64,000 nt of DNA from Bacteroidota bacterium (GTDB taxonomy: Bacteria > Bacteroidota > Bacteroidia > UBA4408), in assembly GCA_963169745.1 (NCBI GenBank), contig CAUJCU010000002.1, positions 434,001 through 498,000 of the forward strand, written 5' to 3'. Shown in pieces: positions 1-64,000 of this stretch. The position numbers and the translations under genes were made by a program. The notes below the pieces were generated by a model, which worked only from the letters and a program-made list of their open reading frames with translations, had not been told where the DNA came from and ran no database searches. Numbering within the stretch: position 1 is the stretch's first letter; each line of letters opens with the position of its first letter.

Positions 1-440
1 AAAATAAATAAACCAAAATCGGTAAGAAGTTTGTTTTCAAATACCAAAGCAATTAAACGTTCCTGCTCATGCATCGTAAAAGGAGGATCGGCAAAAATAA
101 TATCAAATTTTTCTTGCATCTTAGGTAATAGCTGAAACACATCAAAGTGTATAACTTTTATTTGATTGAAACCAAACTGAATGGCTTGCTTTTTGACAAA
201 AGCAGTACATTTAGAAGCATTGTCAACAGCAATAATATTGGACACTCCACGCGAAGCAAATTCAAAACTAATGTTTCCTGTACCGCAAAATAAATCTAAT
301 ACCTTTACCGATTCAAAATCAATTCGGTTTTGCAATATATTAAACAAGCCTTCTTTGGCAAAATCAGTAGTTGGCCTTGTCGGTAATCCCTGAGGCGGAA
401 CTATTTTTTTGTTTTTATGTGTGCCGCTTATAATACGCAA
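1..440 (-). CDS. rsmD: 16S rRNA (guanine-N2)-methyltransferase RsmD, C-terminus beyond window
   Basis: This is a class I SAM-dependent methyltransferase expected to methylate G966 of 16S rRNA. The reading frame is open from position 440 to the window edge (about 146 residues seen). The start is inferred as TTG at 440-438, because translation from there gives the family's usual opening LRIISGTHKNKK, with no ATG nearby in frame. The SAM-binding motif LDLFCGTGN lies near residue 48 and the catalytic-type motif DPPF near residue 121. The start overlaps the 3' end of the upstream DUF3822 gene by 13 bp, which implies translational coupling. The C-terminal part is cut off by the window edge. Confidence 0.9.
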   Translation of the reverse strand, partial: MRIISGTHKNKKIVPPQGLPTRPTTDFAKEGLFNILQNRIDFESVKVLDLFCGTGNISFEFASRGVSNIIAVDNASKCTAFVKKQAIQFGFNQIKVIHFDVFQLLPKMQEKFDIIFADPPFTMHEQERLIALVFENKLLTDFGLFI

Positions 441-1300
441 TGGGCTGCATTTATAATGTTAAAAAAGAAATGACTGGGTAAGGGATTAAATCCTCCGCTA
501 AACTTATAATTTCGGTGGCTACTTATAAACTCTATGTTTCGGATATATTTGTACAATAAACTGTAAACAGTTGATTTTTTCTCGATTTCGCCACACAGCT
601 TTAATGTAATTTCTTCAGGATTAAATTTTAAAGTTTCGTAAGCCATAAGGGTATAGTAAGCCACATCTTCGGTAGATACGTATTTGAATGAATTAAAAAA
701 TACCATTTTATGATTAGCTACAGCCATCAGCTCAAAGTTTCCGTTTTGAATGTGTGCCAAAATAATATTTTCACTGCTGTTTTTATATTCTATCATTCCT
801 TGTGCAATTAGCACCTCAGCGTGATTCAAAAAAGTAACCTTGCCAAAAAGTTTTGCAAAACCCAGAACATAATTATCTGGAACAGCAAATAATAAATAAC
901 TATAAATACTACTAAGCAATCGGAATTCAACTTTCGAATTATCTATAGCACCTACAGTAAATGTTAATATGCTTTGGGCATTGTTTTGGTCAAACAAAGC
1001 CTGAGGAACTAAGGTAAAAGATTCTGAAATTACCACTACTGTTACGGTTTTAAAGGACAAATTGAAAAAAACCGACTCTTTATAATATTTCTCAAACAGT
1101 TCAAAGCTCGTGGCGTAGTTTTGATTGTTCATAAAGTTAATTTGCTCAACGGCTGCGTAGGTCTGGTTTTTATCGTTAATTAAACAACATGATGCGCCTT
1201 TTAAACCTATGCTTATAATAAGATGGTAAGTTAACGGAGTATTTCTTTCCAGTTCCTCATCAATAACGCTTAAAGCCGGTTTTGTAAAAAGTGCTTCCAA
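428..1300 (-). CDS. DUF3822 family protein
   Basis: This 290-residue protein matches what I know of DUF3822, a Bacteroidota family of unknown function that is regularly encoded next to rsmD, as here. No signal peptide or membrane segment is visible, so it is probably cytoplasmic. The start codon is TTG at 1300-1298; an in-frame TAG lies just upstream and the next internal ATG is more than 50 codons in. It is the fourth gene of the ispE-to-rsmD operon. The biochemical function is unknown; the assignment rests on gene context and general sequence character. Confidence 0.75.
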   Translation of the reverse strand: MEALFTKPALSVIDEELERNTPLTYHLIISIGLKGASCCLINDKNQTYAAVEQINFMNNQNYATSFELFEKYYKESVFFNLSFKTVTVVVISESFTLVPQALFDQNNAQSILTFTVGAIDNSKVEFRLLSSIYSYLLFAVPDNYVLGFAKLFGKVTFLNHAEVLIAQGMIEYKNSSENIILAHIQNGNFELMAVANHKMVFFNSFKYVSTEDVAYYTLMAYETLKFNPEEITLKLCGEIEKKSTVYSLLYKYIRNIEFISSHRNYKFSGGFNPLPSHFFFNIINAAHCVL

Positions 1301-1343
1301 GTGTATCTATTTTTGATATGGTTAAATTCTGTAAATTATTTTA

Positions 1344-2069
1344 TTAATAAAATATCATAGTAGCTATAGCCAAAAGCGCACCGGCTATAATAACCATAAA
1401 TTTTTGCATATTAAAACGGTGGTTTTCTGACGACTCAAATAATATAGTTGTTGATATGTGCAGAAATATACCGATAACTACTGCCATAATTTTTTGATAA
1501 TAATTACTTAAATCAAAGGTTTGAACATGATTAAAAAAAGCACTAAACATCATGCCCAATGGGGTCATTAATGCAAAAATACTCAATAAAATTAAACTTT
1601 TGGTTTTTGATATACCGCTTTGTGACAGCAGGCTCATAAGAGCCAAAGCAATTGGAATATTATGGATCACAATCCCAAAAACCAACATATCTGATGTATG
1701 CTCATTATGTGTCCCTCCAACAGGCATACCTTCAAAAAAGGCGTGAATACATAAACTGAGTAACATGGTAAAAGGAATTGCAGCCTTTTCGGAATGGGCA
1801 TGTGCATGAATATGCCCGTGCTCAATTCCTTCTGAAAAATAATCTAAAACAAGCTGCAAAAAAAACCCCAGTAACAAAAATATGCCTATGGAATGGTCGC
1901 CTCCTGCATATACCTCGGGCATTAAATGTAAAGCTGTTATAGAAAAAAGATAAGCCCCGCTTAAGGCTAATAAAAGCTTTAATTTATGGGTATTCCACGA
2001 AAGCATATAAAAAAGCAATCCGCTTAAAATAGCCGATACAAAAATGATTACTGCCTCGGTTATATGCAT
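1344..2069 (-). CDS. ZIP family metal transporter
   Basis: An inner-membrane divalent-metal transporter of the ZIP (ZupT-like) family, probably importing zinc or related ions. The protein is almost entirely hydrophobic segments, with a His-rich loop (GHIHAHAHSEK) between the third and fourth helices and the family's helix-4/5 motifs IHAFFEGMPVG and HNIPIALAL, whose His, Glu and Asn residues line the metal path. I chose the ATG at 2069, 1 bp after the stop of the upstream methyltransferase; a TTG 18 bases earlier (2087) would overlap that gene. It is co-transcribed with ispE and the methyltransferase. The metal specificity cannot be read from the sequence. Confidence 0.88.
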   Translation of the reverse strand: MHITEAVIIFVSAILSGLLFYMLSWNTHKLKLLLALSGAYLFSITALHLMPEVYAGGDHSIGIFLLLGFFLQLVLDYFSEGIEHGHIHAHAHSEKAAIPFTMLLSLCIHAFFEGMPVGGTHNEHTSDMLVFGIVIHNIPIALALMSLLSQSGISKTKSLILLSIFALMTPLGMMFSAFFNHVQTFDLSNYYQKIMAVVIGIFLHISTTILFESSENHRFNMQKFMVIIAGALLAIATMIFY

Positions 2070-2070
2070 A

Positions 2071-2799
2071 CTATTGTTTTTGAACAATCATAATTAGACG
2101 GTCAGAACTTTCGGGGTCAAAAGCATCAAGAGTATAGTTCCCGTATGTTTCTTTTAATACTAACCCAGCACTTTTAAAATAGTTTTCAAAGTCACTCAAA
2201 CCCAGCAAATGTACTTTTTCATGATAATGATGCGTGTGCCCCTTATCGTGTACAGTAATTTCTTTAAAAACATGGTTTTGACGCAACTCCTTATTCCATA
2301 TAAATTGTATATCCTGTATAACTTTGGTTTGCTCCTTAGCCGAAAACTGTTGTTGTATTTTATGGCTATTAAAAAAATCTATTACCAGTGTTCCTCCGGG
2401 TTTCAGGTTTTTTTGAGCAGATTTTAGGGTGTTCAGCTCATCACGACTTGTATTGAAGTAGCCAAAACTTGTAAACAGATTTAAGATATAATCAAAATAA
2501 TTGATCCGAAATGGGAAGCGCATATCATGAACAAAAAAATGCAACTTCTGATGGGCGTTAAGCTGTGCATCGAGAATATTGTTTTCAGATAAATCAACCC
2601 CCGTAACATCAAAACCCTTATCTGCTAAAAATTGAGCATGTCTTCCGCGCCCGCAAGCTAAATCCATAATTCTGCTACCGGCCGGTGGTTGTAGCTTCAT
2701 TAAGAGGTTTTGCATAAAATGATGCGCTTCTTCTTGATTGCGATGACTGTATAGTAAATGATAATAAGGTGAGTTAAACCAATCTTCAAACCATTCCAT
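2071..2799 (-). CDS. class I SAM-dependent methyltransferase
   Basis: A 242-residue cytoplasmic methyltransferase. The SAM-binding motif IMDLACGRGRHAQFLADKG and the following acidic strand end GVDLS lie near residues 43-70. A later LKPGGTLVIDFF segment is the usual post-core strand of Methyltransf_11/25-type enzymes. The substrate is unknown. It lies 12 bp downstream of ispE and directly abuts the ZIP transporter gene, so it is an operon member. No feature ties it to isoprenoid or metal metabolism specifically. Confidence 0.85.
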   Translation of the reverse strand: MEWFEDWFNSPYYHLLYSHRNQEEAHHFMQNLLMKLQPPAGSRIMDLACGRGRHAQFLADKGFDVTGVDLSENNILDAQLNAHQKLHFFVHDMRFPFRINYFDYILNLFTSFGYFNTSRDELNTLKSAQKNLKPGGTLVIDFFNSHKIQQQFSAKEQTKVIQDIQFIWNKELRQNHVFKEITVHDKGHTHHYHEKVHLLGLSDFENYFKSAGLVLKETYGNYTLDAFDPESSDRLIMIVQKQ

Positions 2800-2811
2800 A
2801 AAAAGAATAAA

Positions 2812-3636
2812 CTAATTGAGTACTGTTTCAAAAACGGTAAAATTACTAAAGTAATCTGTGTTTTTAGGATTCCCTTCAAAAATTCCATAAACAGCCGACC
2901 CGCTTCCGGTCATACTGGCATATACAGCACCGCTTTTGTATAAATCATATTTAATCTGGGCAATAATCTGGAAACGCTTCACCACGGCTTCTTCAAATGC
3001 ATTAAATATAAAATGCTTCCATTCGGTAATTGGTTTCTGCATCAGTGATTTTAAACTTTCTCCTTGATCGTTTGGAATTATCAAGCTATATGCCATTGGA
3101 GTACTTATATGAATTGCCGGTTGTACAATTACGATATGCCACCCCTTTAAACTTAAATTCAGTTCTTCAAGTTCTTCTCCCTTTTGGGTAGCTAAAGCTG
3201 GTTGCGGGCGAATAAAAAATGAGCAGTCACTCCCTAATTGTTGGGCGTAGCTTAAGCAATCTTTTTCGGATAAATTTAGAGCAGCTATTTGGTTTAAAGC
3301 CTTAATAAAAAAGGCTGCATCAGAAGAGCCTCCGCCCAAACCGGCTCCAATGGGAATTTGTTTATGTAAATGCACCTGTACTGCCGGTAACAGATAATCT
3401 TGAGCCAGAAGTTGATACGCCTTAACACATAGATTTTCGCGTTGTAAACCGGGTATCTCAATGCCCGTGCTTTTAAAAGAAATAGTGCCTTCTTTTTGTT
3501 CGGCAACAAGATTTACTTCCAGAATATCCGTAAACGGTACCGGATAAAAAACACTTTCAATATTATGAAATCCATCGTTGCGTTTTTGGAGCACACGCAA
3601 GCCAATATTAATTTTACAAGGCGGATAAACAATCAT
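2812..3636 (-). CDS. ispE: 4-diphosphocytidyl-2-C-methyl-D-erythritol kinase
   Basis: IspE phosphorylates CDP-methylerythritol in the non-mevalonate (MEP) isoprenoid pathway. The protein is a GHMP kinase with the opening PPCKINIGLRV, the phosphate-binding loop PIGAGLGGGSSDAA near residues 93-106, and a C-terminal MTGSGSAVYGIF segment. The ATG at 3636 is preferred over a TTG three codons upstream because the family normally starts a few residues before the CKIN motif. About 274 residues is normal length. It is the first gene of the minus-strand operon and is separated from rpmA by a terminator-like hairpin. Confidence 0.93.
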   Translation of the reverse strand: MIVYPPCKINIGLRVLQKRNDGFHNIESVFYPVPFTDILEVNLVAEQKEGTISFKSTGIEIPGLQRENLCVKAYQLLAQDYLLPAVQVHLHKQIPIGAGLGGGSSDAAFFIKALNQIAALNLSEKDCLSYAQQLGSDCSFFIRPQPALATQKGEELEELNLSLKGWHIVIVQPAIHISTPMAYSLIIPNDQGESLKSLMQKPITEWKHFIFNAFEEAVVKRFQIIAQIKYDLYKSGAVYASMTGSGSAVYGIFEGNPKNTDYFSNFTVFETVLN

Positions 3637-3659
3637 GGAATTCAAAAAGAAAGCTACTA

Positions 3660-3696
3660 AAATAAAAAAATCTTTCCCGTTATGAGAAAGATTTTA
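3660..3696 (-). terminator. intrinsic terminator of rplU-rpmA
   Basis: The arms 3667-3676 and 3686-3695 form a perfect 10-bp stem with a 9-base loop. Read on the minus strand the stem is followed by a run of T (the A-run at 3664-3670). It sits about 25 bp past the rpmA stop, so it should end the ribosomal transcript before ispE. Confidence 0.7.
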
Positions 3697-3719
3697 GTTC
3701 TAAAGTGAATAATTTATTC

Positions 3720-3986
3720 TTATGCAGTTGCTTCTATAGGCAATACCGATACAAATGAACGATTGTCTTTTCTGCGCTTAAACTCCACAATACCATTTGT
3801 TAATGCAAACAAAGTATGATCTTTGCCTATACCAACGTTATTTCCTGGATTATGCTTTGTTCCTCTTTGGCGAACAATAATATTACCGGCTAAAGCCGCC
3901 TGTCCGCCATAAATTTTTACACCTAATCTTTTGCTATGACTTTCGCGACCGTTCTTGGAACTTCCCGCACCTTTTTTATGAGCCAT
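3720..3986 (-). CDS. rpmA: 50S ribosomal protein L27
   Basis: L27 is a small basic protein of the large ribosomal subunit whose N-terminus reaches the peptidyl-transferase centre. The sequence is recognisable end to end: [16 protein letters not shown] at the N-terminus, then [19 protein letters not shown] and the [11 protein letters not shown] segment. At 88 residues it has normal length. It begins with MAHKKG, so no N-terminal cleavage extension of the Firmicutes type is present. It follows rplU by 37 bp in the usual rplU-rpmA order. Confidence 0.97.
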
Positions 3987-4023
3987 GTTTTAATTTTTTA
4001 ATTTGAATGAATAAAAATTGGGA

Positions 4024-4335
4024 TTACCCTTTAATACTTTCTACCAAAACTTGAGTTAATTGCTGACGGTGTCCGTTTGATTTTTGGTATCCTTTTCTGC
4101 GTTTTTTCTTAAAAACAATTACTTTATCGTCTTTAAGGTGTTGAATAATTTTGGCGGAAACCTTAGCTCCGCTGATAACTGGGGCGCCAACATTCACTTT
4201 TCCATCGTTGTCAATAAGAAGCACTTTATCAAAATCTACTTTTGAGTTAAGGTCTCCTTCCAAGCGATGTACGTAAAGCTTTTGGTCTTTTTGCACTTTA
4301 AACTGCTGCCCTGCTATTTCTACAATTGCGTACAT
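4024..4335 (-). CDS. rplU: 50S ribosomal protein L21
   Basis: L21 binds 23S rRNA in the large subunit. The 103-residue protein starts [14 protein letters not shown], contains [15 protein letters not shown] in the middle, and ends with the basic [15 protein letters not shown] segment typical of the family. It is the first gene of the rplU-rpmA unit and has a clear Bacteroidota-type promoter just upstream (4365-4394). Confidence 0.97.
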
Positions 4336-4364
4336 GGTATGTGTTTTAAATAATTAATGGGCTG

Positions 4365-4394
4365 CGAAAGTACGCTTTTTTTTGGGTTCTGCAA
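4365..4394 (-). promoter_or_regulatory. promoter of rplU-rpmA
   Basis: Read on the minus strand, TTG (4394-4392) is followed by a 19-base spacer and TACTTTCG (4372-4365). This matches the Bacteroidota -33/-7 pattern (TTG ... TAnnTTTG) with one deviation in the -7 box. The distance to the rplU start is about 30 bases. Confidence 0.65.
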
Positions 4395-4502
4395 AAAATA
4401 TTCTTTCTTGCTTTTGGAAAACAGTCAATTTTAATTAATTAATTGCTGATTATAAGCATTTTACAAAATTTACAAGAAGAAATAAAGAATGCAATCAATC
4501 TT

Positions 4503-5906
4503 TTAATTTAATTCATAGTAATTGTTTAAGTCCGGAATAACGACATCGGTATAGCCTCGCTCCATCAGCTTAATTTTAAAATCATACATCACATCTTCAT
4601 TGCCATGTACTAAAAATATTTTCTTTACCTTTTTCTTATCCTGACAGGCTAAAAACTTGAATATCTCCATATAATCAGCATGAGCGCTATAGGCGTTAAT
4701 AGATTTTACCTGCATTTTAACATGATGTATTTCACCAAATATCTTTACCTCTTTATCGCCTCGTAACAATCGGTTTCCCAGAGAATTGGGAGGCACAAAG
4801 CCAACAACGAGTAAAGTACATTGTTCCCGTCCTATATTGTTATGTATATGATGCTTGATTCGTCCTGCTTCCATCATTCCTGATGAGGAAATAATAATAC
4901 AAGGTTCTTTGCTTTCATTTAATGCTTTAGAATCTTCAACATCACGTATATAGGTCAAATTTTTAAACCCAAAAGGGTTATCATCTATTTCCATATACTT
5001 TAAAATATCATTATTAAAGCATTCTTTATAATGCTGCATGACTTCGGTAGCATTAATGCTTAAAGGGCTGTCCACATAAACCTTTACCGGAGGTAAAAGC
5101 CCATTGGTATTTAAACGATCTAAAGTATATACTATTTCTTGTGTTCGCCCTAAACTAAAAGCAGGAATAAGGAGTTTTCCTTTTTTTTCAATACATGTTT
5201 CTTTTACAATTTGCAATAATTTATCGGAAGCTATTCCGGCATCATCGTGTAAACGATTGCCGTATGTTGACTCGCAAATAATATAGTCTGCCTGTCTGAA
5301 GTTTTCCGGGGCACGTATAATCATATCGTTTTGACGGCCAATATCTCCGGTAAAACATAAATAAATCGTTTTGCCCTCTTCTTGTATTGATAAATTTATA
5401 ACAGCACTACCTAAGATATGTCCGGCATCTGTAAAAACAAAGCTTACTTCTTCGTTAATAGTAAACTCATTATGATAAGGTACTGTATAGAAATGTTTCA
5501 TACACTTCTTTACATCTTTAGCTGTGTAAAGTGGTTTTATAGGTTTTTTACCTGCAATTTCTCTGCGTTTGTTAATAAATACAGCATCACTTTCTTGTAT
5601 ATGTGCACTGTCTTCGAGCATAATTGCACATAAATCGCGCGTAGCCGGAGTAGCATAAATTTTTCCAATAAACCCTTGTTGTACCAACTGAGGGAGATTT
5701 CCAGAGTGGTCAATATGAGCATGAGATAGAATTACGGCATCTATTTCGGCCGGATTAAAGCCCAAATGGCGGTTTAACTCTTCATTGTCCTTGGCACTAT
5801 TTTGATACAATCCACAGTCGAGCAATATTTTTTTCCCTTTTTTGGTTGTAATAAGGTGTTTACTTCCGGTAACCGTTTTAGCTGCACCTTTTATTGTAAG
5901 TATCAT
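4503..5906 (-). CDS. MBL-fold beta-CASP metallo-hydrolase (CPSF-73-like RNase)
   Basis: A predicted Zn-dependent nuclease of the beta-CASP group, probably acting on RNA. The metal-binding HxHxDH motif is visible as SHAHIDHSGNLPQL near residues 60-73, a GDIG segment follows, then the beta-CASP insertion with PAFSLGRTQE and SSSGMMEAGR. The late motifs YSAHADY and LVHGNED supply the remaining metal ligands. At 467 residues it is the usual length for bacterial CPSF-73 homologues and shorter than RNase J, whose C-terminal domain is absent. It stands alone between rplU and the DUF3109 gene. Confidence 0.85.
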   Translation of the reverse strand: MILTIKGAAKTVTGSKHLITTKKGKKILLDCGLYQNSAKDNEELNRHLGFNPAEIDAVILSHAHIDHSGNLPQLVQQGFIGKIYATPATRDLCAIMLEDSAHIQESDAVFINKRREIAGKKPIKPLYTAKDVKKCMKHFYTVPYHNEFTINEEVSFVFTDAGHILGSAVINLSIQEEGKTIYLCFTGDIGRQNDMIIRAPENFRQADYIICESTYGNRLHDDAGIASDKLLQIVKETCIEKKGKLLIPAFSLGRTQEIVYTLDRLNTNGLLPPVKVYVDSPLSINATEVMQHYKECFNNDILKYMEIDDNPFGFKNLTYIRDVEDSKALNESKEPCIIISSSGMMEAGRIKHHIHNNIGREQCTLLVVGFVPPNSLGNRLLRGDKEVKIFGEIHHVKMQVKSINAYSAHADYMEIFKFLACQDKKKVKKIFLVHGNEDVMYDFKIKLMERGYTDVVIPDLNNYYELN

Positions 5907-6024
5907 AATTCATTTTTTTGTGAAGTTAAAAATAAATTCTGAAGCATCGGTCAGTTTTTTACTGGCTGCTAAAAAGCGAAATTTATAAGTCGGTTTATTT
6001 GCCGAAAAAAAAGAAAAGTTAACG

Positions 6025-6600
6025 CTAAGGTTTTTTGATGCGCTTTGCAGCTTTGCAGAGCTGCTCATACCATTCAGTTCCAAACTTTCTAATTAAGGGG
6101 TCTTTCAAAAACTTGTAAACGGGCACTTGTAATTGCTGTCCTAAAGTGCAAGCACTATCACAAAGCTGCCATTTATGGTAATTTATAGCGGTGTAATTTT
6201 TATACTTTTTAACTCGCACCGGATATAAATGACAAGATATAGGTTTTTTAAAATCAATTACGTTATCGTTATACGCTTTTTCAATGCTGCATTTAGCAAT
6301 TCCTTGTTCGTCAAAAAACACAAAGGCACAGTGTTTATTTCCTTCTACCAATGGGGTAACGTAATCACCATCTTCGTCAATAACATACAGGCCTTGGGTT
6401 TCAATAGCTTGAATCCCCGATTCTGGAATGTAAGATTTTATTTTATCGTAAGTTTGCTCTAATATTACCAATTCTTCTTCCTCCAAAGGAGCCCCGCTAT
6501 CACCCTCTACGCAACAAGCTCCTTTACAAACGTTCAGGTTGCAAACAAATTCAACATCTACTACTTCATCTGAAATCAACATGTCGTCAATAGCAATCAT
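6025..6600 (-). CDS. DUF3109 family cysteine-rich protein
   Basis: A 191-residue protein with paired cysteines spread along its length: CNLNVCKGACC near residue 20, then single Cys at HCAF, KCSIE, SCHLYP and the CDSACTLG segment. This pattern fits DUF3109, related to the YkgJ-type Zn/Fe-chelating proteins, and suggests that a metal or iron-sulfur cluster is bound. No signal peptide is seen. It starts 3 bp after the radA stop, so the two are probably co-transcribed. The function is unknown. Confidence 0.8.
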   Translation of the reverse strand: MIAIDDMLISDEVVDVEFVCNLNVCKGACCVEGDSGAPLEEEELVILEQTYDKIKSYIPESGIQAIETQGLYVIDEDGDYVTPLVEGNKHCAFVFFDEQGIAKCSIEKAYNDNVIDFKKPISCHLYPVRVKKYKNYTAINYHKWQLCDSACTLGQQLQVPVYKFLKDPLIRKFGTEWYEQLCKAAKRIKKP

Positions 6601-6603
6601 AAG

Positions 6604-7974
6604 TTATCCAAATAATAAAGCAAAAACATCTTCTATTTTTACTACCGGTATAATCTTAATTTTCGTGTCATCTTTGCCCGATAGTTTATTGTATTTTGAG
6701 ATAAAAATTTGTTTAAATCCCAAGCGTTCAGCCTCCGCAATTCGTTGCTCAATACGGGTTACCGGGCGAATTTCACCACTAAGCCCTACTTCTCCGGCAA
6801 AACAAATGGTAGCTTCAATAACCACATCTTCGCCCGATGATAAAATAGCGCAAACCAAAGCCAGGTCAATAGCCGGATCTTCTACTTTTAAACCTCCGGC
6901 AATATTTAAAAAAACATCTTTAACACCTAAGCGAAAGCCACACCGTTTTTCAAGTACCGCCAATAACATACTTAATCTTCGTAAATCATATCCCGTAGCC
7001 GAGCGTTGAGGGGTTCCATAAGCAGCTGTACTTACTAATGCTTGCGTTTCAATAAGCATGGGGCGTAACCCTTCAAGTGTTGCTGCAATGGCAACTCCGC
7101 TAACTGTTTCTTCACGAGCAGTAATCAGTATTTCAGAAGGGTTGTTTACCTCTCTTAGCCCACTGCCCTGCATTTCATAAATACCTAATTCATTAGTACT
7201 TCCAAAGCGATTTTTAGTAGTACGCAGCAAGCGGTACACATGGTTTCTTTCTCCTTCAAACTGCAAAACAGTGTCAACAATATGCTCCAGCACTTTAGGA
7301 CCGGCAATAGTGCCATCTTTGGTAACATGACCTATTAAAAAAACCGGAATATTTGATTCCTTAGCCAAGTTCATTAACTCGGCTGCACATTGTCTAATTT
7401 GCGAAACACTACCGGGAGCCGACTCCATCAATGGCGAAAACAATGTTTGTATAGAATCAATAATTATTAATTGTGGTTTAATTTCTTCGGCTTTGGCAAT
7501 AATATGGGCTGTAGAAGTTTCGGTTAAAATATAACATTGTCGGTTTTCTAAGCCAATACGCAAGGCGCGCATTTTTATTTGCTGTACACTTTCTTCGCCC
7601 GATACGTACAACACTTTCAGGCCTTTCTCCTGCAAAGCCAATTGCAACATTAAAGTAGATTTTCCAATACCAGGCTCTCCACCAAAGAGCACCAGCGACC
7701 CCGGAACAATGCCACCTCCTAACACACGCATCAACTCTTTATCGAATAGAGGTATTCGAACCTCACTCTTATCTCCTACTTCATGAAGCGGTATAGCAAC
7801 TACATTTTTTTTCAGGAAAGAAGTATTGGAAAGTGCATTTTTGGAGCTTGGTTCATTTTTAGAAACAAGTTCCTCGGTGTATGTATTCCACTCATTACAA
7901 CTGGGGCACTTCCCAATCCACTTAGGAGACTGCGCCCCGCAATTTTGACAAAAATAAACCGTTTTGGGTTTCAT
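6604..7974 (-). CDS. radA: DNA repair protein RadA/Sms
   Basis: RadA is a RecA-like DnaB-type helicase that promotes branch migration in recombination. The N-terminal zinc finger is visible (CQNCGAQSPKWIGKCPSC), followed by the Walker A motif GGEPGIGKST near residue 100, the RadA signature KNRFGSTNELG, and a C-terminal Lon-like domain with GGLKVEDPAIDLA. The ATG at 7974 is preferred because the zinc finger then begins at the normal place; an open frame extends 29 hydrophobic codons further but does not belong to the family. About 456 residues is normal length. Confidence 0.93.
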   Translation of the reverse strand: MKPKTVYFCQNCGAQSPKWIGKCPSCNEWNTYTEELVSKNEPSSKNALSNTSFLKKNVVAIPLHEVGDKSEVRIPLFDKELMRVLGGGIVPGSLVLFGGEPGIGKSTLMLQLALQEKGLKVLYVSGEESVQQIKMRALRIGLENRQCYILTETSTAHIIAKAEEIKPQLIIIDSIQTLFSPLMESAPGSVSQIRQCAAELMNLAKESNIPVFLIGHVTKDGTIAGPKVLEHIVDTVLQFEGERNHVYRLLRTTKNRFGSTNELGIYEMQGSGLREVNNPSEILITAREETVSGVAIAATLEGLRPMLIETQALVSTAAYGTPQRSATGYDLRRLSMLLAVLEKRCGFRLGVKDVFLNIAGGLKVEDPAIDLALVCAILSSGEDVVIEATICFAGEVGLSGEIRPVTRIEQRIAEAERLGFKQIFISKYNKLSGKDDTKIKIIPVVKIEDVFALLFG

Positions 7975-8087
7975 GTTGCTGCAAAGAAACAGAATATAAA
8001 TAAAAGCTACAAAGCAAATTCCAAATATTAATGTTTCGTAATAGTCACAAAAAAACTGCAATTTCTAATGTGCATATAAAAGCAATT

Positions 8088-8117
8088 TTGCTTTTAAAAG
8101 AAAAAACTTTAGGTTTG
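8088..8117 (+). promoter_or_regulatory. promoter of the acyl-CoA dehydrogenase gene
   Basis: TTG at 8088-8090, a 19-base spacer and TAGGTTTG at 8110-8117 match the Bacteroidota -33/-7 consensus exactly (TTG ... TAnnTTTG). The start codon lies 30 bases downstream. Confidence 0.7.
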
Positions 8118-8147
8118 TTCTCCTTATAAATTAATATACAGAAAATT

Positions 8148-9287
8148 ATGCATTTTGAATATACCGAAGAACAATTAATGATACAAAAGGCAGCACGCGA
8201 TTTTGCCAATGATGTTCTAAAACCCGGAGTTATTGAGCGCGATGAGCATCAAAAATTTCCTGCCGCTGAAGTTAAGCAGCTTGGCGAATTGGGCTTTTTA
8301 GGAATGATGGTAGATCAGAAATACGGAGGTGGTGGTTTAGACACAGTTTCGTATGTTTTGGCTATGGAAGAAATTTCAAAAATAGATGCATCGGCCAGTG
8401 TGGTTATGAGTGTAAACAACTCGCTTGTGTGTTGGGGGCTTGAGCAGTTTGGCACCGAAGAACAAAAACAAAAATATTTGGTTCCTTTAGCTAAAGGTGA
8501 AATTATAGGCGCATTTTGTTTAAGTGAACCTGAAGCCGGATCTGATGCTACTTCACAGCGTACTACAGCAATAGATAAGGGCGATTATTATTTACTCAAC
8601 GGCACTAAAAATTGGATTACCAACGGAAGCTCTGCTTCTGTCTATTTGGTAATGGCGCAAACCGATGCAGCAAAAGGTCATAAAGGAATAAACTGTCTTA
8701 TTGTTGAACGTGGTGCTCCCGGATTTCAAATTGGAGCCAAAGAAAACAAAATGGGGATAAGAGGTTCTGATACACACTCACTGATGTTTACCGATGTAAA
8801 AGTGCCTAAAGCGAACCGAATAGGTGAAGATGGTTTTGGATTTAAATTTGCTATGAAAACTTTAAGTGGTGGGCGTATTGGAATTGCCGCTCAAGCGCTG
8901 GGCATAGCTAGTGGTGCTTATGAGCTTGCTTTGGCCTATTCTAAAGAGCGTAAAGCATTTGGAAAATTTATTTCCGAGCATCAAGCTATTCAATTTAAAC
9001 TTGCCGATATGGCAACCGAAATAGAGGCTGCCCGACTTTTGTGCCTTAAAGCTGCAGTTCTTAAAGATAACCATGACGATTATGGAACAGCAAGTGCTAT
9101 GGCCAAAGTATATGCCTCACGTGTAGCCATGTGGGTAACCACAGAAGCAGTTCAAATTCATGGAGGTTATGGCTATGTTAAAGAGTACCATGTTGAACGT
9201 CTGATGCGTGATGCTAAAATTACCCAAATATACGAAGGAACAACGGAGGTTCAGAAGATCGTTATTTCAAGATCTGTATTGGGCTAA
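8148..9287 (+). CDS. short-chain-type acyl-CoA dehydrogenase
   Basis: A FAD-dependent enzyme that introduces the alpha-beta double bond into acyl-CoA in fatty or amino-acid degradation. The family signatures are clear: CLSEPEAGSDA near residue 124, GWITNG-type substrate loop (NWITNGSSASVYLV), RKAFGKFISEHQAIQFKLAD near residue 270, and the C-terminal QIYEGTTEVQ, whose Glu is at the catalytic-base position of butyryl-CoA dehydrogenases. At 379 residues it has normal length. It is monocistronic with its own promoter; no electron-transfer flavoprotein gene lies nearby. The exact chain-length preference is not readable. Confidence 0.92.
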   Translation: MHFEYTEEQLMIQKAARDFANDVLKPGVIERDEHQKFPAAEVKQLGELGFLGMMVDQKYGGGGLDTVSYVLAMEEISKIDASASVVMSVNNSLVCWGLEQFGTEEQKQKYLVPLAKGEIIGAFCLSEPEAGSDATSQRTTAIDKGDYYLLNGTKNWITNGSSASVYLVMAQTDAAKGHKGINCLIVERGAPGFQIGAKENKMGIRGSDTHSLMFTDVKVPKANRIGEDGFGFKFAMKTLSGGRIGIAAQALGIASGAYELALAYSKERKAFGKFISEHQAIQFKLADMATEIEAARLLCLKAAVLKDNHDDYGTASAMAKVYASRVAMWVTTEAVQIHGGYGYVKEYHVERLMRDAKITQIYEGTTEVQKIVISRSVLG

Positions 9288-9460
9288 AGCTTGTTTTTCT
9301 TTGGGCTGAATTGCGTAATATTCTATAGCCTTTTATGGGTTAAAGAGATGTATTCATGATTCTATACACTTTGATTTATCAAAGCATATTAAAAAAATCA
9401 AATACCTTTCACTCTTTTACTTGAAATTAGAGCGGTATAAAAAACAAGTAAATTTTACGC

Positions 9461-9468
9461 TACTTTTG
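9461..9468 (+). promoter_or_regulatory. -7 element upstream of mnmH-selD
   Basis: TACTTTTG matches TAnnTTTG and lies about 50 bases before the mnmH start. No good TTG is found at the expected distance, so only the -7 half is supported. Confidence 0.4.
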
Positions 9469-9518
9469 CGTGTAATTAAGCCATTTGTTTTTGTAATAAA
9501 CTCTAAAATCGTCTTGTT

Positions 9519-10571
9519 TTGATAAGCAGATTACCTATTGACCAATTCATTAAACAGCTTAAAACTTACCCTATAATTGACGCCAGAAGCCCGGCCGAGT
9601 TTGCCCATGCTTGTGTTCCATGGGCAGTAAATATTCCGTTGCTAAACAATGAAGAAAGGAGTTTAGTAGGAATTACATATAAAAATCAGGGCAATCAAAA
9701 CGCAGTTGTAAAAGGCTACGAGCTTACCGGGCATAAATTCAGTTCCTACATTACTAAGGCCCTTGAACTAGCACCCAATAAAAAGATTAATTTATATTGC
9801 TGGCGTGGCGGTTTACGAAGTCAAATTATGGCTTTTTTACTACACTCTGCCGGGTTTGATGTTTATTTACTTGAAGGAGGATACAAAGAGTTTCGCAAGT
9901 GGGTGCTTTTCACATTAAGCCAATCTAGAAATTTGCGTATTGTTGGGGGCAAAACCGGCTCCGGAAAAACTCTAATTCTGCATGAATTAAAACAACTAAA
10001 CCAATACGTTATTGATCTTGAAGAGTTAGCTTCTCATAAAGGCTCTGTTTTTGGAGGCTTGGGACAAAAAGAGCAACCCTCGGTTGAAATGTTTGAGAAT
10101 AAACTAGCTTTACAATGGCATGATGTTCCAATGGATAAAGTGCTCTGGCTTGAAAATGAAAGTCGCAATATAGGCCGTATAAGAATTCCACAGCCTATTT
10201 TTAACGCTATGCAGCAAGCCCTTGTTTATGTTTTAGAATCAACACAAGAAAAGCGTGTACTGCACATAAGCAAAGAATACGGCACTTTTGACTATGAATT
10301 ACTTAAAAATTGCACCCGTAAGCTCGAAAAAAAACTTGGCAACTTGCGCATGCAACAAGCTTTAGAACTTCTAAACCAAAATAATTTGAACCAGTGGATC
10401 GAGATGATGTTAGTTTATTATGACAAGTCCTATATTTATGGAAAACAAAAAAGAAAACAACAAAACACTATTTCAATAAATACCGAGAATAAAAGTTTTA
10501 AAGAAACAGCCCAATTACTTTTAAATTATCTTCAAAAAGAATATGAGTGCAATAAAACTAACACAATTTAG
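9519..10571 (+). CDS. mnmH: tRNA 2-selenouridine synthase
   Basis: MnmH (SelU/YbbB) replaces the sulfur of 2-thiouridine at tRNA wobble position 34 by selenium, using selenophosphate. The N-terminal rhodanese domain carries the catalytic Cys at residue 94 (YCWRGGLRSQ); the C-terminal half has a P-loop GGKTGSGKT at 143-151. At 350 residues it matches the family. The start codon is TTG at 9519, with no in-frame ATG that would keep the rhodanese domain. The 3' end overlaps selD by 29 bp, so selenium donor and user are translationally coupled. Confidence 0.93.
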   Translation: MISRLPIDQFIKQLKTYPIIDARSPAEFAHACVPWAVNIPLLNNEERSLVGITYKNQGNQNAVVKGYELTGHKFSSYITKALELAPNKKINLYCWRGGLRSQIMAFLLHSAGFDVYLLEGGYKEFRKWVLFTLSQSRNLRIVGGKTGSGKTLILHELKQLNQYVIDLEELASHKGSVFGGLGQKEQPSVEMFENKLALQWHDVPMDKVLWLENESRNIGRIRIPQPIFNAMQQALVYVLESTQEKRVLHISKEYGTFDYELLKNCTRKLEKKLGNLRMQQALELLNQNNLNQWIEMMLVYYDKSYIYGKQKRKQQNTISINTENKSFKETAQLLLNYLQKEYECNKTNTI

Positions 10572-11595
10572 CAAGGGTTCCGGATGTGGGTGTAAAATAC
10601 CTCCCGATCAGTTATCACAGTTGTTACAAAATAGTAATCACGAAATACAAGACTTGAATTTGCTAGTAGGTAACAAGACCAATGACGATGCAGCCGTTTA
10701 CAAAATTAATGACAGTATAGGAATAATTAGCACAACCGACTTTTTTGCCCCAGTTGTTAATACGGCTTATGATTTTGGCCGAATTGCTGCGTGCAATGCA
10801 ATTAGTGATATTTATGCTATGGGTGGAAAGCCTATTATGGCTTTAGGTATTTTAGGCTGGCCCTTAGATAAACTGCCGCTTGATGAAGCGCGTCAGGTAA
10901 TGGATGGTGCCCGAAGTATTTGTTATGAAGCCGGGATAAGTTTATGCGGTGGACATAGTATTGAAACAACAGAACCTTTATTTGGTTTGGCGGTTACAGG
11001 TTTTGCGCCCTTAACAGATATTAAAACCAATGGAAAAGCCCAAGAAGGAGATTATTTGTTTTTATCCAAACCCTTAGGATTGGGTATTCTATCAGCAGCA
11101 CTCAAAAGGGAAATTATAAAGCCCGATGACGAAGTAAGAATGACTCACATTATGACCAGCCTCAACACTCTTGGTTTGGCTCTAAGCAAACTTAAAGGGG
11201 TTCATGCCCTAACAGATATTACCGGGTTTGGATTAATTGGACACTTATCAGAAATAGCAAAAGCTTCAGCAGTTTCAGCCGTCTTAAATTTAAAGCATAT
11301 TCCTAAAATTGAAGGAATTGAGTTTTACACCCAACAATTCTGTTACCCGGGCATTACAACAAAAAATCTAAACGCTTTTAGAAGTACCACTCAGGGATTG
11401 GAAAATGGGTTAGATTTTTTATGGCTTTGCGACCCGCAAACTTCTGGAGGCTTGCTAATTGCAGTTGCTGAAAGTGCTTTATCCGAATTTAATGAACTTT
11501 GTAAAGCACACGATCACTTCAAATGTTTGCATCAACCCATTGGCCGTATTGTTAAACAGTCATCAAGTCTAATTACACTTCATTCTGAAGATTAG
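10543..11595 (+). CDS. selD: selenophosphate synthetase (Cys form)
   Basis: SelD makes selenophosphate from selenide and ATP. The N-terminal active-site segment GSGCGCKIPP puts Cys15 and Lys18 at the positions of the E. coli catalytic Cys17 and Lys20, so this is the Cys form and not the selenocysteine form. The AIRS/PurM-like fold is visible from NDDAAVYKI to LCGGHSIETTEPLFGLAV and LTDITGFGLIGHL. At 350 residues it is full length. Its start lies inside the end of mnmH. Pairing with mnmH, and with no selA or selB in this window, points to use of selenium in tRNA modification. Confidence 0.95.
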   Translation: MSAIKLTQFSKGSGCGCKIPPDQLSQLLQNSNHEIQDLNLLVGNKTNDDAAVYKINDSIGIISTTDFFAPVVNTAYDFGRIAACNAISDIYAMGGKPIMALGILGWPLDKLPLDEARQVMDGARSICYEAGISLCGGHSIETTEPLFGLAVTGFAPLTDIKTNGKAQEGDYLFLSKPLGLGILSAALKREIIKPDDEVRMTHIMTSLNTLGLALSKLKGVHALTDITGFGLIGHLSEIAKASAVSAVLNLKHIPKIEGIEFYTQQFCYPGITTKNLNAFRSTTQGLENGLDFLWLCDPQTSGGLLIAVAESALSEFNELCKAHDHFKCLHQPIGRIVKQSSSLITLHSED

Positions 11596-11641
11596 GAAAG
11601 CAGAGGTTGACTTGATAGGAAAGTCTGTTTAAAAAATTTGA

Positions 11642-12451
11642 CTATGGCTCGGGTTTTAATGTCCAAATAATAGCCTTTTCTTTAGTTGCTCTAAAAATTG
11701 TGCTGTGTTTCTCTTTGGGCTCATCAGCATACTTCCAAATAAAATTACTTTTATTCATAGTCGTGAAAACTGACACCAGTTCACGTGTGTAAGCATAAAT
11801 TTCAGGTGTATTTGAACCTGCAAACCATAACCTTACCTTGCTTGCCTGAAACTTTTCCAAATTCGACTTAGCCCTGTTTACCAAATAATGGTTATTCCAC
11901 CATAATGATGGGTCAAAAGCAATATAGTTTTTAAACATTTCGGGATAAAGAAAAAAGGTTTCCATTACAAAAAGACCGGATAATGATTCTCCTATAATAC
12001 TTCTTTCACTTGTTGTTCGGTAACGTCTATTAATTTCAGGAAAAAGTTCCTCCTTAATAAATAACCTAAACTTCTCCGATCCTCCTACAACAGGTGCAAT
12101 CTCTTTATCTTTTGCTACTTCGGTAATACCTGTTAAATCTCTTCTGCGTTGTGTATTTTCAATGCCCACCAGAATTAAAGGTTTAATTTTTTGTTCGTTT
12201 ATTAATTTATCTAAAGTATGAGCTATATGTGGAAAATCTTCTTGAATGCCTCCATCAGCCATATACATAACCGGCAATGAATCTTTAGTGTTTTTATAGT
12301 TTTCGGGAAGCCACACATTTATGGTTCTTTGTTCCCCTACGTGTTTAGAAAACACCGTAAAAGTATCATGTTGAGGAACTTGTTCTTTTGCCTCAGCAGG
12401 ACGCAATAATGCTATAAGTATCAAAAACAGCATACAATAGTTACCTTTCAT
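11642..12451 (-). CDS. secreted alpha/beta-hydrolase, putative esterase
   Basis: This belongs to the enterochelin-esterase/esterase D-like alpha/beta-hydrolases. The nucleophile elbow is GESLSG near residue 142, and the oxyanion-side segment YMADGG lies near residue 60. I chose the ATG at 12451 because it gives a typical signal peptide (basic start, then a Leu-rich stretch ending RPAEA); a TTG 27 bases upstream is less likely. The protein should be periplasmic or secreted. The substrate is unknown, and no siderophore genes are adjacent. It is convergent with selD. Confidence 0.82.
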   Translation of the reverse strand: MKGNYCMLFLILIALLRPAEAKEQVPQHDTFTVFSKHVGEQRTINVWLPENYKNTKDSLPVMYMADGGIQEDFPHIAHTLDKLINEQKIKPLILVGIENTQRRRDLTGITEVAKDKEIAPVVGGSEKFRLFIKEELFPEINRRYRTTSERSIIGESLSGLFVMETFFLYPEMFKNYIAFDPSLWWNNHYLVNRAKSNLEKFQASKVRLWFAGSNTPEIYAYTRELVSVFTTMNKSNFIWKYADEPKEKHSTIFRATKEKAIIWTLKPEP

Positions 12452-12496
12452 TTTGCTTAAAGAAATTAAGTTTTTCAATCTAAATTCAAAAGTTAT

Positions 12497-13792
12497 TTAA
12501 GTTGCCACAATCAAAAAATAATTTTTCTTGCCTTTTTGAATCACTATATATTTATCTTTTATCAATACCTGATGATTCACTACAGTATTTCCATCTGTAA
12601 TTTTAAGCTTGTTAAGCGAAACGGCACCGGCTGTTATATTTTTTCGAGCCTCTCCTTTTGATTCAAAAATACGACTGTGAGTAGCCAATAATTCAATTAG
12701 CAAAATTCCTTGTTGGAGTAATTGCTTCTCAATCTTAAAGATAGGCACTCCTTCGAATACCGATAAAAATGTAGCTTCATCTAATTTAGCAAAGGACTCT
12801 GAAGTAGCCTTTCCGAATAAAATTTCAGATGCTTCAAGAGCCATTTCATAATCTTCTAAACTATGCACTCTTACAGTTACATCTTTTGCCAGTTCTTTTT
12901 GCAATAAGCGTAAGTGGGGGGCTTTCCGATGCGCTTCAATGAGCTTATCAATTGTTTCTTGATCAAAAAGAGTAAATATTTTAATGTAATTTTCAGTATC
13001 TTCATCACTTGTATTTAGCCAAAATTGATAGAAGACATAGGGTGAAGTTCTATTTTTATCGAGCCAAATATTACCCCCTTCGCTCTTTCCAAACTTTGAA
13101 CCATCTGCTTTTTTAATAAGCTGGGTTGTTAAAGCATAAGCCTTACCTCCATCCTTTCTTCTTATAAATTCAGTACCGGTTGTAATATTTCCCCATTGGT
13201 CACTACCTCCCATTTGTAATAGCACTTTATGGTTTTTCCATAAGTAGTAAAAGTCATATCCTTGTATGAGCTGATAACTGAATTCTGTATAGGACATTCC
13301 CTCTCGGTCTTCACCACTAATTCGCTTTTTTACCGAATCTTTAGCCATCATATAATTAACGGTTATATGTTTTCCTGCATCTCGAATAAAATCTAAGTAG
13401 TTGAAATTTTTAAACCAGTCATAATTATTTACCATTTCGGCTTTGTTCGCACGGTCGCTAAAATCTAAAAATTTCAATAATTGATTTTTAATTCCTTCCA
13501 TATTTTTCTGTAGTGTTTCCTCATCCAGTAAATTTCTTTCTTGTGATTTTCCGGATGGGTCACCAACCATTCCGGTTGCACCACCTATAAGAACAAAAGG
13601 TTTGTGCCCGGCTTGTTGAAAATGCAACAGCGTCATTATTTGAGCTAAGCTGCCTACATGCAATGAGTCGGCTGTGGGGTCAAACCCAATATAACCGCTG
13701 GTCATTTCACTTTTCAGTTTTTCTTCGGTTTCGGGCATTATGTCGTGCAACATGCCTCTCCAACGTAATTCGGCAACAAAATTTTTAATCAT
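12497..13792 (-). CDS. tyrS: tyrosyl-tRNA synthetase
   Basis: A class I aminoacyl-tRNA synthetase that charges tRNA-Tyr. The nucleotide-binding motifs are present as HVGSL (HIGH-like, near residue 46) and KFGKS (KMSKS-like, near residue 235). The C-terminal S4-like RNA-binding domain is seen in [14 protein letters not shown]. The ATG at 13792 gives the normal start [15 protein letters not shown] and 431 residues. An upstream in-frame start at 13822 falls inside the probable promoter and is rejected. Confidence 0.95.
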
Positions 13793-13819
13793 CTTACAGT
13801 AATAAAATATAATAAGTGG

Positions 13820-13827
13820 CAAATATA
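13820..13827 (-). promoter_or_regulatory. -7 element of the tyrS promoter
   Basis: On the minus strand TATATTTG matches TAnnTTTG perfectly and lies 28 bases before the chosen tyrS start. A T-rich stretch about 19 bases further upstream could serve as the -33 region, but TTG itself is absent. Confidence 0.5.
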
Positions 13828-13879
13828 GTGCTAATATTGCAGCCTAAAAGTAACTTTAAAATAGTTTAAGTTTTTCGTC

Positions 13880-14899
13880 ATGATATTAGTTACCGGAGCT
13901 AGCGGATTAGTTGGAAGTCATTTGATTTTAGAATTGGCACGAAGGGGAAATAAAATTAAGGCCTTAGCCCAACAAGAGAGCAGTGTTGTTAAGGCCCTTC
14001 AAACCTTTAAAGCATACCAGGCTTCAGATGAAAAGCTGATAGCGCAAATACAATGGGTTTATGGTGATATTACAGACTCTGAATTTATTTTTGAGATCTT
14101 GAATGATGTTGATTATGTCTATCATTGTGCAGCCCTAGTTTCTTTCTCACCGGCTGATACAGAACGGATGAATACGATCAATGCAAAAGGAACCGAGGTG
14201 CTTGTAAATATGTGTTTGTTACAAGGTGTAAAAAAAATATGCCATGTAAGCTCTGTAGCCGCTTTAGGTATTTCTGTAAACAAACAGAAAGTAACAGAAG
14301 AGAATTACATCGTGCGTCATAACCAAAGCACTTTTTACGGTATTTCTAAGTATAATGCCGAGCGAGAAGTTTGGCGTGCTTCTGAAGAAGGCTTGGATAT
14401 GGTTATTGTAAACCCCAGCATAATATTGGGAATAGGTGATTGGGAGGGCGGAAGCAGCAACATGTTCCGAACGGCTTACCAGGGATTAAAGTATTATAGC
14501 CCGGGAGGTACCGGATTTGTTGATGTTCGTGATGTGGTGCTGATTATGATAAAACTAATGGAAAGCACCATTAGTAAACAACGCTTTATTGTATGTGCCG
14601 AAAATTTAAAATATCAAGTTGTTTTTGATTGGATGCACGATGGTTTCGGTAAAAGGAAAGCGTATATCAAAGCCGGGAAAATACTTGCCGGTTTGGTTTG
14701 GCGTTTCGAAAAAGTAAAAGCATTGGTTACCGGTAAAAATCCACTTATCACAAAAGAAACAGTTCATGCCGCTTTTACAGAAACGCAGTACTCTAACAAA
14801 AAAGTTACAACTGCTTTAGCGTATCAATTTATTCCAATTAAGAGCAGTATAGATACATTCTGTAAAATATTCTTAAAACAACTTGAAGAGAGCAAATAA
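13880..14899 (+). CDS. NAD-dependent epimerase/dehydratase family protein (extended SDR)
   Basis: An extended short-chain dehydrogenase/reductase. The Rossmann dinucleotide motif VTGASGLVGSHL is at the very N-terminus (residues 4-15), and the catalytic Tyr-Lys pair is in YGISKYNAE near residue 154. The general likeness is to dihydroflavonol-reductase or 3-beta-hydroxysteroid-dehydrogenase-like enzymes of Bacteroidota, whose substrates are mostly unknown. At 339 residues it has normal length. It ends 1 bp before the stop of the convergent lipoprotein gene. Confidence 0.87.
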   Translation: MILVTGASGLVGSHLILELARRGNKIKALAQQESSVVKALQTFKAYQASDEKLIAQIQWVYGDITDSEFIFEILNDVDYVYHCAALVSFSPADTERMNTINAKGTEVLVNMCLLQGVKKICHVSSVAALGISVNKQKVTEENYIVRHNQSTFYGISKYNAEREVWRASEEGLDMVIVNPSIILGIGDWEGGSSNMFRTAYQGLKYYSPGGTGFVDVRDVVLIMIKLMESTISKQRFIVCAENLKYQVVFDWMHDGFGKRKAYIKAGKILAGLVWRFEKVKALVTGKNPLITKETVHAAFTETQYSNKKVTTALAYQFIPIKSSIDTFCKIFLKQLEESK

Positions 14900-14900
14900 C

Positions 14901-15593
14901 TTAACGCTTAAAGAAAAGCAAACGATCAAAACCTTCTTCTTTTTTATCTCTAAGAATCATCTCGTCTTTATACATTTTAACAATATTATATTTATACTCG
15001 GTATGGTTTAAGGTGTCTTTTAAAGTTAAATCACCACCGGTCAACTCCCACAGCCAGTTTAACACATTGGTACCATAATTATTAATATCCAAGCTAAACG
15101 TATCGGCATCAGCAGCATTATAGTCTTTTCGGTCAAAAACATATACCTGATTTGTTCGGGCTTCATTTATAGCTGTTGATTTGTCGGTGTATGTTTCCCA
15201 TTGTTTTACATCTTGTACAAAGTAATAATACCACACGCCCATTAAATCATCTTTAGTAGGTGCTTCTACAACAATAGATTTGGTATTGCTGGCTTCGTCT
15301 TTTTCTTTTTTATTCCAAGCTGTAAGTACAGCCGTAAATGTGCCGGGTTTGGAGTAGGCATATTTTTGCTTCCTAGAGTCATTCCTTTCTATACCATCTC
15401 CAAAATCCCACTTCAAACGGTTGGCATTTGTTGAGTTGTCTGTGAAAGTGACCTCTTGTCCAAGCTTTACTTTAGCGGGTTCTGCCGAAAAATCAACACT
15501 AGGCTTCTTGTTCCCACAGGCGCTTGTAAGTACAGCTATTGCAGCAATAAAAAAGCCTAAAATCAATCCTTTTGTTTTGGATTTAAAGCTCAT
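14901..15593 (-). CDS. PKD-domain lipoprotein
   Basis: A 230-residue predicted lipoprotein. The signal peptide ends in the lipobox LTSAC with the acylated Cys at residue 26. A PKD domain covers roughly residues 32-110, with the WDFGDG motif and the strand FTAVLTAWN. The C-terminal half (about 115-230) resembles a lipocalin-like or Bacteroidota outer-membrane ligand-binding module but is not recognised with confidence. It is likely anchored to the outer membrane. No partner genes are adjacent. Confidence 0.75.
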   Translation of the reverse strand: MSFKSKTKGLILGFFIAAIAVLTSACGNKKPSVDFSAEPAKVKLGQEVTFTDNSTNANRLKWDFGDGIERNDSRKQKYAYSKPGTFTAVLTAWNKKEKDEASNTKSIVVEAPTKDDLMGVWYYYFVQDVKQWETYTDKSTAINEARTNQVYVFDRKDYNAADADTFSLDINNYGTNVLNWLWELTGGDLTLKDTLNHTEYKYNIVKMYKDEMILRDKKEEGFDRLLFFKR

Positions 15594-16006
15594 ACTCTAT
15601 TGACGTTCGATTAATTTGTTAATACGCAAATATATATAAATTCGTTGGGGCTGAAATTTTTTATCTTTTAATTTTTGTTTCCCATCCATTTAAAAGTAAA
15701 AAGCTGCCGCTTTTTTATACTCCTAAAAAAACTGCTTTGTTTTGCTAAACTCAATTGAACTAAGCGCTCCCTAAAAGTAAAAGCTTCGTAGAAACACGGC
15801 ATGAGTATTTTTAAAATTCATAAACCTTTTTTCATAAAAAGCATGAATTAAACCATTTAAATCAAAATTAAATTTTTTCTTATTTTAACAAATTAAACAT
15901 CTAAATTAGCGTACAAATATTTGAGCTTTAAATAAAGAGAGCTTTACTTTGATGCTTTAAGAGATATACATTATTCCTTAAAGGCAGGATTTAAGCACAT
16001 ATTGGT
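15594..16006. other. AT-rich divergent intergenic region
   Basis: This 413-bp gap lies between the divergent lipoprotein and recJ genes. It is strongly AT-rich. I see no convincing ORF, RNA gene, repeat family or complete promoter; a TTTACTTTG around 15941-15952 is a weak -7-like candidate for recJ. Confidence 0.5.
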
Positions 16007-17746
16007 ATGAAAAAACGCTGGAGTTTACAAGAAGATGTTGATCGTGGTATAATTGGCTTACTGAGTATGCAGCTTGGCGTAAAACCATTACTTAGTCGTA
16101 TCTTATACTTAAGAGGAATTAAAAGCTGGGAAGATGCTAAAGCATTTTTTAGACCTAATATGGAACAACTTCATGATCCGTTTTTAATGAACGGCATGGA
16201 TATAGCCATTAGCAGAATTGAAGATGCTATTAAATCCAATGAAAAAATATTAATTTATGGTGATTATGATGTTGATGGGACTACCGCAGTAGCATTGGTT
16301 TATTCGTTCTTTAAAAGTATTTACGGCAATATAGATTTTTATATCCCCGATAGGTATAGCGAAGGCTATGGAATATCTTTTAAAGGAATTGACTACGCTA
16401 ATGACAATAATTTTAAACTCATTATTGCCTTAGATTGTGGGATCAAATCTATTGATAAAATTGAGTATGCTAATGAAAAAGGCATTGACTTCATTATCTG
16501 TGATCATCATTTGCCTGGAGAAAATATTCCTGATGCAGTGGCTGTTCTTGATCCAAAAATTGAAAATAATAAATATCCATTTAAAGAGCTTTCGGGCTGT
16601 GGTGTAGGCTTTAAACTTATACAAGCTTATGCGCTAAAAAAAGGAATACCACAAGAAACTCTTATTCCCTATTTAGATTTGGTAGCCGTAAGCATTGCTG
16701 CCGATATTGTGCCTATTGTGGGCGAAAACAGAGTACTGGCCTATTATGGTTTGCAAGTTTTAAACAGCCGAAAGCGGAAAGGTTTTGATGCCATATTAAA
16801 GCTTGTTGGATTTACCAAGCAATTAACCATTAGCGATATTGTATTTACTATTGCTCCGCGCATAAATGCTGCCGGAAGAATTGCAAACGGTAAAACAGCC
16901 GTAGAACTTCTTATCTCTGAAAGCCCTGACGAGGCGTTGATATCGGGAGAAGAAATTAACAATACCAACACCGAACGAAAAACCTTAGACCAAAACACAA
17001 CTAAGCAAGCCCTTAGTATGCTTGAGGAAGACCCTAATAACCACCTAAAGAAAAGTACGGTACTCTATAATCCAGATTGGCACAAAGGAGTGGTAGGGAT
17101 AGTAGCCTCTAGGCTTACCGAAAAATTTTATCGTCCTACGGTTATCTTAACCTCATCAAACGGAATGGCAACAGGGTCGGCCCGTTCGGTTAAAGATTTT
17201 GATGTATATAAAGCATTAGAGTCGTGCAGTAATGTTTTAGAACAATACGGAGGGCATAAATACGCGGCAGGGCTAACACTTAAAACCGACAATATTCCGG
17301 CCTTTATTAGCCAATTTGAAAATGTTGTAGCACATACAATTGAAGACCACTTACTGACCCCAGAGGTAGAAATTGATGCCGAGATTCAGCTTGCTGATTT
17401 AGACTCAAAATTTTTACGCATCTTAAAACAACTTGCCCCTTTTGGACCGGGTAATATGTCGCCCGTTTTTTTAGTGCGTGGCGTAAAAGATAAAGGATAT
17501 GCACGGGTGGTAGGAAACAAACATTTAAAATTGGATATTTACCAAAATGAACTGAAGCAAAGTTTTCCTGCTATTGCCTTTAATATGGGCGATCGTTATG
17601 ATAAGTTACTCGAAAAATCAAGCTTTGATATTTGTTTTACCATTGAAGAAAATGAGTTTAACAATAATGTCGTTTTGCAGTTTAACATTAAAGATATTAA
17701 ATTTGAATACCAAAAAACATTAAGCCCCAGTAATACCAATTCATAG
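16007..17746 (+). CDS. recJ: single-stranded-DNA-specific exonuclease RecJ
   Basis: RecJ is a 5'-3' ssDNA exonuclease of recombination and mismatch repair. The DHH-family motifs are clear: [11 protein letters not shown] near residue 83 and CDHHLPGE near residue 166, with the DHHA1 segment containing [15 protein letters not shown] near residue 360 and the [11 protein letters not shown] motif near residue 417. A C-terminal OB-like region follows. At 579 residues it is typical of the phylum. It may be co-transcribed with the paaA-like gene 26 bp downstream. Confidence 0.95.
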
Positions 17747-17772
17747 ATTTTACTAAAAAAATACAATATATT

Positions 17773-18708
17773 ATGGAAGACTCCATTTTACTCGAGAAGT
17801 TTCAGGAAAAGATTGATAAAGGGATAAAAATAGAACCTAAAGACTGGATGCCTGAAGCATACAGAAAACAATTAATTCGTATGATGAGCCAGCACGCTCA
17901 TTCTGAAATTGTAGGGATGTTGCCCGAAGGAAATTGGGTAACTCGTGCCCCAAGTTTAAAAAGAAAAGCTGTGTTATTAGCCAAAATTCAGGACGAAGCT
18001 GGTCATGCTTTATATCTTTATAGTGGTGCCGAAACGCTTGGAATAGATCGTACCGAAATGCTGCAACAACTTTTAAGTGGTAAAGCCAAGTACTCTAGTA
18101 TTTTTAATTACCCTTCGTTAACCTGGGCTGATATGGGTGCTATTGGTTGGTTGGTTGATGGTGCTGCTATTATGAATCAAACCATGTTAGCCAAAGGTTC
18201 GTATGGCCCTTATTCCAGAGCCATGGTGCGTATTTGTAAAGAAGAAAGTTTTCATAACCGTCAGGGATATGAAATTATGCTTGCTATGGCAAATGGCACT
18301 CCAGAGCAAAAAGCTATGGCACAAGATGCTTTAAATCGCTGGTGGTGGCCGGCAGTTATGATGCTGGGACCTAGTGATAAAGACAGCCCTAACTCAGCAC
18401 AATTAATGAAGTGGAAAGTAAAAATGGAATCTAATGATACCATTAGGCAACGCTTTATTGACCGTACCGCCCCACAAGCCGAGTTCTTAGGATTAACCAT
18501 TCCTGATAAAGATTTAAAATTTAACGCTGCTACCGGGCACTATGAACATGGTGAAATTAATTGGAAAGAATTTTTTGATGTTGTTTCAGGTCATGGCCCT
18601 TGTAATAAAAAACGTTTATCTGACCGTATTAATGCTGATAAAAACGGGGCTTGGGTAAGAGCTGCTGCCCATGCTTATGCCCATAAAAAAAATGCCAAAG
18701 CAGCATAA
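17773..18708 (+). CDS. paaA: phenylacetyl-CoA epoxidase subunit PaaA-like diiron protein
   Basis: PaaA is the catalytic diiron subunit of the multicomponent ring-1,2-epoxidase acting on phenylacetyl-CoA. The protein is 311 residues, close to the family length, and shows the ferritin-like iron-ligand motifs in order: the Glu in [13 protein letters not shown], the EXXH in [11 protein letters not shown] near residue 77, and [11 protein letters not shown] near residue 160. It lies 26 bp after recJ and 21 bp before a Dps-like gene. No paaB, C, D or E follows, which is unusual, since the known enzyme needs PaaC as scaffold and PaaE as reductase. Confidence 0.9.
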
Positions 18709-18729
18709 CATAAAATAATAAAGTTAGCT

Positions 18730-19200
18730 ATGTCAAAAAATGCAATAGGTTTAGATAAAAAGAAAGCCAAAGAACTGGCTGTTAAGTTGGGTATTCTTTT
18801 AGCCGATTATTCTGTGTTTTACCAAAACACACGTGGGTATCATTGGAATATTAAAGGAGAAAAGTTTTTTGAACTTCATGTAAAATTTGAAGAGTTATAC
18901 AATGATTTATTCTTGAAAATTGATGAAGTTGCCGAAAGAATATTGACTTTAGGTGTTTCTCCGGAGCACCGTCATTCGGAGTACCGAAAATTAGCGCAAG
19001 TAAAAGAGTCAGAATATGTGAGTGATGGGAAGAAAGCTGTTCAGGAAATTTTGGAAGCATTCTCTATTATCATTTTATTACAACGCGATTTATTAAAATT
19101 ATCGGCCGAAATTGATGATGAAGGAACCAATGCTTTAATGAGTGATTACATAAGAGCACAAGAGAAACTGGTTTGGATGTATAACGCATATTTACACTAA
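18730..19200 (+). CDS. dps: Dps family ferritin-like protein
   Basis: A Dps-type miniferritin that would oxidise and store iron and protect DNA from peroxide damage. The ferroxidase-site residues are visible in NTRGYHWNIKG near residue 40 and in HVKFEELYND...KIDEVAERI (residues 54-76), followed by the expected LTLGVSP. At 156 residues it has the normal length. It follows paaA by 21 bp on the same strand, so the two ferritin-like genes may share a transcript. Confidence 0.92.
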   Translation: MSKNAIGLDKKKAKELAVKLGILLADYSVFYQNTRGYHWNIKGEKFFELHVKFEELYNDLFLKIDEVAERILTLGVSPEHRHSEYRKLAQVKESEYVSDGKKAVQEILEAFSIIILLQRDLLKLSAEIDDEGTNALMSDYIRAQEKLVWMYNAYLH

Positions 19201-19232
19201 AAAAACAGAAAGCAAGAACACAGAATTGTGTG

Positions 19233-20339
19233 TTAATTGAATTTCTTTTGAGGAACTATTTTGCAGCTAATGGCGTAATGATCTGAAAGTTTCTCTTTAT
19301 GAGTAGTAAACTCATACGATTGAAAATATTTACTGTGAAGTATATAGTCAATTCGGTAACTTGGAAATACACCAATATAGGTTTTCCCCCAACCTGTTCC
19401 TGATTCTAAGAAAGTGTCTGTTAATTTCTTTGACAAGGTATTATACGCATAAGACACTGGCGTATCATTAAAATCGCCACAAACAATAACCGGATAAGGT
19501 GCTTGAGACATGCTGCGCGCCACACTGTCAACTTGCTCGGCTCGCTTAATAAAAGCACGTTTCAAACGTCCGACAATTTTTCTTGACCCTTTATACTCAT
19601 CAACACCAGCACGGTCGCTGCCTAAGTCGTTTAAAAAGGTATAATCTTCTTTACGTAAATGTATGCTTTGCAAGTGCATATTATATACACGAATGGTATC
19701 ATCGTTTATTTTCAAATCAGAATAAATACATACATTACTGCTTTTCATTCTGAAATTAACATGGCCTGACCCCACAACCTTATATTTGCTAAAGGTAGCA
19801 ATACCCCAGTGATGTTTATTTCTTAGGGTTAATGTGTATTCAAAATCTTCGTAAGGAAAATGGAGTATCTTTTTAAGCGAATCAATATTGAGAGCCTCGT
19901 GGTCATCATCTGTATAAAACTCCTGAAAGGCAATTATATCGGGGTTTTCCTTTTTAATAAATTCAAAAATTGCTTTTTGTGATGCCTTATTTTTACTCCA
20001 ATTATATAAATCAAATAAGCGTACGTTAAAACTCATAATCTTAATCGCTTTAGTATGCTCAGGCACCTTTTTGGTGTTCCAAGGAAAGCGGTAAACCGAA
20101 TTAAAATACAAAAGACCCAACAGCATAGCTATACCCGAAAGCCAAGCCCGTTTTCGGAGACGTAAAATCCAATACAAGAAAAAAATAAGATTTAGGCTAA
20201 AAATGTAGGGGTAGGCTAATCCTAAAAATGACAATGGCCAAAATAAAGCAGGGCTGATGTAAGGATTGAGATAGCACAACAAAAGCAACAAGAGTACCGG
20301 AATATTCAGCAAAAAAATCCCTTTCCTGATTAAAGTCAT
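19233..20339 (-). CDS. membrane-anchored endonuclease/exonuclease/phosphatase family protein
   Basis: The first ~85 residues form about three transmembrane helices. The rest is an EEP-fold hydrolase with the motifs MSFNVRLFD, an AFQEF metal-ligand segment, CGDFNDTP near residue 290, and LSDHYAISC near the C-terminus, which carries the catalytic His. The orientation of the catalytic domain and its substrate (nucleic acid, phospholipid or sugar phosphate) cannot be fixed from the sequence. It is convergent with the dps-like gene. Confidence 0.85.
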   Translation of the reverse strand: MTLIRKGIFLLNIPVLLLLLLCYLNPYISPALFWPLSFLGLAYPYIFSLNLIFFLYWILRLRKRAWLSGIAMLLGLLYFNSVYRFPWNTKKVPEHTKAIKIMSFNVRLFDLYNWSKNKASQKAIFEFIKKENPDIIAFQEFYTDDDHEALNIDSLKKILHFPYEDFEYTLTLRNKHHWGIATFSKYKVVGSGHVNFRMKSSNVCIYSDLKINDDTIRVYNMHLQSIHLRKEDYTFLNDLGSDRAGVDEYKGSRKIVGRLKRAFIKRAEQVDSVARSMSQAPYPVIVCGDFNDTPVSYAYNTLSKKLTDTFLESGTGWGKTYIGVFPSYRIDYILHSKYFQSYEFTTHKEKLSDHYAISCKIVPQKKFN

Positions 20340-20470
20340 GCTGTAATTTTAGTCTGTTTCTTTAAATATCCTGCTCTTGTTCAAACGAAACAATTTGTTT
20401 TGAATTAGGCAAGAAAAAAACTTCACTTGTAACTGTGTGCAGGTTTATTTGAAGAGCCCTAATTTGCTAT

Positions 20471-22636
20471 CTATTTGAGCTTCATTTCCTGTATCAGGTT
20501 AGTGGCACCGGCATACTTATCAATAATAAAAAGTACATAGCGCGCATCAACACAAATGGTACGCTTAAATTCAGGATCAAAAACCAAATCACCGGTCATG
20601 GCTTCCCAGTTACCATCAAAAGCAATCCCTATAAGTTCTCCTTTGTCGTTCATAACCGGACTTCCAGAATTGCCACCAGTAATATCATTATTCGTTAAGA
20701 AGGCAACATGCAGTTGTCCGTTTTCGGTATAAGGTCCAAAGTCTTTACGTTTTATCAAATCTATCAAACGATCATCAGCATAAAATTCAGATGTTTTATC
20801 TTTGCTGTACTTTTCTAAAATTCCATCTGTTGTGGTGTAATAGCTGTAATATACGGCATCTTTAGGTTGGTAACTTTTCACGTTGCCATAAGTTAAGCGC
20901 TCGGTGCTATTAGCATCGGGATAAAATTTATGGTCTTTTTTAAACTTCATCAAACCTTCTAAGTAAAGGCGTTTAAAATTTTCTGACTGTGTGGCATATT
21001 TTATTTGTACGGGTATATATGTTGCCATACTATATTGCATGAGTTCGTTCATAAATACAACCAGAGGATCTTTATCAAAAGATTTAGCATCAGGTTTTTG
21101 CAGCCATTTATTAAATTTTTCGGGCGAAACAAACATACTCTTTGCAAATAGTTTAGTGGCCCAGCGATTTATTTTATCAGCGTTGTTTTTCCCTTTTCCA
21201 TCTAAAATTTTCTTTATAGGAGGTGGTAATTGAGCAAGCGGTATATCATTCACATAAAGTTGCAACATAGCCGTAACTACATGATAATCGGTTTGTGTGT
21301 TGTAATCTTTATAAAACTCGTTGGCTTTTTCTTGTGCCTCTTTAGTTAATTCGGCCAGTGCAGTAGAGTTTCCGGAGCTTTGATCAAGGGCTGACTTTAG
21401 GGCTTCTGCCGGTCTGATTAAGGCTGTAGCTTCACAACTTTTTCCTGCAAAATTTAAATAAAAAAGCTGATCGAGAATTTCTTTAAACGGATTAATAGCT
21501 TGTTCATAATCAGACAACAAATTTTCATATTTACTATTATCGGGGCTGCTTTTTGCCCATTGTGTAAAAGCATTTTCTTCTGACTTTCGCTTTTTTATCA
21601 CGTCCAGGCGCTCCAATCCTTCGTTTTGCCCAATATAATATTTCCATGAGTTGGCATAAGTTGCATATTTAGCCGCATATTGGATACGAACTTTAGGGTC
21701 GGCATCCATATCCTTTTTCCATGTTTCCAATTTTTTACCAAAAAGTTTAATCTGAGTAGGATTAATATACTTCATTTGAAGCTCCATCCCTGCTGAGGTT
21801 ATATAGCGGTTGGTACGTCCGGGAAAGCCCATAATCATAGCAAAATCGCCTTCTTTGTATCCCTTTGTTGAAACAGGAATAACATATTTAGGTTTATAAG
21901 GCACATTATCTGCAGCGTATGCGGCCGGTTTATTGTCTTTATTGGCATATATCCGTAACAAGGCAAAATCTCCGGTGTGTCTAGGCCACATCCAATTATC
22001 GGTATCACCACCAAACTTGCCTATTGACTCAGGAGGTGCACCTACTAATCGAACATCTTTAAAGGTTTCGTAAACAAATAAATAATACTCGTTTCCGTTA
22101 AACATGTCTTTTACAACAGCTTTATAGGCACCGTTTTCAGAGGCATTTTTACTTATTTCTTTGATGGAAGCGGCAATTATTTTATCTCTTTCGGCAGCAT
22201 CTTTTTCGTCTTTAATATCTTTTAATACGGCTTGCGTTACATCCTCCATGCGTACTAAAATTGATGCTGTTTGGCCGGGTATGGTAAGTTCTTCTTTATG
22301 TGATTTTGCCCAAAATCCGTTGCCTAAATAATTATGTTCTAAGGTGCTGTTTTCTTGAATGGCACTATAAGCACAGTGGTGGTTGGTAAGCATAAGCCCA
22401 TTTTCTGATACAATTTCGGCTGTGCAAAACTCCAAACTCACTATGGCATCTTTTAAAGCTGCATTGTTCACCTGATAAATTTCATCAGGAGAAAGACGAA
22501 AACCATGTTTGGCCATATCTTCGGCATTCAGGCGTTTAATGAGCAGGGGCAGCCACATCCCCTCATCAGGTAGTGCCCAAGCCGGCATAATACAAAAAGA
22601 ATAAATTGCAAAAGACAGTAATAACAGTTTTTTCAT
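20471..22636 (-). CDS. S46 family dipeptidyl-peptidase
   Basis: A periplasmic S46 serine peptidase (DPP7/DPP11 group) that releases dipeptides from oligopeptide N-termini. A signal peptide covers about residues 1-21. The catalytic triad is readable: His in LTNHHCAYSAIQ near residue 84, Asp in PRHTGDFALL near residue 225, and Ser in GNSGSPV near residue 660. The N-terminus-binding residues Asn-Trp are in TDNWMWPRH. At 721 residues it is full length. Whether it prefers acidic or hydrophobic P1 residues is undecided without alignment. No other peptidase gene is adjacent. Confidence 0.93.
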   Translation of the reverse strand: MKKLLLLSFAIYSFCIMPAWALPDEGMWLPLLIKRLNAEDMAKHGFRLSPDEIYQVNNAALKDAIVSLEFCTAEIVSENGLMLTNHHCAYSAIQENSTLEHNYLGNGFWAKSHKEELTIPGQTASILVRMEDVTQAVLKDIKDEKDAAERDKIIAASIKEISKNASENGAYKAVVKDMFNGNEYYLFVYETFKDVRLVGAPPESIGKFGGDTDNWMWPRHTGDFALLRIYANKDNKPAAYAADNVPYKPKYVIPVSTKGYKEGDFAMIMGFPGRTNRYITSAGMELQMKYINPTQIKLFGKKLETWKKDMDADPKVRIQYAAKYATYANSWKYYIGQNEGLERLDVIKKRKSEENAFTQWAKSSPDNSKYENLLSDYEQAINPFKEILDQLFYLNFAGKSCEATALIRPAEALKSALDQSSGNSTALAELTKEAQEKANEFYKDYNTQTDYHVVTAMLQLYVNDIPLAQLPPPIKKILDGKGKNNADKINRWATKLFAKSMFVSPEKFNKWLQKPDAKSFDKDPLVVFMNELMQYSMATYIPVQIKYATQSENFKRLYLEGLMKFKKDHKFYPDANSTERLTYGNVKSYQPKDAVYYSYYTTTDGILEKYSKDKTSEFYADDRLIDLIKRKDFGPYTENGQLHVAFLTNNDITGGNSGSPVMNDKGELIGIAFDGNWEAMTGDLVFDPEFKRTICVDARYVLFIIDKYAGATNLIQEMKLK

Positions 22637-22672
22637 GATTGTTGATTGGTTTATATTTGGTTGGGTATTAGA

Positions 22673-23287
22673 TTAGAACAAACCGTTAATTTCAGCATCA
22701 ATTTTACTTACTATATAACCTAAGTCTTCATTTGATTCGGCAAAGTTCAGATTATCTACATCAATAATTAACAATTTTCCGTGATTATAGGTAGAAATCC
22801 ATGCTTCATAGCGCTCATTGAGACGTTTTAAATAATCTAAGCGTATAGAGTTTTCATAATCTCTTCCTCGTTTTTGGATTTGATTTACTAAGGTAGGTAC
22901 TGATGCTCTCAAATAAATTAACAGATCTGGCGGTTGTATAAATCCGTCCATCAAATTAAATAATGTAAAGTAGTTTTCAAAATCGCGTGTTGTCATTAAC
23001 CCCATACTGTGCAGGTTAGGCGCAAAAATAAAGGCGTCTTCATAGATGGTGCGATCTTGAATTACATTTTTCCCACTTTTTCTTATTTCTAGTACTTGAT
23101 TAAAACGACTGTTTAAAAAGTAAATCTGAAGATTAAAGCTCCATCGCTGCATATCCTCATAAAAATCATTCAAATAGGGATTGTCATCGGCATCTTCAAA
23201 ATGAGCTTGCCATTTATAATGTTTAGCAAGCTGGGTAGTTAAGGTAGTTTTCCCCGAACCTATATTTCCGGCAATAGCAATATGCAT
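22673..23287 (-). CDS. deoxynucleoside kinase
   Basis: A salvage enzyme of the dNK/dCK/dGK family that phosphorylates deoxynucleosides. The P-loop GNIGSGKTT is at residues 7-15, the catalytic DR motif is IQDRTIYEDAF, and the lid segment is KRGRDYE. I chose the ATG at 23287; a TTG three codons upstream (23296) is the alternative. At about 204 residues it has family length. Substrate choice (dA, dG or dC) is not readable. It starts a few bases after no obvious partner and ends 36 bp upstream of the S46 peptidase gene's 5' side. Confidence 0.9.
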   Translation of the reverse strand: MHIAIAGNIGSGKTTLTTQLAKHYKWQAHFEDADDNPYLNDFYEDMQRWSFNLQIYFLNSRFNQVLEIRKSGKNVIQDRTIYEDAFIFAPNLHSMGLMTTRDFENYFTLFNLMDGFIQPPDLLIYLRASVPTLVNQIQKRGRDYENSIRLDYLKRLNERYEAWISTYNHGKLLIIDVDNLNFAESNEDLGYIVSKIDAEINGLF

Positions 23288-23478
23288 ATAATACAATCTT
23301 TAAAATTAGCCGACTAAAGTAGCAAAATATTTCTGCTAAAAATAGGTAGTCCTATTGAATTTTAAATTTTTCGAATCTTTAATAGAACATTTTAAAAAGA
23401 AGAGTAAATTTATGAATTTGTAGTTCTGATATCATACAACAATTTCAAGTAAACGCTCAGCGCCAAAATTTTCTTTTT

Positions 23479-26400
23479 TTATTTTAATACACAGATTTTT
23501 TGCTGTGAAACTCCATAAAGTGTTTGCACCCAAACAAAATAAACACCAGTACTTAATTTTGTTGCATCAATATTAATTTTTTCATTAAAAGGGGCATTTT
23601 GTTCATAAACTTTTTGCCCCTGAGCATTATAAATATACACTTGCTGCACCTGCTGAGGTGTTAAAAATACAATTTGTAGTGTATTAAAAATGAGATTAGT
23701 TGCCAACCAAAAATCAGATGCTTTTGTGTTTTTTACAAGTGAATTGATGTTTATGGTAAAAGGATCTGACTCGGCAGTACATCCAAAAGCATTAGTTACC
23801 ATAACTGTATAATCGCCATTGTTTATGGGTAAGTAAGTTATGCTGTTAGCCCCTTGAATAAGTGAATTATTAACATACCACTGATATGATTCGGCTATTG
23901 TTGAAGTAAGCGTAGTACCGTCAAAGGTTAAAAGTGGTATAGCAGGTAATGGATTCACGGAAACAGTTATACTACTACTGTTGGTGCATTGGTTAAAGTC
24001 TGTTACCGTTGCGGTATAGCTGGTATTAACTGTGGGACATGCAAGCGGATTAAAAACAGTACTATCATTTAAGCCCATAACAGGGCTCCATAATATATTT
24101 TGAATGTTTCCTCCAATAATTGGGGTTAACGTAATACATGAATTTTCACAAAGAGCTGTGTCAGCAGTAAAATTAATTGAAGGCGGTGGATTCGAAAATA
24201 TAATTACACTATCAGTCCCAACACACCCCGAAGCATCGGTAATAGTTAAGTGATAGGTTATATTTTGAGTTATCAGAGCGGTAGGGTTGGCACTTTGAGA
24301 ATCGCTTAATCCGGTATCAGGAAACCAACTGTATGTGTAGCCGGAAGGTGCAATAAGCTGCATACTTGAATTCTCGCAAACAGAGGTATCCTGGTTTAAG
24401 TTTAAAGGTAAAGTATTGGAAACAGTGGCCACATAAGTATTAGAGAAAACAGGAAATACATTCAAGCAATTTAAGCCAGACAACATACTAACTTGTACCG
24501 TATCTCCATCTTGAAGTGCGCTTGTTTGCAAAATATTAGAATTGCTGCCAACTGAAATTCCATTAATAGTCCAATTGTAAACTGGGTTAAGCCCTCCAGC
24601 AAATGGGCTTGCTGTAAAAGTTACGGAACTACCAGCACAAATAGATGTTGGTGCATTATTGTTTAAAGTAACATCGGGTAAAAAAGAAGATTGAATGCTT
24701 ATATCCCAAGCATTATCAACCCCAATTGTTGCCGGATTTGAAGCGACTACCCTAATTCTATAATTATTTCCGGGAGCGGTACCCGGTGGGATAGTGGCAT
24801 ATATAATTCCGGATTGATAGGTATAGGGTGTAGCTGTGTACGTGCCAATATTTACAGCATTTGAAAAGTTGCCAAAAGCATCGCTAAGTTGTGCTGTAAA
24901 AATATTAGAAGCATCATAAAAGCCTCGTGCATAATAAGCTACAAAGAGTGTACTTCCGGCACAATATTCATTTACCGAGGTATATGTTCTATAAATTTCT
25001 CGTTGTTCGGTTTGATGAATAACTCCGTTTAACCCCCCTACACAATAGCCATACATTCCTCCCTGAGTCATACTGATACTGTTCATTGAGGCATTATTGG
25101 CTAAACAAGCCGTAGAGGTACTTCCCATACTTTTACAACTGTCGGTAGTCATACTTTGGCTGGAGTTTTTAGCAAAATACCCCAGGCTGTCATTGGCAAA
25201 CCACATTTCAGAAATACCGGCATTTCCACTTAGATTATTTGCCGCAAACCAACTTAAGCCACAGTCGCTTGTCCAAATAATTTTACCAAACGATCCGGCA
25301 CAATACCCCAACGAGTCGTTGGTAAAAACAATATCCTGGAGGCTACTGGCTATGGCTGATGTATGTGTATTCCAGGTTAAACCACCGTCATAAGTACGTT
25401 GAATTTTATTTCCACCGGCCACAAAGCCAGTATCTGCATTAATAAACCAAATGGCTCTATCCGTTTCTGTTGCACCCGTTACAATAGAATCCCAGGTTTC
25501 TCCGGCATTACTTGTTTTAAAAACAAGCCCCCCGCTTGCTGATGCAAACCCCCTATAGGCATCAATAAAACACATATCTGTGAAACCTCTTTGAGTATAG
25601 GTTGGCTTTAAAACCCAATGTTTACCGCCATCTGATGTTTTCAAAATACGACCGCTGTCGCTACACGCAAATCCTACTTGATTACTTGTAAACAAGATTT
25701 TATTGATAGCACTCGAAAAAGCCTTAGTTTGTTGAAAATAAGACACCCCTCCATTTTCTGTTTTGAATATTTTACCCTCATTCCCCCCGGCATAAGCAGT
25801 GTCGCTGTGGCTTGCAAAAACAGTATATAGTGCAGTACCTAAGCCTGTAATTACATTTTCCCAGGTAGTTCCTCCATCGGTGGTTTTATTAATTCTTCCA
25901 AGCTCACCGCCAATAAAGCCGGTATTGTTATCTATAAAAAATAGTGCTGAAAAAGAATCATATACTCCGTTTAAGGTTGTTGTATTTTGCCATGTTAGGC
26001 CTCCATTAGTTGTTTTATAAATTCCCTCGCCACTCACCGAAAGATAACCTGTTTGAGGACTGGTAAAAAAAATACGTAATATGGGGTTTGCTGCACTCGT
26101 TGTTATGGGAAACCAAGACAAGCCCGAATCGCTTGTTTTATATAGATTATTGCCACTCGATAAGAAGCCCGTATTTGAATCAGCAAAAAAAATATCATTA
26201 ATACCTCCGGCACCGGTAGTAATCACATTCCAATTAGTTCCGCCATCAGCAGTTCGCAATATCTGCCCATTCCCGCAGGCTATAAAGCCGATGTTGTTAT
26301 TTACAAAAAATATTCTTCTCAGTGCCGTTGTTACACCACTTGAAATCGTTTGCCAGCTTGTTCCTCCGTTAGTTGTTTTACGCAAAATACCATTATTTCC

Positions 26401-26811
26401 AACAACAAAACCATTATTTATGTCTTTAAACCAAATATCATTATTTCCAGAACCTACTCCTGAGCTTTGTTGAACCCAGGTAACACCACCATCAATGGTT
26501 CTTCTAATATCTGATGAAGAGCCTGTAATCCAGCCTGTAGTTTGATTTACAAAATGTATAGCATAAATAGCGCTTGTATTTCCGGTGTTCATACGAATCC
26601 AATCTTTTCCTCCATTAATGGTTTTATACAAACCATGGCTAACTGTACAGTTTCCAATAGCAGGCGACTGGAACACAGCATAACCATTATAACGGTCAGT
26701 AAAAGTAATATCGTTAATAGTAGTTCCTACAGGTGCCATATTACGCCACTGCGCAATAGCAATATGGGATAATAACAGAGAGGCATATACTAATGACAAG
26801 CGTAATTTCAT
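23479..26811 (-). CDS. secreted BNR/YCF48-repeat protein with T9SS sorting domain
   Basis: A 1110-residue exported protein. After a 20-residue signal peptide come about a dozen ~40-residue repeats with the pattern FxNxxTGxxxGxxGxIxKTxDGGxTW, as in BNR and YCF48/photosystem-II stability factor propellers (roughly residues 25-600). Ig/PKD-like modules follow (about 700-1020), several with paired Cys. The last ~75 residues match a T9SS type A sorting tail, with VYIYNAQGQKVYE and the ending STGVYFVWVQ. It should be secreted or held at the cell surface. The ligand or target is unknown. It is monocistronic. Confidence 0.88.
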   Translation of the reverse strand: MKLRLSLVYASLLLSHIAIAQWRNMAPVGTTINDITFTDRYNGYAVFQSPAIGNCTVSHGLYKTINGGKDWIRMNTGNTSAIYAIHFVNQTTGWITGSSSDIRRTIDGGVTWVQQSSGVGSGNNDIWFKDINNGFVVGNNGILRKTTNGGTSWQTISSGVTTALRRIFFVNNNIGFIACGNGQILRTADGGTNWNVITTGAGGINDIFFADSNTGFLSSGNNLYKTSDSGLSWFPITTSAANPILRIFFTSPQTGYLSVSGEGIYKTTNGGLTWQNTTTLNGVYDSFSALFFIDNNTGFIGGELGRINKTTDGGTTWENVITGLGTALYTVFASHSDTAYAGGNEGKIFKTENGGVSYFQQTKAFSSAINKILFTSNQVGFACSDSGRILKTSDGGKHWVLKPTYTQRGFTDMCFIDAYRGFASASGGLVFKTSNAGETWDSIVTGATETDRAIWFINADTGFVAGGNKIQRTYDGGLTWNTHTSAIASSLQDIVFTNDSLGYCAGSFGKIIWTSDCGLSWFAANNLSGNAGISEMWFANDSLGYFAKNSSQSMTTDSCKSMGSTSTACLANNASMNSISMTQGGMYGYCVGGLNGVIHQTEQREIYRTYTSVNEYCAGSTLFVAYYARGFYDASNIFTAQLSDAFGNFSNAVNIGTYTATPYTYQSGIIYATIPPGTAPGNNYRIRVVASNPATIGVDNAWDISIQSSFLPDVTLNNNAPTSICAGSSVTFTASPFAGGLNPVYNWTINGISVGSNSNILQTSALQDGDTVQVSMLSGLNCLNVFPVFSNTYVATVSNTLPLNLNQDTSVCENSSMQLIAPSGYTYSWFPDTGLSDSQSANPTALITQNITYHLTITDASGCVGTDSVIIFSNPPPSINFTADTALCENSCITLTPIIGGNIQNILWSPVMGLNDSTVFNPLACPTVNTSYTATVTDFNQCTNSSSITVSVNPLPAIPLLTFDGTTLTSTIAESYQWYVNNSLIQGANSITYLPINNGDYTVMVTNAFGCTAESDPFTININSLVKNTKASDFWLATNLIFNTLQIVFLTPQQVQQVYIYNAQGQKVYEQNAPFNEKINIDATKLSTGVYFVWVQTLYGVSQQKICVLK

Positions 26812-27022
26812 ACGTTATTTTTTAAAATGAACTATAGCTCCAAAAGTAATTATATTTTTGTTTGTTGTAAAAAAATATAGAAGTTTTGAAATAAGGCTCC
26901 CCGGTGCATATCGTGTACTTGCGTGGGGTATGAAACACGCAAAACCTTTCTAAATCATATTGAAACATATTTTGTCTAACATTTTTTACCTGAATAATAC
27001 GGTATCATGAATAATATTATCT

Positions 27023-27030
27023 TACTTTTG
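27023..27030 (+). promoter_or_regulatory. -7 element upstream of tatA
   Basis: TACTTTTG fits TAnnTTTG and lies 22 bases before the tatA start. The -33 half is not convincing. Confidence 0.4.
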
Positions 27031-27052
27031 CATCGCTATTAATACCCTCATC

Positions 27053-27316
27053 ATGCTATTATCCTGTCTTTTATTCTTGAATTTGGGAGGATCAGAAATT
27101 ATGCTGATTTTACTTGTTGTTTTATTGTTCTTTGGGTCAAAGAACATTCCCAACTTGGCCCGTGGTCTCGGAAAAGGAATGAGAGAATTTAGAGAGGCTT
27201 CAGAATCAATAAAAAGAGAAATTGAAAAAAACACAGAACCATTGAAAGACGAAATGGAAAAAGCCAGCCGAGATATTCAACAGCAAATAAATGATCACAA
27301 AACAGACCCCTCTTAA
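27053..27316 (+). CDS. tatA: twin-arginine translocase subunit TatA/E
   Basis: TatA forms the pore-like oligomer of the Tat pathway for folded proteins. The 87-residue protein has an N-terminal membrane helix (to about residue 30), the family hinge FFGSKNIPNLARGLGKGMRE with its conserved Phe-Gly and Pro, and a charged amphipathic tail. It lies 12 bp before the RNA methyltransferase gene on the same strand. No tatC is in this window. Confidence 0.92.
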   Translation: MLLSCLLFLNLGGSEIMLILLVVLLFFGSKNIPNLARGLGKGMREFREASESIKREIEKNTEPLKDEMEKASRDIQQQINDHKTDPS

Positions 27317-27328
27317 TCGCTCCATTTC

Positions 27329-28501
27329 TTGAAAAATATACTCTCGGGAACATTGCAATTAGTAATTCCCTGCCATTATGGGTTTGAAGATTTAGTAGCT
27401 CAGGAACTTCTTGAGATAGGAGCAGAACAAATAGAAGTTCACAACAGAGCTGTTTCTTGTAAGGGTTCTATGGGGCTGGTATATAAAATTAACTATACTT
27501 CAAGACTGGCGTTACGTGTACTTGTTAAAATAGCTGCTTTTGAAGCGTCAGACAGCAATACTTTGTATGAAGAAATTTATGACCTGCCCTGGGAAGAGTT
27601 GTTAAAGCCCAACGGCACTTTAGCCATAAACAGCATCTGCAATCAATCTGCTTTTGACAACAGCATGTTTGTTTCAATGCGAGCCAAAGATGCTATTGCC
27701 GATTTTTTCAGACATCGTGCAGGGATCAGGCCTTCGGTAGATAATGAAAACCCTGATTTAAGAATTCAAGTTCATATTTTTAAAAACCAGGCTACAGTTC
27801 TCCTTGACTCTTCTGGTCATTCGCTACACATGAGAGGGTACAGAACAGGGGTTAATAAAGCACCTATTAACGAGGTACTGGCAGCCGGCCTAATCATTAA
27901 ATCGGGTTGGACTAACGAACAAGCATTTTACGATCCTATGTGCGGTTCCGGAACCTTTTTAATTGAAGCAGCCATGATGGCAACCAAAACCCCAGCCGGC
28001 TTTTATCGTAAAGGGTTTGGGTTTGAGCACTGGTTAATTTTTGATGCTGTTGCTTATAAGATGATTGTTCAAGAAGCTCTAGAACAACGTAATCTGAAAA
28101 TTAAAACCCACATACAAGGAAGCGACAGTGCCCAAAGAAGTTTGAAAACGGCACGTGAAAATATTAAAAATGCAGGTTTGGGTAGTTGTATTCAAACAAC
28201 TTTAGCCAATTTTGAAAACACTGCTGCTTTGGAGCTTCCCGGAACAATAATTCTAAACCCTCCGTATGGTGGCCGTTTAGATAAAGACAATGTAGAAGCA
28301 CTCTATAAAAGTATAGGCGATACTTTAAAAAAGAACTATACGGGTTCTACTGCCTGGGTCATATCGGCCAATAAAGAAGCTGTAAAACATATTGGGCTTA
28401 ATGCTTCAAAAAAGTATATCGTTTTTAACGGACAATTAGAATGTCGTTTTTTAAAATACGATATGTATTCGGGAACAAAAAAAGTATTTTCACAAGCCTA
28501 G
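27329..28501 (+). CDS. THUMP-domain class I RNA methyltransferase (RlmL/YpsC-like)
   Basis: A 23S rRNA guanine-N2 methyltransferase-type protein. A THUMP-containing N-terminal half (about residues 45-160) precedes a Rossmann methyltransferase with the SAM motif FYDPMCGSGTFLIEAA near residue 203 and the catalytic NPPYGGRL near residue 310, characteristic of N2-guanine or N6-adenine methylation. The start codon is TTG at 27329, 12 bp after tatA, giving the usual opening before LVIPCHYGFEDLVAQEL. At 390 residues it equals the single-domain RlmL N-half; the RlmK domain of E. coli RlmKL is absent. Confidence 0.88.
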   Translation: MKNILSGTLQLVIPCHYGFEDLVAQELLEIGAEQIEVHNRAVSCKGSMGLVYKINYTSRLALRVLVKIAAFEASDSNTLYEEIYDLPWEELLKPNGTLAINSICNQSAFDNSMFVSMRAKDAIADFFRHRAGIRPSVDNENPDLRIQVHIFKNQATVLLDSSGHSLHMRGYRTGVNKAPINEVLAAGLIIKSGWTNEQAFYDPMCGSGTFLIEAAMMATKTPAGFYRKGFGFEHWLIFDAVAYKMIVQEALEQRNLKIKTHIQGSDSAQRSLKTARENIKNAGLGSCIQTTLANFENTAALELPGTIILNPPYGGRLDKDNVEALYKSIGDTLKKNYTGSTAWVISANKEAVKHIGLNASKKYIVFNGQLECRFLKYDMYSGTKKVFSQA

Positions 28502-28544
28502 CTTTTCCTTAGAAAAATAGAGCTCCCCTGCACAAAAAAGGGCG

Positions 28545-29387
28545 CTATCTTACATGAGGCTTTCGTTTTAATAAAGTTTGTGGCTTACGCTGCAATACCT
28601 CAGCAATTTTTCGCATTTCTTCTTGTATTAAAGTAACACTTTTGTTTACTTCTTCCTCTTTATTTTGAACAGGCTCCGGCATTTGTGTGCTGATATAGTT
28701 AACAAACTCCCACACTTCTTTAATATCGCCTATGTTCACTTCGTAGGGTTCATATACAAAGTTAAGTGATTTAAGGAGTAATTTCTTTTGACTCTTTATA
28801 TGATTGTAAACAACCTTAAAAACAATGCCATCATCCTGCGTTAATAAAATATACGCATAACCATCTTTTATTTCGTTCCAGTTCTCGAGATACTGAGCTG
28901 TTACAAATGACTTGTCGGGTATGGGCAACATACTGTCGCCACTTATTTGAAAAGTACGGTACTTTCTTTCTTTACTTAAAAACGGCAGCTGAAAAGTAGG
29001 CAAAGCACTAATAAATTCCGGATCATTATAGCCTGCTGTATAACCTGCACGGGCTTTGTGTGACACCAATTCCACATTTTCGCGGTTGGCACTATCAATG
29101 GTTGTAGCCAATATACGCAACTTACTACCTTTAATATAGACATCATGACCTAACTCTAACTCACGCAACTTACTTTCAGACATAAGAGATAAATCTTCAT
29201 TGATTAAAAAATCAATACTGATGCCAAAGTATCGTGAAATGGCCGGTAAAGAATCAATGCCCGGAAAGGCGTATTCATTCTCATAGTTATTTACCGAACT
29301 TCTTTTAATACCTAAACCCGATGCAACTTCTTCTTGTGAGCGCTTTTTACGCTTTCTTAGAAATTTAAAATTACTGCAAAAATACAT
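28545..29387 (-). CDS. XRE-family repressor with S24 (LexA-like) C-terminal domain
   Basis: A DNA-binding regulator. The N-terminal helix-turn-helix (about residues 5-65, with SQEEVASGLGIKRSSVNNYE) is followed by a linker containing the Ala-Gly pair of KARAGYTAGY and an S24 peptidase-like domain with the Ser of GDSMLPI and the Lys of GIVFKVVYNH at the dyad positions. It could be cleaved in a RecA-dependent way, but many Bacteroidota members of this type are not shown to be. The ATG at 29387 is preferred over the TTG at 29396. It has its own promoter; there is no prophage nearby. Confidence 0.88.
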   Translation of the reverse strand: MYFCSNFKFLRKRKKRSQEEVASGLGIKRSSVNNYENEYAFPGIDSLPAISRYFGISIDFLINEDLSLMSESKLRELELGHDVYIKGSKLRILATTIDSANRENVELVSHKARAGYTAGYNDPEFISALPTFQLPFLSKERKYRTFQISGDSMLPIPDKSFVTAQYLENWNEIKDGYAYILLTQDDGIVFKVVYNHIKSQKKLLLKSLNFVYEPYEVNIGDIKEVWEFVNYISTQMPEPVQNKEEEVNKSVTLIQEEMRKIAEVLQRKPQTLLKRKPHVR

Positions 29388-29429
29388 AATTGACAATTTT
29401 TAAATCAATAACAATGACTTTATTTTGGT

Positions 29430-29461
29430 CAAAGATAAAATAAAAATATTGGTGTTTCCAA
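29430..29461 (-). promoter_or_regulatory. promoter of the S24-type repressor gene
   Basis: Read on the minus strand, TTG (29461-29459) is followed by a 21-base spacer and TATCTTTG (29437-29430), a good -33/-7 match. An imperfect ATTGA...TCAAT inverted repeat at 29389-29409 lies between promoter and start and could be an autoregulatory site; this is inference. Confidence 0.5.
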
Positions 29462-29582
29462 ATCTAATGGCAAAAAAATTAGGGTACCACGCTTTTCACA
29501 GTGTGTTTTATACTACTTTACTCCTTAATAAAGTAACCCTCAAGTGACCTGCATCGCATTCAAAAATAAAAGGAAATTAGAT

Positions 29583-29636
29583 AAAAAAAATCAGAGCTTT
29601 AGTGCTCGCTTTCACGTTGCACATAACTCTGATTTT
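29583..29636 (-). terminator. terminator-like hairpin after tRNA-Leu
   Basis: The arms 29587-29596 and 29627-29636 form a perfect 10-bp stem (AAAATCAGAG / CTCTGATTTT) with a 30-base loop. On the minus strand the stem runs into a T-stretch. It begins 2 bases after the tRNA 3' end. Confidence 0.55.
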
Positions 29637-29637
29637 G

Positions 29638-29721
29638 TACCCGGAGCCGGGGTCGAACCGGCATGGAAGTGAATCCACTGGTGTTTGAGACCAGCGCGTC
29701 TACCAATTCCGCCATCCGGGC
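29638..29721 (-). tRNA. tRNA-Leu (anticodon CAA)
   Basis: An 84-base class II tRNA with a long variable arm. The acceptor arms GCCCGGA and TCCGGGT pair over seven positions (one G-U). The anticodon stem CTGGT/ACCAG encloses the loop CTCAAAC, giving anticodon CAA for UUG. The T-loop GGTTCGACCCC is intact. CCA is not encoded. Confidence 0.95.
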
Positions 29722-29878
29722 AAATGGATATTATGGGGCTGCGAAAATAAGGATTAGTTTATTCTCAACAAAATTTCTTTTCGAACATATATTGCTTTAT
29801 CTTTCTGCTGCCCTTCAATAAACACCACTTGTAGTTGAATACATAGGTTTTAAAAAGCGATAAGCTCCCAAACTGGAG

Positions 29879-30781
29879 TTAGGCCGGTTCTATAATAAAA
29901 CTACGTTCGCTAAATGCCGGAAGAGCAGGCGGTGCTTCGTAGAAATACCGAATAACATCAGCATTATCTGCCAAGCCTAAGCTATACAGTACCGGTACAA
30001 AATGGTCGGGTGTTGGGGCGGCCAGTTTACCCAGTTTATGGCTTTGTTCGTATTGTATTAAATTTTTAAAATTACGTTGCTCTATTTGTGTTTTAAGCCA
30101 AAAATCATACTCCAACTCCCAGCCATAAGGTGTCAGGTCATTATCGCGCATTTTCTTACCGGCCAGCGAAAGGTTATGAATTAATGAACCACTTCCAATA
30201 ATAAGAATACCTTTCTGGCGCAAGCTTTTTAGCTGTTTCCCCAATTCAAAATGATAATCGGGTTGGGCATAATAATCAATACTGAGTTCAAAAACCGGAA
30301 CATCGGCTTCCGGAAAAAGATGCATGAGCATAGGCCATGCCCCGTGATCGAGCCCCCATTCGGTAGTTTCGTTAACCAAAGGAACTATTTTTTTAATCTC
30401 GTGTGCTATTTCAGGGGCACCCGATGCTTTGTATTGTACCGTATAATACTCGGGCGGAAAACCATAGTAATCATAAATTTGTTTTTGTTCGGCTGTAATA
30501 TTCACATAAGTACCGCGTGTGCACCAGTGTGCCGAAATAACAACAGCCGCTTTTACCTCATAATGCTCTTTGAGTTTTTTTCCTAACTCATATAAGGTTT
30601 GCCAAAAAGGTCGTTCTTCACGACTCATCGGAATATCCATAGGATTTCCATGAGAAGTAAACAACACGGGCATTTTTAATTTTTGTGCCCCTAAGGTATC
30701 GCTAAACGCTTTTAAACTTCCTAATGATCCTAAGGCCATCATTCCTAAAGTGGTTTGGTAAATAAAATCTTGACGCTTCAT
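29879..30781 (-). CDS. class III extradiol dioxygenase (4,5-DOPA dioxygenase/YgiD-like)
   Basis: A LigB-type non-haem iron dioxygenase similar to YgiD and plant DOPA-4,5-dioxygenase. Metal-ligand segments are visible: FTSHGNPM near residue 43, SAHWCTRG near residue 84, and LDHGAWPMLMHLFP near residue 143. The family usually has about 260 residues and starts near the FTSHG motif. This protein has 300, with a ~35-residue N-terminal extension that begins MKRQDFIYQTTLG and continues hydrophobically, resembling a Tat-like export signal (Lys-Arg instead of Arg-Arg). The substrate is unknown. Confidence 0.87.
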   Translation of the reverse strand: MKRQDFIYQTTLGMMALGSLGSLKAFSDTLGAQKLKMPVLFTSHGNPMDIPMSREERPFWQTLYELGKKLKEHYEVKAAVVISAHWCTRGTYVNITAEQKQIYDYYGFPPEYYTVQYKASGAPEIAHEIKKIVPLVNETTEWGLDHGAWPMLMHLFPEADVPVFELSIDYYAQPDYHFELGKQLKSLRQKGILIIGSGSLIHNLSLAGKKMRDNDLTPYGWELEYDFWLKTQIEQRNFKNLIQYEQSHKLGKLAAPTPDHFVPVLYSLGLADNADVIRYFYEAPPALPAFSERSFIIEPA

Positions 30782-30864
30782 TTTGGGGTTTTAAATTAAC
30801 AAAGACACCATACACATTCTGCTAAAAATCACAAAAAAAGAAAGCATTCTATCCTTTTACGTTT

Positions 30865-31785
30865 TTAGCTTTTCTGCTTCTTTGCATAGGTATTTCGTCC
30901 CAATCGCACCTTAATACCTATGCCGGGTATCATGGTAAACCCTTTTAATGTGGTGTAACTACCATTAAGTAACAAATACTGGCCATAATTTTGATAAAAA
31001 ATAGAAAATGATGGCACTAAAAAAACATACTGATAGCCTATTTTGGCATTAATAAACAAACCGTATGACATATATTTTTGAGTATACTGTTGGGGGGTAA
31101 GAACTGTTTTGTTCAGGTTATAAATATCTACCGGGGTCGATGCGTAATTTATTATGGAGTAGTTGGCCGCCAAACCACATGATAAAGAGCCGTATTTTTC
31201 TTCGTTACCCAGAGAGAAACTAAACAATAAGGGCACTAAAAAATCTTTCCGGTTAAAGGTATAGCCCAACCTGTCTTGAATTTGCGACAACACCGAAGGG
31301 AGCGACTGGCTTTGGGTAGTAAATTGCAAGCCTATACTGCCATAAATTCTTTTATCTGTTTGATCTTTTATATTTCCGGTAGGTCCTAAAAACTGAAACT
31401 GTGTCTCCAAACCTTTTGCATTACCGGCAATTTTAGCACCAATGTCAAGTCTTTTTATAAGCCCATAACGCAAATAAAGTTCATTTCCGCTGGCAATAGG
31501 ATCTAATTGATAAGCAACAGCCGCCTTATTAATAGTATTAAAATTATCGTCAAACTTTATACTATCGCTTTTGGCAAGTGCCGTAATGTTATCTGTTAAA
31601 AGCCCCTTTAAAAGCACTACCGACTGTGTAGAGGTGTTAAATGAAGTGTGATATCCGCCAACAAAATTTCCTTTTGGAGTTACCTTTCCTGAATTGGAAA
31701 TAACACGGGGCGCCATACACGATGACAAACCGGCTGCTAAAGCAAACAGCAAGAAATTTTTTATATGTGAAATTGGTGTTCTCAT
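30865..31785 (-). CDS. putative lipoprotein / outer-membrane beta-barrel-like protein
   Basis: I do not recognise a named family. The ATG at 31785 yields a signal peptide with a lipobox (GLSSC, Cys at residue 23). The mature part alternates polar and aromatic residues in short strands, with several Gly-x-Gly and Tyr-rich segments near the C-terminus (PGIGIKVRLGRNTY), which suggests an outer-membrane barrel-type protein. Whether it is lipidated or a barrel is not settled. A TTG at 31800 is the alternative start. It is divergent from the RsmB-like gene. Confidence 0.55.
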   Translation of the reverse strand: MRTPISHIKNFLLFALAAGLSSCMAPRVISNSGKVTPKGNFVGGYHTSFNTSTQSVVLLKGLLTDNITALAKSDSIKFDDNFNTINKAAVAYQLDPIASGNELYLRYGLIKRLDIGAKIAGNAKGLETQFQFLGPTGNIKDQTDKRIYGSIGLQFTTQSQSLPSVLSQIQDRLGYTFNRKDFLVPLLFSFSLGNEEKYGSLSCGLAANYSIINYASTPVDIYNLNKTVLTPQQYTQKYMSYGLFINAKIGYQYVFLVPSFSIFYQNYGQYLLLNGSYTTLKGFTMIPGIGIKVRLGRNTYAKKQKS

Positions 31786-31853
31786 AAGGCAAAGAAACAA
31801 ATTAAAACCGAGTTATTTGTTATTGTAGGTCAATAATGATTGCTGCATTTAGT

Positions 31854-31861
31854 TACCTTTG
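31854..31861 (+). promoter_or_regulatory. -7 element of the RsmB-like gene
   Basis: TACCTTTG is a perfect TAnnTTTG match 17 bases before the ATG at 31878. It lies inside the longer possible reading frame, which argues for the later start. Confidence 0.5.
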
Positions 31862-31877
31862 CCACAATCAGCATAAA

Positions 31878-33119
31878 ATGAAAATAGAAAATAAAAAAAC
31901 AAGTCCCAAATTTAAGCCCGATTATAAAGTTTTAGCAAAAAATTTAGCTCTCGTGTTAAACCTTGTCATGTTTGAGGGTATGCATTTTGACAAAGCCCTC
32001 GAAAAAATTATGAAGGCCAACAAAAAATGGGGTGTAAAAGACCGTACCCTTCTTTTTGAAACGTGTACCGGCATAATTCGATACTGGCGTTTGCTGGCCA
32101 CTGCGGCTGAGATAGATAAAACATTTAAAGAGTCAGATTTTTATCGGATTTATGCCGCCTGGTTTATTTTTAAAAATAAAGAATTGCCCCGCTTACCGGC
32201 CTTTAAAGATATAAATACCGACAAAATTGAATTGCGCCTAACCAAGTACAAAAAAATTTCTAAAATATGGAACTCGTACCCCGACTGGCTTGATGATGTA
32301 GGTCGTAAGCAATACGGGGTATTATGGGAAAAAATTGCACTGGCCTTAAACCAAGAACCCAAAATGGTTTTGAGAACCAATACCCTTAAAACTTCTGTTC
32401 AAAAATTACAAGAAATTTTACTGACACACCGCATTGAGAATAATACGCTAACATGGAGCCCCTGGGCTGTTGAACTGGTGTACCGCAGAAATGTTTTTAG
32501 GCTTCCCGAGTTTAAAGAAGGACTATTTGAAGTTCAGGATCCGGTTTCGCAAATGGTAGTTCATTTTTTAAACCCACAGCCGGGTATGCGGGTTATTGAT
32601 GCCCATGCCGGCAATGGCGGAAAAACATTACAACTGGCTGCTTTTATGAAAAATAAAGGGCGCATTATTGCTTTTGAAAATCAAACGCAACACCTAGAGG
32701 AGCTCAAGAAAAGAGCCCGAAGGGCCGGAGCAACAATTATTGAAACCAAAATTAATGACAGTACCAAAACAACTAAAAGGCTCGCCAATTCGGCCGATTG
32801 CTTACTTCTGGATGTGCCTTGCTCGGGATTAGGGGCACTTAGGCGTCATCCTTTTTTAAAATGGAAACTTAAAGAAAAAGAGCTTCAAGAACTTATTACG
32901 CAACAACAAAAAAGCCTGGAACGTTTTGCTCCTACTGTAAAATCAGGAGGGCGTATGGTTTATGCCACATGCAGTATTTTGTCAACTGAAAGTGAAGATC
33001 AGATAAAATGGTTTCTGGAAAAATATGGCCACGATTGGGTTTTGGAGGGCGAAAAAAGATACTCCCCGGCACAGTTTGATGCTGATGGTTACTATATGGC
33101 CTTACTGACCAAAAAATAA
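31878..33119 (+). CDS. RsmB/NOP-family RNA (cytosine-5) methyltransferase
   Basis: A predicted m5C RNA methyltransferase. An N-terminal helical, NusB-like region (about residues 10-140) precedes the catalytic domain, with the SAM motif DAHAGNGGKTLQLA near residue 241 (the family norm is DxCAAPGGKT), the catalytic-Cys motif DVPCSGLGALRRHP near residue 311, and the second Cys in YATCSIL near residue 361. The ATG at 31878 is chosen because a -7 element sits just upstream; an earlier ATG at 31836 would overlap that promoter. It is 413 residues long. Confidence 0.88.
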   Translation: MKIENKKTSPKFKPDYKVLAKNLALVLNLVMFEGMHFDKALEKIMKANKKWGVKDRTLLFETCTGIIRYWRLLATAAEIDKTFKESDFYRIYAAWFIFKNKELPRLPAFKDINTDKIELRLTKYKKISKIWNSYPDWLDDVGRKQYGVLWEKIALALNQEPKMVLRTNTLKTSVQKLQEILLTHRIENNTLTWSPWAVELVYRRNVFRLPEFKEGLFEVQDPVSQMVVHFLNPQPGMRVIDAHAGNGGKTLQLAAFMKNKGRIIAFENQTQHLEELKKRARRAGATIIETKINDSTKTTKRLANSADCLLLDVPCSGLGALRRHPFLKWKLKEKELQELITQQQKSLERFAPTVKSGGRMVYATCSILSTESEDQIKWFLEKYGHDWVLEGEKRYSPAQFDADGYYMALLTKK

Positions 33120-33206
33120 AACACCCGGAATAGTCTATATAGCAGCATTAAAGGGCTTTAAAAGATAATTAACACTCTTTTAATACGTACTTCTATGTAA
33201 TTCTGT

Positions 33207-33214
33207 TACCTTTG
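33207..33214 (+). promoter_or_regulatory. -7 element of sodA
   Basis: TACCTTTG matches TAnnTTTG and lies 41 bases upstream of the sodA start. The -33 region is T-rich but lacks TTG. Confidence 0.45.
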
Positions 33215-33255
33215 AGAATTAGAACATTAATTATTCATTTATTAAATACTTTATT

Positions 33256-33861
33256 ATGGCTTTTGAACTCCCTAAATTGGCCTACGCTTACAATGCGTTA
33301 GAGCCCCACATTGATGCACGCACTATGGAAATTCACCATACCAAGCATCATCAAGCTTACATCAACAATTTGAACGCTGCTATTGCCGGTTCTGATGCTG
33401 AGAAACTGAGTGTTGAAGAAATTTGCACACATATATCAAAATACCCAACTGCGGTACGCAATAATGGTGGCGGGCATTACAATCACTCCCTGTTTTGGAC
33501 TGTTATGGCTCCTCAAAGCGGAGGTGCTCCTTCCGGTGTAGTAAGCGATGCTATTAATGCCGCTTTCGGTTCGTTTGATAAGCTTAAAGAAGAATTTAAC
33601 AAAGCAGCAGCTACCCGATTTGGCTCGGGCTGGGCTTGGCTTATTGTACACAATGGAAAGTTAATGGTTACTTCTACTCCTAATCAGGATAATCCGCTTA
33701 TGGATATTGCCGAAGTTAAAGGAACTCCAATTTTAGGGCTTGATGTATGGGAACATGCCTATTATTTGCACTACCAAAACAGAAGACCTGATTATATTGG
33801 TGCTTTTTGGAATGTGGTTAACTGGAACGAAGTAAATAAACGTTTCACCGCAGCCAAGTAA
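33256..33861 (+). CDS. sodA: superoxide dismutase (Mn/Fe type)
   Basis: The enzyme dismutates superoxide to peroxide and oxygen. The metal ligands are visible in order: His in HTKHHQAYI near residue 27, His in [10 protein letters not shown] near residue 77, and the Asp and His of [11 protein letters not shown] near residue 162. The GGH segment is the Mn-type pattern, although Fe or cambialistic use cannot be excluded. At 201 residues it is full length, without a signal peptide. It has its own -7 element and a perfect 15-bp terminator. Confidence 0.96.
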
Positions 33862-33875
33862 ATGTATTAATGGTT

Positions 33876-33920
33876 CCGCTCTGTTTTATGGACTTTCATC
33901 ATAAAACAGAGCGGTTTTTT
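33876..33920 (+). terminator. intrinsic terminator of sodA
   Basis: Arms 33876-33890 and 33900-33914 form a perfect 15-bp stem with a 9-base loop, followed by six T (33915-33920). It starts 14 bases after the sodA stop. The stem also ends in an A-run on the other strand side only weakly, so it is mainly unidirectional. Confidence 0.93.
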
Positions 33921-33930
33921 ATCTGTTCAT

Positions 33931-34359
33931 GTGATACAAAAAACAGGCCTACTGCTTCTATTTACGCTTTTCTTAAACCCTCTTTTTTTAAAAGGGAACA
34001 ACATCTTGCTTCCCTTGCCTCTGGATAGTTTTCAGGAAGAAATTTCAACACTTCCGCTAACACCCGGGAACCTATTACCTCTCGAAAAATTCAGCAAAAG
34101 CAAACTCTTAAAAATTCTGCAAAATACCACGCAGGAAAATAAAAAGATAATTGCTGCCACCCTAACCATTACTTTAGGTATGTTGGGTGTTCACCGCATT
34201 TACTTAGGTACTGCGCCTTATATTCCGGCTGTTTATTTATTTACTTTTGGGGGTGGCTTTTTTGTATTGCCCGTTATTGACTTAGTGATGATTATTTGCA
34301 CGAATGATATCAGTAAATTTGAAAACAATCGAAAAGTGCTGATGTGGGCCAATGAATAG
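33931..34359 (+). CDS. TM2-domain membrane protein
   Basis: A 142-residue protein with a signal-like hydrophobic N-terminus, a polar stretch (about 25-65), and a C-terminal TM2 domain of two closely spaced helices with the motif LGMLGVHRIYLG at the first helix and FVLPVIDLVMII in the second. TM2 proteins in this phylum have no established function. The start codon is GTG at 33931, only 10 bases after the T-run of the sodA terminator, so its own promoter is not obvious. It ends directly against the convergent anmK stop. Confidence 0.75.
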   Translation: MIQKTGLLLLFTLFLNPLFLKGNNILLPLPLDSFQEEISTLPLTPGNLLPLEKFSKSKLLKILQNTTQENKKIIAATLTITLGMLGVHRIYLGTAPYIPAVYLFTFGGGFFVLPVIDLVMIICTNDISKFENNRKVLMWANE

Positions 34360-35418
34360 TTAGGGCAAATAAATTCCGCCTCCTGTATTATCTTTTATTG
34401 CCCCTGTTACCTTGGCCAAAGCATTTACCTTATGGTGTAATCGAAGCCAGCCCAATAAAGCAAATATAAGAGCCTCTTTAAAATTAACTATTAGGTCGGG
34501 GGGCATTATAATTTTAGCAGCAACTCTTTGGCTTAAACACTGCCTTAAAAACGTATTATGAGCCCCACCACCACTCACTAAAACATCACCTTTGTGTTTT
34601 ATTTCCTGGGCTATTTGAAGGGCTATAAATTCGCAGGCTGTTCGCAGCTTATCAACGGTGCTTAAAGTGCTTTGCTGTACTATTGGGGCTAAGTAGTTTA
34701 CATACCATTCGTAGCCTAATGACTGCCGGTGGTAATGTTCTTTATAAACATCGGCTAATTGGCGCAATAGGGGTTCATTTAAAGTTCCACGTTGTGCTGC
34801 TGCACCATCTTTATCAAATGGTAAGTTTAATTCGTTGGCTAATTCGTTAAGCATCATATTACAAATACCAATATCAAAGGCCCTTCTTTTTCCCTCTTCG
34901 GTATACGATATATTACTGATGCCCCCTAAGTTTAAGCAATAAGCATAATTGCTAAAAAGCAGCTCATCGCCAATAGGAACCAGTGGGGCTCCCTGACCCC
35001 CATAAGCCACATCAGTACTTCTAAAATCGGCAATAGTAGGAATTCCGCTTCGTGCTGCAATATGAGCCGCATGACCTAATTGAAAAGTAAAGCCCTGTTC
35101 GGGTTGGTGAAACAGTGTATGGCCGTGCGAAGCAATATAATTGGCCTGAATGGCCTGTTCTTTACAAAACAACAATACTTTTTCGCCTATAAAATCACCA
35201 AAGCGTGAATGTTCGGCTAAAAGCTCTGAAGCGGGTAAATGAAAAGCTCTTTTTAAACGCTCTTTTTCCTGTTGTTGATAGGCATAAGTATGAGCAGCAA
35301 GTATGCGATAGTGTAGCTGGTCATTATCTTCCCAAAACTGGCAGGCTGCTATATCTATACCATCAAGTGATGTTCCGCTCATAACACCCAAAATGGTGGT
35401 CGGTAAAGAATGTGTCAT
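34360..35418 (-). CDS. anmK: anhydro-N-acetylmuramic acid kinase
   Basis: AnmK phosphorylates and opens 1,6-anhydro-MurNAc in peptidoglycan recycling. The ASKHA-type ATP site opens with LGVMSGTSLDGIDIA near residue 10, followed by SHGHTLFHQP, GGQGAPLVPIGD, and the later LNLGGISNIS and VSGGGAHNTFL segments. The ATG at 35418 gives the normal start and about 352 residues. A longer frame to 35559 would overlap the PaaY-like gene by 77 bp and adds residues foreign to the family. It lies 64 bp downstream of the PaaY-like gene. Confidence 0.93.
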   Translation of the reverse strand: MTHSLPTTILGVMSGTSLDGIDIAACQFWEDNDQLHYRILAAHTYAYQQQEKERLKRAFHLPASELLAEHSRFGDFIGEKVLLFCKEQAIQANYIASHGHTLFHQPEQGFTFQLGHAAHIAARSGIPTIADFRSTDVAYGGQGAPLVPIGDELLFSNYAYCLNLGGISNISYTEEGKRRAFDIGICNMMLNELANELNLPFDKDGAAAQRGTLNEPLLRQLADVYKEHYHRQSLGYEWYVNYLAPIVQQSTLSTVDKLRTACEFIALQIAQEIKHKGDVLVSGGGAHNTFLRQCLSQRVAAKIIMPPDLIVNFKEALIFALLGWLRLHHKVNALAKVTGAIKDNTGGGIYLP

Positions 35419-35482
35419 GAGTTTACTAAATGAATGAGCAACATAATTAAAAAAGCAAATAACCCCATACAGGGTATTTGGT

Positions 35483-36073
35483 TTATTTTGTTTGTGACCA
35501 TGTTTTATAAATTTCCTGTTGTTTAGGGCGGTTTGCCTCTGCTTTGCGAAGAGGCTCACAAGGTTTTAAATGGGCATAACATTGTGCCGGTAATTGTTGG
35601 TATAGTGCTGTGCCTCGGGTTTTCCACGAAATCATTTCATCACTTACATCTTTAATTACTTTTGCCGGATTGCCCACCACTACTTTTCGTGCTTCAATAA
35701 CCATATTGGCAGGTACAAAGCACAAGGCACCAATAATACAGTTATCGCCAATACACACATTGTCCATAATAACGGCATTCATACCTACCAATACATTTTT
35801 ACCTATGGTGCCTCCATGTACAATAGCCCCATGGCCTATGTGGGCACTTTCTTTTAAAGTTACCGTAGTGCCCGGAAACATGTGAATGGTACAGTTTTCC
35901 TGAACATTGCATCCATCTTCAATATGTATTTCGCCCCAATCGCCCCGAATAGCCGCACCAGGGCCAATATACACATGGCTTCCTATAAAAACGTTTCCGG
36001 TAACAGCGGCCTGCGGATGAATAAAGGCCGTAGGGTGAATAACCGGTTTATAACCATTAAATTCATAAATCAT
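35483..36073 (-). CDS. paaY: gamma-carbonic-anhydrase-like hexapeptide protein (PaaY-like)
   Basis: A left-handed beta-helix protein of the gamma-CA/PaaY group. Hexapeptide repeats run from about residue 10 to 130 (for example IHPQAAVTGNVFIGSHVYIG and IGKNVLVGMNAVI). The three zinc His are in NCTIHMFPG and ESAHIGHGAIVHGG. PaaY of other bacteria is a thioesterase accessory to phenylacetate degradation, and a C-terminal helix region (150-196) like PaaY's is present. A PaaI-like gene lies 31 bp upstream, which strengthens the assignment. Other gamma-CA homologues remain possible. Confidence 0.8.
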   Translation of the reverse strand: MIYEFNGYKPVIHPTAFIHPQAAVTGNVFIGSHVYIGPGAAIRGDWGEIHIEDGCNVQENCTIHMFPGTTVTLKESAHIGHGAIVHGGTIGKNVLVGMNAVIMDNVCIGDNCIIGALCFVPANMVIEARKVVVGNPAKVIKDVSDEMISWKTRGTALYQQLPAQCYAHLKPCEPLRKAEANRPKQQEIYKTWSQTK

Positions 36074-36104
36074 ACTATTCCTTTTTAAATTTTAGTTCTA
36101 TTGC

Positions 36105-36512
36105 TTACCACTCTTTACCGGTTCGGTAAACCGTGCCCTTAAACAAAGCTATTGTTTTTTGCTCTTGGTTTATTATTTTAATCATATACAGGCCTGTTTT
36201 GGTGTTCCAGTTAATTTCTTCAGACTGTGAAATGAGCTCATCGCCCGCATACACTTTTGCCAAATGAGAAATTGACGTTTCTATACTCACGCTCTGAATT
36301 CCTCTGGAGTTTGAGGCAAAAGCCAAAGTACTGTCGGCTAACGAATACGAAATACCGCCATGGGCAATGGCAAAGCCATTGAGCATAGTAGGCTTAACAC
36401 ACATTTTTAAGCTGCAATAGCCTTCATTGATAGACACCAATTGCATATCGAGCAATTTGCTGAATGGGTCGTGATCATACATCAGTTTAAATATTTCGAG
36501 GGGTGTTTTCAT
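36105..36512 (-). CDS. paaI: PaaI-like hotdog thioesterase
   Basis: A 135-residue hotdog-fold acyl-CoA thioesterase. The active-site segment AIAHGGISYSLADSTLAFASNSRG (near residues 48-70) has the HGG and the Asp pattern of PaaI, which removes CoA from ring-hydroxylated phenylacetyl-CoA. It stands between dprA (18 bp upstream) and the PaaY-like gene (31 bp downstream), all on the minus strand. The neighbouring PaaY-like gene supports a phenylacetate-related role; a general thioesterase is the alternative. Confidence 0.82.
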   Translation of the reverse strand: MKTPLEIFKLMYDHDPFSKLLDMQLVSINEGYCSLKMCVKPTMLNGFAIAHGGISYSLADSTLAFASNSRGIQSVSIETSISHLAKVYAGDELISQSEEINWNTKTGLYMIKIINQEQKTIALFKGTVYRTGKEW

Positions 36513-36530
36513 ATTCTCATATTTTAAGGT

Positions 36531-37631
36531 CTATTCAATTAATTGGTATCTTTTACCGGGAAGTGAACGCACTACAGCGTTAAACTCTAAATTAAGCAGG
36601 AGGCCCGATACTTTGCTCATGGGGAGCTTGGTGGCATAACACAGTTCATCAATGGGAGTATTCCCTTTCTCTTTCAAATAGTCCACAAGCCTTTGCTCTT
36701 CATCCGATAAATCAACAAAAAGCTTTGCCTGCCGGGCGGCTTTTACTTCTTCATGCTGCCAGCCCAGCAAATAAACAAGGTCAGCATACGACTCCAGGAG
36801 TGCTGCTTTATTAATTTTTATTAATTTATTGCATCCGGCCGAGTAGGGATCGCCCACTCTTCCGGGCAGTGCAAAAACATCTCTGCTGTATGAATTGGCA
36901 ATATCTGCAGTAATTAAAGCACCTCCGCTTTCTCCGGCTTCTACAACAAGTACAGCATCACACATGCCGGCTATTATTCTGTTTCTTTTCGGAAAATTCT
37001 CTCGGTCGGGTGCAGTACCACTCATAAAATCAGTAATTAAGCCCCCCTGTTCCATCATTTTTAAAGCCGTACTTTTATGTTGTGCCGGATAAACCATATC
37101 CAGTCCATGCGCCATAACGCCTACCGTGGACATTTGGTTTTTCAAACTTTCTTTATGTGCACAAATATCAATACCATAAGCCATACCACTTACAATTAAA
37201 GGGTTAAATGGAACCAACTGCTGCATCAGCTCGGCACAAAATTGCTTCCCGTATTCGGTAGCTTTTCGTGTTCCCACCAAACTGATTATGCGGTTGTTGT
37301 TCAAATCGGCATTCCCTTTAAAATACAGCATTACCGGACTATCAGCACATTGTTTAAGGCGTTGCGGGTACTTTTTATCTTGATAAAATAAGGCTTCTAT
37401 TCCGTTTTTTTCGATATAATCAATTTCCTGTTGGGCTCTATAAAAAACATTTTGGTTTAGAACGGCATTTGCCGTATAGATTCCCACTCCGTCAATTTTA
37501 AGCAAGTGCGCTTTTTTTGCCCGAAACACTTCTTCTGCGCTGCCACAAGCGCCAATCAGCTTTTTGGCCTGAATATCGCCAACCCCATCAATTAAAGTAA
37601 TTGCTATTTTATACAACAAATCGTTTTGCAT
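36531..37631 (-). CDS. dprA: DNA-processing protein DprA
   Basis: DprA protects incoming single-stranded DNA in natural transformation and loads RecA. An N-terminal helix-hairpin-helix/SAM-like region (about 1-70) precedes the Rossmann domain with VGTRKATEYGKQF near residue 116, SGMAYGIDICAHKESL near residue 151 and GGALITADIA near residue 235. A C-terminal winged helix (about 300-366) contains IDELCYATKLPMSKVSGLL. At 366 residues it is full length. It heads a minus-strand group with paaI, paaY and anmK. Confidence 0.95.
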   Translation of the reverse strand: MQNDLLYKIAITLIDGVGDIQAKKLIGACGSAEEVFRAKKAHLLKIDGVGIYTANAVLNQNVFYRAQQEIDYIEKNGIEALFYQDKKYPQRLKQCADSPVMLYFKGNADLNNNRIISLVGTRKATEYGKQFCAELMQQLVPFNPLIVSGMAYGIDICAHKESLKNQMSTVGVMAHGLDMVYPAQHKSTALKMMEQGGLITDFMSGTAPDRENFPKRNRIIAGMCDAVLVVEAGESGGALITADIANSYSRDVFALPGRVGDPYSAGCNKLIKINKAALLESYADLVYLLGWQHEEVKAARQAKLFVDLSDEEQRLVDYLKEKGNTPIDELCYATKLPMSKVSGLLLNLEFNAVVRSLPGKRYQLIE

Positions 37632-37689
37632 TTTCTAAAAAAACTTACATTCGCTAAATTACAATTAAACACGCTACCAAAAATAGACA

Positions 37690-40062
37690 ATGAAAAAATT
37701 ATCGCTGCTTACCCTTTTTTTCTTGTATTCGTGTGCATCTCTTTTTGCACAAAACATTTCTGTAAGAGGCACGGTAACCGATGCTTCAAGCAATGAATTG
37801 CTTGTTGGGGCGGTGCTTCGGTTTGGAAAAGACAAGGTTGCCGGAACCAATCTTGACGGAAACTTTAGTATATCCTTACCCGAAGGCAGGTATTTGTTAA
37901 ACATTCACTTAATTGGTTATAAGCCCTGGGCGGACAGTGTGAGTATCAATGCCCAAACAATTCCATTCAAATTTAAGTTACAAAAAAGTGTTCAAGAGTT
38001 AGACCAAGTGGTAGTAAGTGCCGGAAAATATGAGCAAAAAATAAGCGAAATAACCGTTTCAATGGATGTGATAAAACCCAAACTGGTAGAAAACAAAAAT
38101 ACCGTAAACCTTGAAACTGTTGCCGATCAAGTGCCGGGCGTTACTGTTACTGACGGGCAGGTAAGTATTAGGGGCGGCAGTGGGTTTAGTTATGGTGCCG
38201 GCAGCAGGGTTTTACTGTGTGTTGATGAAATGCCCATGTTAGCAGCCGATGCCGGTGATATTAAATGGAGCTATTTACCGATCGAAAATTTAGAACAAAT
38301 AGAAATTATTAAAGGAGCCAGTAGTGCCCTTTTCGGCTCTTCAGCTTTAAATGGGGTCATTAACATACGCACCTCCTATCCTAAAGAAAAGCCCGAAAGT
38401 AAAATTACTTTTTTTGCCGGTATATACGATAATCCTGCACGTGGTAATTTAAAATGGTGGAAAAACAATCCAAGCACCAACGGGTCAAGCTTTTATCATG
38501 CTCAAAAGGCCGGAAACCTTGATTTTATAGCCTCGGGAAATATTTATAATGATGAAGGATACCGGAAAGGAGAAAATGAGTTAAGAGCACGGTTTAACAT
38601 CAATTTAAAATATAACTTCAAAAAAATTAACGGGCTTTCAATAGGGCTTAACAGCAATGCTATGCAAACCGAAGGGGGCTTGTTCTTGCTCTGGCAAAAT
38701 GCCGATTCGGGGGCTTATATACCCCAGACCGGAACCCTTAGTAATTATGTTACTACACGAAGCAATTACGACCCCTACGTGACGTATTTTGCTAAAAACG
38801 GGGATAAGCATATTTTGAGAACACGGTATTTTAACACCACCAATAAAAACACCACCAACCAAGAATCAACAGCTGAGCTGTATTACAGCGAATACCAATA
38901 CCGGCACCTGCTTAAAAATGACGGAGCCATTAATTTAGGAGCGGTAGCTACACGTTCGGTAATTATTTCTGATTCCCTTTACGGGTTTCATGATGGGGCT
39001 AATTATGCGGTTTTCGGGCAAATAGACAAGCGTTTTTTCAATAAATTATCACTCTCATTAGGGCTTAGGGCCGAGTATTTTAAAATTGACAAGGAAGAAA
39101 GCATTACCGATATAAATATATTTACGGCAAGCGATACCATTACCCTCTTAAAAGCCGTAAAAATGCGTCCGGTTATGCGTATAGGGTTAAACTATCAGGC
39201 CTGGGAATATACGTTTATCCGAGCATCATTCGGACAAGGATACCGCTTTCCAACAGTAGCCGAAAAATACGTAAAAACCAGCGTGGGGGCCTTAACTATT
39301 TTCCCCAATCATAATTTACAAGCCGAAACCGGAACCAGTGCCGAAATAGGTATAAAGCAAGGATTTAAAATAGCCCAATGGAATGGTTTTATTGATGTAG
39401 CAGGCTTTTCAACCACCTACCGAAATATGATGGAGTTTGCTTTTGGGGTTTACTTTCCCGACACTTTTCCGGTAAGCCAGCAAATGTATTTAGGTAATAA
39501 GTTAAAATATTTGGGCTTTAAATCAATCAACATCAGCAATGCCCGTATAAACGGCATAGAGGCTACCATGGCAGGCAATGGCCAAATAGGGCCTTTTAAT
39601 ATTTCGTTGTTTGGCGGCTATACCTATACCATGCCTATAAATTTAAACTACAACCCCAACTTAGATACTTTAAAATCAAAAAATGCCCATATTTTAAAAT
39701 ACCGCTTCTTTCATAACGTAAAAGGCGATATGCAAATAGAATACAAAAAATACGCTTTAGGCTTAAGCTGCCGATATAACAGTGCCATTATTAACATTGA
39801 TGAGAGTTTTGAAAAGCCGGTTTTTAGTTACCTTATTCCGGGTGCTACTTTTGGCCCTACTATACTCCCCGGCTTAGCGTATTATCGAAAAATTCACGAT
39901 ACCGGAAATCTTTATTTTGACTTTAGAGCAGCCTATAATTTAAACACAAATAATAAAGTTTCATTAATTGTAAATAACGTAATGAATGCCGAGAATATGG
40001 GACGCCCGGGCGATATTCAAGCACCACGGCTATGGATTTTACAATACACAACTAAATTTTAA
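37690..40062 (+). CDS. TonB-dependent receptor with carboxypeptidase-regulatory-like domain
   Basis: An outer-membrane active transporter of 790 residues. A signal peptide (about 1-20, ending LFAQ) is followed by a CarboxypepD_reg-like domain (about 25-110), a plug (about 120-230, with SIRGGSGFSYGAG and EIIKGASSALFGSSALNGVINI), and a large beta-barrel ending in the aromatic C-terminus TTKF required for insertion. No SusD partner follows, so glycan import is not indicated. The substrate is unknown. The stop codon lies about 60 bp before the first palindrome array. Confidence 0.92.
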   Translation: MKKLSLLTLFFLYSCASLFAQNISVRGTVTDASSNELLVGAVLRFGKDKVAGTNLDGNFSISLPEGRYLLNIHLIGYKPWADSVSINAQTIPFKFKLQKSVQELDQVVVSAGKYEQKISEITVSMDVIKPKLVENKNTVNLETVADQVPGVTVTDGQVSIRGGSGFSYGAGSRVLLCVDEMPMLAADAGDIKWSYLPIENLEQIEIIKGASSALFGSSALNGVINIRTSYPKEKPESKITFFAGIYDNPARGNLKWWKNNPSTNGSSFYHAQKAGNLDFIASGNIYNDEGYRKGENELRARFNINLKYNFKKINGLSIGLNSNAMQTEGGLFLLWQNADSGAYIPQTGTLSNYVTTRSNYDPYVTYFAKNGDKHILRTRYFNTTNKNTTNQESTAELYYSEYQYRHLLKNDGAINLGAVATRSVIISDSLYGFHDGANYAVFGQIDKRFFNKLSLSLGLRAEYFKIDKEESITDINIFTASDTITLLKAVKMRPVMRIGLNYQAWEYTFIRASFGQGYRFPTVAEKYVKTSVGALTIFPNHNLQAETGTSAEIGIKQGFKIAQWNGFIDVAGFSTTYRNMMEFAFGVYFPDTFPVSQQMYLGNKLKYLGFKSINISNARINGIEATMAGNGQIGPFNISLFGGYTYTMPINLNYNPNLDTLKSKNAHILKYRFFHNVKGDMQIEYKKYALGLSCRYNSAIINIDESFEKPVFSYLIPGATFGPTILPGLAYYRKIHDTGNLYFDFRAAYNLNTNNKVSLIVNNVMNAENMGRPGDIQAPRLWILQYTTKF

Positions 40063-40124
40063 CAGCACCTTAGTTTGTATCTTTTGGGCTTTACCTCAAG
40101 CATTCTGCATTGTTTACTTCCATC

Positions 40125-41372
40125 GTAAAAGCGATGCACCCCTTCGCTTTCGGTTAATTCAGCAAGTTGCACTTGCTGCTCTTTCAAATAACCTTACTGC
40201 ACTTTCAAACCGAGCTAAGCTCTAACAATTAAAAAACACGAAGCGCCCCTTCGCGTTTACAACAAACAAGGAGCAAGTTGTACTTGCTGCTCTTTCAAAT
40301 AACCTACTGCACTTTCAAACCGAGCAAAGCTCTAACAATTAAAAAACACGAAGCGCAGCTTTGCGTTTACCCCACTGTAAAAGCGAAGCTCTGCTTCGCT
40401 TTAGATTAATTCAGCAAGTTGTACTTGCTGCTCTTTCAAATAACCTTACTGCTCTTTCAAACCGAGCAAAGCTCTAACAATTAAAAAAACACGAAGCGCA
40501 GCTTCGCGTTTACAACAAACAAGGAGCAAGTTGTACTTGCTGCTCTTTCAAATAACCTTACTGCACTTTCAAGCCGAGCAAAGCTCTAACAATTAAAAAA
40601 ACACGAAGCACAGCTTCGCGTTTACACCAAACAAGGAGCAAGTTGTACTTGCTGCTCTTTCAAATAACCTTACTGCACTTTCAAACCGAGCAAAGCTCTA
40701 ACAATTAAAAAAACACGAAGCGCAGCTTCGCGTTTACCCCCACTGTAAAAGCGAAGCTCTGCTTCGCTTTAGATTAATTCAGCAAGTTGTACTTGCTGCT
40801 CTTTCAAATAACCTTACTGCACATTCAAACCGAGCAAAGCTCTAACAATTAAAAAACACGAAGCGCCCCTTCGCGTTTACAACAAACAAGGAGCAAGTTG
40901 TACTTGCTGCTCTTTCAAATAACCTTACTGCACTTTCAAACCGAGCTAAGCTCTAACAATTAAAAAAACACGAAGCACAGCTTCGCGTTTACCCCACTGT
41001 AAAAGCGATGCACCCCTTCGCTTTAAATTAATTCAGCAAGTTGTACTTGCTGCTTTTGAAATACCTCCGGCATTATGAAACCGAGCAAAGCTCTAACAAT
41101 TAAAAAAACACGAAGCACAGCTTCGAGTTTACACCTTCACGTAAAAGCGATGCTCTGCTTCGCTTTAATTAATTCAGCAAGTTGTACTTGCTGCACTATA
41201 AAATTCAGCACCTTGTACTTGCTCATTTTAAAATAATCTGTTACACGATGAAACCGAGCAAAGCTCTAACAATTAAAAAAACACGAAGCGCAGCTTCGCG
41301 TTTACAACAAACAAGGAGCAAGTTGTACTTGCTCCTTTTGAAATAAATTGCTGCACTATACCCCACACGTAA
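40125..41372. repeat. palindrome (REP-like) array 1
   Basis: A 1.25-kb non-coding array between the convergent TonB receptor and giant-protein genes. It is built from short hairpins: a ~25-bp element starting GTAAAAGCGAAGC and ending GCTTCGCTTT (first at 40125-40150); the same element inverted, starting CACGAAGC and ending CGCGTTTAC (first at 40237-40260); AGCAAGTTGTACTTGCT (first variant at 40161-40177); and GAGCAAAGCTC (40212-40222). I count about 5 forward and 9 inverted copies. The link TAACAATTAAAAAA recurs at spacings near 110-112 or 140-144 bp; the longer unit carries the extra forward element. Confidence 0.85.
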
Positions 41373-41390
41373 CAGCTCCGGATAGTATCA

Positions 41391-41430
41391 AAAACAAAGC
41401 CCCGAAAGCGATGCTTTCGGGGCTTGTTTT
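41391..41430 (-). terminator. terminator of the giant T9SS gene
   Basis: Arms 41397-41409 and 41413-41425 form a perfect 13-bp GC-rich stem with a 3-base loop. On the minus strand it is followed by TTTG and a T-rich tract. It lies about 40 bp past the stop at 41467. Its core AAAGCGATGCTTT is identical to part of a REP variant in the arrays. Confidence 0.75.
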
Positions 41431-41466
41431 CGGAGAAAGGTTAATGACTTAACCTTATCGCCATTT

Positions 41467-44400
41467 TTACTGACGGCTTAGGTAAACCTTATCGGTAAAC
41501 AATTTGTTGTTGCTTACAATCTTAACCATATACTGACCGGCAGCTATGTTTGACAACTGAATTTCTTTGTTGCCTTTCATAGGTACTTGATCTAAATGGC
41601 TGATTACTTCGCCTAACATATTGATTACTTCAATGCTTCCGTTACCTTCCAATTTGTTTCCAAACTGAATAGTTACTTTATCGCCCAATCCGTAAACTTT
41701 TAGGTCTTGTGCTGCTAGAGCTGTTAAACCTGTAGCATTGGTAACTTCAAGTGCAGTTGAAGCTGTTGCGGTACAAGAACCGTTGCTGGCTTCAAAACTT
41801 ACGGTATAGTTACCGGCATGAGTAAAGGTGTGCGATACGTTGGCAGGACCGTTAGTAATAACAGTACCATCGCCAAAGTTCCAGTTAAAGCTTGTAGCAC
41901 CTTGAGCTGTAGCTGTAAAGTTTACAGTAGTATTTGCAGCCATATCAACGCTAGAAGCGCTGGCGCTCAAGTTAGCATACAATGCATTGCTTCCGCCTAC
42001 AGTAAAGTAATCGGTAGTAGTATAGAAATTAGGAGCTACACCGAAAGTCATTTCGGCAGCATAATTTCCGGCAGCCAGGTTGTTAACAGTAACAGCACCT
42101 GAAACATTGTTTAATGTGCTCACTACTGCACCGGCAGCATTTTTAATAACTACGTTTACAGTACTTGAAGCCGGGTAGTTAATCATTAACTGACCATCGT
42201 TACCAATACAAGTTTCGTTAACAGCATTCAATTCAACAGCTGGGTGGAAGTGAATGAAGAAACGGTTGTTGATAGCACCAGCAGGTAAAGTAACACTGTA
42301 TGCAGCAGCACGTAAGTTAGTTACGGTACCGGTTTGTACATCTTCAAGATAAGCAATTACCGAAGGGGCAAAAGTGCTCATATCTACATTACCGAAAGTA
42401 TATGTTCCGGCTGTTTTGATGTTTACACCTACTGGAACTACTTTTTCCATGTTTAAAGCACCCATAGCATTAATACTTAAATGCTCGTTACCGGCTAAAG
42501 TATAAATACTTGGAACACCTTCTACCGGAGAGTTCAATTTAGTTGCATCATTATCAAAGGCATCAGAGCGAGAATCGCTAAAATATACCGCCATTTGGTC
42601 GGTATAACCGTTACCGCTAAAATCTAAGCGTAATAAATCAGCAACATAGTTGTAACCGAAGAAAGAAGCTATAACATCAGCAGGGCTAATTAAGCGGTTG
42701 GTGTTAGCAGCTGTTACAGTGGTATTACCTAAACCTGTAGCGAAAAACGCTTGCGATGAGGCAATACGATCGGTAACACCTAAAGTACCGGTAGAACCAT
42801 CCCAGGTTCCGTAGTTACCTACATAACCTCCTGAGCTTACAAAGGCTTTGTAGCCCGTTGTAGCCAATGCAGAACCATTTGTTGTTCTAAATAAGTTCCA
42901 GCTTATTGGCGAAGGATATGGGTTACCCAACAAGTTTAATCCGTTGTCGGTTAATGTGATGCTGTAAGATGGAACGGCACCATTATTTAATGGACCAAAC
43001 ACATCAACTACAGTATTACCCGGTACCACACAAGCAAAACCTTTTAACGGAGTTATAGGGTCAGTAGCACTTGTAGCTGATACCCATCCGTATTCAGGAA
43101 TTGGGTTGTTTACAAACTCTTGGTACTCCCACACGCTTGGTAATTGTGAGTAAATTTGGCCTGGAATAAACACCATATTGTCTAAAGCAGCCAAAATGGT
43201 AAAGTCATCACGCCATCCGGTAGTGGTATTGTTAACATTAGCACCGCTAACGGCAGCAGATAAATAGTGGTATCCCGAAGTAGAACCAATTTTACGCTCT
43301 ACGCTGGCATCACCTGTTATGGTTCCACCACCGGTTGGGTCAACTAAGGCAGCGGTATTTGCTGCTGATGAGCGTAATACTAGTTTACCACCGGTGGTTA
43401 AATTACCCGAAATGGTTTTCAACACACAATTTACTCCGGTTTGGCTGTTTATGGTTAATCCGGCAGGGTTGTTTAAAGTAAAGTTACCAAAATTGGTTTT
43501 ACCCGAACCAATGGTTTGAGCAACTGGTCCATTAAAGATAACATTTCCGCCACAGGTAAAGTTAGCTGATCCGTTAGCCGGAATCATATTCCAGTTACCG
43601 GCAACACCTAAATCAAAACCATTTAAGTTAATACCCTGAGAGATAAAATACGGAGGTGCCGCATTTAAGGTTACTCCACGAACAGCAGTATTGGCTGTTA
43701 AACGAGGTTTTACCACACTACTTGGTACAAAAATAGATTTCAATGCAGATGGAGTGGTTAATGCTGTAGCATCACCTGCTTGCCAGTTTTCTGCTAATGA
43801 AGCATCATCACCATTGGTAGGTGCCCAAACTAAGTGGCTGGTTACAGCCATTTGAGCTCTTCCTACTTCGTTAGGCGAACCGGTTACACCCGATACACGA
43901 ATGTAAACAGTACTACCCGGAGTAGCTTGTGTAAAGGCATAGGTAAATTCGCCCGGTCCGGTGTTTCCATCACAAGCGGTATTACTTAATCCGGTACAGC
44001 TCGTTGAGGTAAACAAGGCTACTTTGGTAGCTGTTAAATCAACGATATCGGTTCCTTTTTGTTTTGTTACCACATGCACCTCACCACTTGATGGTACGGT
44101 TGTTTTGTACCACACCATACGGGTATTTACACCACCGCAAGGTAGTGGTACTCCTTGCGGAGCTCCTAAGGTGTTGATATCAAAGAATGCCAAGCCGCTT
44201 GTGGTGTTTACGTTAGCCGCAGAGCAAGCATCGTTTGGCATACCGCTAATATCAACGGTAATGGTAAACGGATGCGATGCCGAACAGCCATTAGGTGCTG
44301 TTGCTACTGCCGAGTAAGTAATTGTTGACAATGGAGCAAAGTATTGCGTTACGTTGTTAATATTGGTGTTTGCCACGTAAAGCGCTGTTGTATTATTATC

Positions 44401-47400
44401 AACATAGATACCCGAAGCCGGAGTATAGGTAACTACGCTACCCGGAGTTATGGTAGAGGAAACCAATGGTAATGGGTTAAAACTAAACGGTGTTGGCGCA
44501 AAAGTTTGGTTTGATGGCCCTGTAATAGTTGGCAATGAATTAATGGTTGCCACTACCGGTACACGTACGCTGTTACAAGTAGAAACATTGGCCGCAAAAC
44601 GCATATTAGGACGATTGTTATTCAACACATCAACCGGGTCGTTTGCACCACAAAGGTTAATTCCATCTTGATAAATACCGCATACCGAGTTAAAGGTGGT
44701 TTGCGTGTAACGTACTGTTGATGAAGTTGCCCAGCCCGTACCATAGTGGCAAATTTCAATTATCAGGTTGTCGGTTCCATTCCAGTTGAATGGGGCACTA
44801 AAGCTAAATGTTTTCCAGGCATTAGCGGCCGGTATAGGCTCACTTGGTGTAGTATAAACTGTGGTAAAGGCACTGGTTGCAGTTCCAAAACCTAAGTTTA
44901 AATTAGCAGCCGTAGTGGTAGCTAAACGCATGGTCATGTTTTGCATAGCCATACCGCCCGGAGTTGTTACGTAAAATGCTAAGCTGGTTAAATCGCCACT
45001 TGTAATACCGGCATTATTTAACTCTGATTTGCGCACCAAATAATACTGACGGTGCGATTCCCATAGTGTTGAAAATGGAGTTACAATAGTAGCGTTACTA
45101 GCATTCACAGAGGTACCAATATCGGCCGTTGGAAGCAGGTTTTGTGCTTGTACATAATAGGTAGTAGTGGTGTTGATTACCGGAGTTGTAAAGCTAGGTC
45201 CTGTACCAAGTACGGTTGTACTTAATGGAGAATCGTACCATACTAATGTAGCCGCAGCCGGAGTTTGGTTGGCACCTAAAGTAAGTGAACCCGGGCCACA
45301 GTTTGAAGCCGGAGTTGTATTAGCCACAGTTGGGTCGCTTATAACAATACCTACCGGTGTCCAGGTGGCAGCAATAGGCGAGCCGTTACATAAGGTAACA
45401 ATACGGTAAAATCCGTTACTTGGTGTAATGCCCATAAAGGTACTGTTGGCTTGTGGTGAACCTACCGGAGAATAAGGACCGGCAATGGCTGTTGAAAACT
45501 CTAAGCGATAGGTAATACCGGTAGCTACAGGAGCTATAGGGGCTTGGGTAAAGTCAACCAACTGACCGGTACACACCAATGGGGTGGTGGTGCTGGTGGT
45601 GTAGGTAGATGCCCAACTTGCTGAAGTACAAGATGGAATAGGAATTACATTAAGGGTATAATCCTCATATTCACCTGTTGTTATAGTTCCGCAAGCAGTT
45701 GGATTCATGGATAACCAGTCGAAAACAATACGCACGCGGTGTGCCCCAAGAGGAGCCGACACAGGTACGTTAAAAATAGTATTGGCCTGGCCGGTGTATA
45801 GGTATGCATTACTAGAAGCAATCCACTCTCCTACATCATCAAAATCAAGGTCGTTGTTCCAGTCAATATAAACACTTAAGCCGGCACCGCCCGGTGAAAT
45901 ATAGCTTAAAGTAATATTAATATCCTCGCCCGGATACTGATTTACAGCTACACCGGTAAAATCTTGATAACCGCCAGCCTGATAGGTAGAGTTATTGTTA
46001 ATATTTACCAGCGCATTTGTAGTAGTTACGTTGGTAATATAGTGCGTGTTGTAAGTAGTAGCTGCTACCGGGCAATAACTGGTTACAAATGGGAAAGTTA
46101 CCCAGTCGCTATAATCGGCACCACCACACCAGGTACGTACATGCAAGTAATTGATAACATTGGCTGTAGCCGTTACGTTATTTACCGATAGGCCGCCTGT
46201 GGCTGTTCCGGAACCCGGAGGGGTAGCCGAGGTTGAAACCCAATACTCATAACCCGATGGGGTACCTGATAAAGGAAGCCCCCAGCTAATATTTACATCT
46301 GTAGGTGTATTTACAGCAACAGCCGGGTTAGTAGGATCAAAACAAGTAGGCTCTTTTATAGTTACCTGATCAACTCCAATACCATAGCCATAAAATGCTT
46401 TTCCTTCAAAGGCTATATAATAATCGCCCGTTGGTGATGGTAAAGCTAAATCGCGTTTTGTCCAGGCCGAAACATCAGTAGTGTAGGTAGCTAATAAGGT
46501 CCAGGAACCTAACAAGCTGGTTTTGTAATACACACGCAGCTCATCCTGATCGCCTACCCAACTTGGTTGGGCATGATAGAAGGTAAGCTTAGGTGCTGTC
46601 ATACTACTTAAGTCAAAGGCCGGAGATACCAAACGGGTGGTATTGCCTGCATAACTAGGCGAGTAAAACTGAGCGTTGGTTGAACCCATATAAGCAGTTG
46701 TAACCGGGCCAAAACCGGAGCCGGAACCGGCACCGTACGTCCAGTTTACAGTACCAGTTACATAATTATTTACAGTCCAGCAGTTGCGGGTAGGGCTGCT
46801 TGTTTCAAAGGTTTCGGTAAAAGGGAAGGTATTTACTGCGTTACAAGGTTGTACCCATGGGCCCCAGGTAATCCAGTTGCTATAACCCGAACCACCGCAA
46901 TTACTGCGTACATGCAAGTATTGGGTGGCACCCGGTGTAGCGGCTGCTCCGGCTACAGAAACAAATGGCGTTGGTGTACCGGCTCCTGAAGGGTCGGCTG
47001 CGGTACCATCTATTACATACTCATAACCATTTGATGGTGGTGTAACAGGGGCTGTCCAGCTAATGGTAGCTGCACTTGGGCTTGATGGAGTGGCGTTTAA
47101 TGCCGATGGAGCCGAACATGCAGGAGGTGCCATACTTACTAATTGTAAGGTATTTGCAGAATAATACCAACCGTTAGCAGACCCGGGGTTGTTGGGGTCA
47201 TAAGGTGTATTGTCTCTATAAGTTATAAGAGAACGGCCATTGGGTACTAAACTTGGGGTATCAAAAATTCCAAAGCCCGGAGTACAATCCCATCCTACTT
47301 GGTTTTCGCGAACGGCAATCGCTATATTATCCGTACCGTTCCACAAAAATGGGGTGTTTAATATAAACTCAACCCAGTTGCCCCCACCCGGAAAGGTAAC

Positions 47401-49599
47401 GGTTCCGTTAAATACCTGAGTAAAGTTAGAGTTTGCAATCCAGTCGCTGGCTCCGGTAAATGATGGCTTGTTGGTATGAGCCATCCATATAGTCCAATTG
47501 TTATAGTCGGTTGGAGTTAAAGTAGCTGTACCATAATAATAGCGAACTCTGGTAATATAAGGCGTTGTTCCGCCATTGGTAGCGTAGTTTAACTCGTTGG
47601 TATAATATAAAGTTTGTGAGTAGCTGTAATCCCAACAACCTTGAATAGGCAAAGCATTCGAATATTCAATAGGACCAATTTGGCCTGCCGGTGGCATATA
47701 GAATGAGTATGTAGCCCATGCGCTAAAGCCATTAACCCCGCAGTTGCTGCGTACGTGCAAGTAATTGGTTACTCCGTTAGTGGCGGTAACACCGGCCACA
47801 CTAAGGCCAGCTGTATTGGTTCCGGAAGGCGGAGGTGTAGCGCTGGTGCTTACCCAGTACTCGTAGCTTGAAGGTACCGGTGCTGCGGCTGCCCAGCTAA
47901 TATTAGCGGTAGTATTGGTTACCGGGGTAGCTGTTAAGCTCGAAGGTGTAGGTGGGTTACACAGTGGCTGCTCTTCAATAACAACCTCATCTATAAATAT
48001 ATTTGCCCCCCAATCCGAATAGGCATTAAAAATAACATAACGCCCGGCTCCCATAGAGCCCCCAGGGAAGTTAAACTGGTAATCATACCAGCCATCAGCT
48101 CCGCTCTCGGCAGGTGCCTGGGTTCTTTCACGTCTGATAGTACCCAATAAGGTAGCCCCCGTTAAATTTGGTGCTGTATTGTAATACACTTTTATTTCAT
48201 CATCGGCACTATAATACGTATCGCGGTACATTTTAAAACGTACACGGTAGTTGTTACTTGGTAAATTAAGAGAGCGTGATACCAAGTTGGCTGAAACTCC
48301 AACAGAATACGACCAGCAATTAAAATAAGGCATACCGGCACCTATTGGGGTAACTGTTGGGTTAGCACCTGCGGCAGTACGTTGCCACAAACCGGTACCG
48401 CTAACCTGGTTATTTTGCCAGCATGTAGGGGCAAAAATTGGTGAGTTAAAGGTTTCGGTATGCGGGAAAACCGAAATATCAACACAAGATGTGATAAATG
48501 TTCCGGAAGCATTATAACCGTTTGTACCGTTACCTCCGCCAACAGGTGGTACGTGCGACCACAAACCATCGGCACTTGGCTTACTGCTTTGAACGCGCAC
48601 CTGATATGAAGTAGATCCGGTTAATCCGGTTAAAGTTGCTGATGTTCCTGCAACGGGGTTTCCGGTAAAGTTAGTCCAGTTACAATCACCCGTAATGCGG
48701 TACTGCACATTGTATTGTGTAGCATTGGCCGGGGCGGTCCAGCTTATGGTAGCTGTGGTGCTGGTAATTCCGCTAACTGCTGCAAATACACGTACAGGAG
48801 CCGGGTCGCTAGTAAGTGGCTTTTTCCAGGTAAAGGTTAAGCCGCTTGCCGGTTTTAAACCAGCATTGGCACTGTTAAAATAAGCGGTATTGCTATTGGC
48901 ACGTCCGGTTACGGCATTAGCCCAGGTACAACCGGCATTTGAACCAACATTATCAATCATGATGTTATTGATGTCTGTTTGCCAGTTACCAGCAACCTGA
49001 CCGTTGGTTTTCCAACCCACTTGCGGGTAAGTAGTACTAGCAGCAGGAGTCATGGTGCCATACACAAACTTAATATCACCGGTGCTGGTGTTTAAGCGCA
49101 CCTGAAAGTTAAGTACATCAGAATATCCGTAGCGGTTCATGTTTTGCCACTCAAATACTACCTCGCTACCTATAATTTGGTAATACATATTACCCCCCAG
49201 GTCTGAGTTTAAGTCGCGGCCAAAAGGAGCAAAAATAACGTTACCGTTAGCCATAGCGGTACTCAATGGGGTATATTGTCCAGATGGTGTAGGTGCTGCA
49301 CCACTAAACAGGGCCAACCAGCCATTAGAGCACATACGGGCATTGCTGTAGTTTATGCTGTTAATGCTGATACTTGGCGTAAAGCTCAGGTTAGTGGCCA
49401 CATCATCGCCATCAGGAACCGAAGTTCCGGTACCACTAATAGAGGTATAGGTACCCGCACTTATGGTAAGGGGGTAAAGTGGGGCAAGCTGCGCTTGGGC
49501 AGTGCCGGCCCACAAAAACAAAAATCCGGCTACCCAGGCAGTAAGGCGCAGGTACCAGCTTTGTTTTGCTGTTTTAATACGTGTTTTTATTGACTTCAT
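41467..49599 (-). CDS. giant multidomain surface protein with T9SS sorting domain
   Basis: A 2710-residue exported protein. After a ~36-residue signal peptide come a beta-rich domain (to about 260), a fibronectin-III-like domain (about 270-345), and three related FN3-plus-jelly-roll blocks, each ending in a YLHVRSNCG-like motif (near 620, 910 and 1150). A GEVED domain follows (about 1230-1320, with YIDWNNDLDFDD and GEYEDYTL), then CHU/Ig-like modules, a repeat-poor beta region, a PKD domain (about 2550-2620, NWNFGDG), and a T9SS type A tail (last ~75 residues). It is probably an adhesin or matrix protein. It lies 20 bp downstream of a small secreted-protein gene. Confidence 0.9.
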   Translation of the reverse strand: MKSIKTRIKTAKQSWYLRLTAWVAGFLFLWAGTAQAQLAPLYPLTISAGTYTSISGTGTSVPDGDDVATNLSFTPSISINSINYSNARMCSNGWLALFSGAAPTPSGQYTPLSTAMANGNVIFAPFGRDLNSDLGGNMYYQIIGSEVVFEWQNMNRYGYSDVLNFQVRLNTSTGDIKFVYGTMTPAASTTYPQVGWKTNGQVAGNWQTDINNIMIDNVGSNAGCTWANAVTGRANSNTAYFNSANAGLKPASGLTFTWKKPLTSDPAPVRVFAAVSGITSTTATISWTAPANATQYNVQYRITGDCNWTNFTGNPVAGTSATLTGLTGSTSYQVRVQSSKPSADGLWSHVPPVGGGNGTNGYNASGTFITSCVDISVFPHTETFNSPIFAPTCWQNNQVSGTGLWQRTAAGANPTVTPIGAGMPYFNCWSYSVGVSANLVSRSLNLPSNNYRVRFKMYRDTYYSADDEIKVYYNTAPNLTGATLLGTIRRERTQAPAESGADGWYDYQFNFPGGSMGAGRYVIFNAYSDWGANIFIDEVVIEEQPLCNPPTPSSLTATPVTNTTANISWAAAAPVPSSYEYWVSTSATPPPSGTNTAGLSVAGVTATNGVTNYLHVRSNCGVNGFSAWATYSFYMPPAGQIGPIEYSNALPIQGCWDYSYSQTLYYTNELNYATNGGTTPYITRVRYYYGTATLTPTDYNNWTIWMAHTNKPSFTGASDWIANSNFTQVFNGTVTFPGGGNWVEFILNTPFLWNGTDNIAIAVRENQVGWDCTPGFGIFDTPSLVPNGRSLITYRDNTPYDPNNPGSANGWYYSANTLQLVSMAPPACSAPSALNATPSSPSAATISWTAPVTPPSNGYEYVIDGTAADPSGAGTPTPFVSVAGAAATPGATQYLHVRSNCGGSGYSNWITWGPWVQPCNAVNTFPFTETFETSSPTRNCWTVNNYVTGTVNWTYGAGSGSGFGPVTTAYMGSTNAQFYSPSYAGNTTRLVSPAFDLSSMTAPKLTFYHAQPSWVGDQDELRVYYKTSLLGSWTLLATYTTDVSAWTKRDLALPSPTGDYYIAFEGKAFYGYGIGVDQVTIKEPTCFDPTNPAVAVNTPTDVNISWGLPLSGTPSGYEYWVSTSATPPGSGTATGGLSVNNVTATANVINYLHVRTWCGGADYSDWVTFPFVTSYCPVAATTYNTHYITNVTTTNALVNINNNSTYQAGGYQDFTGVAVNQYPGEDINITLSYISPGGAGLSVYIDWNNDLDFDDVGEWIASSNAYLYTGQANTIFNVPVSAPLGAHRVRIVFDWLSMNPTACGTITTGEYEDYTLNVIPIPSCTSASWASTYTTSTTTPLVCTGQLVDFTQAPIAPVATGITYRLEFSTAIAGPYSPVGSPQANSTFMGITPSNGFYRIVTLCNGSPIAATWTPVGIVISDPTVANTTPASNCGPGSLTLGANQTPAAATLVWYDSPLSTTVLGTGPSFTTPVINTTTTYYVQAQNLLPTADIGTSVNASNATIVTPFSTLWESHRQYYLVRKSELNNAGITSGDLTSLAFYVTTPGGMAMQNMTMRLATTTAANLNLGFGTATSAFTTVYTTPSEPIPAANAWKTFSFSAPFNWNGTDNLIIEICHYGTGWATSSTVRYTQTTFNSVCGIYQDGINLCGANDPVDVLNNNRPNMRFAANVSTCNSVRVPVVATINSLPTITGPSNQTFAPTPFSFNPLPLVSSTITPGSVVTYTPASGIYVDNNTTALYVANTNINNVTQYFAPLSTITYSAVATAPNGCSASHPFTITVDISGMPNDACSAANVNTTSGLAFFDINTLGAPQGVPLPCGGVNTRMVWYKTTVPSSGEVHVVTKQKGTDIVDLTATKVALFTSTSCTGLSNTACDGNTGPGEFTYAFTQATPGSTVYIRVSGVTGSPNEVGRAQMAVTSHLVWAPTNGDDASLAENWQAGDATALTTPSALKSIFVPSSVVKPRLTANTAVRGVTLNAAPPYFISQGINLNGFDLGVAGNWNMIPANGSANFTCGGNVIFNGPVAQTIGSGKTNFGNFTLNNPAGLTINSQTGVNCVLKTISGNLTTGGKLVLRSSAANTAALVDPTGGGTITGDASVERKIGSTSGYHYLSAAVSGANVNNTTTGWRDDFTILAALDNMVFIPGQIYSQLPSVWEYQEFVNNPIPEYGWVSATSATDPITPLKGFACVVPGNTVVDVFGPLNNGAVPSYSITLTDNGLNLLGNPYPSPISWNLFRTTNGSALATTGYKAFVSSGGYVGNYGTWDGSTGTLGVTDRIASSQAFFATGLGNTTVTAANTNRLISPADVIASFFGYNYVADLLRLDFSGNGYTDQMAVYFSDSRSDAFDNDATKLNSPVEGVPSIYTLAGNEHLSINAMGALNMEKVVPVGVNIKTAGTYTFGNVDMSTFAPSVIAYLEDVQTGTVTNLRAAAYSVTLPAGAINNRFFIHFHPAVELNAVNETCIGNDGQLMINYPASSTVNVVIKNAAGAVVSTLNNVSGAVTVNNLAAGNYAAEMTFGVAPNFYTTTDYFTVGGSNALYANLSASASSVDMAANTTVNFTATAQGATSFNWNFGDGTVITNGPANVSHTFTHAGNYTVSFEASNGSCTATASTALEVTNATGLTALAAQDLKVYGLGDKVTIQFGNKLEGNGSIEVINMLGEVISHLDQVPMKGNKEIQLSNIAAGQYMVKIVSNNKLFTDKVYLSRQ

Positions 49600-49619
49600 A
49601 TTTATTTAGTTTAAGTTAA

Positions 49620-50288
49620 TTATTTAGAAGCAGGAGGGCCGTTGTTGCCCGAAGCATTAAGTTTGGTTTGCAATTGCTCCATAGCATCGTTTAAAACAGT
49701 CATTAAGTCGTTGCTCAAGGTATTTACTTGATCATCGTTTAATTGTGTTTTTGCGTTATTAAGGGCATTTTGCATGAGGTTGTAGCCTTGTTTTTTAGCA
49801 TTATCGTATTGTGTAGCCGAGGCTGTTACATTACTTAAGTCATGCTTAAATTGCGTTACTACCTGCTTAGCGTTAATTACCACTTTTTTGGTTGTTTTGC
49901 TTGGTGCAGGTGTTTTAGCAGGGGCCGTTTCGGTTTTAGCCGGGCTTAATGCAGCGTTGCCCACCTTAGTGGCCGGAGCCGGAGCAGGTCTTGCTTGCTG
50001 TTCTTTTTTAGCTTCCATTTTAGCTTTTGTAGCTGCCTGGTCGGGGCTAAGTCTTTGTTCAGTGGCGCCCTGTTTTTCGGCCTTTTTTTGTTCGGCAGGG
50101 GTCAGGGTTTTGCCATCAGCATCTTTCACTACGTTAAACGTAGTTCCCGGGCCGTTGATCGTGGTACCGCTTGTAGGGGCAGCACCGCCAGCTTTGTTTT
50201 CCTGAGCCCAGGCCTGTGAGCTGTAGGCACCGGTAAACAGTGCTAAAGCGCAGCCTAAAGTCAGTTTAAAAAAATCTGTTTTTTTCAT
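49620..50288 (-). CDS. secreted Lys/Ala/Pro-rich low-complexity protein
   Basis: I do not recognise a family. The 222-residue protein has a signal peptide (about 1-28, ending SQAWA), a disordered Lys/Ala/Pro/Thr-rich middle (about 30-130, with repeated KTxAPxK-type stretches), and a C-terminal helical part (about 130-215) rich in Asn, Gln and Leu. Its stop is 20 bp upstream of the giant surface-protein start on the same strand, so the two probably form an operon. A helper or envelope-spanning role for the giant protein is only inference. Confidence 0.65.
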   Translation of the reverse strand: MKKTDFFKLTLGCALALFTGAYSSQAWAQENKAGGAAPTSGTTINGPGTTFNVVKDADGKTLTPAEQKKAEKQGATEQRLSPDQAATKAKMEAKKEQQARPAPAPATKVGNAALSPAKTETAPAKTPAPSKTTKKVVINAKQVVTQFKHDLSNVTASATQYDNAKKQGYNLMQNALNNAKTQLNDDQVNTLSNDLMTVLNDAMEQLQTKLNASGNNGPPASK

Positions 50289-50918
50289 GTTGCTTGTTTT
50301 GGTTTATAAATTAATTAATGGTTAATTTTTTTGTAGAATGGCAGCTTACTGTACTTCGGCTGCAAAATTCTTTGATTTAGCTGGTGTTGAATTGTTTTTT
50401 TTGTTTGTTCATAGGTTTAATTTTTATGTTTATGATTTGTGTTTATTCTGTAATGATATGTTAAGAGGCTTATTTTACTATGGTTTTAGTGTGTTTTTTA
50501 AAATTATTTCGGGACTTGTATTTAGGTATTTCGGGTTCATATTCGTTAATTATTTTAACACATTTTTACCATTTGAATGAGCTAATGTAGAATTTTCGAA
50601 AATAAGAAACAAGTTTTTTTATGTTTTTTTTTCGACTTTTTTAATTTTCTCTTAAAAACGGGCATCAAAAAAGGGTTAAAAAAAATATTTAACATTTTAT
50701 CTATTTGATTTTCAAGTTTTTAATTTTCTTGTCTAATTTTTAACATTTTAATAAAAAAGCAGGAATAAAAGTGTTGAAAAAAGTTTCGTTTTTAAAAAAG
50801 GAGCTAAAAACAATAATTATCGTTTAATCTTTTTAATTCATCGTTTTTTTCAATTAAAAAGAGTGCCCTGAGGTATCTGTTTAAAAAGCAAGAACAAACG
50901 ATTTCCATAAACACATAT
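50289..50918. other. AT-rich spacer between secreted-protein gene and array 2
   Basis: A 630-bp stretch of very AT-rich DNA with many T-runs. It must contain the promoter of the minus-strand surface-protein operon, but I cannot point to a convincing one. An 80-codon open frame (50338-50580) is Phe-rich, unlike a real protein, and is not called. Confidence 0.5.
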
Positions 50919-51582
50919 GTAAAAGCGATGCTGCGCTTTAGATTAAAGGAGCACCTTGTACTTGCTCATTTTGAAACAACCCTGTAAAAGCGATGCTTTG
51001 CTTCGCTTTAGATTAATGGAGCAAGTTGTACTTGCTGCACTATCAAATAACCTTACTGCTCTACCAAACCGAGCAAAGCTCTATCCATTAAAAAAACACG
51101 AAGCACAGCTTCGCGTTTACACTAAACAAGGAGCAAGTTGCACTTGCGTAGGTTCTGTAAAAGCGATGCTTTGCTTCGCTTTAGATTAATTCAGCAAGAT
51201 GCACTTGCTGCACTATAACCCACACGTAAAATGGAGCAAGTTGTACTTGCTGCACTTTGAAATAACATGCTGCTCTACCAAACCGAGCAAAGCTCTAACC
51301 ATTAAAAAACACGAAGCACAGCTTCGCGTTTACACCAAACAATGAGCACACGTAAAAGCGATGCTTTGCTTCGCTTTAGATTAATTCAGCAAGTTGCACT
51401 TGCTGCACTTTGAAATAACATGCTGCTCTACCAAACCGAGCAAAGCTCTATCCATTAAAAAACACGAAGCACAGCTTCGCGTTTACACTAAAACGTCAAA
51501 ATGAGCAAGTTGTACTTGCTGTACTATAAAATAACTTGCTGCACTATAACCCACACGTAAAATGGAGCAAGTTTTACTTGCT
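50919..51582. repeat. palindrome (REP-like) array 2, left of the transposase
   Basis: The same hairpin families as array 1. Forward GTAAAAGCGATGC elements occur near 50919, 50982, 51157 and 51353; inverted elements occur near 51097, 51310 and 51463. AGCAAGTTGTACTTGCT palindromes and GAGCAAAGCTC units lie between them. Most forward copies have one mismatch in the stem (GCGATGC against GCTTCGC). The last element, AGCAAGTTTTACTTGCT at 51566-51582, ends 44 bp before the transposase start. Confidence 0.85.
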
Positions 51583-51626
51583 TGGAATTAGAACAGCTAT
51601 TATTTTTGAAAATAAAATTCAATACT

Positions 51627-52154
51627 ATGTCAGAAAGTTATAAAATTGGTGAAGATGGTCTGTATTATGTTACTTTTGCTGTTGCAGGTTGGTTGGATGT
51701 TTTTACGAGGAGGATTTATCAAGAAATTTTTACTGATAGCATAAAGTTTTGTCAAAAAAATAAAGGTTTAAATATTTATTGCTTTTGTTTGATGCCCAAT
51801 CACGTGCATTTCATTGCTGATTCTTATGATGGAAGTCTAATTAATACATTACGATCGTTTAAATCGCATACTGCAAAAGCACTGATTGCTGCTATAAGTG
51901 AAAATCCTCAAGAAAGTAGAAAGGAATTATTTTTGCACCAATTTAATTATTTTGGTAAAAAAAGTAAAAACAATGAAAATCAATTTTGGAGGCATGATAG
52001 TCATCCTTTTTACCTTTACAGCAATGCAATGATAGAACAAAAAATAAATTATATTCATAACAATCCTGTTGAAGCAGGTTTTGTAAATGAGCCGCATGAG
52101 TGGAGATTGAGCAGTGCAAATCCGAATTTTGAAATTAAACTTGCTGCACTATAA
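51627..52154 (+). CDS. REP-associated tyrosine transposase (RAYT, IS200-like Y1 fold)
   Basis: A 175-residue HUH single-strand transposase. The metal-binding HUH motif is LMPNHVHF (His59, His61), and the catalytic Tyr is Y142 in INYIHNNPVEAGFV, the signature of the RAYT group. The ATG at 51627 is chosen over an upstream TTG at 51582 that lies in a repeat. The frame is intact. The last codons, giving KLAAL and the stop, are formed by repeat sequence (CTTGCTGCACTATAA), and a REP hairpin begins 8 bases after the stop. It lies inside array 2, so it is the likely enzyme that mobilised or maintains these repeats. Confidence 0.92.
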   Translation: MSESYKIGEDGLYYVTFAVAGWLDVFTRRIYQEIFTDSIKFCQKNKGLNIYCFCLMPNHVHFIADSYDGSLINTLRSFKSHTAKALIAAISENPQESRKELFLHQFNYFGKKSKNNENQFWRHDSHPFYLYSNAMIEQKINYIHNNPVEAGFVNEPHEWRLSSANPNFEIKLAAL

Positions 52155-52875
52155 AACTTCTGTAAAAGCGAAGGGGTGCTTCGCTTTGATTAATGGAGCA
52201 AGTTTTACTTGCTCATTTTGAAATAACCTTACTGCATAAAAAACCGAGCAAAGCTCTATCCATTAAAAAAACACGAAGCACAGCTTCGCGTTTACACCAA
52301 AACGTCAAAATGAGCAAGTTGTACTTGCGTAGGTTCTGTAAAAGCGATGCTTTGCTTCGCTTTAGATTAATTCAGCAAGTTGCACTTGCTGCACTTTGAA
52401 ATAACATGCTGCTCTACCAAACCGAGCAAAGCTCTAACCATTAAAAAAACACGAAGCACCGTAAAAGCGAAGCTGTGCTTCGCTTTCTTTAATTCAGCAA
52501 GTTGTACTTGCTGCACTATAACCCACACACGTAAAAATGAGCAAGTAAAACTTGCTCAATTTAAAATAACATGTTACACTACCAAGCCGAGCAAAGCTCT
52601 AACCATTAAAAAACACGAAGCACAGCTTCGCGTTTACACCAAACAATGAGCACACGTAAACGCGAAGCTGTGCGTCGCTTTAGATTAATTCAGCAAGTTG
52701 CACTTGCTCATTTTGAAATTACTTACTGCACAATAAACCGAGCAAAGCTCTAACAATTAAAAAAACACGAAGCGAAGCTTCGCGTTTACCCTGAATTTCA
52801 AAAATAACATGCTGCACTACCATGCCGAGCAAAGCTCTAGCAATTAATAAACACGAAGCACAGCTTCGCGTTTAC
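52141..52875. repeat. palindrome (REP-like) array 2, right of the transposase
   Basis: It continues the array directly from the transposase 3' end. Forward elements lie near 52162-52187, 52336, 52460 and 52656; inverted elements near 52272, 52614, 52767 and 52852-52875. At about 52452 an inverted element is cut short and fused to a forward one, which looks like a recombination junction. Spacer sequences are themselves repeated, so this is not a CRISPR. Confidence 0.85.
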
Positions 52876-52957
52876 TGTGTGTTGCTCCTAGTCAAAAAGG
52901 GCAAAATAAAGCCCAATTATTTTTTATTTGAATATTATTTTGTTTACTTTTGTAACT

Positions 52958-53353
52958 ATGTATAAGCTGGGGCTAATTTTATGGAGTGTTGTTTATACCT
53001 TTATGGTATCGGGCATTTATATGCAATGGCATTATTGCGAGGGGCGCTTAAACTCGGTATCTTTTGCAATTGCAGCACCTCATGATGAAAACTGCTGCGG
53101 CAGCAACATGCCGCAAGACGATGACTGCTGCCATAACCAACACCAGTTTTTAAAAGTTTATGACAGCCACCAGCAAGGGCAGCAATACAAAATTGCCAAG
53201 CCATTTTTTGAGTTTGAGACTGTGTTTGCCCAACCTATTTTTTCTTTAAGTACACCCCGTGCTGCTGTCTTGCGGCTGCCGGTATATACCCCGGGGCCAC
53301 CCGTCAGTTCAAAGCCTGCCCTATACCTCCAAAATCGGGTATTTTTAATTTGA
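52958..53353 (+). CDS. HYC_CC_PP family protein
   Basis: A 131-residue exported or membrane-attached protein. The family name reflects its motifs, all visible: MQWHYCEG near residue 27, the double-Cys segments ENCCGSN and DDCCHNQHQ near residues 47-60, and TPGPPVS near the C-terminus. These proteins occur in Bacteroidota close to heavy-metal efflux genes, as here; copper or silver binding by the His/Cys residues is likely but unproven. The ATG at 52958 precedes a hydrophobic signal-like segment; a TTG at 52928 is the alternative. It is upstream of the HMA protein gene. Confidence 0.78.
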   Translation: MYKLGLILWSVVYTFMVSGIYMQWHYCEGRLNSVSFAIAAPHDENCCGSNMPQDDDCCHNQHQFLKVYDSHQQGQQYKIAKPFFEFETVFAQPIFSLSTPRAAVLRLPVYTPGPPVSSKPALYLQNRVFLI

Positions 53354-53542
53354 TTTTTTATACACTGATACATCAGTGATGTAAACGGGCCGTGGGCGGT
53401 TCATTTTCACTGTGTTTTATGTGCTCGTTTGCTCTTTGTAGTGCATACCCAGCCCTATGGCATTAGACAGTGTTATCAGAGCGGCATCGAAGAGCATCAA
53501 CTGTGAATTAATACTATTACCATCATTTAAAAAATCAAAATT

Positions 53543-53920
53543 ATGAAAATCCTATCAATTATAATCAGTACCCTATTTCTGTTAACATCTAGTGCTTATG
53601 CTCAAAAAACAAAGCCGAGCGAGCAGGGCGTAAAAACAAGTATCGAAAACGGAATTACAACAGCCACCTTTAAAGTGTGGGGTAATTGCAGTATGTGTAA
53701 AAAAACCATCGAAAAATCGTTAAAGGTTGAAGGTGTTACAAAAGCTAACTGGAATGTAGATAGCAAAATGATAAGCGTATCGTACCAAGCCGGTAAAATT
53801 ACCCTCGACCAAATTCAAAAAAACATTGCTGCCGCAGGTTATGATAATGTGGCTTACAAAGGTAACGATAAGGCCTACGATAAACTGCACGAATGTTGCC
53901 AATACGAGCGTAAAAAGTAA
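53543..53920 (+). CDS. periplasmic HMA-domain metal-binding protein
   Basis: A 125-residue protein with a signal peptide (about 1-20, ending AYAQ) and a heavy-metal-associated domain (about 37-105). The metal site is GNCSMCKKT, a CxxC loop like that of CopZ and Atx1, and two further Cys (HECCQ) lie at the C-terminus. It probably delivers or sequesters Cu(I) or a similar ion in the periplasm, feeding the RND pump encoded downstream. It is 189 bp from the HYC_CC_PP gene and 185 bp from the nuclease-like gene. Confidence 0.87.
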   Translation: MKILSIIISTLFLLTSSAYAQKTKPSEQGVKTSIENGITTATFKVWGNCSMCKKTIEKSLKVEGVTKANWNVDSKMISVSYQAGKITLDQIQKNIAAAGYDNVAYKGNDKAYDKLHECCQYERKK

Positions 53921-54105
53921 TTTGCTAAAAAAGAGCATGAGCCACACCTTAAAGGGGTGATACAACAAACTAAAACTATATTTTAATTTTGAACCAAAAT
54001 TAAAAATAAAGGGGGTTTCCGAGGCTTTGTGTTTGCTAAGAACAGAGCCGTGTGTGTACCTGCTGCAAAAAAATAGTTTCGTTTTACTTTTTTTAAAAAG
54101 CTGCA

Positions 54106-54957
54106 ATGAAAAAAGGGGAAAAAATAACCATAACCAAAGCTTCGGGGGAACGTGTTTTATTTGATTATGAAAAACTACGTCATTCGCTTCTAAAATCGGG
54201 GGCATCAAGCACACGGGTAAATACTATCATGAATGAAATAAGCAGGCAGTTGTATGCCGGAATTTCAACACAAAAAATTTACCGCTTAGCCTTTACCTTA
54301 CTTAAAAGTTTTTCGCAATCAGAAGCTGCCCGTTATCATTTAAAGCAAGGTATTATGGCCTTAGGGCCTTCGGGCTATCCTTTTGAAAAATTTGTAGCCG
54401 AAATACTAAAACACCAGGGGTACCAAGTGCAAACCGGGCAATACCTGCAAGGGCATTGTGTACAACATGAAGTAGATGTGGTGGCACAAAATGACCATAC
54501 GTATTTTATGATTGAATGTAAATACCATAACCAACCCGGAACGGTTTGTGATGTTAAAGTTCCTTTATACATTCAATCACGCTTTAAAGACATAGAGGCC
54601 GCCTGGTTAAAGCAAAAAGAACATAGCGGTAAAAAGCATGAGGGCTGGGTGGTAACCAACACCAAATTTAGTACCGATGCCATTCAATATGGGCATTGTG
54701 CAGGGCTACAACTAATGGGCTGGGATTATCCTCAAAAAAACAGTTTAAAAGCCCTGGTTGACCAAATGGGATTATATCCTATTACCTGCCTAAACAGCAT
54801 AACGCAACAAGAGAAAAGCAACCTGCTGGAACAGGGCTTGTTGTTGTGCAAAAGTATAGCCGAGCAGGTGCCCTTATTAAAAGCCCAGGGCTGGAGCGAA
54901 AATAAAATACGTAAAGTGTATGACGAAGCCCTGCAATTATGCACACCTATACCCTAA
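54106..54957 (+). CDS. ATP-cone domain fused to PD-(D/E)XK nuclease-like domain
   Basis: A 283-residue cytoplasmic protein. Residues about 6-90 resemble an ATP-cone (KASGERVLFDYEKLRHSLLKSG), the nucleotide-sensing module of ribonucleotide reductase and NrdR. Residues about 95-205 look like an Mrr-type restriction-endonuclease fold: FEKFVAEILKHQGYQV, then EVDVVAQ and IECKYH, which supply the Asp and Glu-x-Lys of a PD-(D/E)XK site. The last ~70 residues are helical. It lies 35 bp upstream of the RND pump gene. Neither DNA cleavage nor a metal-related role is established. Confidence 0.8.
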   Translation: MKKGEKITITKASGERVLFDYEKLRHSLLKSGASSTRVNTIMNEISRQLYAGISTQKIYRLAFTLLKSFSQSEAARYHLKQGIMALGPSGYPFEKFVAEILKHQGYQVQTGQYLQGHCVQHEVDVVAQNDHTYFMIECKYHNQPGTVCDVKVPLYIQSRFKDIEAAWLKQKEHSGKKHEGWVVTNTKFSTDAIQYGHCAGLQLMGWDYPQKNSLKALVDQMGLYPITCLNSITQQEKSNLLEQGLLLCKSIAEQVPLLKAQGWSENKIRKVYDEALQLCTPIP

Positions 54958-54992
54958 ATTAATGAGTAGAATTATAATTAAAACGCTATTGC

Positions 54993-56258
54993 ATGATAAC
55001 TAATTTTATTACCTGGGCATTACGAAACAGAATACTGGTATTGCTGATAGCCACAGGGGTAACCCTATACGGAGTTATAGCTGTAAAAAACACCCCGGTT
55101 GATGCCATTCCCGATTTATCGGAAAACCAGGTTATTATTTTAACCGAGTGGATGGGACGTAATCCGCAAATTATAGAAGATCAAATAACCTACCCGCTGG
55201 TAAGTAATTTACAAGGTATTCCAAAAGTTAAAAACATACGGGCCAACAGTATGTTTGGGATGAGCTTTGTATTTGTGATTTTTGATGATGATGCCGAAAT
55301 ATACTGGGCTCGGACGCGAGTTTTGGAGCGTTTAAACTATGCCCAGCGCCTGCTTCCCGAAGGGGTAATACCTACTATGGGCCCCGATGGCACCGGGCTG
55401 GGACATGTATATTGGTACACTTTAAACGCTCCGGGTTATGATTTAGGCGAACTGCGGGCCTTGCAAGACTGGTATGTGCGCTTTGCCTTGCAAACTGTTG
55501 ATGGGGTAAGTGAAGTATCGTCATTTGGCGGCTTTCAGCGGCAGTACCAGGTAGTAGCCGACCCCAACAAACTGCGCTATTACAATATTCCTTTGGTTGA
55601 GTTAAACCGGCAAATAGCCGCCAATAACAACGATGTGGGCGGGCGTAAGTTTGAACAATCAGACATTGGGTATATCATTAAAGGGTCGGGCTACATAAAA
55701 GGGATAAAAGAAATAGAAAACATACCGCTAAAAACGGTTAACGCCAGCCCTATATGTGTAAAAGATGTGGCCACCGTACAAATGGGAGGCGACTTGCGCC
55801 TGGGTATTATTGAAGAAAACGGAGCCGGAGAAAAGGTAGGTGGCATTGTGATTATGCGCTATGGCGAAAATGCGAAAGACCTTATAAAACGGGTAAAAGC
55901 AAAAATTCCGGAAATTGAAAAAGGCTTGCCCCCGGGGGTTACTATTAAAACCGCCTACGACCGATCGGACCTGATTGATGCTACCATTGCCACCTTAAAA
56001 AATGCCGTTATTGAAGAAATCATTGTGGTTGCTTTGGTATTGCTGTTGTTCTTTTTGCATGTGCGTAGTGCCTTAATTGTTATTGTTACCATTCCCCTAT
56101 CGGTACTTATTTCGTTTATCATGATGAGCTGGTTTGGCATTACCTCTAACATTATGTCGCTGGCGGGTGTGGCGCTTGCTGTAGGCGATTTGGTTGATGC
56201 CGGTATTGTGATGGTAGAAAATGCAATGAAATCATTGAGTGAAGAAGTAGAATCATAA
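54993..56258 (+). CDS. cusA: CusA/CzcA-type RND efflux pump, N-terminal part (gene split by stop)
   Basis: The first 421 residues of an inner-membrane heavy-metal RND transporter. It starts normally (first helix at about 10-32, then PVDAIPDLSENQV), covers the first porter domain, and runs through helices 2-4, including the proton-relay Asp of VGDLVDAGIVMVENA near residue 410. Translation then meets TAA at 56256. The following codons continue the same protein in the same frame, so one base change separates the halves. The break falls in the cytoplasmic loop between helices 4 and 5. It could be a nonsense mutation, a sequencing error or a natural two-piece pump. Confidence 0.85.
   Translation: MITNFITWALRNRILVLLIATGVTLYGVIAVKNTPVDAIPDLSENQVIILTEWMGRNPQIIEDQITYPLVSNLQGIPKVKNIRANSMFGMSFVFVIFDDDAEIYWARTRVLERLNYAQRLLPEGVIPTMGPDGTGLGHVYWYTLNAPGYDLGELRALQDWYVRFALQTVDGVSEVSSFGGFQRQYQVVADPNKLRYYNIPLVELNRQIAANNNDVGGRKFEQSDIGYIIKGSGYIKGIKEIENIPLKTVNASPICVKDVATVQMGGDLRLGIIEENGAGEKVGGIVIMRYGENAKDLIKRVKAKIPEIEKGLPPGVTIKTAYDRSDLIDATIATLKNAVIEEIIVVALVLLLFFLHVRSALIVIVTIPLSVLISFIMMSWFGITSNIMSLAGVALAVGDLVDAGIVMVENAMKSLSEEVES
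56256..56258 (+). other. in-frame TAA splitting the RND pump gene
   Basis: Read in the pump's frame, the DNA gives ...EEVES, TAA, KERLMLTNEEREKR... with no frameshift. The family normally reads through this loop. A change of one base in a CAA, GAA or AAA codon would explain it. AAAGAAAGG just before the ATG at 56271 could act as a weak ribosome-binding site for the second half. Confidence 0.85.
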
Positions 56259-56270
56259 AAAGAAAGGCTT

Positions 56271-58166
56271 ATGTTAACTAACGAAGAAAGAGAAAAAAGA
56301 ATAGAAAGCTCGTCAAAACTCATTGGTAAAGCGGTTTTCAACTCCATATTAATAACCTTAGTATCGTTTTGCCCCATCTTGTTTTTAACCGGACAGGAGC
56401 ATAAATTGTTTTCGCCATTGGTATTAACTAAAACCTTTGCTATGATAGGTTCTGCCTTAGTAGCCCTGTTTTTGGTTCCGGTACTGATGTCGTTGTTTTT
56501 AAAGGGCAATGTGCTTCCGGAACGTAAGCACCCGGTATCGCGCTTTTTTTTGTGGTTGTATAACCCCATTATACACTGGTGTTTAAAATGGAAAAAAACG
56601 ACTATAGCCTTAAGTTTGGCTCTGGTGCTGGGTAGTGTGCCGCTGGTGCTCAACTTAGGGTCAGAATTTATGCCCCCCTTAGATGAAGGCTCTATTTTAT
56701 TTATGCCCGTTACCTTACCCGATATATCAAATGCCGAAATAAAACGCATTATGCAGGTGCAAGACAAACTTATTTTGAGCATTCCGGAGGTGCAAAATGT
56801 ACTGGGTAAAGCCGGCCGCGCCAATACCGCAACCGACAATGCCCCCATGAGCATGATTGAAACCATTGTTTTGCTCAAACCACAGAAAGAATGGCGCAAA
56901 GGGCTTACCAAAGAAGATATTATTAACGAACTAAATGCCAAGCTGCAAATTCCGGGTGTTATTAACGGGTGGACACAGCCCATCATTAATCGTATTAACA
57001 TGCTGGCTACCGGCATACGAACCGATGTGGGGGTAAAAATTTACGGCCAAAATTTAGATACCATAAATGCTTTGGCCCAACAGTTTAAAAAAGAATTGCA
57101 AGGTATTGAAGGGGTTAAAGATTTGTATGTGGACCCCATTATAGGAGGGAAATATGTAGATATTGCCATTCGTAAAGATGAGATAGGGCGCTATGGTTTA
57201 AGTGTTGATGAGGTGAATATGTTTATAGAAACGGCTTTGGGTGGTATGAATGTAACTACGACTATTGAAGGCAGGCAGCGCTTTTCGGTAAATGTTCGCT
57301 TTGCACAAGACTTTCGCGATAAAATTGACAAGTTGAAAAAGCTTCAAATTCAAACTATGGATTATGGGCCCATTCCCTTATCAGCAGTAGCTTCAATAAA
57401 AATTACCGAAGGCCCGGCTATGATTGCATCAGAAAATGCCATGCTGCGCGGAACCCTGCTTTTTAATGTTCGTGATCGCGATTTGGGAAGTACCGTAAAT
57501 GAAGCCCGGCAACGACTGCAAGAGGTTGTAAAAAAATTGCCCAAGGGCTATTTTTTAGACTGGAGCGGGCAGTACGAAAATCAGGTTCGTGCCAAAGAGC
57601 GCTTAACCCTTATTATTCCTTTGGTGCTGGTTATTATTATGGTAATTCTGTACTTTACTTTTTACTCGATGCGTGAAGTGCTTATTGTGCTCACCGCCAT
57701 ACCGGTTGCCTTGGTGGGCGGGGCTTATTCGTTGCACTTTTATGATGTAAATCTTTCGGTAGCTGTGGCCGTAGGTTTTATTGCCCTGTTTGGAGTAGCC
57801 GTTGAAACCGGAGTGCTTATGCTGGTGTACATGAACAATGCTTTACATAAGAAAACTTTGCGTTGTAGAGCCGAAAACAAAGCAGTGCTGCAACACGATG
57901 TGGAAGAAGCCATATATGAAGGGGCTGCCCTGCGTTTAAGGCCAAAACTGATGACTGTGCTGGTAGATATTATTGGGCTTATGCCCGTACTCATGGCTAC
58001 CGGAACCGGTAGTGATGTGATGAAACCCATTACCATTCCGTTTGTGTTTGGGCTGGTTACCTCAACCCTTTTTGTATTGATTGTACTGCCCGTATTATAC
58101 GCCCTGGTACGATCGTATGAATTAAAGAAGAACGGAACCTTAATAGTTCGTGAATTTGAAGACTAA
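56271..58166 (+). CDS. cusA: CusA/CzcA-type RND efflux pump, C-terminal part
   Basis: The remaining 631 residues of the pump: helices 5-6 (GKAVFNSILITLVSFCPILFL), the GSEFMPPLDEGSILFMP segment, the second porter and docking domains, and helices 7-12. Together with the first part (421) it makes about 1056 residues, the normal size. A Met at the GGMNVTT position and the NMLATGI segment agree with Cu(I)/Ag(I)-type CusA rather than CzcA, which has Lys there; this is from memory of the families, without an alignment. The ATG at 56271 would be the restart codon. The TolC gene follows 4 bp after the stop. Confidence 0.85.
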   Translation: MLTNEEREKRIESSSKLIGKAVFNSILITLVSFCPILFLTGQEHKLFSPLVLTKTFAMIGSALVALFLVPVLMSLFLKGNVLPERKHPVSRFFLWLYNPIIHWCLKWKKTTIALSLALVLGSVPLVLNLGSEFMPPLDEGSILFMPVTLPDISNAEIKRIMQVQDKLILSIPEVQNVLGKAGRANTATDNAPMSMIETIVLLKPQKEWRKGLTKEDIINELNAKLQIPGVINGWTQPIINRINMLATGIRTDVGVKIYGQNLDTINALAQQFKKELQGIEGVKDLYVDPIIGGKYVDIAIRKDEIGRYGLSVDEVNMFIETALGGMNVTTTIEGRQRFSVNVRFAQDFRDKIDKLKKLQIQTMDYGPIPLSAVASIKITEGPAMIASENAMLRGTLLFNVRDRDLGSTVNEARQRLQEVVKKLPKGYFLDWSGQYENQVRAKERLTLIIPLVLVIIMVILYFTFYSMREVLIVLTAIPVALVGGAYSLHFYDVNLSVAVAVGFIALFGVAVETGVLMLVYMNNALHKKTLRCRAENKAVLQHDVEEAIYEGAALRLRPKLMTVLVDIIGLMPVLMATGTGSDVMKPITIPFVFGLVTSTLFVLIVLPVLYALVRSYELKKNGTLIVREFED

Positions 58167-58170
58167 CGAT

Positions 58171-59445
58171 ATGAAAAAGAAAATAAAATACACGCGTATT
58201 GCTGCCCTGCTGCTTTTGTTTGCAGGGTATGCTGTTGCCGGCTTTGCACAGCCTCAAAGTCTGGAAAACATTTTACAAGAAATTGAAAAGAACAATATGA
58301 ATTTAAAAGCCTATGACGCCCAAGCGAAAGCCTATGAGAGCTATACCCAAGGCGCTCGTGCCCTTGATGCCCCTGAAATTGGGGCCGGCCTGTTTATGAC
58401 CCCCTATCAAGCACACCTGTGGAAAGCCGATAAGGCTATGGGCAGTTCGGGTATGGGTTCCTTTATGGTATCGGCCGAGCAGATGTTTATGAATCCTAAG
58501 AAAAGGCAAGCTAATGCCAGCTATATGGGCAGCATGTCGGCTATGGAACAGCTTATGAAAGAGAGCATGAAGAATGAGCTTTTTTCGATGGCCAAAATGA
58601 ATTATTATAACTGGATTATTTTGAAAAAGAAAACCCACTTGCTGAAAGAAAGCGAAAGTATATTAAACTATTTGATAGCCTCTACCGAACTGCGCTATAA
58701 ATATGGTATGGACAAACTAAATGCGTACTATAAAGCCAAAGGGATGCTGGGTGATATACAAACCATGATGGCCATGACCGAACAAGAAATAAGCGAAAGT
58801 ATTATTGGGCTTAATACCTTAATGAACAGGCCTAAAAATACCTTGTTTGAGATAGACACCCTGATACAATTTAAAGATTATGAAAAGGAGCCCACAGACA
58901 GCAGCCGAATCATGCAGTTTCGAAGTGATTATAAGCAATTAAAACAACAAGAATCTATTTTAAAGCTAAAGCAAAGCTATGAACAAAGCAAACTACTGCC
59001 CGATTTTGGCATAAAATACGACCACATGGTAGCATTTGGGAAACAACCCCAACAGTTTAGTTTGATGGCTATGGTAAGCATCCCCTTAGCGCCTTGGTCG
59101 GCAGCTATGACTAAGAGCACGGTAAAGGGATTAGCGTATGAACTGGACGCTGCACGCCTGAAACAAGGTGCCTGGCTGAATACCATAAACGGAAATTTGG
59201 AGCAACTTAAAGTTAAAATAAAGAACAAAAAACAACAAATTGAGTTATCTGAAAAAATGGTTATTCCGGCCATGAAACGCAACTATGAAACCGCCCTGCT
59301 GGGTTATGAACAAAATACCGAAGAACTTTTTATGGTGTTAGATGCCTGGCAAAGTTTAAAGCTTATGCAGTTAACGTATATTGATCAGCTTATGGCATTG
59401 GCCGAATTACAAGTTCAATATGAAAATGAATTAGAAATAAAATGA
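58171..59445 (+). CDS. cusC: TolC-family outer-membrane efflux channel
   Basis: A 424-residue outer-membrane factor for the RND system. A signal peptide (about 1-26, ending GFAQ) is followed by two long, helix-rich OEP repeats (for example [20 protein letters not shown] and [21 protein letters not shown]) separated by short beta segments. The ATG at 58171 is chosen over 58150, which lies in the end of the pump gene. Its stop overlaps the start of the first adaptor gene (ATGA). Central part is unusually Met-rich (about residues 80-140), which may relate to Cu/Ag. Confidence 0.88.
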
Positions 59446-60992
59446 TGAAAAGAATTGGAATTTTAGGGGTGCTTATACTGCTGCTCAGTTCATGCCACCT
59501 CTTTACAAAAGACGAAAAGCAACAGCATGAAGCTATGAAAGCTCCTTCAAATGTGCTTTACACCTGCCCTATGCACCCCGAAATTGTACAAGACCATCCG
59601 GGCACTTGCCCTTTGTGTAAAATGGATTTAGAGCAAAGTGCAGCCGTAACACAGGCCCCTGTTTACACCTGCCCCATGCACCCCGAAATTGTGCAGGACC
59701 ATCCGGGCACCTGCCCCTTGTGTAAAATGGATTTGGAACAAAGCGCAGCCGTAACACAGGCTCCCGTTTACACTTGCCCCATGCACCCCGAAATTGTGCA
59801 AGACCACCCGGGCACCTGCCCCTTGTGTAAAATGGATTTGGAGCAAAGCGCAGCCGTATCACACGCTCCCGTTTACACCTGCCCCATGCATCCCGAAATT
59901 GTGCAAGACCACCAGGGCACCTGCCCCTTGTGTAAAATGGACTTGGTTCAAAGTGTACAGCAGCAGCACCATGAAACTGAATTTGACCGGCTTACTAAAT
60001 CGGCCAATCAATACGTAATGGCTGCGGTAAACACCGTAGAAGTGAAACAAAAGACTTTAACAGCAGAAATTCCGGTAACGGGTAAAATAAGTTATGACCC
60101 GCGCGAAGTTTTTACCTTATCAGCCAAAGTATCGGGCCGGGTAGAAAAGCTGTATGTAAAATACCTGTACCAGCCCATAAGCAAAGGGCAAAAACTAATG
60201 GAGCTTTACAGTAAGGAACTGCTTACCGAACAAGAAAACTATATTTACTTGCTTAAAAACGACCCCAGCAACCAAACACTGCTCAAAACTGCCGAAGAGC
60301 GTCTTCTTTTACAAGGCCTAACACCCGAACAAATTCACAAATTAAAAAGCGAGAAAAAGGCCATTCCCTATATTACGGTCTATAGTCCAATTTCGGGGCA
60401 TTTACATAACTTAAGAGGCGAAAATTTTGCCGGAAGTTTGGCTATGAACAATACCGAAAACCTATCTGAAGCACTTATACGCGAAGGGATGTATGTGCAA
60501 AAAGGGCAAGCTGTTTTTTCTATTTACAACACCCATAAATTATGGGCTTTATTAAACCTTTATGCTCCTCAAACAGCGCTGGTAAAAGCCGGACAAGAAG
60601 TGCAACTAAATGTTGACGGGCGTGTTGTTCCGGGAAGCTATAAAATTAATTTTATTGAACCCGAAATTCGAAGCGGGCAAAATATGCTTACAGCACGCGT
60701 ATATATTTCAAACGAAAATGGCTCTATAATGATTGGAGCTAATGTAAAAGGCCAAATTATGGCCGGTGAAAAAACCGGATTTTTTATTCCAACATCATCG
60801 ATAGTTGATTTGGGGAACAGACAAATGGTGTTTCTTAAAGAAAAAGAAGTGTTTCGGGCTCATCAGGTACAAACCGGAAGTGTACTTAACCACATGGTTG
60901 AAATTATATCGGGCCTAAAAGAACATGATTTGATTGCAGAAAATGCCCAATTCTTAATAGACAGCGAAAGTTTTATTAAAACCGATTATTAA
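59442..60992 (+). CDS. cusB: RND periplasmic adaptor (CusB-like) with four tandem heavy-metal-binding modules
   Basis: A 516-residue lipoprotein adaptor. The lipobox is LLSSC (Cys18). Residues 40-179 are four copies of a 35-residue heavy-metal-binding module, [20 protein letters not shown] plus [10 protein letters not shown]; each has two Cys-rich ends and a Met-His pair. One copy is usual. The rest (about 190-516) is the standard adaptor: barrel-sandwich, helical hairpin and membrane-proximal beta domains ([30 protein letters not shown]). It overlaps the TolC gene by 4 bp and precedes a second adaptor gene by 7 bp. Confidence 0.93.
59559..59978 (+). repeat. four tandem 105-bp repeats inside the adaptor gene
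   Basis: The TAC codon opening each module lies at 59559, 59664, 59769 and 59874, a strict 105-bp (35-codon) period. Copies 1-3 differ mainly at synonymous sites; copy 4 diverges at its end. The near identity shows recent duplication or ongoing homogenisation. Confidence 0.95.
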
Positions 60993-60999
60993 AAAAATT

Positions 61000-62199
61000 A
61001 TGAAGACCCCCATTTTATATGTACTTATTATTTTAGGGCTTACTGCGTGCCAACCTACAGGCAACCAAGCTCAACGTGATGTGTTTTACACCTGCTCTAT
61101 GGATCCGCAAGTTATTGAATCAAAACCGGGCAGTTGCCCTATTTGCAAAATGCCCTTAACTGCCGTAAAAAAAGATGCCGCACAACGTCAAAGCGGCTTG
61201 ATGTTGAGTGACCAGCAAATACAATTAGCCAATATTCGAACAGCCCCACTGAGTAATCATGAAATGGGGAACGAAATACAGCTTACCGGAAAACTAAGTG
61301 TTGACCAAAACCGCCAATGGACTGTAAGCTCGCGTGTGATGGGACGTATTGAAAAACTTTACTTTAAAAATGCCGGAGATATCATTCGCAAAGGCGATGT
61401 GGTTTATGAAATTTATAGTGAAGATTTGAACCTTGCCATACGGGAGTACCAACTCGCTTTGAATAAGAAAAACAGCTTTAAAACAGAAAAGTTTGATATG
61501 GATAGAATTGTGCAAAGTGTGCGAAACAAAATGAAACTTTATGGCCTGAGCGAAAGCCAAATAGAAAAAATAACGGCACAAAGCGAACAAAGTAATGTGG
61601 TTAAAATAACCAGTTCTGTTTCGGGAACAATAGCCACTATTGACCTTAAAGAAGGCGACTATGTAATGGAAGGAGGCTCTGTTTATCATCTGGCTGACTA
61701 CAGTACACTATGGGCCGAAGCACAGGTTTTTATTGATGATTTGCCTAAAATTAAAGAAGGGATGCGGGTAGGCTTAAGTTTTCCGGGGCTGGTTGAAAAG
61801 AAATCGAGTGGGCTTATTTCTTTTGTAAATCCTGAATTAGGAGCCGGTTCGCAAATTAATTTAGTGCGTGTAGAGGTAAACAATGCCGATGGTCTTTTGA
61901 AAGTTGGAATGCAAGTTGATTTCTCGGTTTTACTCCACACTTTTAAAGCACTTGCTGTTCCTACAGATGCTGTTCTTATAGACGAACACGGGGCTACCGT
62001 TTGGAAAAAAGTAGGGAAAAATCATTTTGAAAGTGTTGCGGTGCAAACAGGTGTAGAAACCAGCTCCTATACCCAAATAACAGCAGGTTTAAATAATGGC
62101 GACACTGTAGTTATATCGGGAGCTTACTTGATGAACAGTGAGTACACCTTTAAAAAAGGTTTTAGCCCTATGGAAGAATCTGATGCTGCCAAAATGTAA
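61000..62199 (+). CDS. second RND periplasmic adaptor with one heavy-metal-binding module
   Basis: A 399-residue lipoprotein adaptor (lipobox GLTAC, Cys16). A single module follows, YTCSMDPQVIESKPGSCPIC; its His is replaced by Asp (MDP instead of MHP). The adaptor core is intact, with SRVMGRIEKLYFKNAGDIIRKGD-type barrel-sandwich sequence near residue 110 and a C-terminal membrane-proximal domain. It starts 7 bp after the first adaptor gene and is the last gene of the operon. Two adaptors for one pump may form a mixed hexamer or act at different metals; this is inference. Confidence 0.9.
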   Translation: MKTPILYVLIILGLTACQPTGNQAQRDVFYTCSMDPQVIESKPGSCPICKMPLTAVKKDAAQRQSGLMLSDQQIQLANIRTAPLSNHEMGNEIQLTGKLSVDQNRQWTVSSRVMGRIEKLYFKNAGDIIRKGDVVYEIYSEDLNLAIREYQLALNKKNSFKTEKFDMDRIVQSVRNKMKLYGLSESQIEKITAQSEQSNVVKITSSVSGTIATIDLKEGDYVMEGGSVYHLADYSTLWAEAQVFIDDLPKIKEGMRVGLSFPGLVEKKSSGLISFVNPELGAGSQINLVRVEVNNADGLLKVGMQVDFSVLLHTFKALAVPTDAVLIDEHGATVWKKVGKNHFESVAVQTGVETSSYTQITAGLNNGDTVVISGAYLMNSEYTFKKGFSPMEESDAAKM

Positions 62200-62305
62200 G
62201 TGCACAAGAGCATACTGAAGCACTTTAATCAGACCTAAATTTTCATTTAAATAACTGAAAAATAAATACATAAGAAATTAGACCGGGTAAACAAATGATT
62301 TTTTT

Positions 62306-62334
62306 TTGCAAATTACTTTTAAAGCCTATATTTG
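62306..62334 (+). promoter_or_regulatory. promoter of tRNA-Val
   Basis: TTG at 62306-62308, an 18-base spacer and TATATTTG at 62327-62334 match the Bacteroidota -33/-7 consensus exactly. The tRNA begins 20 bases further on. Confidence 0.85.
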
Positions 62335-62353
62335 CAGTCCCAAAAATAACCAA

Positions 62354-62428
62354 GGGAGATTAGCTCAGCTGGTTCAGAGCACCTGCCTTACAAGCAGGGG
62401 GTCACTGGTTCGAACCCAGTATCTCCCA
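62354..62428 (+). tRNA. tRNA-Val (anticodon TAC)
   Basis: A 75-base tRNA. The acceptor arms GGGAGAT and ATCTCCC pair completely; the D-arm GCTC...GAGC and the T-loop GGTTCGAACCC are intact. The anticodon loop CTTACAA gives anticodon TAC for GUA and related Val codons. CCA is not encoded. Confidence 0.97.
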
Positions 62429-62431
62429 CTC

Positions 62432-62467
62432 AAAAGGGCAACAATTATTAAATTGTTGCCCTTTTTT
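62432..62467 (+). terminator. intrinsic terminator of tRNA-Val
   Basis: Arms 62434-62446 and 62451-62463 form a perfect 13-bp stem with a 4-base loop, followed by a T-run. It begins 6 bases after the tRNA. Confidence 0.93.
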
Positions 62468-62662
62468 ATTTGAAATTACACTCCGGCTTGTACTCGCAAA
62501 ACCCACCTACAAGGGCGACATTCTATAACTAGAAAAGCCATAAAATGCAAAAAAGTATATTTTAATAAAAATATTGTTTATTATCGTTGCCTGATTAACC
62601 AAATTAAATTAATACCCGTAACGTTTTTAAACGCTTACAGAAACATAACATATAAAAACCGT

Positions 62663-64000
62663 ATGCATAATTTGAAAACAATATCTTTATTTTTTATTCT
62701 TTTTACAGGTACTTTTTTATCTCCGGTATTTTCAGCCGAGCCTTTATGGCAAAGGATTTCGGCCGATAAGGTTTCGGGTTTAAAACCTGCTATTTCGGCT
62801 CATAAATACAGTTTGTTTGAGCTCCAAACTTCACTTTTACAAAATTTGTTAGCTTCCGAAAATGCTTATTTTGAACTTCAAATACCGATGCCTGACGGCA
62901 CTTTGCAACGCTATCGGGCCAGCTTGGCTCCGGTAATGGCACCGGCTTTAGCTCAAAAGTATAAAGCCATTAAAACGTTTAATTTACAATCGTTACATGA
63001 AGCCGGAGTATATGGCAAAGCCGATTTTACTCTACAGGGCTTTCATGCCATGATAAAACGAGGCAGTGAAACTGTTTTTATAGACCCTTATGCACAAGGG
63101 AATACCCAATACTACATGGTTTACAACGTGAGCGACTTTGATTCGCGTGCTAAAAAAGCGGCAGCCGCCTGTAAGGTATTTGAACATCCTGATTATGTTC
63201 CTTCTACCTCAGATAAAAATCGTTCGGCAGCTTGTGTGGGTGAGGAATTGCGTACCTATCGTTTGGCGGTAGCTTGTACCCATGAATATGCTTTGGCGGC
63301 TACAGGTTTATCGGCTCCAACTAAAGCCGAAGTACTGTCGGCCATTGTTACTTCTATTAACCGTGTAAACCAGGTTTATGAAACAGAAGTAGCTATTCAT
63401 TTGGAATTAATTGCCAATGAAGACACTATTATTTTCAATACCGCAGCTTCTGACCCATTTACCGGGAACAACGATGGGGGTATTTTGATTGATGAAAGCC
63501 AAACCGTAATTGATGACCTAGTAGGAAATAATAACTACGATATTGGGCATACATTTAGTACCGGAGGTGGCGGGTTGGCCTATTTTCAAAGTGTATGCGA
63601 CCCTTACTATAAAGCCCGTGGTATTACCGGTGGCTCATACCCTGTAGGCGACCCCTACGATATTGACTATGTATGCCATGAAATAGGGCATCAGTTTGGC
63701 GGGAGTCATACATTCGCTTCTAACACCGGAGGGTGTAATGGTAATGGGAATTCAGGGACACGTGTAGAACCCGGAAGCGGTGTCACTATTATGGCTTATG
63801 CCGGTTTATGTGGGGCCAATGATTTGGCTGTTCACAGTATTCCTTATTTTCATGCCGTTAGTTTTGATGAAATTGTTGATTTTTCACAAAACAACGATGG
63901 TAACAATTGTGCTGTTATTAGTGCAACAGGGAACCATCCTCCAAGTGTTACAGTAAACACTCCTCTTAGTGTTATTCCGCTCGGAACACCATTTGTGCTG
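62663..64000 (+). CDS. secreted reprolysin-like (M12B-type) zinc metalloprotease, C-terminus beyond window
   Basis: The frame is open from the ATG at 62663 to the window end (446 residues seen). A signal peptide (about 1-28, ending VFSAE) and a propeptide-like region (about 30-175) are followed by the protease domain (from about 180) with the zinc motif HEIGHQFGGSHTF near residue 345, and a Met-turn TIMAYAGLCG about 35 residues later, as in metzincins. Homologues in Bacteroidota continue with beta-sandwich modules and a T9SS tail, which would lie outside this window. It begins 195 bp after the tRNA-Val terminator. Confidence 0.9.
   Translation, partial: MHNLKTISLFFILFTGTFLSPVFSAEPLWQRISADKVSGLKPAISAHKYSLFELQTSLLQNLLASENAYFELQIPMPDGTLQRYRASLAPVMAPALAQKYKAIKTFNLQSLHEAGVYGKADFTLQGFHAMIKRGSETVFIDPYAQGNTQYYMVYNVSDFDSRAKKAAAACKVFEHPDYVPSTSDKNRSAACVGEELRTYRLAVACTHEYALAATGLSAPTKAEVLSAIVTSINRVNQVYETEVAIHLELIANEDTIIFNTAASDPFTGNNDGGILIDESQTVIDDLVGNNNYDIGHTFSTGGGGLAYFQSVCDPYYKARGITGGSYPVGDPYDIDYVCHEIGHQFGGSHTFASNTGGCNGNGNSGTRVEPGSGVTIMAYAGLCGANDLAVHSIPYFHAVSFDEIVDFSQNNDGNNCAVISATGNHPPSVTVNTPLSVIPLGTPFVL

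Follow-up and report, generated by a model that had tools for sequence, protein, structure and literature searches.

The RAYT gene of the stretch analysed here (64,000 nucleotides of Bacteroidota DNA, from here on the window) and the palindromes packed around it very probably represent one family of transposable elements that move as single-stranded DNA, the short palindromic members having arisen through internal deletion of a full element and having been amplified locally. The gene (51627-52154, plus strand) encodes a TnpA_REP-like Y1 HUH transposase of 175 aa plus stop. It is situated within an array of palindromes (array 2) that starts with GTA at 50919 and finishes with TAC at 52875, made up, on both sides of the gene, of units bounded by P1 and P1' hairpins with their heads outward, along with partial units. 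Units of the same type form another array (array 1, about 40125-41371), between convergent genes and about 10 kb away from array 2, where a previous reading of the letters without database searches (the sequence-only reading) had placed it.

The intact Y1-type RAYT with Tyr142 reported in that reading is confirmed. The Y1 HUH core with its single tyrosine is present, as H59 and H61 (codons of H59-V60-H61 at 51801-51809) and Y142 (52050-52052), the distance between the HuH and Tyr motifs being 81, and the motifs themselves NHVH and YIHNNP, the latter not of the Y..NQ type of IS200/IS605. The protein matches Pfam Y1_Tnp (4e-6) and, above the curated cut-off of 80 bits, the NCBIfam model NF047646, ‘REP-associated tyrosine transposase’ (5.9e-26, 91.1 bits), while NF033573 (IS200/IS605) gives 16.8 bits against a cut-off of 55. 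The closest structural match of its AlphaFold2 model (pLDDT 90.5) is 4er8_A, the E. coli RAYT-REP complex (Z 15.5, rmsd 2.3 over 137 residues), with IS608 and ISDra2 ranking below (Z 10-12); as a phmmer search of the PDB sequences returned no match, the kinship with 4er8 rests on the predicted fold. A search of PHROGs produced one weak match only, to a family of unknown function. Among 20 relatives, W121 is invariant, followed by R in the window RAYT and by K, Q, T or others in the relatives, and so are S162 and S163 after the core. The source genome (G000) carries one copy of this RAYT, and its only other Y1 match is a broken transposase (locus L052, 4757-5062; contig C17, about 86.8 kb) with the motif YIKNQKQHH, resembling TnpA_Y1 subclass 1.2. 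The same locus also encodes (132-4424) a methylase-like ORF of 1430 aa with several in-frame inserts, for example TPLSRGAGGV and SPLERGFRGVSS, resembling a further family of palindromic repeats lodged in coding sequence. Downstream of the RAYT, the window encodes a CusA-like heavy-metal RND pump (54993-58166), in two same-frame ORFs separated by one TAA (56256-56258), and a CusB-like adaptor (59442-60992) with four tandem, nearly identical metal-binding segments.

As to the palindromes, their density is far beyond chance: P2 (GAGCAAGTTNNACTTGCT, at most 2 mismatches) has 44 matches on both strands, against 0.06 expected from dinucleotide shuffles, and P1 (ACGAAGCACAGCTTCGCGTTTAC, at most 3 mismatches) has 20, against 0.00, in support of the dense array originally described around the gene. 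The units follow the order P1, 14 nt, P2, 32 or 33 nt, P3, 13 or 14 nt and an inverted P1, for a total of about 135 bp, with the P1 heads pointing outward. P1 reads GTA followed by AAAGCGAAGC-nnn-GCTTCGCTTT, its right-end form being AAACGCGAAGC-nnn-GCTTCGTGTTT, and P2 and P3 read GCAAGTnnnACTTGC and GAGCAAAGCTC, respectively. Viewed from outside, both ends share a common plan, of a P1 hairpin, a 14-nt AT-rich spacer and a second small hairpin, which is P2 at the left end and P3 at the right. One complete unit, of 135 bp, is found at 51352-51486 (plus strand), with its left-end P1 hairpin starting at 51352, P2 at 51388-51404, P3 at 51436-51450 and the right-end P1' hairpin at 51464-51486. Three more complete units, all on the plus strand, are recognized by their architecture and their mapping on the full element described below, at 50984-51120 in array 2 and at 40377-40513 and 40745-40880 in array 1. 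On folding, only GTA remains unpaired as the head, the fourth base, A, pairing with T, and the proposal of GTAA as a new tetranucleotide head was dropped for this reason. The proposed difference from the canonical REPs does stand: the flanking structures lack GT[AG]G, and no unpaired GTAG or GTGG is present at the hairpin foot. Units are more similar within arrays (0.886) than between them (0.798), the difference of 0.088 comparing with a maximum of 0.038 in 1000 permutations, suggesting that the arrays grew or were homogenised locally.

The RAYT copy of the window is itself incomplete at its ends. Its left end includes P2 (51566-51582, plus strand) and no P1 hairpin, the head ACGTAAAA being joined directly to TGGAGCAAG, and its right end is broken by another unit. 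The last codons of the gene (LAAL and stop, 52139-52154, plus strand), ACTTGCTGCACTATAA, are at once the right half of P2 and the start of the right end, so that the left and the right ends share ACTTGC at the deletion junction. An uninterrupted counterpart is presented by a genome of the same genus, G001, in which (locus L070) the same two ends, left and right, enclose an 88% identical RAYT. With this 677-bp element (ORF 98-625) as the reference for mapping, the RAYT region of the window aligns to positions 37-621. With the left P1 missing and the right end broken in the window copy, the element is known in its entirety only from G001, which is a MAG. Isolated copies from three genomes form a series in which the outer ends are constant, the inner breakpoints vary, and the middle is absent. 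One copy, L118 in genome G003, retains positions 1-34 plus 522-677 of the element; in G001, L114 retains 1-109 plus 536-677, and the copy upstream of the RAYT at L070 retains 1-85 plus 574-677; L053a of the source genome retains 1-90 plus 578-677. Further along the series are L053b (1-91 plus 596-677), L056b (1-53 plus 596-677) and L054 (1-53 plus 603-677), and the units of the window close it (1-52 plus about 603/609-677; 603-677 for the unit at 51352-51486). One more copy, at L050, is truncated on the right. Codons for the C-terminus of the RAYT survive at L070 (1285-1332), L113, L114, L115 and L118.

Judged from these sequences, P1-P2 is the left end and P3-P1' is the right end of the RAYT element. 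As the isolated copies with internal deletions retain both ends and, in most cases, the last RAYT codons, we regard the array units as, most plausibly, MITE-like descendants of the element, which possess, as MITEs do, both ends in common with a transposase-bearing element and a deleted interior. The connection between the gene and the repeats, originally drawn from proximity and similarity, is thus extended by the ends they have in common and by the RAYT codons within deletion copies of the relatives. G001 also provides an example of a RAYT element in multiple copies. A sister element of about 680 bp, with the ends CCCCACCTGAGCG...CGCTGAGAGGG, is present there in four copies that are 90-96% identical (L107, L109, L110 and L111, on contigs C117, C8, C3 and C2, respectively, as listed), some of them broken, the one at L111 being partial (about 490 bp).

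The full element, complete in G001, is about 680 bp long and is organized as GTA, hairpin P1, P2, the RAYT gene, P3, the inverted P1' and TAC. We propose that internal deletions sparing both ends would generate short, non-autonomous copies, most of them with the last RAYT codons, the end product being the P1-P2-P3-P1' units of about 135 bp. The RAYT of the window, which may still be active, should bind P1-type hairpins in single-stranded DNA, probably as a dimer and on hairpins that are extruded, with Tyr142 predicted to cut beside the head. The choice of strand would be dictated by the wobble at pair 7 of the stem, counted from the loop, along with the GTA head: read as G.T on one strand, the wobble becomes A.C on the opposite one, and so it could set the strand that is used. 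The right-end hairpin at 52853-52875 (minus strand) has G.T at pair 7 and reads, on that strand, GTAAACGCGAAGC TGT GCTTCGTGT; the predicted folding energies of the right-end hairpin are -9.4 kcal/mol for the G.T strand versus -7.4 kcal/mol for the A.C strand. The prediction of binding is made by analogy with the established case of the E. coli TnpA_REP, which binds the folded REP on one strand only, requiring GTAG and a bulge in the middle of the stem, and cleaves at CT near the REP (PMC8266576). The short copies would then have multiplied in place to form the arrays, with recombination or slippage between repeats as the probable cause.

Matches to P1 (at most 2 mismatches) and P2 (at most 1 mismatch) occur in about ten places on six contigs of the source genome (C2, with the two arrays, C9, C10, C13, C17 and C19), which is the genome-wide count that the sequence-only reading had called for; P1 alone (at most 2 mismatches) has 59 matches genome-wide, mostly in a few arrays. 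In the loci examined, the clear copies are intergenic, except for the overlap with the 3' end of the RAYT. The repeats thus form about ten locally amplified clusters and are not scattered like the classical REPs, and of the REP/RAYT system initially envisaged, the RAYT with its cognate repeats is retained, while the classical dispersed REPs give way to MITE-like clusters. Among 60 relatives, P1 is limited to G000, G001 and G003, all of the same genus (0/57 others); G000 and G001 carry the window RAYT type, G003 carries its remains, and G002, also of this genus, carries neither. A search of G001-G003 for empty sites matching the window arrays, a sigma-factor locus (L054) and a PNPase-like locus (L050) found none that was clean, as the neighbouring genes differ: the orthologous genes at these loci are 67-81% identical, and their order is different. 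No short target-site duplications were seen, by eye, beside the isolated copies. A run of C before the head (CCCA/GTA ... TAC/TGGG) was considered as a target site; it is found at several isolated copies and not at all of them, and is not claimed.

The geometry of the hairpins is not restricted to the genus. From 155 Bacteroidota RAYT loci, 133 testable clusters (at most 80% identical) were obtained, and in 68 of them the same hairpin is found at both flanks of the gene, in inverted orientation (0 with shuffled flanks), a matching pair being absent, at the cut-off used, in the remaining 65. When the ends with a single non-Watson-Crick pair are considered, this pair is a G.T at exactly pair 7 from a 3-nt loop in 34 of them, the G being on the 5' arm and the stems differing otherwise. 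The clade of the window is characterized by this 3-nt loop, a 6-bp upper stem and the G.T wobble at pair 7, and all 23 pair-7 RAYTs fall within one 34-row clade (SH-aLRT 89) of a quick tree of the 68 RAYTs, while a second clade has T.G at pair 3-4, and a third has 4-nt loops and no wobble. The position of the wobble changes 5 times on this tree versus 19.2 times when shuffled (0/500), and it follows the RAYT phylogeny. The consensus from 38 ends of the window's clade is GYTRGC-G-C-N5-TNN-N5-G-T-GC, with the head and a loop T conserved even though the wobble alone was the anchor, and the right end of the window matches this plan (GTAAAC-G-C...G-T-G). A second small hairpin follows the first at 7 of 36 ends, compared with 0.37 for shuffled sequences.

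Within the window arrays, pair 7 is G.T in 14 of 15 right ends and a normal G-C in all 13 left ends, suggesting that the wobble is unnecessary there for the persistence or amplification of the units; several isolated left ends do have G.T at this position. The asymmetry between the left ends that lost the wobble (40377-41160) and the right ends with G.T recalls the Y and Z forms of the E. coli REPs. When genomes were scanned with the clade consensus, counting copies in which 4 or more of the 5 upper-stem pairs are formed, such copies were found in 11 of 17 pair-7 genomes versus 4 of 29 others (p = 0.0008), a comparison that is partly circular, since the matches include some copies from which the consensus had been derived. 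Of 20 genomes without a RAYT match, 4 still have the clade motif in paired copies, suggesting that repeats can outlast the gene, and the co-presence expected in relatives holds for P1, found only with the RAYT or its remains, but is not strict for this wider motif. In four genomes (G149, G081, G157 and G192), between 1 and about 12 clade hairpins occur with no RAYT match at E 1e-15, as possible orphan repeats.

It is tempting, although we put it forward with some reserve, as a proposal falling slightly short of an even chance, to view a whole RAYT lineage of the Bacteroidota as self-copying, IS-like elements with MITE repeats, in which each clade might read its hairpins by the position of the wobble, at pair 7 in the clade of the window, at pair 3-4 in the second clade and, in the third, by no wobble and a 4-nt loop. 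If true, the specificity of RAYTs would reside in the geometry of the stem and not in its sequence, and, with the clade hairpins reduced to a short, fixed-wobble consensus, this can be tested with oligonucleotides.

Of the other interpretations, the classical REP/RAYT arrangement, in which a domesticated, non-mobile RAYT does no more than copy REPIN doublets in trans (the situation in E. coli and Pseudomonas) and is seated in a cluster by chance, agrees with the single RAYT copy of the source genome, with the resemblance of the inverted, head-out doublets to REPINs and with the statement by Bertels et al. that RAYTs occur as single copies and are not self-copying (PMC8049555). We consider it unlikely, given that the repeats contain RAYT codons, that the deletion series has constant ends and that about ten clusters are found instead of hundreds of scattered copies; moreover, the four copies of the related element in G001 go against the statement itself. 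As to unrelated tandem repeats, expanding through slippage or recombination, into which a RAYT landed by chance, homogenisation within arrays and the interruption of the window RAYT copy by array units would both be expected, and slippage is indeed a likely mode of array growth. Its strong form is already refuted by single, isolated intergenic copies with both ends and RAYT 3' codons, by the RAYT of another species flanked by the same ends and by the strict co-occurrence of the repeats and the RAYT in the genus, leaving this scenario very improbable overall. Least probable of all, to the point of being hardly credible, is that the arrays belong to some other hairpin system, such as integron attC sites, CRISPR, terminators or structured RNA. 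The palindromes are regular and intergenic, and array 1 does lie between convergent genes, but array 2 does not, the stretches between the hairpins are conserved and are not unique spacers, an Rfam scan of 39-54 kb gave no match up to E 0.1, and the units derive from the RAYT element.

The preferred interpretation, of a RAYT element with its own deletion derivatives, bears on how REPs arise and on how DNA is recognized by RAYTs that belong to neither group 2 nor group 3, with the repeats traceable to the RAYT element itself via intermediates that still hold RAYT codons, and the four copies in G001 bear on the view of RAYTs as domesticated. The phylum is not new for RAYTs, since Quentin et al. 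(2018; PMC6006769) had already reported a Bacteroidetes group with atypical repeats, and the window RAYT is a new member of this group, TnpA_Y1 (TnpA_REP) subclass 2.6, or group 5 of Bertels. According to that paper, subclass 2.6 is mostly from Bacteroidetes, and its repeats are ‘atypical’, without GT[AG]G, and were found by manual inspection. In common with it, the window RAYT has a Bacteroidetes host, the motifs NH[LIV]H and YIH[QN]NP, an SS after the core, a similar HuH-Tyr distance (81, versus about 82) and atypical flanking hairpins with further copies elsewhere in the genome; the W motif differs, being WR versus the WQ consensus. The main text of PMC6006769 does not describe the geometry of a 3-nt loop, 6 bp and a G.T at pair 7, the two-hairpin ends or the deletion derivatives, and in the literature searched (for Quentin et al., 2018, the main text), we found neither the pair-7 rule nor its match with the RAYT tree, and no repeats bearing RAYT codons.

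RAYTs flanked by inverted REPs are already known (PMC2817692), and the REPtrons and REPINs with GTAG REPs of Gammaproteobacteria (Nunvar, 2010, PMC2817692; Bertels and Rainey, 2011) share with the present family a RAYT between two inverted REPs, the head-out doublets and repeat and RAYT trees that track each other. Unlike these, with their unpaired GTAG and hundreds of scattered copies, the present family has a GTA head followed by a paired A, remains of RAYT coding sequence in the repeats, sister elements that are self-copying, and about ten clusters. TIRtrons, with their TIRYTs (Di Nocera et al., 2013; PMC3733652), are similar in having a Y1 transposase bounded by long inverted repeats, in part double-palindromic, which occur also as dispersed families, dimers and clusters, but they are not linked there to the Bacteroidota subclass 2.6, to a pair-7 wobble or to deletion derivatives with RAYT codons. 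The IS200/IS605 elements (IS608, ISDra2) have the same HUH/Y1 fold and subterminal hairpins, but in these the tyrosine motif is Y[IV]ENQ and the subterminal hairpin ends are on one strand, while in the element described here the motif is YIHNNP and the ends are inverted.
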